Assembly: GCA_017961265.1 (NCBI GenBank)
Contig: JAGCXN010000005.1
Span: forward strand, 1 to 37,016
Reading direction: 5' to 3'
Source of the DNA: Bacteroidales bacterium
Lineage (GTDB): Bacteria > Bacteroidota > Bacteroidia > Bacteroidales > WCHB1-69
Length of the DNA stretch: 37,016 bases
The first letter of the stretch is position 1. The number at the start of each line of letters is the position of its first letter. The notes beneath the pieces are model-generated. The model saw only the letters and a list, made by a program, of their open reading frames with translations, was not told the DNA's origin and ran no database searches. Position numbers and translations under genes: made by a program. This document shows, piece by piece, positions 1 to 37,016 of this stretch.

Positions 1-1
1 G

Positions 2-735
2 AGAGTTGTCAACGCCACCGCCTGCGACAGCTACACGTGGAACGACGAGACCTATGCCGAAAGTGGCATCTACCAACAGGTGTTCACCGCCGCCAACGGC
101 TGCGACTCCACCGTCACCCTCCACCTCACCGTCAATCATACTAACGAATACGAATTTTCCGATGAGGCCTGCGATAGATACGTTTGGAACAACCAAACTT
201 ACGAAGAAAGCGGCGACTACCAGCAAGTTCTGACCAACGCAGGCGGCTGCGACTCCACCGTCACCCTCCACCTCACTATTCACCATTCCAACAGCTACGA
301 GTTTGCGGACGAAGCCTGCGACAGCTACGTCTGGAATAATCAGACCTATAATGAAAGTGGTGAATATCAACAAATTTTGACAAATGCAGCGGGCTGCGAC
401 AGCACTGTCACCCTCCACCTCACTATCCACCACTCCAACAGCTATGAGTTTGCGGATGAAGCTTGCGACAGCTACGTCTGGAACAACACTACTTACGAAG
501 AAAGCGGTGACTACCAGCAGGTGCTGACCAACGCCGCCGGATGCGACAGCACCGTCACCCTCCACCTTACCATCCATCAATCCACCACCTACGAATTTAC
601 TGACGAGGGCTGCGACTTTTATGTCTGGAACGATATTTTGTATAACGAAAGCGGTGACTACCAGCAGACTTTCACCAATGCAGCTGGCTGCGACAGCATT
701 GTCACTATCCACCTCACCATCTATCCCTCTTATCA
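2..735 (+). repeat. 147-bp coding tandem repeats
   Basis: Five tandem copies of a 147-bp (49-codon) unit. The TGC of the CDS motif recurs at 248 and 395, exactly 147 bp apart. The copies in the middle are nearly identical at the DNA level, which points to recent duplication or gene conversion and makes copy-number change or assembly collapse likely here. Confidence 0.85.
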
Positions 736-2314
736 AACTCAGATCGAAGAAACCATCTGCCAAGGCGATCTTCCCTACCATTATACGAACGGCCTGATTG
801 ACACCATCTTTGGTGAGGGAACTCCTGAACTTTCAGTTTTCAATTTCCATTTTTCAACCCAACATAGTTGCGACAGCACTGTAACTCTCACCTTCCATGT
901 GACGCCTGTCACCACGCCACAATTGGTGGTTGACGGCATCATCACCGCCTGCCAGAGCAGCAGTGCCACCCTCTCTGTGAATGGCAACTACACCACCTTC
1001 AACTGGTCCAACGGTGCCACCACACCCACCATTGAAGTCACCATGCCCGGATTCTACTGGGTGTCACTCATCGATGCTAACGGCTGTGCCAGCATGACAG
1101 AAGTGACCCAGCTGGGTGTCAGCACACTCATTCCTGAAACACCCGCCATCTGCATGGTGGGTGTGGAGAATGGTCACAACCTGATTGTCTGGGAAGAGTT
1201 GGAGAACACCAACGTACAGAACTACCGCATTTATCGTGAGAACGACCAGGCCGATGTCTATGAGCTGCTGGCCACTGTACCCGCCTCGCAAGGCAACTCC
1301 TACGAAGATATCACCGCCGACCCGTCCGTCCGTGCTTGGCGCTACAAGGTGACGGCCATGGACGTCTGTCAAGGCGAAACCCCGATGAGCGAACTGCACA
1401 AGACCGTCCACCTCACCATCAACCAAGGCATCGGCAACAGCTGGAACCTCATCTGGACGCATTACGAAGGAATGGAATTTACCAGCTACAAACTCTATCG
1501 TGGCACTGCCAACAACAACTTGGAGCAAATTGCCACCCTACCTTCCACCCTCACCTCCTACACCGACTATGACAATGTGGACGGCGCTCTCTTCTACCAG
1601 ATTGAAGTGGTGATGAACGGCACCTGCCTGCGCCGTTCCGAGACATACACCGGCGCCCGATCCAACATCGTCTATAACGGCGAGATGGTTTATACAGACA
1701 CCACCGTAAGCGAATGTGAGCAGTATGAATGGTTCGGCACAACTTACACACAAAGCGGTGATTACCAACATGTTTATACATCAGAATTAGGTTACGACTG
1801 CACGGCCACCTTGCACCTCACCATCTTTACGATGCCATCCATCAGCATCAGCGGCAACACAAACGTTGAATTAGGTGAAAGCACCACCCTTTCGGTAACG
1901 AGCAACCCACAATGGACCTACCTGTGGAACACTGGTGAGACTACCTCCTCCATCACTGTCACGCCCGAAATGCCGACGACCTACTCAGTCACCGTCACCA
2001 ACGGTATGTGCGAAGCCGAAGCCTCCGTGGATGTCTCCATCTACGATGGAATTCCCACCTACGACAACGATCTCCTTTCCCTCTACCCCAACCCGACCAA
2101 CGACATCGTCAATGTACAATGTACAATGAACAATGTACAATTAGAGAATATGGAATTACGGGTGTATGATGTGTACGGACGGTTGTTGCATACCGTACCG
2201 GCCGGCGAACAAACCGTTCAAATCGACCTGTCGCATTACGCCACTGGCGTTTACCTCATCCAATTGGTGAACAACGGGAATGTGATAGCGGTACGGAAGG
2301 TGGTGAAGGAATAA
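2..2314 (+). CDS. T9SS-secreted repeat protein, adhesin-like (5' end outside window)
   Basis: The reading frame is open from base 2, so the N-terminus and signal peptide lie upstream of the window. The visible part starts with five near-identical repeats of about 49 residues, each with a CDSY-VWN start and a CDSTVTLHLT end. One longer repeat of the ICxxDLPYHY type follows, at about 735-900. Next come Ig/PKD-like and fibronectin-III-like stretches, another CE-YEW repeat near 1690-1830, a PKD-like segment, and a T9SS type A sorting domain (LYPNP to the end). T9SS cargo of this build is normally exported across the outer membrane and anchored or released, so a surface adhesin or stalk role is inferred; no enzyme domain is visible. 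It is paralogous in its repeat unit to the genes at 2381 and 20850. Two interspersed repeats are translated in frame inside it (830-858 and 2111-2143). Confidence 0.85.
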   Translation, partial: RVVNATACDSYTWNDETYAESGIYQQVFTAANGCDSTVTLHLTVNHTNEYEFSDEACDRYVWNNQTYEESGDYQQVLTNAGGCDSTVTLHLTIHHSNSYEFADEACDSYVWNNQTYNESGEYQQILTNAAGCDSTVTLHLTIHHSNSYEFADEACDSYVWNNTTYEESGDYQQVLTNAAGCDSTVTLHLTIHQSTTYEFTDEGCDFYVWNDILYNESGDYQQTFTNAAGCDSIVTIHLTIYPSYQTQIEETICQGDLPYHYTNGLIDTIFGEGTPELSVFNFHFSTQHSCDSTVTLTFHVTPVTTPQLVVDGIITACQSSSATLSVNGNYTTFNWSNGATTPTIEVTMPGFYWVSLIDANGCASMTEVTQLGVSTLIPETPAICMVGVENGHNLIVWEELENTNVQNYRIYRENDQADVYELLATVPASQGNSYEDITADPSVRAWRYKVTAMDVCQGETPMSELHKTVHLTINQGIGNSWNLIWTHYEGMEFTSYKLYRGTANNNLEQIATLPSTLTSYTDYDNVDGALFYQIEVVMNGTCLRRSETYTGARSNIVYNGEMVYTDTTVSECEQYEWFGTTYTQSGDYQHVYTSELGYDCTATLHLTIFTMPSISISGNTNVELGESTTLSVTSNPQWTYLWNTGETTSSITVTPEMPTTYSVTVTNGMCEAEASVDVSIYDGIPTYDNDLLSLYPNPTNDIVNVQCTMNNVQLENMELRVYDVYGRLLHTVPAGEQTVQIDLSHYATGVYLIQLVNNGNVIAVRKVVKE
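830..858 (+). repeat. TTTTCAATTTTCA-type repeat translated inside a CDS
   Basis: A 29-bp stretch rich in TTTTCA units, encoding LSVFNFHFS inside the long-type repeat of the first T9SS protein. It matches 3698-3726 with one substitution and resembles the tandem repeat between genes at 7615-7655. The other repeats of this family carry a different sequence here, so it looks like an insertion. Confidence 0.7.
2111..2143 (+). repeat. AATGTACAATGAAC-type repeat inside the T9SS sorting domain
   Basis: Tandem AATGTACA units encode NVQCTMNNVQL, placed right after the conserved NDIV of the sorting domain. The flanking DNA is shared with the gene at 2381, but that gene has an unrelated repeat (4087-4114) at the same place. 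Confidence 0.75.
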
Positions 2315-2339
2315 ATTCAGTACATGTGAAAAACTACAT

Positions 2340-2370
2340 TGTAGAGACGTCATAATATGGCGTCTCTACA
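2340..2370. repeat. Interspersed hairpin, GTAGAGACG family, copy 1
   Basis: A near-perfect palindrome with arms TGTAGAGACG and CGTCTCTACA that continues inward through GTCAT/ATGGC to a 3-nt loop, giving about 14 paired bases with one G-T wobble. It lies between two T9SS genes and could fold as an RNA hairpin. Related copies are at 17866-17893 and 17923-17950. The ATG inside it (2357) is in frame with the next gene but is part of the repeat. Confidence 0.85.
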
Positions 2371-2380
2371 TTATTACAAA

Positions 2381-4273
2381 ATGAAAAAAACAATCTTATT
2401 TTCGCTGGCCATTTGCCTGTATCTATCTTGTTTTGCACAAACCCTCAAAACGATCGAATGGGAGGACACCACCCGCCAATATTTGGAGTATGTTCCAGAT
2501 ACTTACGACGCCAGTACGCCGACACCAGTGGTCTTTATCTTTCACGGATTGGGCGGCAACATGTATGAAGTTTTGTACAACGCCGACTTCAACAGAATTG
2601 CCGCCGAACAGGGATGGATCACCATCACCCCGCAGGCACTGCCCGACACCTTCACCGCGATGGACACGACCCTCACAATGAACGCTTGGCACTCCGGTGT
2701 CAGCGCCGTGGTGGACGGAGATACAATTGTGGCCAGCGAAGGACGGGACGACACTGGTCTGATGATGGCTATCTTGGACAGCCTCATCGACCATTATAAC
2801 ATCGACCAGAGCAATGTTTTCTGTACGGGAGTTTCGATGGGCGGTTTTATGTCACATCGGATGGCGATCGAACACGGTGATCGCATCAAGGCCATAGCGC
2901 CCGTGTGCGGCACCATCGGCAACGAAATCACCTCCTACACACCCGTCGGCCACGTGAGCGTGATGCACCTCCACGGCACCGCCGACAGTATCGTGACCTA
3001 CGATAGCGGAAGTTTCCAGTATATCGTCAATGTGAATGTCGGGCTCGGCGTGGATTCCACCATCGCGTTCTGGCGCCGCTACAACCAGTGCTCCGATACC
3101 GCCGTCCACACTATCTTCCCCGACATCTGCGACGACGGCCGGCTTTTCGAAAAATTCTACTACGGCGACGGCGCCTTCGGAACGAAGACCGTCCTGATCA
3201 AAGTGAACGGCGGCGAGCACGAATGGTGCCACGGCCCTTACCGCGATGTGGATTTCTCCGACGAAATCTACAACTTCTTCGCCTCCTGCTTGGGAAATGT
3301 ACCCACCGTTGCCACCACTTCCACCAGCATTGCAAGCACTTCCGCCACCTTCGTCGGAGAGGTTACAGCGGAAGGAAGTGCGGCGGTAACTGCGCGCGGC
3401 GTTTGCTGGAGCAGCACCCCACACCCGACTATCGCCAACCTGCACACCACCGACTCCCTCGGCATCGGCACGTTCACTAGCACCCTCACCGACCTCACCC
3501 CCAACACCACCTACTACGCCCGCACCTACGCCACCAACGAGGTTGGCACGGCCTATAGCGATGAAATCTGTTTCACCACCCTCTGCAACTATTCCGCACT
3601 GAATGATACTGTCCAACTCACCATCTGCGAGCACGACCTGCCGTACCATTACGTGAACGACGACATCGACACCATCTTCGAGGTCGGCACACCCAACCTT
3701 TCAGTTTTCAATTTTCATTTTTCAACTCAATACGGTTGCGACTCGGTGGTTACACTGCACCTGACGGTGACTACGATTAACACTTCTGTAGAAAGTGCTT
3801 GGTTGTTGAAGGAAACAGCAGAGGAAATTGTTTATTTGTATGCGGCACAAGATGATGCTGAATATCAGTGGATTGACTGTGAGACTAATGAGACAATTGA
3901 AGGTGAGGTGCACCAGAGATTTAATATAGCTGTTTCAGGTCAATATGCTTGTATCATCACGTTGGGCGAATGCACGGATACTACAGATTGTATTGATGTG
4001 ACTATATCAGGAATTGCTGACCACGCTGACGGCTTTCTTTCCCTCTACCCCAACCCGACCAACGACATCGTCACCCTCAAACTGACCCCTGAACCCTGTG
4101 CCCTGAACCCTGAAATCCAGGTGCTCGACATCTACGGCCAGCGGTTACAAATCATGCCCGTCCGTGGCGAAAGAACCCATATCGACCTGTCGCATTACGC
4201 CACCGGCGTTTACCTCATCAAATTGGTAACCAACGACAACGTGACGGCGGTCAGAAAGGTGGTGAAACAATAA
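2381..4273 (+). CDS. T9SS-secreted esterase (PHB depolymerase/LpqC-like) with adhesin-type repeat
   Basis: The 630-residue protein starts with a signal peptide (MKKTILFSLAICLYLSCFAQ). Residues about 30-303 form an alpha/beta hydrolase of the poly(3-hydroxybutyrate) depolymerase/LpqC type: oxyanion region FHGLGG, nucleophile Ser152 in GVSMGG, probable Asp202 in HGTAD and His280 in GGEHEW. A fibronectin-III-like domain (about 308-397), one two-cysteine ICxxDLPYHY repeat, an Ig-like stretch and a T9SS sorting domain follow. It probably cleaves ester bonds outside the cell; feruloyl or acetylxylan esterase activity is as plausible as PHB hydrolysis. An in-frame ATG at 2357 lies inside the hairpin repeat, and the signal peptide begins at 2381, so 2381 is preferred. 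It ends 4 nt before topB. Confidence 0.85.
   Translation: MKKTILFSLAICLYLSCFAQTLKTIEWEDTTRQYLEYVPDTYDASTPTPVVFIFHGLGGNMYEVLYNADFNRIAAEQGWITITPQALPDTFTAMDTTLTMNAWHSGVSAVVDGDTIVASEGRDDTGLMMAILDSLIDHYNIDQSNVFCTGVSMGGFMSHRMAIEHGDRIKAIAPVCGTIGNEITSYTPVGHVSVMHLHGTADSIVTYDSGSFQYIVNVNVGLGVDSTIAFWRRYNQCSDTAVHTIFPDICDDGRLFEKFYYGDGAFGTKTVLIKVNGGEHEWCHGPYRDVDFSDEIYNFFASCLGNVPTVATTSTSIASTSATFVGEVTAEGSAAVTARGVCWSSTPHPTIANLHTTDSLGIGTFTSTLTDLTPNTTYYARTYATNEVGTAYSDEICFTTLCNYSALNDTVQLTICEHDLPYHYVNDDIDTIFEVGTPNLSVFNFHFSTQYGCDSVVTLHLTVTTINTSVESAWLLKETAEEIVYLYAAQDDAEYQWIDCETNETIEGEVHQRFNIAVSGQYACIITLGECTDTTDCIDVTISGIADHADGFLSLYPNPTNDIVTLKLTPEPCALNPEIQVLDIYGQRLQIMPVRGERTHIDLSHYATGVYLIKLVTNDNVTAVRKVVKQ
3698..3726 (+). 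repeat. TTTTCAATTTTCA-type repeat translated inside the esterase gene
   Basis: Same 29-bp module as 830-858 with one substitution, encoding the same residues LSVFNFHFS at the equivalent place in the ICxxDLPYHY repeat. It indicates shared descent or conversion between the two genes after the insertion. Confidence 0.7.
4087..4114 (+). repeat. CCCTGAACCCTG repeat inside the T9SS sorting domain
   Basis: CCCTGAA/CCCTGTG units encode PEPCALNPE just after the conserved NDIVTLK of the sorting domain. This is the same place where the upstream gene has an unrelated repeat (2111-2143). A similar G-rich repeat lies between genes at 17838-17866 on the opposite strand. Confidence 0.7.
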
Positions 4274-4277
4274 GATT

Positions 4278-6305
4278 ATGATCGTCTGCATTGCCGAAAA
4301 ACCCAGCGTAGCGAAGGACATCGCCCACGTGCTCGGTGCTAACACCGCCCATCAGGGCTATATGGAAGGTAACGGCTATCAGGTAACGTGGACTTTCGGA
4401 CACCTCTGCACCCTCAAGGAACCGCACGACTACACCCCCGTCTGGAAGCAGTGGTCGCTCGGCTCGCTTCCGATGCTGCCTTCGCCTTTCGGCATCAAGC
4501 TGATAGAAAGCCCGTCCATCGCCAAACAGTTTAAGATTATTGAGGAACTGATGCAGAAGGCCGACCGCATCATCAACTGCGGTGATGCCGGCCAGGAGGG
4601 TGAGCTTATCCAACGCTGGGTGATGCAGAAAGCGAAAGCCCGCTGTCCTGTACAGCGCCTATGGATCTCGTCACTTACGGAAGAGTCCATCCGCGAGGGT
4701 TTCGCCCACCTGAAGGACCAGTCGGACTACCAATCGCTGTACGAGGCCGGCCTCTCCCGCGCCATCGGTGACTGGCTGCTCGGGATGAACGCCACCCGTC
4801 TCTACACCCTCAAGTACGGCCAAAACCGGCAGGTGCTGTCGGTGGGGCGCGTGCAAACCCCTACCCTCGCCCTCATCGTGAAACGGCATTTCGAAATCAC
4901 AGACTTCCAGCCGAAACAATATTGGGTTCTTTCCACCGTCTATCGCGGCACCACATTCACCGCCACCAAAGGAAAATACAATTCGGCAGAAAAGGGGCAA
5001 GCTGATTTGGAACGTATTATCGGAAAAGATTTTACCGTCACAGACATCGCCACAAAAAAAGGGAAGGAGGCTCCGCCGCGTCTTTTTGACCTCACTTCCC
5101 TACAAGTGGAGTGCAACAAGAAATATGGTTTTTCCGCAGACCAGACCTTGCAGCTCATCCAGAGCCTTTACGAAAAAAAGCTGACCACCTACCCGCGCGT
5201 GGACACAACGTACCTCAGCGATGACATCTACCCCAAGTGCCCGAAAATTCTGCAAGGGCTCACCGCCCACTTGCCGCTCGCCTCGCCGCTTTTCGGGAAA
5301 AAGCTGCCCAAAAGCAAGAAGGTGTTCGACAGCAGCAAGGTGACCGACCACCACGCCATCATCCCGACGGGACAGCCGCCGCAGGTCTATCTGTCACAGC
5401 AGGAATTCAGCGTCTATGACGAGGTGTGCCGTCACTTCATCGCGGTCTTCTATCCCGACTGCGTGTTTGCCAGCACCACCGTCAACGGCAAGGTGGAAGA
5501 TGTGGAGTTCAAAGCGACGGGCAAGCAGATACTGGAGCCGGGCTGGCGGGTGGTGGTGATGCCGCCGAAACAGAACGATGACAAGGACGATGATGACAAG
5601 GAGGAAAACGACAACCTGCCCGTCTTCTCCAAGGGTGAGCACGGGCCGCACGAGCCGAAACTGGCGGAAAAGTGGACGAAGCCGCCGAAACCATACACCG
5701 AAGCCACGTTGCTACGGGCGATGGAGACGGCCGGCAAGTTAGTGGATGACGAGTCGTTGCGGGAGGCGATGAAAGAGAACGGCATCGGACGGCCCTCCAC
5801 GCGGGCGGCCATCATTGAGACGCTGTTCAAACGGCGTTATATCCAAAAGGTTCGGAAAAGTCTGGAGCCCACACCCACCGGCATTGAACTGATCGGCCTC
5901 ATTCACGAGGAGCTGTTGAAGAGCGCCGAACTGACGGGCATTTGGGAGAAGAAACTCCGTGAAATCGAGCAGCACAAGTATGAGGCCCGACAGTTCTTAG
6001 AGGAGTTGAAACAAATGGTGTGCGAAATCGTGCGACAAGTGATGAGCGACAACAGAAACCGTCGCATAGCCATCACACCAGAGGCGGAGAAGAAGACAAA
6101 GGGAACGAAGACCCGAAAGTCGAAAGCGGAAAGCAAGCAGAAGAAAGCTTCGTCAGACCCGAAACCGGCGGATAATCCCGACACCATCATCGGTACGGTT
6201 TGTCCGTTATGCGGGAAAGGCACCGTCATCAAGGGGCGTACGGCTTATGGCTGTTCCGAGTGGCGCAGCGGCTGCGGGTGGCGGAAGCCGTTCACTGAAA
6301 AATAG
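4278..6305 (+). CDS. topB: DNA topoisomerase III
   Basis: A type IA topoisomerase of 675 residues, which relaxes or decatenates DNA by a single-strand break with a 5'-phosphotyrosine link. The TOPRIM domain has AEKPSVAKDI at residues 6-15 and GDAGQEGE at 102-109 (acidic metal ligands). The active-site tyrosine is Tyr305 in TTYPRVDTTYL. The central GRVQTPTLAL motif and the GIGRPSTRA motif near residue 500 are typical of the family. A charged D/E/K stretch near residues 433-450 is a linker. The C-terminus is a single zinc ribbon (Cys642, Cys645, Cys659, Cys666). The start is 4 nt after the esterase stop, so co-transcription is possible. It ends 9 nt from the convergent peptidase gene. Confidence 0.95.
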   Translation: MIVCIAEKPSVAKDIAHVLGANTAHQGYMEGNGYQVTWTFGHLCTLKEPHDYTPVWKQWSLGSLPMLPSPFGIKLIESPSIAKQFKIIEELMQKADRIINCGDAGQEGELIQRWVMQKAKARCPVQRLWISSLTEESIREGFAHLKDQSDYQSLYEAGLSRAIGDWLLGMNATRLYTLKYGQNRQVLSVGRVQTPTLALIVKRHFEITDFQPKQYWVLSTVYRGTTFTATKGKYNSAEKGQADLERIIGKDFTVTDIATKKGKEAPPRLFDLTSLQVECNKKYGFSADQTLQLIQSLYEKKLTTYPRVDTTYLSDDIYPKCPKILQGLTAHLPLASPLFGKKLPKSKKVFDSSKVTDHHAIIPTGQPPQVYLSQQEFSVYDEVCRHFIAVFYPDCVFASTTVNGKVEDVEFKATGKQILEPGWRVVVMPPKQNDDKDDDDKEENDNLPVFSKGEHGPHEPKLAEKWTKPPKPYTEATLLRAMETAGKLVDDESLREAMKENGIGRPSTRAAIIETLFKRRYIQKVRKSLEPTPTGIELIGLIHEELLKSAELTGIWEKKLREIEQHKYEARQFLEELKQMVCEIVRQVMSDNRNRRIAITPEAEKKTKGTKTRKSKAESKQKKASSDPKPADNPDTIIGTVCPLCGKGTVIKGRTAYGCSEWRSGCGWRKPFTEK

Positions 6306-6314
6306 ATATAGTCT

Positions 6315-7547
6315 CTATTTCCGTGCAATTTTCAGGGTTTCAGAACCTCTGTCAGTGCGAATCTGGCAAAGATACACCCCTGACGGAAGTTGCGAAAGAT
6401 CCAAGTCTATGAGGTGTATTCCAGCTGTTTGGAGGGGCAAATTCTGATGCAAAAGAACACGTCCCAGCAAATCAGTCACAGAAATTTCCACGGAAGAATT
6501 GTCATACAACTGATACTGGAGACAGGCTTTGTCAGTGACGGGATTCGGATACACATGAGCCATCGCCGTAAAAGCATGTTCCTCAACACCAACCGTATTG
6601 TCAAGTTCGGTATAGGCCACCAACATCGCCATATTGTAACGGGCCACGTCAGCAAGGAAGTCATAGTTGTTCGAATCCGACACATCGTGGTAAGTATGGT
6701 ACGAGGTGGAGAAGGTGTGTTCAATGGCGAATACGGCACGAAAACCAAACTGATAGTATGCATAACTATCGCTATAATGCGAATCCCCGTTTTCATCTTC
6801 CGTCGGTACAACTGGCTCTATATTCGTATATTGAGAGCATATCTCGGCGGCACGACTCACGATGTCGAGGGCATTATCGTACCAATGCAACGTGAGTTTC
6901 CAATCCTCATCGGGCTGATAACTCACCATATCATTGTTGAGCATAATGGCAACTTTGTCACCGGCAGTATCTCTCCGCCACGCATCATCATAGCTGCCTA
7001 AAAGCCCGAGTTCCTCGCCGTCATAAGCCATAAAATGGATGTCCCGTTTGAAACGGAGCCCGTTTTCGTGACAGATACGAGCCAACTCCATCATCACAGC
7101 CACACCAGAAGCATTGTCATCGGCACCCGGTGCCTGGTTCAGCAAAGTATAATTTTGATTGTACGAAATCGCATCCAAATGGGCACCTACAATCACAATA
7201 GAGTCATCCTTGGGATTTTCGCTCGAAAGAATACCTTTTACGTTATAAAACCATTGTGCATAATCACCTGCCAACCAATTTGTTGATTCATTATAAAAAG
7301 AATCAATGACAGCATTAACACCATAGTTAGTAAGCCGTTGCACCAAATACTCCGCCACTTCGCGGTTACCTCCAGTGCGGAGGGCAAAACGGCTACCGAA
7401 ATTCTCCAAATCGTTTACCGTACGGAGCAGACTGTCAGCATTGATCTGCGGCAGCAAATTGTTTATATCTTCCTCATTTTGAGCAAAGAGGCTACCAGTC
7501 ATCATCGTGACAACCACCATTACACTTATATAAATAAACCTTTTCAT
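6315..7547 (-). CDS. Secreted M28 family metallopeptidase with T9SS sorting domain
   Basis: 410 residues. The signal peptide (1-22, ending LFAQ) precedes an M28 zinc peptidase. Probable metal ligands are His123 (GAHLDA), Asp143 (GADDNASG), Glu179 next to catalytic Glu178 (DGEELG), Asp206 (NNDM) and a His in the HTYHD segment near 284-287. The family contains aminopeptidases and glutaminyl cyclases; the intact DGEELG motif suits an aminopeptidase. The last 75 residues or so form a T9SS sorting domain (VYPNP, DLLGRVL, LPSGVYLCQI). It likely degrades peptides outside the cell or at its surface. It lies downstream of and co-directional with the thioredoxin-hydrolase gene across a 157-bp repeat-filled spacer. 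Confidence 0.9.
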   Translation of the reverse strand: MKRFIYISVMVVVTMMTGSLFAQNEEDINNLLPQINADSLLRTVNDLENFGSRFALRTGGNREVAEYLVQRLTNYGVNAVIDSFYNESTNWLAGDYAQWFYNVKGILSSENPKDDSIVIVGAHLDAISYNQNYTLLNQAPGADDNASGVAVMMELARICHENGLRFKRDIHFMAYDGEELGLLGSYDDAWRRDTAGDKVAIMLNNDMVSYQPDEDWKLTLHWYDNALDIVSRAAEICSQYTNIEPVVPTEDENGDSHYSDSYAYYQFGFRAVFAIEHTFSTSYHTYHDVSDSNNYDFLADVARYNMAMLVAYTELDNTVGVEEHAFTAMAHVYPNPVTDKACLQYQLYDNSSVEISVTDLLGRVLLHQNLPLQTAGIHLIDLDLSQLPSGVYLCQIRTDRGSETLKIARK

Positions 7548-7614
7548 TTATTAATCCTTTAATCTTTTAATCTATTACCACACATCCCTATATATTCCAA
7601 TTTCTCAACTCCTT

Positions 7615-7655
7615 AGTTTTCAGTTTTCAATTCTCAATTTTCAATTCTCAATTTC
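7615..7655. repeat. Intergenic TTTTCAATTCTCAA tandem repeat
   Basis: About 40 bp of alternating TTTTCAA and TTCTCAA units in the spacer between two minus-strand genes. It is the intergenic counterpart of the modules translated at 830-858 and 3698-3726. Confidence 0.75.
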
Positions 7656-7657
7656 TA

Positions 7658-7698
7658 CTACCCCGCCCTTCGGGCACCCCTTCTACATAGAAGGGGAA
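7658..7698 (-). repeat. Double-hairpin intergenic repeat (CCCCTTCT / GCCCTTCGGGC)
   Basis: Two adjacent small palindromes: CCCCTTCT-acat-AGAAGGGG (7677-7696) and GCCCTTCGGGC (7665-7675). They lie just after the stop of the thioredoxin-hydrolase gene. Read on the minus strand there is no U-tract, so it is called an interspersed repeat rather than a clear terminator. Confidence 0.55.
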
Positions 7699-7704
7699 TT
7701 TTTA

Positions 7705-9009
7705 CTACTTCAGTGTCCTTTCCAGAAATTCCACGGTGATTTCGACGGGGCGATAGGGGCATCCTGTGAAGTTATGGTCGTAATAGTCAAGCAGATGGTA
7801 TTCGCTGCCGGACCACGTCTGGTGGAAGCGTTCGCTATCGGTGTAGGGAACGAGCACGTCGCCGGTGCCGTGGATGAGGCAGGCACTGCCGTGGTAATTC
7901 GCGGCTGTCTCGTAAATTGGAAGTCGGGCTGCGGTGCTCAAGTAGCGTCCGCCAACCTCCAGACCGTTGAATAGCACGATGCTTTCGGGAATATCAAGCG
8001 GGTCGTAGGTGGTTCCGAAGAGATTGCCGCGGAGGGCATCCGAACGAAGTATGGCCGCCGGCGCGAGCAGCACCACCGACTTGATCCGGTCGGGATGGTT
8101 TCCCGCCGACATCGCCGCCACCACGCCGCCCTGCGAGTGGCCAACGAGGGCAATATCTTGAACGTACGGAAGTTTGCTGACGTATGCCAACACGCTATCC
8201 AAATCCTCGATTTCATTCGGAATCGTCATATCCTTGAACTTTCCGTCACTCTCGCCGTGCCCGTTGAAGTCGAAAATCAGCGAGGCCACACCATCAGCCT
8301 GCAGCTGCTCGGCGGCCATCTTTAGGAGATAAAACTCTTTGTCGCTATTGAATCCGTGGCAAAAAACCACGAGGTCGCATTGTGCACCGGGCTTGAGGGC
8401 GGGCGTGCGCAACACTGCTGACAAATTGCCTCTGCTGCCCTTGATGGTCAGTTTTTCAACATTGCCACAATGAGCCTGCGGCTGCTCAAAAAGTTCCCAG
8501 AGCTTTTTCTCAATCTTATAAGATAAAACCGTACTCACCAGCACTTTTCCGTCGGGACCAATCAGATAGACGGAGGGAATCCACCGTACGCCATACGCAC
8601 CAGCCACCGCCGACTGTGCCATTCGCTTCAGCTCGCTCACTTGGGTATAGGGAATACCCATTTTTTCAACGCAGGCCGCCCATTTTTCTTTGTCTGTGTC
8701 AAATGAGACGCCGAGAAATTCCACCCCTTTCGGATGGAACCGCTCGTACATGCGGACAATTTCGGGGGCATCCTTGCGGCAATCGGGACACCAGGAGGCC
8801 CAGAAGTCAAGCACGACGTATTTTTCTTTGGCGAAATCGCTGAATTTGAGCGTTTTCCCGTCGATGGTGGTCAGCTGGAAGTCGGGAGCGGGCGTACCGG
8901 GCTTCAACAATTCAGCAGCGTATTTAACGTCAAGGTCATTCTGCGAAAATGTACTATTGAAGGCTGTCAGAAACAGACAGAGGAAAGAAAGGGTGATGAT
9001 TCTTTTCAT
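7705..9009 (-). CDS. Thioredoxin-like (TlpA/AhpC-TSA) and alpha/beta hydrolase fusion
   Basis: 434 residues from the ATG at 9009, which begins a clear signal peptide (MKRIITLSFLCLFL...FSQ). An upstream in-frame start at 9042 would add 11 residues ahead of it and falls in the promoter. Residues 36-175 form a TlpA/ResA-type thioredoxin domain with WASWCPDC (Cys74, Cys77) and a WIPSVYLI cis-proline segment. Residues about 185-434 form an alpha/beta hydrolase with GHSQGG (Ser292), GTGD (Asp384) and DHNF (His412) as the likely triad. Redox and hydrolase domains on one exported chain are unusual; a periplasmic role is inferred and the substrate is unknown. A strong promoter precedes it (9032-9062). 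Confidence 0.88.
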   Translation of the reverse strand: MKRIITLSFLCLFLTAFNSTFSQNDLDVKYAAELLKPGTPAPDFQLTTIDGKTLKFSDFAKEKYVVLDFWASWCPDCRKDAPEIVRMYERFHPKGVEFLGVSFDTDKEKWAACVEKMGIPYTQVSELKRMAQSAVAGAYGVRWIPSVYLIGPDGKVLVSTVLSYKIEKKLWELFEQPQAHCGNVEKLTIKGSRGNLSAVLRTPALKPGAQCDLVVFCHGFNSDKEFYLLKMAAEQLQADGVASLIFDFNGHGESDGKFKDMTIPNEIEDLDSVLAYVSKLPYVQDIALVGHSQGGVVAAMSAGNHPDRIKSVVLLAPAAILRSDALRGNLFGTTYDPLDIPESIVLFNGLEVGGRYLSTAARLPIYETAANYHGSACLIHGTGDVLVPYTDSERFHQTWSGSEYHLLDYYDHNFTGCPYRPVEITVEFLERTLK

Positions 9010-9031
9010 TGCAAAAGTGTTATTCGGGCGG

Positions 9032-9062
9032 CAAAAGTACACAAAAATTCTATTCGTTCAAA
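9032..9062 (-). promoter_or_regulatory. Bacteroidota-type promoter for the thioredoxin-hydrolase gene
   Basis: On the minus strand, TTTG (9062-9059), 19 bp, then TACTTTTG (9039-9032), matching the -33/-7 consensus. The -7 box ends 22 bp upstream of the chosen start codon, which supports the 9009 start. Confidence 0.75.
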
Positions 9063-9115
9063 GATGGGGATTTGCCACCCACTTATGGTGCTCTTTACTG
9101 CAGATATGGGAAAAC

Positions 9116-9142
9116 AAAAAACGCGCATCTTCTGATACGCGT
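9116..9142 (-). terminator. Rho-independent terminator of the tRNA operon
   Basis: On the minus strand, a 9-bp stem ACGCGTATC/GATGCGCGT with a 4-nt loop, followed by TTTTTGTTTT. It begins 7 nt after the tRNA-Gly CCA end. Confidence 0.8.
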
Positions 9143-9149
9143 TTGAATT

Positions 9150-9225
9150 TGGAGCGGTAGACGGGTCTCGAACCCGCTACCTGCAGCTTGGAAGGCTGCC
9201 GCTCTACCAAATGAGCTACTACCGC
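9150..9225 (-). tRNA. tRNA-Gly(TCC)
   Basis: Cloverleaf on the minus strand: acceptor GCGGTAG/CTACCGC, anticodon stem GCAGC/GCTGC with loop CTTCCAA (anticodon TCC), T-loop TTCGAGA. CCA is encoded (complement of 9150-9152). It is the last tRNA of a three-gene operon. Confidence 0.95.
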
Positions 9226-9253
9226 AAGGCCTAAGACCATTCCGCAATCTTTG

Positions 9254-9335
9254 TGGGGGAGGGTGGACTCGAACCACCGAACTCCGAAGAGGACAGATTT
9301 ACAGTCTGTTGCAATTGCCGCTATGCGACTCCCCC
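9254..9335 (-). tRNA. tRNA-Tyr(GTA)
   Basis: Minus-strand class II tRNA of 82 nt with a long variable arm. Acceptor GGGGGAG/CTCCCCC, anticodon loop CTGTAAA (GTA), discriminator A. The 3' CCA is not encoded (CAA follows). Confidence 0.95.
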
Positions 9336-9345
9336 ATAATTTACG

Positions 9346-9418
9346 AGCCGATAGACGGACTCGAACCGCCGACCGGCTGATTACAAATCAGCTGCTCTAC
9401 CAACTGAGCTATATCGGC
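9346..9418 (-). tRNA. tRNA-Thr(TGT)
   Basis: Minus-strand tRNA of 73 nt: acceptor GCCGATA/TATCGGC, anticodon stem GCTGA/TCAGC with loop TTTGTAA (TGT). CCA is not encoded. First gene of the operon, 10 nt before tRNA-Tyr. Confidence 0.95.
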
Positions 9419-9466
9419 TTGGGATTGCGTTTGTCTTTCAAATAACGTTCCTCGTTTTTGAGGCTG

Positions 9467-9495
9467 CAAAAATACACTTTTTTCATATACAGCAA
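9467..9495 (-). promoter_or_regulatory. Promoter of the tRNA-Thr-Tyr-Gly operon
   Basis: Minus strand: TTG (9495-9493), 18 bp, then TATTTTTG (9474-9467), about 48 bp upstream of tRNA-Thr. It fits the Bacteroidota -33/-7 pattern. Confidence 0.65.
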
Positions 9496-9742
9496 GGGTT
9501 TTCCTAAAAAAAAAATCATAGATTTTTAATTAGTTGATTTGAAAACATTTAATTTTACAAATAGGATTCCTTAGAAACCATTTTGCGATCAATCCCCCTC
9601 TTTTCCCTATAAAAAATCGGAATATTTTTTGGAAATTGGGAGAAAACGACAACCACAGGAGGAGACCTTTTTCCTAAAATAAATGACACTCTTTTGTGTA
9701 TAAAATCCCCGATGTTTCCTTCTGCAATGGATAAAATATAAG
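9496..9742. other. AT-rich divergent spacer
   Basis: The spacer between the tRNA operon and the symporter gene. It is AT-rich with A/T runs and has no convincing reading frame, hairpin or repeat from the families seen elsewhere in the window. Confidence 0.6.
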
Positions 9743-9750
9743 TATCTTTG
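9743..9750 (+). promoter_or_regulatory. -7 box upstream of the symporter gene
   Basis: TATCTTTG matches TAnnTTTG and is followed by a 19-bp leader to the ATG at 9770. No clear TTG lies 19-20 bp upstream, so only the -7 element is supported. Confidence 0.6.
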
Positions 9751-9769
9751 CACGTTTTAATCAGACAGC

Positions 9770-11281
9770 ATGGGAAAACTTATCTTGATATGTTTCAGCG
9801 CCTACACGCTGCTCCTTTTTGTGATCATGTGGTTCACGGCGCGAAAAGCCACCAACGCCACCTACTTCACCGGCAACCGCAAATCGCCGTGGTTCGTCGT
9901 AGCCTACGGCATGATCGGGGCCTCGCTCTCGGGCGTCACCTTCATGTCGGTGCCGGGCGACGTGGCCAACATCCAGTTCACCTACTTCGGCATCGTCATC
10001 GGCTACATCCTCGGCTACCTCACCATCGCGAAGGTGCTGCTGCCGCTCTACTACCGCGAGAACGTCACCTCGGTGTATGAGGTGCTTGACCGGCGGATGG
10101 GCCCGGAAGCGCACCGCACCGGCGCCCTCTTCTTCATCCTGTCGCGCCTGCTCGGCTCCGCCCTGCGAATGTACCTCGTCATCTACGTCCTGCAAACCTT
10201 CGTCTTCGACGGCCTAGGCATCCCTATCTGGGTCACCTCCACCCTGATGATTATCATCATCCTGCTCTACACCTACCGCGGCGGCATCAAGACTATCGTG
10301 TGGACCGACACCCTCCAGACCACCTTCATGCTCACCGCCCTCATCCTTACTATCGTTTTCATTATCAAAGAGTTGAATATGCCTTTCGCCGACATCTTCC
10401 AGCAGATGAAGGATGCCGGCCACACCAAGGTTTTCGAAACCGACTGGCAGAAACCCAACTATTTCCTGAAGCAGATTGTGAGCGGCATGTTCATCACCAT
10501 TGTGATGACCGGCTTGGATCAGGACATGATGCAGAAGAACCTCACCTGCCGCAACCTCAAGGACGCCCAGCGCAATATGCTGAGCTTTTCTGGCATCCTC
10601 GTGATTGTCAACGCGTTGTTCCTGCTGCTCGGCGGGATGTTGTTAGTGTATGCCCAGAACAGGGGCATCGACCTCAGCGGCTTCATCGCGGAGCACAAGA
10701 CCGACCGCATCTATCCCGAAGTCGTCTTCAACTCGCTCGGTGCCGTCACCTCCGTCGTGTTCGTCATCGGCCTGATTTCCGCCGGCTACTCTAGCGCCGA
10801 CGGCACCCTTACCGCCATCACCACCTCCATCTGCTACGACTTGGTCGGTCTGGAACACATCACATCCGACGAAAAGCGGCAGGTGCTGATCCGCCGCCTC
10901 ATTCACATCGCCGTGGCCGTCGCTTTCCTTGCCACCATCATCATCTTCTCGAACTATCACAACAACTCCCTGATAACCATCATCTTCAAGGTTGCGGGAT
11001 ACACCTACGGCCCCATCCTCGGCATGTTCGTCTTCAGCATCTACACGAAACGGACCATCACCCACGCCCGCTGGGTGCCCGTCATTGCCGTCGCCTCCCC
11101 CCTGATCTGCTACTTCCTCGACACCTACTCCAAACAGCTGCTCGGCGGCTACACCTTCGGCTTCGAGCTGCTGATTGTCAACGGGCTCATCACCCTCGGC
11201 GGCCTGATGCTCATTTCATCAAAACAGAACAAAACAGATTCCGCCGTCCTGACGGCCGGCGGAATGGTGCAAGACCATTGA
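9770..11281 (+). CDS. Sodium:solute symporter (SSS family)
   Basis: A 503-residue inner-membrane protein with about 12-13 hydrophobic segments, the fold and length usual for the SSS family. The N-terminus has the family pattern ATYFTGNRKSPW, then GASLSGVTFMSVPG, and RGGIKTIVWTDTLQ mid-protein. A Na+-coupled uptake role is known for the family; the substrate (sugar, sialic acid or similar) cannot be read from the sequence. The last 15 or so residues, DSAVLTAGGMVQDH, come from a palindromic interspersed repeat (11238-11265), so the C-terminal tail is probably not conserved. It lies just upstream of nth on the same strand. Confidence 0.9.
   Translation: MGKLILICFSAYTLLLFVIMWFTARKATNATYFTGNRKSPWFVVAYGMIGASLSGVTFMSVPGDVANIQFTYFGIVIGYILGYLTIAKVLLPLYYRENVTSVYEVLDRRMGPEAHRTGALFFILSRLLGSALRMYLVIYVLQTFVFDGLGIPIWVTSTLMIIIILLYTYRGGIKTIVWTDTLQTTFMLTALILTIVFIIKELNMPFADIFQQMKDAGHTKVFETDWQKPNYFLKQIVSGMFITIVMTGLDQDMMQKNLTCRNLKDAQRNMLSFSGILVIVNALFLLLGGMLLVYAQNRGIDLSGFIAEHKTDRIYPEVVFNSLGAVTSVVFVIGLISAGYSSADGTLTAITTSICYDLVGLEHITSDEKRQVLIRRLIHIAVAVAFLATIIIFSNYHNNSLITIIFKVAGYTYGPILGMFVFSIYTKRTITHARWVPVIAVASPLICYFLDTYSKQLLGGYTFGFELLIVNGLITLGGLMLISSKQNKTDSAVLTAGGMVQDH
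11238..11265. repeat. REP-like palindrome ATTCCGCC/GGCGGAAT, copy 1 (inside CDS)
   Basis: Arms ATTCCGCCG and CGGCGGAAT, followed by TGGTGC. It encodes most of the C-terminal tail of the symporter. Other copies: 11290, 17792, 26759 and 26809. Confidence 0.85.
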
Positions 11282-11289
11282 TATCCACC

Positions 11290-11312
11290 ATTCCGCCAGC
11301 TTTGCTAGCGGA
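11290..11312. repeat. REP-like palindrome, copy 2
   Basis: TTCCGCCAGC-ttt-GCTAGCGGAA, one mismatch in the stem, between the symporter stop and nth. Copies 1 and 2 are only 24 bp apart, a pair arrangement also seen at 26759/26809. Confidence 0.75.
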
Positions 11313-11330
11313 AACTCATACGAAAAAAAC

Positions 11331-11981
11331 ATGACCCTCAAAGAGAAATACCAGTTTTTGATCCAGTACTTTTCAGAGCACAACCCGAACGCCGCTTCGG
11401 AGCTGGAGTTCAACAACCCTTTCGAGCTGATTGTGGCGGTGGTGCTTTCGGCGCAGTGCACCGACAAGCGCGTCAACATCGTAACGAAAGGGCTTTTCGC
11501 CAAATACCCGACCCCCGAGGCGATGGCTCAGGCCGAAGTATCCGAGATCTACGAACTCATCAAGTCGGTGTCGTACCCCAACAACAAGGCGGCGCACCTG
11601 AGTGGCCTTGCGAAGATGTTAGTTTCCGACTTCGGCGGCGAGGTGCCTTCGACGATGGAGGAGCTGACAAAGTTGCCAGGCGTTGGACGCAAGACCGCCA
11701 ATGTCATCCTCGCTATCGTCTATGACCAGCCTGCGATGGCTGTCGATACGCACGTCTTCCGCGTGTCGCACCGTCTGGGCATCGTCAAGGATGCAAACAC
11801 CCCGTTCGAGGTGGAGAAGCAGCTGACAAAGCACTTCCCCGCCGACACGATTCCCGTCGCCCACCACTGGCTCATCCTGCACGGCAGGTACGTCTGCACG
11901 GCGCGAAACCCCAAGTGCGACCAGTGCGGCATCTGCTGCGTGTGCGATTTTTTCAAAAATAATGGCGAACAAAAACAATAA
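11331..11981 (+). CDS. nth: Endonuclease III (DNA glycosylase/AP lyase)
   Basis: 216 residues, the usual length. It removes oxidised pyrimidines and cleaves AP sites in base excision repair. The helix-hairpin-helix LPGVGRKTANV carries catalytic Lys121, and Asp139 is in VDTHVFR. The [4Fe-4S] cluster ligands Cys189, Cys196, Cys199 and Cys205 keep the C-x6-C-x2-C-x5-C spacing. The start at 11331 gives the normal N-terminus. It is followed 71 bp later by the RelA/SpoT gene on the same strand. Confidence 0.96.
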   Translation: MTLKEKYQFLIQYFSEHNPNAASELEFNNPFELIVAVVLSAQCTDKRVNIVTKGLFAKYPTPEAMAQAEVSEIYELIKSVSYPNNKAAHLSGLAKMLVSDFGGEVPSTMEELTKLPGVGRKTANVILAIVYDQPAMAVDTHVFRVSHRLGIVKDANTPFEVEKQLTKHFPADTIPVAHHWLILHGRYVCTARNPKCDQCGICCVCDFFKNNGEQKQ

Positions 11982-12052
11982 AAAAACGTTCCAACGTTAC
12001 AAGTAATATATCGCGTGCGAAAGCACCCAAAACCGAAACAAACCCACACAAA

Positions 12053-14305
12053 ATGAGCATCTATATTCCTAACGCCGAATTAGAACGCAAAACCATCCTC
12101 CACAAGTACCGCGAAATTCTGGAGCTGCTGTACGACAAGACCACGCCGGAACAGCGCGAACAGATCCATAAGGCGATGGCGTTGGCGGCCAAAGCCCACA
12201 AGGACATGCGCCGGAAAAGCGGCGAACCGTACATCTACCACCCGTTGGCGGTCGCCAAAATCGTGGTGCAGGAGATCAACCTCGGCACCACTTCCGTCGT
12301 TTGCGCCCTGCTGCACGACGTGGTGGAGGACACCGAATACACCCTCGACGATATCCGCGACATGTTCGGCGATAAGGTGGCCAAAATCACCGACGGGCTG
12401 ACCAAAATCGAAAATCTGGCCCTCAGCCGCGACGAGTCCATCCAAGCGGAGAACTTCCGCAAGATTTTCCTTTCGATGTCGGAAGACATCCGCGTCATCC
12501 TTATCAAACTGGCTGATCGTCTGCACAATATGCGGACGCTGGAGTCGATGCCGCCCGAAAAGCAGTGGAAGATTTCGTCTGAAACGGCTTTCTTCTACGT
12601 TCCCATCGCCCACCGCCTCGGTCTGTACAAGATCAAAAGCGAGCTGGAAGACTACGCGATGCAGTACACCGACCCCATCAACTACCGTCTGATTGCGGGA
12701 AAACTGAAAGACACGGAACAGACCCGTGAGACAATGATCAAGGAGTTCGTCGCACCTATCGTACAGCAAATCAAGGAGGAAGGTATTGTGGCGGAAGTGT
12801 CGGGACGCACCAAGTCGGTGAGTTCCATCTTCCAGAAGATGCAGCGCCAGAAGGTCGATTTCGAAGATGTCTATGACGTGTTCGCCGTGCGCTTCGTCTT
12901 CGAGGCGGAGCCACAGGACGAGATCAAACGTTGCTGGGATATCTACCGGATTGTCAGCAACATATACCCGCACAACAAGCCCGACCGCATCCGTGACTTT
13001 CTGTCCAATCCGAAGCCGAACGGCTATCAGGCCCTCCACACCACCGTGATGAGCAAGAGCGGCAAATGGATCGAGGTGCAGATCCGTTCGCGCCGTATGG
13101 ACGAGATTGCAGAGAAGGGCTTCGCCGCCCACTACAAATACAAAGAGGGCGGCCGCACCCCGAAGGAGTACGACAACCGTGTGGAGGAGTGGCTCGTCAA
13201 AATCCGTGAAATTCTGAAGAGCGACGACAGCAGCGCCCTCGACTTCCTCAACGAAATCAAGCTCAACCTCGGGCTCAAGGAGGTGTATGTCTTCACGCCG
13301 AAAGGCGAGATGCGCACCCTGCCCGCCGGTGCCACCGTCCTCGATTTCGCCTATGCCCTGCACAGCAAACTCGGCAACAAGTGCCTCGGCGGCAAGGTCA
13401 ACTCCAACATAGTGCCCCGCAACTACGTCCTCAAAAACGGCGACCAGGTGGAAGTCATCACCTCCAAGAACCAGCAACCCACCTCAGAATGGTTCGACTT
13501 CGTGAAGACCTCACACGCCAGAGAGTGCATCAAAGAGGCCATCAAAATGGAGCAGAAGAAATACTCCCAAGAGGGCATGAAGATTTTGGAGGATATTTTC
13601 AATGAATTGGGTGTGGAATTCACCCCGCAGAATTACGGAAAGATTCAAGCCGCCACCAAAATAAAATCGCCCATCGAGTTCTGGAACTACGTGGCAGAAA
13701 ACAAGTTGACCACGGACAAAGTTTCCAAGATTTTGGCCAACAAGAAAAACAAGAACTGGGAGGCTTTCCAAAAGAACATCACCAATGAATTGAGCGACAA
13801 ATCTTTGGACGATCTGTTGGATGAACAATTGGAGAAGAACCCCGAAATTTTCATGTTGAACGATGCGTCGTCGGAGAAAATCCGCCACGTCATCGCGCCG
13901 TGCTGCAAGCCGATTCCGGGCGACCAAGTGGTGGGCTTCCAAGTTTCCAGCGACGAGATTATCGTGCACCGCACCAACTGCCCCGAAGCCATCGAGCAGA
14001 TGTCGAAGTTCGGCAACCGCATCATCAAGGCAAAATGGCGGAAGGAGCAGGAAATCGCGTTCCTCTCCGGCATCCGTATGGAGGGCTTCGACAAGAAAGG
14101 GATGATCAAAGACATCATCGACATCATCACGTCGCAGCACAACCTCAACATCCGCTCGCTCAACATCGCCACCAAGAACGGCGTGTTCACCGGCGAAGTG
14201 ATGCTGTACATAGAGAACGTAATGGCGCTCAATGAGTTAATTGAACAGTTGCACAAAATCGACAACATTGAAAAAATCGAGCGTATCGGTTTTGACATCG
14301 TTTAA
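12053..14305 (+). CDS. RelA/SpoT homologue (bifunctional (p)ppGpp synthetase/hydrolase)
   Basis: 750 residues with the full long-RSH layout. The N-terminal HD hydrolase domain has YIYHPLAVA and LLHDVVEDT (His88-Asp89), so the hydrolase appears intact. The synthetase domain (about 240-370) has DVFAVRFVF and PKPNGYQALHT. A TGS domain (about 405-470, VYVFTPKGEMRTLPAGA) follows, then a conserved-cysteine region (CCKPIPGDQVVGF) and a C-terminal ACT domain (about 675-750). It makes and degrades (p)ppGpp in the stringent response. It is probably co-transcribed with lnt (18-nt gap) and truB. Whether it is called relA, spoT or rsh is a naming choice. Confidence 0.95.
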   Translation: MSIYIPNAELERKTILHKYREILELLYDKTTPEQREQIHKAMALAAKAHKDMRRKSGEPYIYHPLAVAKIVVQEINLGTTSVVCALLHDVVEDTEYTLDDIRDMFGDKVAKITDGLTKIENLALSRDESIQAENFRKIFLSMSEDIRVILIKLADRLHNMRTLESMPPEKQWKISSETAFFYVPIAHRLGLYKIKSELEDYAMQYTDPINYRLIAGKLKDTEQTRETMIKEFVAPIVQQIKEEGIVAEVSGRTKSVSSIFQKMQRQKVDFEDVYDVFAVRFVFEAEPQDEIKRCWDIYRIVSNIYPHNKPDRIRDFLSNPKPNGYQALHTTVMSKSGKWIEVQIRSRRMDEIAEKGFAAHYKYKEGGRTPKEYDNRVEEWLVKIREILKSDDSSALDFLNEIKLNLGLKEVYVFTPKGEMRTLPAGATVLDFAYALHSKLGNKCLGGKVNSNIVPRNYVLKNGDQVEVITSKNQQPTSEWFDFVKTSHARECIKEAIKMEQKKYSQEGMKILEDIFNELGVEFTPQNYGKIQAATKIKSPIEFWNYVAENKLTTDKVSKILANKKNKNWEAFQKNITNELSDKSLDDLLDEQLEKNPEIFMLNDASSEKIRHVIAPCCKPIPGDQVVGFQVSSDEIIVHRTNCPEAIEQMSKFGNRIIKAKWRKEQEIAFLSGIRMEGFDKKGMIKDIIDIITSQHNLNIRSLNIATKNGVFTGEVMLYIENVMALNELIEQLHKIDNIEKIERIGFDIV

Positions 14306-14323
14306 GCAATCTTTTTTACAAAA

Positions 14324-15970
14324 ATGAAAAAAACGCACCGATACCTCCTCAGCATCCTGTCTGGCATTCTGCTGTTCTTGTCGTGGCCGCCGCACGGTTT
14401 CCCACTGCTGGCGTTCTTCGCGTTCGTGCCGCTCTTTTTCGTCAGCGACGACCTGCTGGAGCACGAAACGAAAGTGCCGTTCTGGCGCGGCCTTTGGCAC
14501 GCCTACATCACACTGCTGATTTGGAACATCGGCACGACATGGTGGATCTGGAACATCACACCCGTCGGCTCCATCGCCACTTTCGCGCTCAACAGCTTCT
14601 TCATGGCCATCGTGTTCGGATGCTGGCAGCGGTTCCGCAGTCTGAGACTGCCGCCCGTGGCCGCACCTGTCGCCCTCATCGCCTTCTGGTGCACGTGGGA
14701 GTACCTGCACCTCAACTGGGACCTCACGTGGCCGTGGCTCAACCTCGGTAACGTATTCAGCAATAGCACCGAATTTGTGCAATGGTACGAAATCACCGGC
14801 ACATTCGGCGGCACTATCTGGGTTTTGGCCGGCAACTTTTTCTGCTATTTTCTCTTGAAAAATATCAGAAAAAACCGAAAAACCGCCTTCATTCACGGCA
14901 TCGCCCTCATCCTGTGGATTGTCCTGCCCGCCGCCGGTTCGCTCATCCGTTACAAAACCTACACGATCCCCTCACCCACTCCCGAAAACAGCACAGAAGT
15001 GGTTATTGTCCAGCAGAATACGGATCCTGTGGAGGAACAATACCACATGAACAACGTCCAGCATTTCCACCGGCTGATGGAGGTGGGCGTTCCGAAACTG
15101 ACGCAAAACACACGGCTGATGCTCTGCGCCGAAACCGCCATCCCGTGGAGTATCGCTTCAGCAGCCATCGGTGCCGACGACTGCCCCACGTTCAACTCGT
15201 CGTATGCGTGGCTGCCGATAGTAGATACGCTGATGCACTTCTACCCTAACCTGAATTTCATCGTCGGGCTTTCCACCTACGAGATTTTCGACCACAAGGC
15301 CACGCTCACGGCACAGGAGACACATCCTGGCACCTTCGTGGACGACTACAACACGGCGGCCTGCTTCAACCGCAACGGCCTCGCCGGACTTTACTACAAA
15401 AGCAAATTGGTGCCAGGGGTGGAAAAGATGCCGTACCCGCAGGTTTTCGGCTTCCTCGAAAAACTCGCCATTGACCTCGGCGGCACCAGCGGCTCGCTCG
15501 GCAAAGACACCGAACAGCGCACCTTCCCGTTGCAGTCCGTCCCCTTCCGTATCGGCACCGCCATCTGCTACGAATCGGCCTACGGCGAGCATTTCGGCCA
15601 ATTCGTGAAAAACGGCGCACAGATGATGTCGGTTATCACCAACGATGGCTGGTGGGGCAACACGCCCGGGCACCAGCAGCACTTTATGATGTCGAAGATG
15701 CGGGCGGTGGAGACACGCCGCACCATCCTCCGTTCGGCCAACACCGGCATTTCCGCCATCATCGACGAACGCGGTGACGCGCACCAGCAGACGAAGTACG
15801 ACACCCGCCTCGCCCTCCACGACAACGTCGTGCCCAACGACACCCTCACCTTCTATGTGCGCCACGGCGACTATCTCGCCCGCCTCTGCGTCGCACTCAC
15901 CGTTCTCATTGCGCTGTTATCCATCACCTTGAGAATCAGAAAGAAATACCAACAAATCAAGACAAAATGA
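14324..15970 (+). CDS. lnt: Apolipoprotein N-acyltransferase
   Basis: 548 residues: an N-terminal multi-helix membrane domain (to about residue 220) and a C-terminal nitrilase-like domain. It adds the third acyl chain to lipoproteins at the inner membrane. Catalytic residues are visible: Glu270 in CAETAIPW, the Lys of YYKSKLVPG, and Cys415 in AICYESAYG; the TNDGWWG motif follows. A conserved Trp-rich stretch lies in the membrane part. The stop overlaps the truB start (ATGA), which suggests translational coupling. T9SS organisms also need mature lipoproteins in the envelope. Confidence 0.95.
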   Translation: MKKTHRYLLSILSGILLFLSWPPHGFPLLAFFAFVPLFFVSDDLLEHETKVPFWRGLWHAYITLLIWNIGTTWWIWNITPVGSIATFALNSFFMAIVFGCWQRFRSLRLPPVAAPVALIAFWCTWEYLHLNWDLTWPWLNLGNVFSNSTEFVQWYEITGTFGGTIWVLAGNFFCYFLLKNIRKNRKTAFIHGIALILWIVLPAAGSLIRYKTYTIPSPTPENSTEVVIVQQNTDPVEEQYHMNNVQHFHRLMEVGVPKLTQNTRLMLCAETAIPWSIASAAIGADDCPTFNSSYAWLPIVDTLMHFYPNLNFIVGLSTYEIFDHKATLTAQETHPGTFVDDYNTAACFNRNGLAGLYYKSKLVPGVEKMPYPQVFGFLEKLAIDLGGTSGSLGKDTEQRTFPLQSVPFRIGTAICYESAYGEHFGQFVKNGAQMMSVITNDGWWGNTPGHQQHFMMSKMRAVETRRTILRSANTGISAIIDERGDAHQQTKYDTRLALHDNVVPNDTLTFYVRHGDYLARLCVALTVLIALLSITLRIRKKYQQIKTK

Positions 15971-16680
15971 AAGTCATCCACGCCGCCCGCTTCACCATCA
16001 ACGAGAAAATCTACCAGCAGGAGGACAATGTATTCGTCTTCGACAAACCGTACCAATGCACCTCTTTTGATCTGGTGGCGAAGGTGAAATACGCGATGAA
16101 ACGGAAGTTCGGTAAGAAGCTGAAAGTGGGGCACGCGGGCACGCTCGACCCGCTGGCCACTGGCGTAATGATCATCTGTACAGGAAAATACACCAAACAA
16201 ATTGACTCTTTCCAAGCGGCGGAAAAGGAGTACACCGGCACGTTCAGGTTGGGCGAGACCACCCCGAGCTACGATATGGAGAAGCCGGTGGATGCCACCT
16301 ACCCCACCGACCATATCACCGAGGAGGCGGTGCGCCAAGCCGCCGCTGACTTCATCGGGGAGCAGGAGCAGATACCGCCGCAGTTCTCGGCCGTGCGCAT
16401 CGCAGGCAAACGGGCCTTCTCGTACGCCCGCCAAGGCGAGGATGTGGAAATCAAGCCGCGCACCATCACCATCAGCGAATTTGAAATCACCCGTTGCGAG
16501 CTGCCGGAGGTCGATTTCCGGATTGTCTGCTCCAAAGGCACTTACATCCGCTCCATCGCCCGCGACTTCGGGCTAATGCTCAACAGCGGGGCCCATCTCA
16601 CCGCTCTGCGCCGCACCCGTGTCGGCGACTTTCGTGTGGAGGAGGCGATAAGGCCGGAGGAGGTGAAAACGGAAAATTGA
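15967..16680 (+). CDS. truB: tRNA pseudouridine(55) synthase
   Basis: 237 residues, a short TruB without a long PUA extension. It converts U55 of the tRNA T-loop to pseudouridine. The catalytic Asp61 is in GHAGTLDPLATGV, followed by the family motif EKEYTGTFRLGE and, near the end, CSKGTYIRSIARD. The start overlaps the lnt stop by 4 nt. The last codons (KTEN) lie in a GAAAACGGAAAATTGAAAAC stretch resembling the TTTTCAA repeat family on the opposite strand, so the C-terminus may be repeat-derived. Confidence 0.95.
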   Translation: MKVIHAARFTINEKIYQQEDNVFVFDKPYQCTSFDLVAKVKYAMKRKFGKKLKVGHAGTLDPLATGVMIICTGKYTKQIDSFQAAEKEYTGTFRLGETTPSYDMEKPVDATYPTDHITEEAVRQAAADFIGEQEQIPPQFSAVRIAGKRAFSYARQGEDVEIKPRTITISEFEITRCELPEVDFRIVCSKGTYIRSIARDFGLMLNSGAHLTALRRTRVGDFRVEEAIRPEEVKTEN

Positions 16681-16694
16681 AAACGGATAAATTC

Positions 16695-16915
16695 CTTACT
16701 CACCTCGGAGAGGTGATATTTTAATAACCCCAGATAAGCGAAGCGCAATCTGGGGTACGGGAAGGCCTCGTGTGTCAGCCCGCGGCACGGGCTGCCGGTA
16801 CGAAAGAATCCCGTAAGTGATGCCGCGGAAGAGAGAACAGAACGGATTTACGCCTCTACTAACGAATGCTAATCGGTGCCTTCGACAGGCTCAGGCACCG
16901 GACGGTGATGGTCAG
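16695..16915. repeat. Mosaic of four different palindromic repeats
   Basis: After truB there is a 220-bp chain of distinct hairpins: TCACCTC/GAGGTGA (16700-16716), CCCCAGAT/ATCTGGGG (16728-16755), CAGCCC/GGGCTG (16776-16794), and GGTGCC/GGCACC around TTCGACAGGCTCA (16875-16899). None is followed by a strong U-tract. No gene fits here. The region looks like a landing pad for interspersed repeats. Confidence 0.65.
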
Positions 16916-17109
16916 CATGTCGAAACCGCCGTATGCGGAAACTTTCCTAAAAAAATCCGAAAATCCCACAAACTATGCCAAAATGCGGCATAGTAAAAAA
17001 TGGCATTTTTTTGACCGTTTGTGGTTTTATCACCAAAAAACGACCACTTTTCTGTTAAAATATGCCACTTTAACATATTGATTTTCAGCGAAATAATCTT
17101 CAAAAGCAC
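16916..17109. other. AT-rich spacer with stem-loop
   Basis: No gene is supported. A stem-loop ACTATGCC/GGCATAGT lies at 16972-16994, followed by A- and T-runs (AAAAAATGGCATTTTTTT). Confidence 0.5.
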
Positions 17110-17140
17110 TTGATTTTGTACTTTGGTTGTAGTATCTTTG
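17110..17140 (+). promoter_or_regulatory. Promoter of the ORF6N gene
   Basis: TTG (17110-17112), 20 bp, then TATCTTTG (17133-17140), a good Bacteroidota consensus. The -7 box ends 38 bp upstream of the start codon. Confidence 0.75.
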
Positions 17141-17178
17141 CGGACGTAAATATTATGTCGAATTAAAATTTCAAAAAT

Positions 17179-17790
17179 ATGGACAACCATTTGCTTCCCC
17201 AAGTAGAAGAAAAAATCATCACCCTGCGCAACCAGCAGGTCATCCTCGACTGTGATGTCGCCGAACTGTACGGCGTAGAGACCAAACGAATCAATGAAGC
17301 CGTCAGCAACAACCCAGAAAAGTTTCCTGAAGGTTACATTTTGCAACTTGATAATCAAGAGAAATCCAAGGTGGTCGAAAATTTCGACCACCTCAAAAAC
17401 CTTCGTTTTTCTCCACAACTTCCCAAAGCCTTCACAGAGAAAGGTCTCTATATGTTGGCGACAATTCTGAAGAGTCCACGGGCGGTACAGACCACTATCG
17501 CCATCGTGGAGGCATACGCCAAACTGAAGGAGCTGTCGCGGGTAATTGTGGAAATTCCCAAACAACAAGAGAACAAGGAGGCACAAAAGAAACTGTCACA
17601 CCGCAGTAGCCAGTTGGTGGAGGAACTGATGTCGGACGTGCTGCCAAAACAAAGCAGCGAGACCACCATCGAGATGAATCTCGCCATGTTCAAAATCCGG
17701 CATTCGGTGCGACGGGAAAATGTGGAACGTATCAAGCAACTGGAGGAGGAAGTGGCACAGTTGCGGCGGGAGTTGGAAGAGAAGGAATGA
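17179..17790 (+). CDS. ORF6N domain-containing DNA-binding protein
   Basis: 203 residues. The N-terminal 100 or so match the ORF6N domain (IITLRNQQVILDCDVAELYGVETKRINEAVSNN, with PKAFTEKGLYMLATIL further on), found in phage antirepressor-like and mobile-element proteins of Bacteroidota. The C-terminus (about 165-203) is a charged coiled coil. It has no partner gene and sits between two repeat-dense spacers, so an accessory or phage-derived origin is inferred. The exact biological role of chromosomal ORF6N proteins is not established. A 25-bp palindrome lies within the coding sequence (17369-17393). Confidence 0.85.
   Translation: MDNHLLPQVEEKIITLRNQQVILDCDVAELYGVETKRINEAVSNNPEKFPEGYILQLDNQEKSKVVENFDHLKNLRFSPQLPKAFTEKGLYMLATILKSPRAVQTTIAIVEAYAKLKELSRVIVEIPKQQENKEAQKKLSHRSSQLVEELMSDVLPKQSSETTIEMNLAMFKIRHSVRRENVERIKQLEEEVAQLRRELEEKE
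17369..17393. repeat. 25-bp palindrome inside the ORF6N gene
   Basis: AGGTGGTCGAAA-a-TTTCGACCACCT: 12-bp perfect arms with one central base, encoding KVVENFDHL. It could be a chance consequence of the peptide, a captured repeat, or a binding site. Confidence 0.8.
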
Positions 17791-17791
17791 G

Positions 17792-17819
17792 ATTCCGCCA
17801 GCCTTGCGGCCGGCGGAAT
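17792..17819. repeat. REP-like palindrome, copy 3
   Basis: ATTCCGCCAGCC-ttgc-GGCCGGCGGAAT (one mismatch) with the TGGTGC tail, starting 2 bp after the ORF6N stop codon. Confidence 0.85.
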
Positions 17820-17837
17820 GGTGCGGGTGACAATTTA

Positions 17838-17866
17838 GGGTATAGGGTTCAGTGAATAGGGTATAG
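17838..17866. repeat. GGGTATAGGGTTCAG repeat
   Basis: Imperfect GGGTATA / GGGTTCA / GAATAGG units. Its reverse complement resembles the CCCTGAACCCTG module translated at 4087-4114. Confidence 0.6.
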
Positions 17867-17893
17867 TAGAGACGATCTGCAGATCGTCTCTAC
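17866..17893. repeat. Hairpin of the GTAGAGACG family, copy 2
   Basis: A perfect 28-bp palindrome with half-site GTAGAGACGATCTG and no loop. Confidence 0.85.
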
Positions 17894-17922
17894 GGCCATG
17901 ACACACATCTGATTCCCAAACC

Positions 17923-17950
17923 GTAGAGACGTCATACTATGGCGTCTCTA
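17923..17950. repeat. Hairpin of the GTAGAGACG family, copy 3
   Basis: GTAGAGACG/CGTCTCTA arms with the same inner sequence (GTCATActATGGC) as the copy at 2340. It is followed by TATTTTTT, so it could act as a terminator in the plus direction. Confidence 0.8.
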
Positions 17951-18041
17951 TATTTTTTCTCGCGTGCCGCCAGCACATTTGTGAACAACAAACTATCAAT
18001 TTCTTAGAAAGATACACTCCCCTTTTTCAAAAAAATCGCCG

Positions 18042-18049
18042 TATCTTTG
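18042..18049 (+). promoter_or_regulatory. -7 box upstream of anmK
   Basis: TATCTTTG matches the Bacteroidota -7 consensus and lies about 130 bp upstream of the anmK start, implying a leader of roughly 120 nt. No clear -33 TTG is seen. Confidence 0.55.
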
Positions 18050-18065
18050 CCGCATCGTTTTGCTA

Positions 18066-18139
18066 CCATCCATTGTTCCATCGGATGCAAGAATTATGAA
18101 GCGAAAAATGGCGGTTCCTTAAACCCGTCCAATGGATGG
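18066..18139 (+). promoter_or_regulatory. Possible structured leader of anmK
   Basis: CCATCCATTG (18066-18075) and CAATGGATGG (18130-18139) are exact reverse complements that could close a 54-nt loop in the leader RNA. No known riboswitch class is recognised; this is a structural observation only. Confidence 0.35.
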
Positions 18140-18178
18140 AGCCTCAACATAAACTCAAAAGACTAAAGCAACCTTTTG

Positions 18179-19261
18179 ATGAACAACCAATTGCCAGTTA
18201 TCGGTTTGGGCGTGATGTCCGGGACGTCATTGGACGGGCTGGATATGGCTCTGTGCCGTTTCACGCGGCAGGATGGGACGTGGCGTTACGACATCCTCCG
18301 GTGCGACACCGTGGATTTGGGCGACGAGCTCCGCCAACGCCTGGCCGCCGCAGACACGCTCTCCGGCCTCGACCTGATGCTGCTTGACCGCGACTTCGCC
18401 ACCTTCACCGCCACCCAAATCAACCGGTTTTTAGAGAAGGCCTCCGTCCATCCCGACTTCATCGCGTCGCACGGGCAGACGGTTTTCCACCAGCCAGACC
18501 GCGGCCTTACGGCGCAGATCGGCAACGGCGCCGTCATCGCGGCCCTCACCGGCATCACCACCGTGTGCGACTTCCGCACCACCGACGTGGCCTTGGGCGG
18601 ACAAGGTGCCCCGCTGGTACCCATCGGCGACAAGCTGCTGTTCGGCAGCTACGAGGCATGCCTGAACCTCGGCGGCTTCAGCAACATCTCCTTCGACAGC
18701 AACGGGATACGCCGCGCCTTCGACGTCAGTCCGTGCAATATGCTCCTCAACCGGCTGGCCCAGAAGATGGGACTTCCCTACGACAAGGACGGTATGAACG
18801 GACGCGACGGCTACATCTTCCGTCCCCTGCTGGAACGGCTAAACCAACTCCCGTTCTATCAAGAAGAGGGTGCGAAGTCGCTCGGCAAAGAGTGGTTCGA
18901 TGCCGAAATCTGGCCCCTTTTCGAGCAGTCGGAACTTTGCGTCACCGACCAGCTGCGGACGGCCGTCGAGCACATCGCCATCCAAATCACCAATGTCCTT
19001 AAACGTCACGAAATCAAGTCGGTGCTTGTGACCGGCGGGGGCACGAAGAACCTGTTCCTGATGGACCGTATCCGCCTGTTCGCCCCCGACACGATGGTCG
19101 TCATCCCGCAAGAGACCATCGTCGATTTCAAGGAAGCCATCGTCTTCGCCTTCCTCGGGCTGCTGCGTCTCCACGGGGAAACCAACTGTTTAGCGAGCGT
19201 GACGGGGGCAACCACCGACAACTGCAGCGGCGCCGTATATCACGTAGAAGGTAAAAGGTAA
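18179..19261 (+). CDS. anmK: Anhydro-N-acetylmuramic acid kinase
   Basis: 360 residues. It phosphorylates and opens 1,6-anhydroMurNAc in peptidoglycan recycling in the cytoplasm. GVMSGTSLDGLD near residues 11-22 is the family's ATP-binding signature. FIASHGQTVFH, DFRTTDVALGGQGAPLVP and VLVTGGGTKN are further family motifs, with the catalytic Asp in DFRTTD. The ATG at 18179 is preferred to an in-frame TTG at 18176. The final codons (EGKR, then TAA) lie inside a GGTAATA tandem repeat. The next gene is a peptidoglycan hydrolase on the same strand, a functional neighbour. Confidence 0.95.
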   Translation: MNNQLPVIGLGVMSGTSLDGLDMALCRFTRQDGTWRYDILRCDTVDLGDELRQRLAAADTLSGLDLMLLDRDFATFTATQINRFLEKASVHPDFIASHGQTVFHQPDRGLTAQIGNGAVIAALTGITTVCDFRTTDVALGGQGAPLVPIGDKLLFGSYEACLNLGGFSNISFDSNGIRRAFDVSPCNMLLNRLAQKMGLPYDKDGMNGRDGYIFRPLLERLNQLPFYQEEGAKSLGKEWFDAEIWPLFEQSELCVTDQLRTAVEHIAIQITNVLKRHEIKSVLVTGGGTKNLFLMDRIRLFAPDTMVVIPQETIVDFKEAIVFAFLGLLRLHGETNCLASVTGATTDNCSGAVYHVEGKR

Positions 19262-19283
19262 TAGGTAATAAGTAATAGGTTAC
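19250..19283. repeat. GGTAATAG tandem repeat spanning the anmK stop
   Basis: GGTAAAA / GGTAATA / GGTAATA / AGTAATA / GGTTA units. The stop codon of anmK falls inside the second unit. Confidence 0.7.
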
Positions 19284-19312
19284 GAGTTTAAGAAAACGAA
19301 GATAATACAATA

Positions 19313-19358
19313 CAGCCCCGATAGGGGCGACAGACATTAAACGGGTATGAAATCCCGC
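19313..19358. repeat. Possible CAGCCCCGATAGGGGCG interspersed repeat
   Basis: CCCC-gat-AGGGG palindrome followed by ACGGGTATGAAATCCCGC, which pairs CGGG with CCCG. It looks like a two-hairpin intergenic repeat; there is only one copy in this window. Confidence 0.4.
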
Positions 19359-19374
19359 AATAAAAACCAAAACT

Positions 19375-20790
19375 ATGAAGAAATCCATTCTCTCACTGAT
19401 CATGCTGCTCCCCTTCCTGCTGTTGGCGCAGGAAGCACCAGTGAAGGCCGTTGCGGGCGAAACCATCAAGGTGCCATGCGACCGTATCGACTCCATCATC
19501 GCATTTTCTAAGACCAAGTTAGGCTGCAAGTACAAGTATGCGGGCAGCGGACCAGACGTGTTCGACTGCTCCGGCTTCGTGATGTTCGTCTATGGCCATT
19601 TCGGGGTGGAAATGCCGCACGGTTCCTCCTCACAGTACCTGTTGGGCCGTAAGGTGAAACGGCAGGACATCCGTCCCGGCGACCTGCTGTTCTTCAACCG
19701 CAGCAAAGGGATCGGCCACGCGGCGATGGTGACCAGCGTGGATTCGATGGGCAGGGTGACCTTCATCCACGCCTCCACCTACCGCACCGGCGTGAAATAC
19801 GACCGTCTGGAAAGCGAACACTATGCCAACACGTTCGCCGGAGCCCGCCGCATCTTCGAGTGCGTGGACGACAGCAGCTACCTGCTAGCCTATTCCGACG
19901 AGGAGGTGGCCGCAGTGGAGAAAGCGGCCGTCACGGTGCAGCCCGCCACCGACTCCTACTACTATCACCGCGTGAAACGGGGCGAGACACTCAGCTCCAT
20001 CGCCAGAAAATATGGCACGAACGTGGTCAGCATCAAGAACTGGAACAACCTGAAATCGGACAATATCCGTGAGGGACAGGCGCTGAAAATCTACCGGAAA
20101 TCGCCCACCCCCGCCGCAAAACCTGCCGCAGTTGCAGAAACGCCCGCACCTGCCGAAACACCCGCTGCTACGGAACAGCCGACAACAACGGCCGTCTCCG
20201 AACCCGTCCAGCCGAAAGTGGCGGAAACGCCGGTGAAACCCGAACCCGCTGAAAAGACAGCGACGGAAGAGCCCGTGAAGGAGAAATCGCAACCGACAGT
20301 TGCGGAGCAGAAACCTGCAGTGACGGAGACGAAACCGAAAGCAGAAGAATCAAAAACCGCTGTGACGGAGACCCCGAAAGCCGCCGCAACTTCCACTCCT
20401 ACAGTGGTGGAGACGGAAGAACCCGAGTGGATCTACCACACCATCGCCAAAGGAGAAGGTCTGTACGGCATCGCCCGCAAGTACGGGACAACGGTTGAAA
20501 AAATCCAGCAGTGGAACAACATCCCCTCGCCCGACAAAATCACCGCCGGACAGAAGCTGAAAATTCGCAACAGCAAGGCGGCAACAGAACCAGCAAAACC
20601 GACAACGACGACACAACCCACCACAGCACCTGCAACAGGCAACACCATCTACCACACCATCCAGAAGGGTGAAAGCCTTGGAAAAATCGCCGAGAAATAC
20701 CACACCACCGTCCAGAAAATCATGGAATGGAACAACATCAGCAATCCTGACAAGATTGTGGAGGGGCAGAAGCTGAAGATTCTGCAGTAA
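19375..20790 (+). CDS. NlpC/P60 peptidoglycan hydrolase with three LysM domains
   Basis: 471 residues with a signal peptide (1-18). The NlpC/P60 domain (about 37-160) has Cys65 in DCSGF, His115 in GHAAMV and His132 in FIHAST. It probably cleaves peptide cross-links or stems such as gamma-D-Glu-mDAP. Three LysM domains for glycan binding follow: about 196-240, 356-400 and 427-471. The first two are joined by a long P/A/E/T-rich linker (about 242-355). LysM units carry the YHxIxKGExLxxIAxKYxTTVxxI pattern. It lies downstream of anmK and converges on the giant repeat gene through a shared terminator. Confidence 0.93.
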   Translation: MKKSILSLIMLLPFLLLAQEAPVKAVAGETIKVPCDRIDSIIAFSKTKLGCKYKYAGSGPDVFDCSGFVMFVYGHFGVEMPHGSSSQYLLGRKVKRQDIRPGDLLFFNRSKGIGHAAMVTSVDSMGRVTFIHASTYRTGVKYDRLESEHYANTFAGARRIFECVDDSSYLLAYSDEEVAAVEKAAVTVQPATDSYYYHRVKRGETLSSIARKYGTNVVSIKNWNNLKSDNIREGQALKIYRKSPTPAAKPAAVAETPAPAETPAATEQPTTTAVSEPVQPKVAETPVKPEPAEKTATEEPVKEKSQPTVAEQKPAVTETKPKAEESKTAVTETPKAAATSTPTVVETEEPEWIYHTIAKGEGLYGIARKYGTTVEKIQQWNNIPSPDKITAGQKLKIRNSKAATEPAKPTTTTQPTTAPATGNTIYHTIQKGESLGKIAEKYHTTVQKIMEWNNISNPDKIVEGQKLKILQ

Positions 20791-20814
20791 TCGGCAAGCA
20801 AGCCAATAACAAAG

Positions 20815-20843
20815 AAAACGCTCGGACAATATCCGAGCGTTTT
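20815..20843. terminator. Bidirectional rho-independent terminator
   Basis: AAAACGCTCGGA-caata-TCCGAGCGTTTT: a 12-bp stem with a T-run after it on the plus strand and an A-run before it. It lies between two convergent stop codons (20790 and 20850). Confidence 0.88.
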
Positions 20844-20849
20844 TTGTTA

Positions 20850-23800
20850 TTACCTCACCACCAGCTTCCGTCGGACAATGTCGCCCTGCTGAAGCTGAAT
20901 TTGCAACAGGTAGGTGCCCTTTGCAAGCGTATCGAAGTTAAGTTCGGCTTCGGTGTCAGCGACACGTACCCGTTTCACCATCCTGCCATCAAGGCTGTAG
21001 GCCCGAATTTCAGAGATCATCTCCCCTTCGGCATTCACCGTAACCTTTCCTTCGGTCGGATTCGGATAGACGATGACGTTGTGGTCAACAGCTTCTTGCT
21101 CATGGATACCGACCGCGATGTCAATAGAGGCAACATTGCTGCAGCCTGTCGAACTATTGGTGACAGTCACTGTATAGGTAGCTGCGGAATCGGTGGGGAC
21201 AACAATCATATTGACTGTCTCGCCCGTGCTCCACAAGAATGTGTTCGCATTGCTCTGACAAATCAGCATGGTTACCGCACCATTCGGGACAGTCATGATG
21301 GAGGCCGTCGGCAGCGGACTGACCGTCAGCATCAGCGATACCACACTGTCGCAACCAGCCTGTGAGACACGGTTGAACACGTAAGTTCCTGAAACTGTGC
21401 CCTCCAAGAAGGTGGTGTCGCGCCACTCAATCGGGAAATCACCTTCACAGACAGACAACTGCTCGTACTGGTTAAAACTCTGGTTGATGGTAAGATGCAG
21501 ACGTATAGTCGTATCGCAACCTGTAGCTATCGGACGGGTATAGATATAGTCTCCCGTTGACATATTGACGGTAATCTGATGGTTCGGCGCAAATGCATAC
21601 GGATACGGCAACTCATTCTGGCAGAGGACCAATGTATCCAGAATCTCATACGAAGGATTCACTGTAAGGTTGAGATATACACTGCTGTCACAGCCCAAAA
21701 CATTGGTATAACGGAAACGGTAAGTACCCGATACCGTACCGGCCTCAAACGTAGTATCTGCCACATCCCACACATAGGGAAGGTCTGCGGAACAGATTCG
21801 CAGACTATAGTACTGGCTGGAAGTAGAAAGAACCGTTAGATGCAATGTTACGGTGCTGTCGCAGCCATCCGAAGATTGGCGTTGGAACGTCAGCGTGCTG
21901 CTGGGCGTCCCGATTGGAATAAGGATATCCCTCCATAGGTATGGGAGTTCATCCTGACAAACTGTAAGCGTTTCTTCTTGATCATAAATCGGATTGACCA
22001 CAAGATGTAGGGTAACCAAGCTGTCGCAACCATGCTGTGAATAGCGGCTAAAGACAAAATCGCCACTTTCAGTTCCTTCAAGGAAGGTGGTGTCACGCCA
22101 ATCAAATGGGAAAGCATTGGCACACACTTCTGCCGTTTCCTCCTGTTCATAACTCGGATGGACAATCAAAGCAAAAGTAACAATACTATCACAGCCGAAA
22201 GCTGACTCTCTAAAGAAACGGAATACGCCACTGGTCGTACCAGTCGCAAAGGCAGTGTCGCGCCACTCGTACGGAAGGTCATTTTCGCAAATCTCCATAG
22301 AAACCGTCTCATTGTAAACGGGATGCACCGTCAGTTCGATGACGACAAGGCTGTCACAGCCATTAGGCATCGTATAATGAATATTGTATAATCCACTGAC
22401 CGTTCCGACTGGGAAAGTTGTATCTTCCGTTACGTAAGGAAGTTCTGAGTCACACAACTCGTACGATTTCATCTGATAGCCCTGTGCATTGATTGTGAGA
22501 TTCAGAGTAACAATACTGTCGCAGCCAGTTCGGGCGACACGGCGGAAGACGTATGTACCGCTTTGCGAACCTTGTCCGAAGACAGTGTCGCCATAGATGT
22601 ATGGAAGCTCGCTGGCACAGAGAGTCAGTTCGTCACTACGGGAAATGGTGGGATTGACCGTCAGGGAAAGTGTAAAGACACTGTCGCAACCGTTGGTAGT
22701 CTGGCGGCGCAAGATGTACGTTCCCGATGCAGTGCCAGCTCTAAAAACTGTATCTCTATAACTATACGGAAGATCCTGTTCACAGATGGTCTGTTCTTCC
22801 TCATAATAGTAAGAAGGATTTACTGTAAGTTTCAACATCACTGTACTATCGCAGCCCTTAACCGATTGTCTTTCAAAATAGAAGTTGCCGCCGCGTGTAC
22901 CGCGTTCAAAAACGGTATCGCGCCATGTGTAAGGTAGGTCGTTTTCGCAAATCGTTTCCTCCACCGTCTGTCTATAAGACGGATGGACTACCACGGAGAG
23001 CACAACGATGCTATCGCAGCCGAAGGAGGTCTGTCCACTGAAAACGAGATTGCCCGTAATAGTTCCACGGGGGATGATGTTGCCGTGCCACACGACCGGA
23101 AGTTCATTTTCACAAACCACGAGGGCTTCGTTGGCGCCGTAGGGCTCATGGATGTTCAAAGTAAGAGTCACGATACTGTCACAAAACTTCGATGTTTGGC
23201 GATGGAACGTGAACGTACCGGAATTGGTACCCGTTTCAAAAACGGTATCGCGCCACCTATACGGCAATTCGGCACGGCAGATGTCCTCCGTAACTGATTC
23301 TTCCTTGGTCGGATTGACCGTAAGGTGGAAGATGACGGTGCTGTCGCAGCCTTTTGCGCTCTGTTTTTCAAAAAGATAGGTTCCGCCCAATGTCCCTTCG
23401 GCAAAAATGGTGTCGCGCCATGTGTAGGGAAGCTCGTCGGAACAGATGGTCTCTTCCACTTCCTGCCTGTAGGTCGGATTCACTGTGAGTTTCAGTGTAA
23501 CCGTGCTGTCACAGCCAGTAATGGTTGTTTCTTCGTACACCAGGTCTTGTGAGGTGGTGCCGCGAGGAATGATGTGGCCGCGCCATTCAACGGGAAGTTC
23601 ACTTTCACAAACGACCAGAGATTCCACCTCTTCATATATCGGATTAACCGTAAGATGCAGATATACGACACTGTCACAGCCGAGGGACGAGGTTCGATTA
23701 TACGTGTAGTCGCCTGTGTTCATACCCACCTGCAGCCATTCATTACGCCAGCGATAGGGAAGCTCATTACGGCAAATGGTCAAGGTGTCGTAAATCTCGT

Positions 23801-25904
23801 ACGACGGGTTCACCGTAAGGTTGATGGTGGTTGTCTTATCACAACCGTTGCCAGCGGGGCGGGTCACGTAATACGTACCGCTCTGCGTGCCGACGGGGAA
23901 GGTCGTATCATATTTCGTATAAGGGAGTTCCGAGCTACAAATAACTTCTGTCACTTCGGCATCACCGTTTGCGACAAGATCAACAAATACATAGTAGATG
24001 TCAGTGCATTCGCCGACACTGACCGTCAAGCGGTGACGTCCGCGGGTCGTGTTCGTTCCGAAAGTATAATCACCCAGATTGCCGTGCCACACGTAAGGCA
24101 GCTCCTTCTGGCAAAGACGAATCGTATCCGGATGATTCATATCCTGCTCAAAGCCCCCAACCACAAGGTGCAGAAGCGTACATTCGCAATCGGTAGAAAG
24201 ATCTCCTCTTACAAGATAGTAGCCTGTTACCGTCCCTTCCTCAAAAGTCGTATCCTTCCATATATAAGGAAGTTGTGATGAACAAATCGTATCTTCCTTC
24301 AAGACCGTGTCTGATGTTGTCACATAAAGAGCCAATGTCACCAGACTGTCGCAGCCGTGCTGTGAGAAACGGCGGAACGTGAAGACCCCACTCTCCGTAC
24401 CTTCACCAAAAGTAGTATCTCTCCACACGACTGGAAGATCATGGGAACAGACACGCAACAGTTCCAGCTGGTCATACGACTTGTTGACCAAAAGATGCAA
24501 CGTCACGATGCTGTCGCACCCCCATTCGGAATGGCGGTTAAAGACATAGTCGCCGGATTCCGTACCTTCCTGAAAGAGGATGTCATTCCATTGGTACGGG
24601 AGGTCGTTTTCACAGATAGTGTCATAACGTTCCTCATAATAGGAAGGATGGACTTGCAGACACAGCTTCACAATGCTGTCACAACCAAACGCAGTGGTGT
24701 CACTGAAAATGAAGATAGAGTCTGTGGAACCCACCTCAAAAGTCGTATCATTCCATATATAAGGGAGCTGGTTCTGACAAAGCACCAGAGTATCATAACG
24801 GTAAACACTCTCATGGATAATAAGTTCCAGCGTATAGATGCTGTCACAAAAAATAGCGGAGGCACGAGGGACTGTATCGTAATAGGTACCCGATTCCGTA
24901 TAGACGGAATCGCGCCACTCATAGCGGTCACAAGACTCCGCGATAGTAGTGTCCCCCTGTACCGAGCAGTAAGTATAGAAAGAGACAGAATCGGAATAGT
25001 CGCTCAGGTTGGCAGGATCACAAGCTGCTTGCACATAGACATCGTAGTTTGTCTGACCTTCCAGTTCCGTAAGGTCTGCATAGGCGTCGGTCACATTCAA
25101 TACTGTGCCTGTGCCGGGGGTGAAGCCGCTCTCTCCATACTCCACTCTCCAAGCCGTCTCCCATGCGCCAGGAGTCCACGCTACATGTGCCGTTGTCATC
25201 ATCACATCCGACACTTGCACCCCGCTGACGGGAGCACACGGCAGGAAGCCAATGGACACATCCGTAATGACCGTATATGCACAGAAATCATTTATACCAC
25301 CCAGACCGCCCTGCTGCCGGAAAGCGAGCCGTGCACCTTGCGGGATTCCCCTTCCATTTAAGGAAAAATGGAAAGTGGCGGCAGTGCTGGCAGGAACCTG
25401 AACCGTCTCTAACAGAACAAAGTTTTCCGCGGCAATCTCACCATTAAAATATCCGAAGGAAAAAACGTACGTATTAACGGTATAATACTGTTTATAAGCC
25501 TGGAAGAATATTTCCACGCCATTCAAATCGCTAGCTATATCAGGGAAAACGGCAAAATTGTTATTTCCGATAGCGGCACCAGTATTCGAGGACAGGATCA
25601 CCAAACCTTTCTCTGTAATTCCATAATTAGGATCTATACTGACATGTGGATGATAACTGCTATCCGTGCCATTATAGAGCGATGACCAACAATCCGGCAT
25701 CACACCACGTACGCCCAATGTTGAAGCGGGATAGTCAGTAAAATCCTCATGGAAAGGGATCGTTGCAGGCACACATTGCGTACTGTCTGGAACATCTGTT
25801 GTCCTCAATTCAGAAGCGAAAGTCGCCACTGGAAGGCCCAAAAGCATCACCAGCATGGCAAAAACGAACAAAATTTCTAACGGAAATAACTTTTTTATGT
25901 TCAT
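20850..25904 (-). CDS. Giant T9SS-secreted surface protein with 22 two-cysteine repeats
   Basis: 1684 residues. Signal peptide about 1-30. A jelly-roll-like N-terminal domain (about 45-222, FHEDFTDYP...CWSS, MAM or choice-of-anchor type) precedes a fibronectin-III-like domain (about 223-312). Residues 318-1528 are 22 repeats of 53-58 residues with the pattern C-x3-LPY-x-W-x-DT ... G-x-Y/F ... GCDS-x-V-x-L-x-L-x-V. Nearly every repeat has two cysteines that could form a disulfide. A PKD-like domain (about 1529-1600) and a T9SS sorting domain (VYPNPTEG ... GTYLLQI) end the protein. A long, rigid surface adhesin or stalk is inferred. The repeats are diverged in DNA sequence, unlike those at 2-735. 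Confidence 0.9.
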   Translation of the reverse strand: MNIKKLFPLEILFVFAMLVMLLGLPVATFASELRTTDVPDSTQCVPATIPFHEDFTDYPASTLGVRGVMPDCWSSLYNGTDSSYHPHVSIDPNYGITEKGLVILSSNTGAAIGNNNFAVFPDIASDLNGVEIFFQAYKQYYTVNTYVFSFGYFNGEIAAENFVLLETVQVPASTAATFHFSLNGRGIPQGARLAFRQQGGLGGINDFCAYTVITDVSIGFLPCAPVSGVQVSDVMMTTAHVAWTPGAWETAWRVEYGESGFTPGTGTVLNVTDAYADLTELEGQTNYDVYVQAACDPANLSDYSDSVSFYTYCSVQGDTTIAESCDRYEWRDSVYTESGTYYDTVPRASAIFCDSIYTLELIIHESVYRYDTLVLCQNQLPYIWNDTTFEVGSTDSIFIFSDTTAFGCDSIVKLCLQVHPSYYEERYDTICENDLPYQWNDILFQEGTESGDYVFNRHSEWGCDSIVTLHLLVNKSYDQLELLRVCSHDLPVVWRDTTFGEGTESGVFTFRRFSQHGCDSLVTLALYVTTSDTVLKEDTICSSQLPYIWKDTTFEEGTVTGYYLVRGDLSTDCECTLLHLVVGGFEQDMNHPDTIRLCQKELPYVWHGNLGDYTFGTNTTRGRHRLTVSVGECTDIYYVFVDLVANGDAEVTEVICSSELPYTKYDTTFPVGTQSGTYYVTRPAGNGCDKTTTINLTVNPSYEIYDTLTICRNELPYRWRNEWLQVGMNTGDYTYNRTSSLGCDSVVYLHLTVNPIYEEVESLVVCESELPVEWRGHIIPRGTTSQDLVYEETTITGCDSTVTLKLTVNPTYRQEVEETICSDELPYTWRDTIFAEGTLGGTYLFEKQSAKGCDSTVIFHLTVNPTKEESVTEDICRAELPYRWRDTVFETGTNSGTFTFHRQTSKFCDSIVTLTLNIHEPYGANEALVVCENELPVVWHGNIIPRGTITGNLVFSGQTSFGCDSIVVLSVVVHPSYRQTVEETICENDLPYTWRDTVFERGTRGGNFYFERQSVKGCDSTVMLKLTVNPSYYYEEEQTICEQDLPYSYRDTVFRAGTASGTYILRRQTTNGCDSVFTLSLTVNPTISRSDELTLCASELPYIYGDTVFGQGSQSGTYVFRRVARTGCDSIVTLNLTINAQGYQMKSYELCDSELPYVTEDTTFPVGTVSGLYNIHYTMPNGCDSLVVIELTVHPVYNETVSMEICENDLPYEWRDTAFATGTTSGVFRFFRESAFGCDSIVTFALIVHPSYEQEETAEVCANAFPFDWRDTTFLEGTESGDFVFSRYSQHGCDSLVTLHLVVNPIYDQEETLTVCQDELPYLWRDILIPIGTPSSTLTFQRQSSDGCDSTVTLHLTVLSTSSQYYSLRICSADLPYVWDVADTTFEAGTVSGTYRFRYTNVLGCDSSVYLNLTVNPSYEILDTLVLCQNELPYPYAFAPNHQITVNMSTGDYIYTRPIATGCDTTIRLHLTINQSFNQYEQLSVCEGDFPIEWRDTTFLEGTVSGTYVFNRVSQAGCDSVVSLMLTVSPLPTASIMTVPNGAVTMLICQSNANTFLWSTGETVNMIVVPTDSAATYTVTVTNSSTGCSNVASIDIAVGIHEQEAVDHNVIVYPNPTEGKVTVNAEGEMISEIRAYSLDGRMVKRVRVADTEAELNFDTLAKGTYLLQIQLQQGDIVRRKLVVR
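21321..24953 (-). repeat. 22 diverged coding repeats (about 165 bp each)
   Basis: In translation each unit starts with a Cys before ELPY/DLPY and ends at GCDSxVxLxLxV. Units 5 and 6 (about 23990-24310) are the most divergent, with CECTLLHL and CTDIYYVF replacing CDS. Unit lengths range from 53 to about 60 residues. Confidence 0.85.
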
Positions 25905-26003
25905 AACTCTTGATTATTTTTCATTCCATAAAAACACAAATAATTCATTTCCAGAAAAATACAAAACACAAAACACCAAAATCCCATTTTCTGAAAAATC
26001 GGG

Positions 26004-26011
26004 CAAAGGTA
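26004..26011 (-). promoter_or_regulatory. -7 box of the giant repeat gene
   Basis: On the minus strand TACCTTTG, about 100 bp upstream of the ATG at 25904, implying a leader of about 90 nt that is A/C-rich. No clear -33 element. Confidence 0.5.
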
Positions 26012-26061
26012 CGAGATTTTCTCAATGGCTACTATTAAAATTTGATAAAAATAACGGGGCG

Positions 26062-26092
26062 TTGAAAACAACTGAAAATCGGTGTACCTTTG
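26062..26092 (+). promoter_or_regulatory. Promoter of the nitroreductase gene
   Basis: TTG (26062-26064), 20 bp, then TACCTTTG (26085-26092), 22 bp before the ATG. It is divergent to the promoter at 26004. The start region TTTGCACCCTCAAAA is shared with the tRNA-His promoter. Confidence 0.75.
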
Positions 26093-26114
26093 CACCCTCA
26101 AAAACTAAATCATT

Positions 26115-26756
26115 ATGGCAGACGGATATTTGGAAAGCCGATACGACGAAGTTTTCGGCGCAAAAGGAAAAAAAGTAGTGGTGAAAAGGATCTCCATCGA
26201 CTCCCTGTTGGAGCGCAACCGCAGCCACCGGGGCTTCCGGAAGGAACACGTTGTGACGGAAGAGACATTGAAAAAGATTGTGGCGGTGAACGCCAAAATC
26301 CCTTCGGCGAAGAACCAGCAGGTGTTCCGGTTCAAGTTGGTGACGAAAGAGACCGGGGCCGACAAGGTGCTGGCCAACATCAAATTGGGAGGGATGCTGC
26401 CGGAGCTGCACCTTCCCTTCGAGGGCACCGAGCCGGAGGCGTTCATCATCGTGTGCAGCACCGTACCCGAAAGCAAGCTGGTGGACATCGACCTCGGCAT
26501 CGCGCTACAGAGCATGTCGCTGAAGGCGGTGGACATGGGCCTCAACGGACTGATTATCGGGGCTTTCAACAAAGGGAACATCACCGAGGAATTCGAGCTT
26601 CCGTATGAGCCGCTGGCCATCCTTGCCATCGGGAGCGGGGCCGAAACCATCCGGTTGGTCCCCATCGGCGCCGACGAGAGCCGTGCCTACTACCGTAACG
26701 CTGAGGGGGTGCATTTCGTGCCGAAGGTCCGGCCGGAGGAATTGGTGATTCCGTAG
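26115..26756 (+). CDS. Nitroreductase family protein
   Basis: 213 residues, the size of FMN-dependent nitroreductases. The N-terminal pattern RNRSHRGFRKEHVVTEETL and IPSAKNQQVFRFKLV matches the flavin-binding start of the family. DIDLGIALQSMSLKAVDMGLNG is the central helix, and PLAILAIG is typical of the C-terminal strand. It likely reduces quinone- or nitro-type substrates with NAD(P)H in the cytoplasm; the natural substrate is unknown. Two REP-like palindromes follow the stop codon before the alpha-2-macroglobulin gene. Confidence 0.9.
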   Translation: MADGYLESRYDEVFGAKGKKVVVKRISIDSLLERNRSHRGFRKEHVVTEETLKKIVAVNAKIPSAKNQQVFRFKLVTKETGADKVLANIKLGGMLPELHLPFEGTEPEAFIIVCSTVPESKLVDIDLGIALQSMSLKAVDMGLNGLIIGAFNKGNITEEFELPYEPLAILAIGSGAETIRLVPIGADESRAYYRNAEGVHFVPKVRPEELVIP

Positions 26757-26758
26757 AG

Positions 26759-26782
26759 ATTCCGCCAGCAAGCTGGCGGAAT
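26759..26782. repeat. REP-like palindrome, copy 4
   Basis: ATTCCGCCAGC-aa-GCTGGCGGAAT: perfect 11-bp arms with the TGGTG tail, starting 2 bp after the nitroreductase stop codon. Confidence 0.88.
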
Positions 26783-26808
26783 GGTGAATTCCAATAAAAA
26801 AAACGCCA

Positions 26809-26834
26809 TTCCGCTGGACGCCAGTCCAGCGGAA
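26809..26834. repeat. REP-like palindrome, copy 5 (variant)
   Basis: TTCCGCTGGAC-gcca-GTCCAGCGGAA: perfect 11-bp arms with a different inner sequence. It forms a pair with copy 4, 26 bp apart, ending 19 bp before the next start codon. Confidence 0.8.
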
Positions 26835-26853
26835 CCCACAAAACCACAATCGC

Positions 26854-29800
26854 ATGAAAAAAGCAATAACCCTCCTCCTCATCACCTTACTGTGCGCAAA
26901 CAACCTACACGCCCAGCATAGTCCGTCCGACATCAAGCAGATTCTCACCACGAATTTTGAGAATCTGTACAAACAATATGACAACGAAGAGGCCTTCGAC
27001 TCCATCCTGCTGAAGGTCAACGGCTATATAGGGGATGTGGAGAAGCGGTATCAGAGCAGTCCGACGGCGGCTGACCTGTGCGAGGCGGCAGTGTGGCACA
27101 GCTACAAGGGCAGTCTCCTCAGCAAGATACTGGAGCAGCAGCGTTGGACGATCTCTTCCCGAACCCAAACGGAATCAGCTAATGGCAGCGACTGGAAGAC
27201 GTGGGACATCACCACCTTTGAACGCAAAATTCTGGAAGAATTTTACGCATCGCTACAAGATAAGGATGTTTTAATGGCCACTTCTTCAAAGGATTATTTC
27301 CAATTATTTGGAATGCCGGATGAAAAAGGGTGCTATCCGAACCTGTACGACCTGCTGGCCTACCGTTTCGCCGACCACCTCAGCAACTTTTCCAGCACAA
27401 GTCCCCGTCCGGCTGAAGAGTTCGACCTGAACCAGACGACCTTTTTCGACACGCAACTGCCTGATTTTGAAACAAAAGATTCTCTTTCCATTCCTTATCA
27501 TTTTTTGAAGACCATACAGGAAATCGAAAGGAAGCACCAAAACGACATAGAGGCGGACTTCCGGCTGTACAACCGGCTTATCCGTCTCAATTACGTGCGG
27601 CAGAACAGTCAGTTGGAGAACAGGGATGAACTTTACCTTGCCGCCCTCCTCATTTTGGAAGAAGACTGCGAACCCGCCTCCGACATCATTAAGCAACTGA
27701 TCTATTACTCACTGGGGAGTTTCTACCACAGTAGAGGAAACAATTCGCAGGAATATCCTGACGATTTCATCACCGCCATCAGCTGGTATGAAAAGGCCAT
27801 TGCAGCTGTTTCTGAAAACGCCTGCGCAAAGACTTGCAAAGAAAATATTCGTAAAATAAAGGAACCGAAGCGGGTCCTGCGCCTTGCTGATGACGTGATG
27901 TATCCGACGGAAAACCTGATGTGTGCCTACAGCAAAGAGTGCGACAAGCTGTATTGGGCGGTTGTCCGCTATACCGACACCTTTGACAAATATCAAAAAG
28001 CGAATGAAAAAATCACGCTGTCGATTGTCAGGCAGGACGTTATTGACATCCATAATACCAAACTTTACCGGACAGACACGACTATGGCAGTGCTGCCTGT
28101 ACTCGAAACTGGACACTACCTGCTGCTGGCAGCCTCGCACAAAATAGCATCCACTATCACCGGAGCACAACTCTGGGAATATGAAATGAGTGCGTTCTAC
28201 ATTTCGCGCCTCCGTGTCAGCTATACCGACGACAGCACCCACATCCATGTGCAGGTATTTGACCGCAAGACGGGCGAACCGCTCCCGGATGTGGAGGTGT
28301 GCCTGACGGCAGAATATTATAATGCCACCCCCTATCGTGCCAACCAACTTACCGATAACAACGGTTGGGTTAAATTTTCCAAATCTGAGATCAATAAAGT
28401 ACTGAAAAACAAATATTATTCATGTTCCATTACCTTAAAGAAGGGTAATGACATTCTCTCTTTGAATATCAACAATCTGGAACGCTACACCTATAAGGAC
28501 AGCCCGCGGGCGACGTGTGCCATCTATACCGACCGCGCCATTTACCGGCCCGGGCAGACCATTGAATGGAAAGCAATTCTTTTTAACCAGAGTAAATATG
28601 ATGAACAGCTGATTCCCAACACAAAAGTCATTGTACAACTGAAAGAGAACAACGGCACACTTATCCACCGTGACACCCTGACTACCAATGAATTTGGCTC
28701 TGTATCAGGAAGTTTCAAAGTTCCCGAAACAGGTTTCTTGGGACAATATGGTATTTTCTTGCTATACAACGGCAAACATACCAATAATAAGTGGGTGGAT
28801 GTGGAAGAGTACAAACGTCCCACGTTCGAGGTGGTGATGGACAAACCCGACGGCACCTACCGGCTCGGGTCGGAAGTGCGGATGAACGGCACGGCGACGG
28901 CCTACGCCGGCTATGCCGTACAGGGCGCAAAAGTCTCCTACCGTATTGTCCGCAACGCCAGTTTCCCGTTCCGCTACTACGGCTGGTGGTTCCGCCCGAC
29001 ACCGACCGTGCCCGCCAAGGAAATTGCCCACGGCGAGTGCACCACCAACGAGGACGGGCACTTCACTATCCGCTTCACCGCCGACGGAGACCCCGACATC
29101 GAACGGAATCTCCCGCTTTACCGCTACACCGTCACCGCCACCGTGACCGACCCGTCGGGCGAGACTCACGAGGTGAGTGCGGTCGTGCCCGTCAGCCAAC
29201 GGACGATCCTGTTTGACGTGGAGGTGCCGGAATGCCTCCGTGCCTACCGGAACGAGAACCGCATCGCCGTCCGCACCAACAACCTTGCGGGCGAGCCGCA
29301 AGCCGCCGAAGTCCGCTACAGCGTGGTACGGATAGCACAGCCCGAAACCTACAAAATAGCGGCACCCTTCCACGTTTCCGGGGCTGCGGAAGCATTCGGC
29401 AGCCGCTTCCCTCAATACGATTTCAAAGGGCAGACCGAGCCCTACCAGTGGAAGGAAACCCAAACGATGGAGTCGGGACAGTTTACCACCTCCGCGTCAT
29501 CGGAAGTGGTTTTGCAAAAGCTTTCGAGCTATCCCACAGGGGCTTACAAACTGAAACTCACCACCACAGACGCTTTCAGACAGACCGTTGAAGAGGAGTA
29601 CATCTTCTATGTCAGCCAAAAAGAGGATAACCTTCCGTTCTACACCGCGCTGTCGGTAACCTGCGACAAGATGACCGCGGCCGTCGGCGAAACCATCACC
29701 TTCGTTATCGGCAGCCGTTTAAAAAAGCAGCCCGTTTACATCCGCATCTTCAATAACGACAAGCTGTTAGAAGAAAAATGGACACATCTCGACAACAGCA

Positions 29801-32800
29801 CCTATCTCTTCAGACATACCGTCAAGAGCGGCGAGGAAGGGAAATTCTGCTGTTATGCCTACACTGCCTGGGAAAACGAGATTTACAGCGAGGAAGCAAC
29901 CATACAGGTGCCTGAGGTACAACGAAAAATCCGCTTTGACTTCGTCACTTTCCGTGACAAACTGCAGCCGGGCGGACAAGAAACCGTCAGGATACGGATG
30001 ACCGACGGCAGCGGCAAGCCCATTTCCGCCGCCGAACTGCTCTGCACCCTTTACGATGCCTCGCTCGACGCTTTCGTCCCACACAGTTTTGTCCAAACGC
30101 TCTTCAGTGACCGGAAGCCGGAATCGAAAGGGCTTTATCGGTCAGGTCCCTATGGCAGAGAATACAATCAATACCTATCTTTTCAGCCCTATTTCAGTTC
30201 CTACGATATTGACTTGCCAAGATGGATGGTCGGACTTCGTCACCTCATTAGCAATCGCTATAGAAATCATGTGGCTAAAGCCCTTGCATCCAGCGAAGGG
30301 ATTTCAAGCTCAAACGGTATGCTCACTACCGTTCGAGGAGCTCGTTCCGATGCGGACGAGATCATTTTGAATGTCGTGGAGGAAGCGGACTTTGAGTTCG
30401 CCCAAGAAGAATCTGTCGAATTAGGCAAATGGGATGGTGAGCCCACGCTTGCTAAAGGTGAAGAGCAAGCAGAAATCCCGCTCCGTTCCAACTTCAACGA
30501 AACCGCCTTCTTCTACCCGTTCCTCACGGTGAAAGACGGTGTGGCGGAGTTTGAATACACCGTGCCGGAAAGCCTCACCAAGTGGAAGATGTTCGGCGCG
30601 GCGCACACCACGCAACGGCAGTACGGCACCTTCGAGAAGTTCGTCGTCACGCAGAAAACGCTGATGACCAGTCCCAATCTGCCCCGCTTCATCTACGAGG
30701 GCGACACGTGGGACTTCGCCGCCAAGGCGGTCAACATGGGCGATGTGGCCCTCAACGGCACGGCCGAGCTGCGCCTTCTCAACGCCGAGGACGGCGCCGT
30801 CCTCTTCTCGCAGGTGCAGGATGTCGCCATCGCGGCCGGAGGCAGCAGCCCCGTAAAGTTCACAGTCGCCATTCCCGAAGGATTGGCCGGCATCCGGTAC
30901 ATCCTCACGGTGCGGGCGAGCGGCGGGGCGAACACCTACAGCGACGGCGAAACCGGCGAGCTGCCCGTCCTCACGCGGCGGCAGATCGTCACCGAGACGC
31001 TGCCCCTGTTCATCACGAAACAGGGAAGCCGCAGCTTCTCCCTCAAGGACCTTCCAGCGTCAAGCAACAGCGTCATCTCCTGCAAGTTGCAGTTCACGCC
31101 CGACCCTCGTTGGAACGCCGTGCTCGCCCTCCCCTACCTAATGGAGTACCCATACGATTGCAACGAACAGATTTTCAGTAAGTTGTACGCCAATACAGTG
31201 GCGGTACACATCATCAGCCAGAATCCCAACTTCTCGAAACTGTTCCAACAGGCGCAGAAAGACCAGCCCGACGCACTTCGCTCCCAATTAGTGCAAAACG
31301 CTGATTTGAAACAGATTCTGCTGGCGGAAACGCCGTGGGTAGCCGATGCGATGGACGAAGACAACGAAATCCAGAACATTGCTTGCCTGTTCGACAAACA
31401 GAACATTACCGAACAGCGGAAAGCGATGGTGCAGAAGCTGGAACGGAACCAGAATGCCGACGGCGGGTGGAACTGGTTCGCCAGCAGACCCAACGAGCGG
31501 AGCAGCCGTTACATCACCCAGCACCTGCTCATCGGCAGCGGCCGTCTGATGGACAAAGGCATCTGCAAAGCGGGCGACAACTTCTTGAAAGAAAACACGT
31601 TGAAAAAAGCCGTGGCGTTCATCGACGATGATGTCCAGCGTGACTACCAAGAGATGAAGAAAAAGTATCCAGAACAACTCAAGGAGGAAAGAATTGACGC
31701 CAACACTCTGCATTATCTCTACGCCCGCAGCTTCTTCCTGAAAATGAAGTCCGCCAACACCGAGGCCTATAAGTTCTATAAAGGTAAGCTTGTGGATTAT
31801 GCTAACGAACTGGACAACATCTACTTGAAGACGATGGCGGCACTGACGCTGTGGCAGAGCAACGCCACCGGCGACCGCGAACTGGCGCAGAAGCTGATGC
31901 TGGAAGTGAAGAGGTGGGCCATCCACTCCGAAGAGTTCGGAATGTACTGGAAGAAGGAGGGTTATGGCTGGTACTGGTACGAGGCCCCCATCGAGCGGCA
32001 GGCGCTGCTGATTGAGGCTTTCCAAACGATTTTGCAGGACGAAGAGTCGGTCAAGGAGATGAAAATCTGGCTGTTACAGCAGAAACGGACGCAGCACTGG
32101 GCCAGCACCCGCTCCACCGCAGACGCCTGCTACGCCCTGCTCCTCGACAAAGGTTCGGAGCGGGACAATGCGGACAGCCACATCACGGTGCGGTTGTGCG
32201 GTGAAACCATCGACTTCGCCGACACGCTGCAACTGCCCGTCAAGCGGGATGTTGAAAGCTGCTTGCAGCACAGCGGCGACGGCACGGTGACGCTCACCCG
32301 TGACAACGACGGGTTGTCGTACGGCGGCGTTTTCGTGCGGTACTACAAGGACATCGACGAGATTGCCGGCACGGGCACGGAGATGCCTCTATCGGTGGAG
32401 CGGCAGCTGTTCAAGGTCAGCTACGGCGAGCGTGGCGAGGTGCTGACGGAGCTTCGGGCGGACGGCGGATTGCAGGTAGGAGACCGCGTGCGGGTGAGGA
32501 TGGTGCTCCGGGCGGACCGCAACCTGGAGTTTGTCCACCTGAAGGACTTGCGTGCGGCGGCGTTCGAGCCGACGGAGACGCTGTCGGGATACCGCAGCCA
32601 GGACGGGCTGTGGTACTACCAGAGTTTCCGCGACGCGTCGGTCAACTTCTTCTTCGACTGGCTGCGGAAAGGCACGTACGTTTTCGAATACACACTGTTT
32701 GTCACGCAGAGCGGCACATACAGCAGCGGATATGCGAGCATCCAGTGCATGTACGCCCCCGAATTCAGCGCCCACAGCGCGGGCAGCGGCAAGCTGGTCA

Positions 32801-32820
32801 TCAAAGAGAGCAAGAAATAG
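26854..32820 (+). CDS. Alpha-2-macroglobulin family protein
   Basis: 1988 residues, the usual length of the large Bacteroidota type. The signal peptide ends near residue 20 (LHAQ). A helical N-terminal region (about 21-350) is followed by a carboxypeptidase-regulatory-like segment (about 466, FDRKTGEPLPDVEV), an MG2 domain (RAIYRPGQTIEWKA at about 561) and the A2M domain (ESLTKWKMFGAAH at about 1239). The thioester motif CNEQ (Cys1436-Gln1439) is intact in YPYDCNEQ. A terpenoid-cyclase-like helical domain and a receptor-like C-terminus follow. Such proteins trap proteases in the periplasm or at the surface. The partner pbpC seen in many genomes is not adjacent here. No sorting domain is present, so retention in the envelope is likely. 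Confidence 0.92.
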   Translation: MKKAITLLLITLLCANNLHAQHSPSDIKQILTTNFENLYKQYDNEEAFDSILLKVNGYIGDVEKRYQSSPTAADLCEAAVWHSYKGSLLSKILEQQRWTISSRTQTESANGSDWKTWDITTFERKILEEFYASLQDKDVLMATSSKDYFQLFGMPDEKGCYPNLYDLLAYRFADHLSNFSSTSPRPAEEFDLNQTTFFDTQLPDFETKDSLSIPYHFLKTIQEIERKHQNDIEADFRLYNRLIRLNYVRQNSQLENRDELYLAALLILEEDCEPASDIIKQLIYYSLGSFYHSRGNNSQEYPDDFITAISWYEKAIAAVSENACAKTCKENIRKIKEPKRVLRLADDVMYPTENLMCAYSKECDKLYWAVVRYTDTFDKYQKANEKITLSIVRQDVIDIHNTKLYRTDTTMAVLPVLETGHYLLLAASHKIASTITGAQLWEYEMSAFYISRLRVSYTDDSTHIHVQVFDRKTGEPLPDVEVCLTAEYYNATPYRANQLTDNNGWVKFSKSEINKVLKNKYYSCSITLKKGNDILSLNINNLERYTYKDSPRATCAIYTDRAIYRPGQTIEWKAILFNQSKYDEQLIPNTKVIVQLKENNGTLIHRDTLTTNEFGSVSGSFKVPETGFLGQYGIFLLYNGKHTNNKWVDVEEYKRPTFEVVMDKPDGTYRLGSEVRMNGTATAYAGYAVQGAKVSYRIVRNASFPFRYYGWWFRPTPTVPAKEIAHGECTTNEDGHFTIRFTADGDPDIERNLPLYRYTVTATVTDPSGETHEVSAVVPVSQRTILFDVEVPECLRAYRNENRIAVRTNNLAGEPQAAEVRYSVVRIAQPETYKIAAPFHVSGAAEAFGSRFPQYDFKGQTEPYQWKETQTMESGQFTTSASSEVVLQKLSSYPTGAYKLKLTTTDAFRQTVEEEYIFYVSQKEDNLPFYTALSVTCDKMTAAVGETITFVIGSRLKKQPVYIRIFNNDKLLEEKWTHLDNSTYLFRHTVKSGEEGKFCCYAYTAWENEIYSEEATIQVPEVQRKIRFDFVTFRDKLQPGGQETVRIRMTDGSGKPISAAELLCTLYDASLDAFVPHSFVQTLFSDRKPESKGLYRSGPYGREYNQYLSFQPYFSSYDIDLPRWMVGLRHLISNRYRNHVAKALASSEGISSSNGMLTTVRGARSDADEIILNVVEEADFEFAQEESVELGKWDGEPTLAKGEEQAEIPLRSNFNETAFFYPFLTVKDGVAEFEYTVPESLTKWKMFGAAHTTQRQYGTFEKFVVTQKTLMTSPNLPRFIYEGDTWDFAAKAVNMGDVALNGTAELRLLNAEDGAVLFSQVQDVAIAAGGSSPVKFTVAIPEGLAGIRYILTVRASGGANTYSDGETGELPVLTRRQIVTETLPLFITKQGSRSFSLKDLPASSNSVISCKLQFTPDPRWNAVLALPYLMEYPYDCNEQIFSKLYANTVAVHIISQNPNFSKLFQQAQKDQPDALRSQLVQNADLKQILLAETPWVADAMDEDNEIQNIACLFDKQNITEQRKAMVQKLERNQNADGGWNWFASRPNERSSRYITQHLLIGSGRLMDKGICKAGDNFLKENTLKKAVAFIDDDVQRDYQEMKKKYPEQLKEERIDANTLHYLYARSFFLKMKSANTEAYKFYKGKLVDYANELDNIYLKTMAALTLWQSNATGDRELAQKLMLEVKRWAIHSEEFGMYWKKEGYGWYWYEAPIERQALLIEAFQTILQDEESVKEMKIWLLQQKRTQHWASTRSTADACYALLLDKGSERDNADSHITVRLCGETIDFADTLQLPVKRDVESCLQHSGDGTVTLTRDNDGLSYGGVFVRYYKDIDEIAGTGTEMPLSVERQLFKVSYGERGEVLTELRADGGLQVGDRVRVRMVLRADRNLEFVHLKDLRAAAFEPTETLSGYRSQDGLWYYQSFRDASVNFFFDWLRKGTYVFEYTLFVTQSGTYSSGYASIQCMYAPEFSAHSAGSGKLVIKESKK

Positions 32821-32901
32821 AAAAGTAACAATTTGAAATACAATAAAATAGCGAAATTGCAAAATTTTCTTCCCACATGCCGTACGGAACGAAAAAAGTT
32901 G

Positions 32902-32909
32902 TACTTTTG
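32902..32909 (+). promoter_or_regulatory. -7 box of tRNA-His
   Basis: TACTTTTG, followed by CACCCTCAAAA, 15 bp before the tRNA-His 5' end. The following bases are the same as downstream of the -7 box at 26085. Confidence 0.6.
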
Positions 32910-32924
32910 CACCCTCAAAACACG

Positions 32925-32998
32925 GCGGTTGTAGCTCAGTTGGTTAGAGTACCGGATTGTGGTTCCGTGGGTCGTCGGTTCGAATCCGACCTGCCGCC
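32925..32998 (+). tRNA. tRNA-His(GTG)
   Basis: Acceptor GCGGTTG/CTGCCGC (one T-T mismatch), D-arm GCTCAGTTGGTTAGAGT, anticodon GTG within GGATTGTGGTTCC, T-loop TTCGAAT. C73 can pair with G at 32924 (G-1), the tRNA-His hallmark. CCA is not encoded. Its 3' end from 32972 is duplicated at 34740. Confidence 0.95.
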
Positions 32999-33082
32999 CA
33001 AAAGATTGAAAAACAGCGATTTGCAAGCACAAATCGCTGTTTTTTTTGTTCCAATCGGGACAGAAACGGGACAAAACGACAC
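32972..33082 (+). repeat. 111-bp direct repeat, left copy (tRNA-His 3' end and terminator)
   Basis: From TCGTCGG in the tRNA to GGGACAAAACGACAC. It matches 34740-34850 at 109 of 111 positions. It includes the T-arm, the terminator hairpin, and two CGGGACA motifs 11 bp apart that resemble integrase arm sites. Confidence 0.92.
33011..33047 (+). terminator. Terminator of tRNA-His
   Basis: AAACAGCGATTT/AAATCGCTGTTT, a 12-bp stem with an 8-nt loop and an 8-T tract. It is duplicated at 34779-34815. Confidence 0.88.
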
Positions 33083-33325
33083 GAACATAGCGCGAAAATT
33101 CTATCGGTAACTATTGAAAATCAAGTCATTACGTTACAATTTGCGCACATGCAAATCGGGACAAAATAGAACAAACAAAACCGCTGCCATGGTCTTTGGC
33201 AGCGGTTTTGTTACTTAGTGTCCGCGACAACGATTGAAGCGGTTATGAGCACGGAGTGCGAAATTTGAGCGGAAAGCGTGCCTGGTCGCCCAAATAAAAA
33301 GAATTAGACTTTAAGCCATTATTAG
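33083..33325. other. Spacer after the tRNA-His repeat
   Basis: No gene is supported. It holds a third ATCGGGACAAAA motif (33155-33166) and a 13-bp hairpin AAAACCGCTGCCA/TGGCAGCGGTTTT (33177-33209), which looks like a terminator or a leftover of an integrated element. Confidence 0.55.
33177..33209. terminator. Terminator-like hairpin
   Basis: Perfect 13-bp stem with a 7-nt loop, with T-rich sequence on one side and A-rich on the other, so it could work in both directions. No gene ends right next to it on the plus strand. Confidence 0.6.
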
Positions 33326-33358
33326 TTTAACGTACCCGATATATCAGGTCATAAAAAC
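33326..33358. repeat. 33-bp direct repeat downstream of the small lipoprotein gene
   Basis: TTTAACGTACCCGATATATC followed by AGGTCATAAAAAC. It matches 33718-33750 at 29 of 33 positions. It contains a near-palindrome ACCCGATATATCAGGT. Its last base overlaps the stop codon of the lipoprotein gene. Confidence 0.75.
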
Positions 33359-33672
33359 TATTTCTCCCTACAAGTGGTGTTAAAGTGTAGGCGAAGTCCC
33401 ACTTCAGGATGGTCAACCCCGACAGAGTCGTAATAGTTGAGCGATTCGCAGTCGTCAGACTGGAGAAGCGTGTCATAAATGTATGTCTTGGGTTGGATGG
33501 ATATGTCAGATTTTAAATAGTAACCCCCTCCTGAGGCAAGCCATGCGGCCGAGTCCACCACTTCGTTGCCGATATCGTTTGCACATTGACAAAGATGCTC
33601 TTTCTTGCAACCCGTGACCATAATGGCCAGTGCGGCAGTGATGAAATACAATGGAATTAGAATTTTTTTCAT
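33358..33672 (-). CDS. Small putative lipoprotein
   Basis: 104 residues with a lipoprotein signal (MKKILIPLYFITAALAIMVTGC); the lipobox VTGC places the mature N-terminal Cys at residue 22. The mature part has five more cysteines or so (CKKEHLCQC, DDCES, TTCREK), suggesting disulfides after export. No family is recognised. It lies in the segment between the two tRNA-His repeat copies and is flanked by 33-bp direct repeats, so it may be a cargo gene of a decayed element. Confidence 0.75.
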   Translation of the reverse strand: MKKILIPLYFITAALAIMVTGCKKEHLCQCANDIGNEVVDSAAWLASGGGYYLKSDISIQPKTYIYDTLLQSDDCESLNYYDSVGVDHPEVGLRLHFNTTCREK

Positions 33673-33717
33673 GTGGTAAGGATTTATATTAACTTTTCAA
33701 TTCTCAGATCCCAGTGT

Positions 33718-33750
33718 TTTAACGTACTCAAAATATCAGGTAATAAAAAC
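33718..33750. repeat. 33-bp direct repeat upstream of the small lipoprotein gene
   Basis: Second copy of the repeat at 33326. On the minus strand it contains TATTTTG, a possible -7 element for the lipoprotein gene, 46 bp or more upstream of its start. Confidence 0.7.
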
Positions 33751-33877
33751 GGAAAGACCAAAGAATAATAGCAGCCTGTAGAATGATACGTTTTGTGAAT
33801 CATATTATTACAACGATTTTTGTCTAAAAATATTATGCAATTTCGCATTTTTTGAACTTTTCAAGGCGCAAAATTAC

Positions 33878-33909
33878 AAAAAAAGCCGTCACATAGTTGC
33901 AACGGCTTT
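33878..33909 (-). terminator. Terminator of the AlbA-like remnant
   Basis: On the minus strand AAAGCCGT ... ACGGCTTT followed by TTTTTG, located 26 bp beyond the stop at 33935. Confidence 0.8.
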
Positions 33910-33934
33910 CGGAAACTAATCAAATCAGACTCTT

Positions 33935-34852
33935 CTACTCCTCCACCACTTCCCAGTGTCCGCCTTTGTCGGAACCGATGCGGCGGATAAGGCCAGCAGA
34001 TTTAAGCTTCCGAATATTCCAATTCACACCATCACGCGTTAACCCGCATTCTTTGCATAGGGATTCTATTGTAATAGTTGGATTGGATCTCATCAACTCA
34101 ATCATTTTCTGTGTAGTTTTCTGTGTAGTTTCTTCTAACTGCTGTTCCGAAACACTCTGTGCAGCCTCCGCCTTTCTTCTTTCTTCTTCAATGAATGGCA
34201 TAACACTGAAGGCTGCATCAAAACGCACCATAAGATCACAAGGATGTGTTATGTACCCTGGTTCAGGCGATCCGTAATTGCGACAGGCAAGGTCGTCTTC
34301 TGTCATACGTTTGCTTCGCAGGGCTTCTCTGCGGAAAATATTGAAACTCTCTATATCAAGGTCTTGGTATGTGAAATTATCAACAGTGACGGCATCCCAT
34401 TTCGCTCCGGTGCGTTTGAGCAGAAAATGGGTGAGTGCAGAGCCCTGCAAAATTTGCAATGTTGCTCCCGACCGAATGAAATAGTCTCCTTTGTAATTGA
34501 GGGGGAAACCGCACGGTTCAGTTTCAATTCTGATGTACGACTTGCCTTCTTCCGTCAGCAAATCCACATCGACAATGATTCCCATTGTGTTTTTCACTTT
34601 GTTGGGAATATCCTCCAAAAGGCGCTTGGCATCGGCCACGCCGACCACCTCACCCTTGTCGTTCTTGCCAATGTAGAGCGTGCCGCCCTGCGCATTGGCA
34701 AAACTACATATCCATTTCAAATATTCGTCACGCCAAGACTCGTCGGTTCGAATCCGACCTGCCGCCCAAAAGATTGAAAAACAGCGATTTGCAAACACAA
34801 ATCGCTGTTTTTTTTGTCCCAATCGGGACAGAAACGGGACAAAACGACACAT
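33935..34852 (-). pseudogene. AlbA-domain (Schlafen-type) transcriptional regulator remnant, chimeric N-terminus
   Basis: The minus-strand frame is open, but its first 37 or so residues are translated from the tRNA-His/terminator repeat. From ESWRDEYLKWICSFANAQGG (boundary at 34740) it matches the AlbA_2 domain with GTLYIGKNDKGEVVG. The family's native start is missing. At about 34290 RMTEDDL joins directly to ACRNYGSPEPG, skipping the HATPase-type middle normally found in this family. The C-terminus keeps a helix-turn-helix (about 245-300). The ATG at 34852 overlaps the transporter's TGA (TGATG), so it may still be translated. It probably is not functional as an ATPase. Confidence 0.8.
34740..34850 (+). 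repeat. 111-bp direct repeat, right copy (tRNA-His 3' fragment)
   Basis: Lacks the 5' half of the tRNA, so it is not a functional tRNA. Two substitutions distinguish it from 32972-33082. Its right edge is 1 bp from the transporter stop codon; its left edge cuts the AlbA gene. Confidence 0.92.
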
Positions 34853-35739
34853 CACTTTTCCCTATCTTTCCGCCAAAGCTGGTAACTGTTATAGAGGTTC
34901 TGCCAGATGGAGTACATCGCAGGGAAGGTGGCAGCCAACGGCTGCAAGTACATAGACGACATCCAGATGGCGAGGGCAGTGTTGCGCTGACCCAGTCCCT
35001 GACCGCCGGATACCGTGTCGCCGTAATGCCGCCCGATAGCTCTGCCCACCGCAAATTGCACCGCACACGCCAGCATCGAGGCGACAGAAAGTCCAATAAT
35101 TTCCGGAATATGCCCGGCACCATGCAGGAAGATGAAATCGATGGTCTGCCCGAGGGTGATCATCAGCGCCAGCGACCACAAATAAAATGAAAGTCCCTTG
35201 TAACGGGCAACGAAACCGTTGACTTTCGGTGCAAACAGCTGCAACAGAATACTCAATACCAAGGGCAGAATCAGCGTCGGGGCGATTTTCGACAATATCA
35301 GCAGGAACGAATCCCAAAACGGCATCGCGACATTAATGCCTATAAACGAAAAATAGACCGGTGCGAGCAAGGCGACACCAAAGTTCCCCACAAGCGTGTA
35401 GGTGGTGATGGTGGAACGATCCGCGCCAAGCATACAGGCTATCACCACCACCGAGGCGGCCACAGGACTGATGATTCCGATGAGCACGCCCTGCGCCAAC
35501 AACTCGTTGAAAGGATGCAGCAACAGGTATCCACCCAAACTGATGAACACCTGAAACGCCAACAGCCACCAATGAAGGGGACGAACACGCAGCGTACGCA
35601 CCTCCACCGAGCTGAAGTTCAAAAAAAGGATGGAGAAAATCAGAAACGGCACCACCGGCTTCGCCATCGCCAAATAGTGGTGGAAAAGAAGTCCCACAAC
35701 AATCGCTATGGGCAAAACAAAGCTACGGAATCTCTGCAT
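34852..35739 (-). CDS. SBF-like (bile acid:sodium symporter family) transporter
   Basis: 295 residues from the ATG at 35739 (MQRFRSFVLP). An upstream start at 35772 would overlap fumC by 32 bp. It has about nine or ten hydrophobic segments, with GIISPVAASVVVIACMLGAD and QRNTALAIWMSS typical of the SBF/BASS fold. Members move bile acids, pantoate, arsenite or other anions; the substrate is unknown here. The start codon is one base after the fumC stop (TGATATG), so the two are probably translationally coupled. The 3' end abuts the right tRNA-His repeat copy. Confidence 0.88.
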   Translation of the reverse strand: MQRFRSFVLPIAIVVGLLFHHYLAMAKPVVPFLIFSILFLNFSSVEVRTLRVRPLHWWLLAFQVFISLGGYLLLHPFNELLAQGVLIGIISPVAASVVVIACMLGADRSTITTYTLVGNFGVALLAPVYFSFIGINVAMPFWDSFLLILSKIAPTLILPLVLSILLQLFAPKVNGFVARYKGLSFYLWSLALMITLGQTIDFIFLHGAGHIPEIIGLSVASMLACAVQFAVGRAIGRHYGDTVSGGQGLGQRNTALAIWMSSMYLQPLAATFPAMYSIWQNLYNSYQLWRKDREK

Positions 35740-35740
35740 A

Positions 35741-37016
35741 TCAAACCATCTTTTCGGGAACCACCCACGCATCGAACTCCTCAGCGGTCAGCAGTTTCAG
35801 TTCCAACGCCGCCTCCTTCAACGTGAGTCCGTGGGTGTGGGCGTGCTGCGCAATCTTGGCGGCATTGGCGTACCCGATGTGCAGGTTCAGGGCCGTCACC
35901 AACATCAGCGAGTTTTCGAGGTTGTGTCGGATGCGGTCAGTATTCGGCTTCACCCCGCGCACACAATGCTCCTCGAAAGAGAGGACGGCATCGTGCAGCA
36001 GCTCCATCGACTGGCACAAGCAGCTGCCGATGAGCGGCATGAAGACGTTGAGTTCCAGATGTCCCTGTAGGCCGCCGGTGGTGACGGCCACATCGTTGCC
36101 GATGACCTGACAGCACACCATTGCTAAGGCCTCGCACTGCGTAGGGTTCACCTTGCCCGGCATGATGGACGACCCCGGCTCGTTGCTCGGCAGCAACAGC
36201 TCCCCTATCCCGCAGCGCGGGCCGGAGCCGAGAAGCCGGAAGTCGTTGGCGATCTTCATCAGCGACACCGCCGTGCGCTTCAGCGCCCCCGACATCTCCA
36301 CGAGGGAATCGTGCGACGCCATCGCCTCGAACCGGTTGGGCGCGGCGGTGAGTTCCAACCCCGTGAACTGGTGGAGATAACCGATCATTTTCTCCACATA
36401 ACCGTCGGGCGTGTTCAATCCTGTACCCACCGCCGTGCCACCTATCGGCAGTTCCGAAACGTGGACGCAGGCATTTCGGATGCTTTCCATACAATGCTGT
36501 ATCTGAGAGGCATAGCCAGAAAACTCCTGTCCCAGCGTCAGCGGGGTGGCATCCATCAAGTGGGTGCGTCCAATCTTAACGATGGTAGCGAATTCTTCAG
36601 ATTTGGCCGCCAGCGTGTCGTGCAGCTGCTGCAACGCCGGCAGCAGTCCCTGCTGCGCCCACAGCAGCGTGGCGAGGCGCAGCGCCGTCGGGAATACGTC
36701 GTTGGTGGATTGCGACTTGTTGACGTCGTCGTTGGGGTGGACGAAGCGCCCGGGTCCTCGGATTTCGCCGTTCTTCAGGATTTCGGCGCGGTTGGAGACC
36801 ACCTCATTGACATTCATGTTGGTCTGTGTGCCGGAGCCGGTCTGCCACACAGGCAGCGGGAACTCGACGGGCAGCGAGCCCTCCATAATCTCGTCACAGC
36901 ACTGGATGATGAGGTCGCGCTTCTCTTCCGGAAGCACGCCGCAGTCGCAGTTGGCGCAGGCCGCGGCCTTCTTCACCACGGCGATGCTGTTAATGATTTC
37001 CGTCGGCATCAGTTGC
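35741..37016 (-). CDS. fumC: Class II fumarate hydratase (5' end outside window)
   Basis: The frame stays open to the edge of the window; an internal Met lies at 37009, but the family has about 40 residues before it, so the gene is partial. It interconverts fumarate and malate in the TCA cycle. Motifs: [44 protein letters not shown] and the fumarate-lyase signature [13 protein letters not shown]. Class II enzymes are iron-independent. CCDEIMEG and a Cys-rich start (AACANCDCG) are somewhat unusual for the family. The stop precedes the transporter start by one base. Confidence 0.95.

Follow-up and report, generated by a model that had tools for sequence, protein, structure and literature searches.

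The tRNA-His locus and its direct repeat

The window, i.e. the whole stretch of 37,016 nt that was analysed, is contig C6 of a Bacteroidales draft genome (G000; 1.89 Mb, 47 contigs, 77% complete). It contains a tRNA-His(GTG) gene at 32925..32999 on the plus strand, which was identified with ARAGORN. A gene for an A2M-type protein of 1988 aa (26854-32820) lies just 5' of it, and this position is kept in two genomes of relatives, G010 and G009. The tRNA gene is the target gene of the insertion discussed below, and its 3' 28 nt, the edge of which was set by comparison with relatives, are the att core of the first copy of a long direct repeat.

The two copies of the repeat, 32972..33082 and 34740..34850, both on the plus strand, are identical at 109 of 111 positions without gaps, and the mismatches are at repeat positions 56 and 79. 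The 111-bp direct repeat proposed in a preliminary description of this DNA was thus verified. Common to both copies are the last 28 nt of tRNA-His, which start at 32972 and 34740 in direct orientation, and 83 nt past the tRNA; the copy-to-copy spacing is 1768 bp. In copy 1, the core (32972-32999) is followed by a hairpin (33009-33044), an arm pair (33056-33073), and 9 nt with which a right-end-like spacer begins (33074-33082), all on the plus strand. Copy 2 has the same arrangement on the same strand, with the core at 34740-34767, the hairpin at 34777-34812, the arm pair at 34824-34841, and the same 9 nt of spacer at 34842-34850. A search of the window with the core-plus-hairpin pattern gave two matches, namely both copies, versus none in 100 shuffles. 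The motif CGGGACA, of which three sites had been reported, occurs at five sites in the repeat region (33056, 33067, 33157, 34824, and 34835), that is, as two pairs phased at 11 nt and one single site. Elsewhere in the window it was found six times on the plus strand and once on the minus strand, and between 32801 and 35000 the only arm pairs are those at 33056 and 34824.

Two genes, both on the minus strand, lie between the copies. The first is an ORF for a protein of 104 aa, lipoprotein-like by eye (33358..33672). This protein had no match in Pfam or PHROG and, used as a query in IMG/VR, no relative, and its relatives are present in 27 of the 104 family genomes, G000 included. The second is a truncated AlbA_2/HTH gene (33935..34739), which aligns to residues 11-164 (86% identity) and 340-484 (45%) of a 484-aa homologue in a G009 prophage region, where a related integrase is also encoded. 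The frame is open; compared with the intact homologue, its first 10 codons and an internal segment, the HATPase_c_4 part, are missing. In G009, the AlbA_2 gene of locus L163 (contig C48, 8651-18110) is followed by type I restriction-modification-like genes, named by eye, and a second small tyrosine recombinase. Directly after copy 2 lies a symporter-like host gene (34852..35772, minus strand; named by eye, no Pfam match), the stop codon of which adjoins the repeat; in G004 and G010, this gene has a different location. The tRNA-His locus retains neither an integrase nor a phage structural gene, and contig C6 has no relative of the integrase family described below, the three matches in the same genome being on contigs C20, C27, and C25. 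The small, lipoprotein-like gene and the damaged regulator that had been described between the copies, with no integrase, were confirmed, and the two genes are the left-over cargo of an element.

A counterpart of the locus was found in G010, which has the same tRNA, hairpin, arms, and lipoprotein-like gene (98% protein identity). The next gene there is prfA-like (by eye), and the repeat is present in a single copy. At the DNA level, the window and G010 are 99% identical in the lipoprotein-like gene, 95% in the non-coding att stretch, and 93% in 2.3 kb of the A2M gene upstream, and recent transfer is therefore not required. The symporter-like and the prfA-like genes are located elsewhere in relatives or in G000.

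An integrase family with a common left-end layout

An intact-looking prophage with both ends and an integrase is present in the same genome, at tRNA-Ser(CGA) on contig C20 (4343-50495; L094-L096). It measures 46,184 bp from core to core, and its integrase of 441 aa contains Phage_integrase and SAM_5 domains and matches phrog_1. A phage-type primase is also encoded; an amidase match was weak, and two large ORFs that were tail-type by reading had no PHROG match. The order at its left end is tRNA, hairpin, CGGGACAGAAACGGGACA, integrase. The prophage thus resembles the window in tRNA, hairpin, and arm pair, the last being identical over 18 nt, and differs from it in having intact ends, an integrase, and another tRNA.

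A genome scan with an alignment of three C20-type integrases yielded 35 loci, of which 32 (L191-L222) were scanned by ARAGORN, while L223-L225, with distant or short matches, were left out. A tRNA gene on the same strand, about 30-210 nt upstream of the integrase match, was found at 27 of the 32 loci, a count that includes L198, a duplicate of L197 in the same genome (99.9% over 3017 nt). L206 has the length and the tRNA of G009 C48, which was one source of the query alignment, and is probably the same locus. The tRNAs are Ser, His, Gly, Arg, Ala, Lys, Thr, or Met, with five loci at tRNA-His (L197, L198, L204, L216, and L221). L197/L198 and L216, from the Bacteroidales MAGs RGIG6723 and SRR12081296_bin.81, have the tRNA-His core of the window and, as there, a CGGGACA arm pair (CGGGACAGAATCGGGACA), but they contain the integrase and a different hairpin. 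The Porphyromonas prophage integrases in GenBank phage records, which were compared by integrase only, are related at a distance (about 30-32% identity over 82-85%).

The left ends of the family share one layout, i.e. tRNA, hairpin, two arm motifs 11 nt apart, and integrase. When the 27 tRNA-linked loci and the window were analysed together, 25 of the 28 sequences, L198 again being counted, contained within 130 nt after the tRNA a heptamer that recurs at a spacing of 11 nt and matches at 6 or more of its 7 positions. In 20 dinucleotide shuffles the mean was 1.65 and the maximum 6, and spacings of 8-10 and 12-15 nt gave 0-3. The pair in the window matches at 7 of 7 positions at 11 nt, and the window thus has the tRNA, the hairpin, and the pair of this layout. 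These results support the proposal that CGGGACA marks arm sites, as two pairs; the third motif, at 33157, drops out, as it belongs to a separate dispersed repeat. At L218, the frame of a TPR protein (named by eye) abuts core, hairpin, and integrase, with no whole tRNA, which looks like the use of a secondary site within a gene.

The integrase as a query in IMG/VR retrieved one relative, with a locus that lacked a tRNA, and the tRNA-His core had no match there. Among the papers listed for tandem or remnant att sites, for prophage integrases of Bacteroidales, for arm sites of NBU1, and for tRNA sublocation, none described the family in its title or in the first lines of its abstract.

The domain roles of lambda-type integrases predict that the arm motif is associated with the N-terminal domain and the target with the catalytic domain. 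Mantel tests were performed with arm strings chosen by eye, in a first round with 26 integrases (L198 and L222 dropped) and in a second round with 24 (L216 and L219, without catalytic domain, also dropped). For the 24 integrases, the arm motif tracked the N-terminal domain when the catalytic domain was controlled for (partial r 0.65; 0 of 5000 permutations). The tRNA target tracked the catalytic domain (0.52 with the N-terminal domain controlled for) or, to the same extent, the SAM-like domain (0.52). Shuffling of N-terminal domains was considered and rejected: in 13 pairs, identity at four-fold sites was as low in this domain (0.17-0.71) as in the catalytic domain (0.16-0.69). Conservation by constraint, not recent shuffling, appears to be the better reading of these sequences. 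The family-wide rules for arms and core are a more useful product than the remnant itself, and the relatives of the scar provide a test set for target choice by the integrases of the family.

Right ends, spacers, and the origin of copy 2

The C20 attR and its attL, at tRNA-Ser, have 29 nt in common. The corresponding stretch in G060, from which L197 comes, measures 32 nt and is common to a tRNA-His fragment on contig C83 and the attL on contig C53; the two ends, on two different contigs, presumably belong to one element. These values do not support the earlier view that a single att core, the 111-bp repeat, bounds the element. The right-end rules were derived from these two intact right ends, those of C20 and G060. 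In both, the core is preceded by an arm pair, with 95 nt between its end and the core, and is followed by a different hairpin but by no arm pair. At the G009 C48 prophage, a search for attR returned only the tRNA copy. At L231 (G034:C45:147), a 3' fragment of tRNA-His abuts a coding frame, and the whole tRNA-His is separate, on C58; this is likely another right end.

The edge of recombination, taken as the leftmost base in common, precedes TTCGA by 7 nt in C20, G060, L220, and copy 2 of the window, by 8 nt in L210 and L215, by 9 nt in G034, and, by eye, by 7 nt in L218. For L210, L215, L218, and L220, the tRNAs used in the comparison came from other members of the set of loci.

Three left ends (C20, L192, and L197) resemble one another in the spacer after the arm pair (scores 57-75, shuffle maxima 22-26). 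The spacer of the window (33074..33156, plus strand) is unlike these three (13-16, shuffle maxima 21-28) and alike to G008:C150 (123, shuffle maximum 25), where it comes after the arm pair of a right-end-like leader. This leader scored 59 versus the G060 right end (shuffle maximum 37) and 21 versus a left end (maximum 35), while its score of 34 versus the C20 right end was inside the shuffle range (maximum 36). The window spacer matched neither the C20 nor the G060 right-end spacer, and these two did not match each other (20, shuffle maximum 26). A left-end core and hairpin joined to the G008 right-end spacer, as found in copy 1, is the expected product of recombination between direct arm pairs. 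Because both copies carry sequence that adjoins a right end in another species, the body of the element was probably lost by such recombination between arm repeats, and because copy 2 ends with the first 9 nt of the right-end-like spacer, it would have been copied after the fusion.

Most likely, the 111-base repeat is a scar left by phage-like DNA of a type that integrates at tRNA genes. The initial suggestion of a tyrosine-recombinase element that has decayed at the tRNA-His 3' end is supported by the intact relatives with the same layout and target, and the existence of these relatives makes the scar readable at base resolution. For copy 2, the sequence favours a second left end over an attR: a hairpin and arms follow its core and no arm pair lies about 95 nt before it, so that left-end DNA is joined to AlbA_2. 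The explanation that we favour as a whole, with a probability of roughly two in three, comprises insertion at tRNA-His, loss of the body between arm repeats, and a second fused left end at AlbA_2; the identity of the integrase, the order of events, and the route are what we infer. A phage-type element with the integrase arm code of the 46-kb C20 prophage would have entered the tRNA-His gene at its 3' end, and the left end of the element would have rebuilt the tRNA and supplied the hairpin and the arm pair. Loss of the body, including the integrase, would have come next, most likely through recombination of the two arm pairs, which are direct repeats at the two ends; it would leave the left-end core and hairpin joined to the right-end spacer and the cargo, i.e. 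the lipoprotein-like gene and AlbA_2. A second copy of the fused left end would have been joined to AlbA_2 at codon 10-11, at the recombination edge of the family, most likely by an integrase-made duplication or by re-insertion via a pseudo-site in AlbA_2. A rearrangement to the symporter-like gene would have cut this second unit after 111 bp. The pseudo-site counts against this explanation, as only about 4 of 7 core-edge letters are shared (by eye, in the G009 homologue). Further points against it are the absence of integrase and phage structural genes from the locus, the low score of the G008 leader versus the C20 right end, the failure of the window spacer to match the C20 and G060 right-end spacers, the location of the G060 ends on two contigs, and the similar hairpin that follows tRNA-His, with no arm pair, in G008 (C155) and G005. 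Searches for a relative with intermediate states of the proposed decay found none. An empty tRNA-His site was not recovered, the sequence after tRNA-His differing among the genus genomes examined, and among the matches listed for 12 other genus genomes, no second case of both copies was seen. In G002, two pieces of tRNA-His lie at the ends of contigs, and G004 has no good match.

Both a simple tRNA duplication and a canonical attL/attR pair are disfavoured. The latter, in which copy 1 would be attL and copy 2 attR, produced by a long shared att or by insertion at an older left-end scar, would account for a direct repeat at a tRNA 3' end with cargo in between. Older scars are plausible: similar hairpins follow tRNA-His in G005, G008, and G012, and G012 has degenerate arms. 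In G008 (C155) and G005, the hairpin is without an arm pair and could be an older scar or a host terminator. However, the 111 nt in common at copy 2 and the absence of an arm pair 95 nt before its core contrast with the known right ends, and the 9 nt of post-arm spacer would require that scar and newcomer had the same fused end, so we consider this course of events unlikely. Much less probable still is that the tRNA 3' end and its surroundings were duplicated in tandem by chance, through an illegitimate event, with no integrase involved in making copy 2. The spacing of 1768 bp would fit a plain tandem unit, and the overlap at the AlbA_2/core join is, by eye, only about 2 nt. The join nevertheless lies on the family recombination edge, and with random break points in the 75-nt tRNA, a position 7-9 nt before TTCGA would be an event of about 4%. 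A tandem duplication of the tRNA-His gene also fits poorly, as copy 2 holds only its last 28 nt, cut at the family edge, and one tRNA-His was found. An assembly artefact at copy 2 might be suspected, as the draft is in 47 contigs and the gene next to copy 2 is not near tRNA-His in G010. However, two positions distinguish the copies, and the sequence to the left of copy 2 is its own and is part of the same contig, which makes an artefact highly improbable.

Beyond the preferred loss of the body and the second fused left end, the 1768-bp unit of core, hairpin, arms, lipoprotein-like gene, and cut AlbA_2 might be a candidate for a small integrase-less mobile unit, a proposal that we rate as unlikely. 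It would have been born by arm-repeat loss of a prophage body and be movable in trans by resident integrases of the same arm code, copy 2 being the start of a second tandem unit.

The locus is a new, integrase-less case of a known kind, the tRNA-anchored island. Such islands, displaced fragments, secondary sites, and tandem arrays have already been described (PMC4383910, PMC2297512). In the tDNA islands of Islander (PMC4383910) the inserted DNA is likewise flanked by a tRNA gene and a direct 3' fragment, the crossover is in the T-stem region, and tandem arrays are known. In contrast, Islander requires an integrase and at least 2 kb, whereas the window has no integrase and an interval of 1.77 kb, and the window repeat extends 83 nt past the tRNA. 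SGI1 (PMC2297512) is a precedent for tandem units and a secondary attB in an integrative element, but it is an intact, mobilizable island, demonstrated experimentally and without decay. The window differs from an intact tRNA-targeting element in that no integrase gene lies beside the att site. It also differs from a tandem array of islands, the units of which each have a fragment and an integrase of their own: a second left end is present, but no integrase. The suggested decay route, in which the body of an element is lost between its own arm repeats, leaves products that would be missed by island searches that need an integrase.

The repeats P1 and D3

The single CGGGACA at 33157 goes with a dispersed repeat, P1 (33157..33300, plus strand), which is separate from the 111-bp repeat and contains a hairpin and a Flavo-1-like stretch (33216-33287). 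Further copies in G000 are located on C20 (15068, 19892, and 40485), C35 (38681), and C41 (30154), and others in further genus genomes; 16 distinct forms were collected. P1 is intergenic, the copies inspected sit at the 3' end of a gene, and the three on C20 are within the prophage. Copies also occur in prophage regions with related integrases. In a test for Flavo-1 RNA (RF01705), the stretch 33216-33287 reached 19 bits, below the gathering cut-off of 42 bits, and the best of 10 related loci, the sole Flavo-1 match among them, reached 32.7 bits. No function of Flavo-1 is known. A transcriptome study reported Flavo-1 matches in either sense (PMC9723704).

A 33-bp repeat, D3, is present in two plus-strand copies of 88% identity, one after the lipoprotein-like gene (33326..33358) and one before it (33718..33750). 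D3 is near-palindromic by eye and may be a cassette-exchange or operator repeat. It brackets the lipoprotein-like gene here and other small secreted-protein genes in G001, and further copies were seen at L099, L100, L022, L025, and L021.
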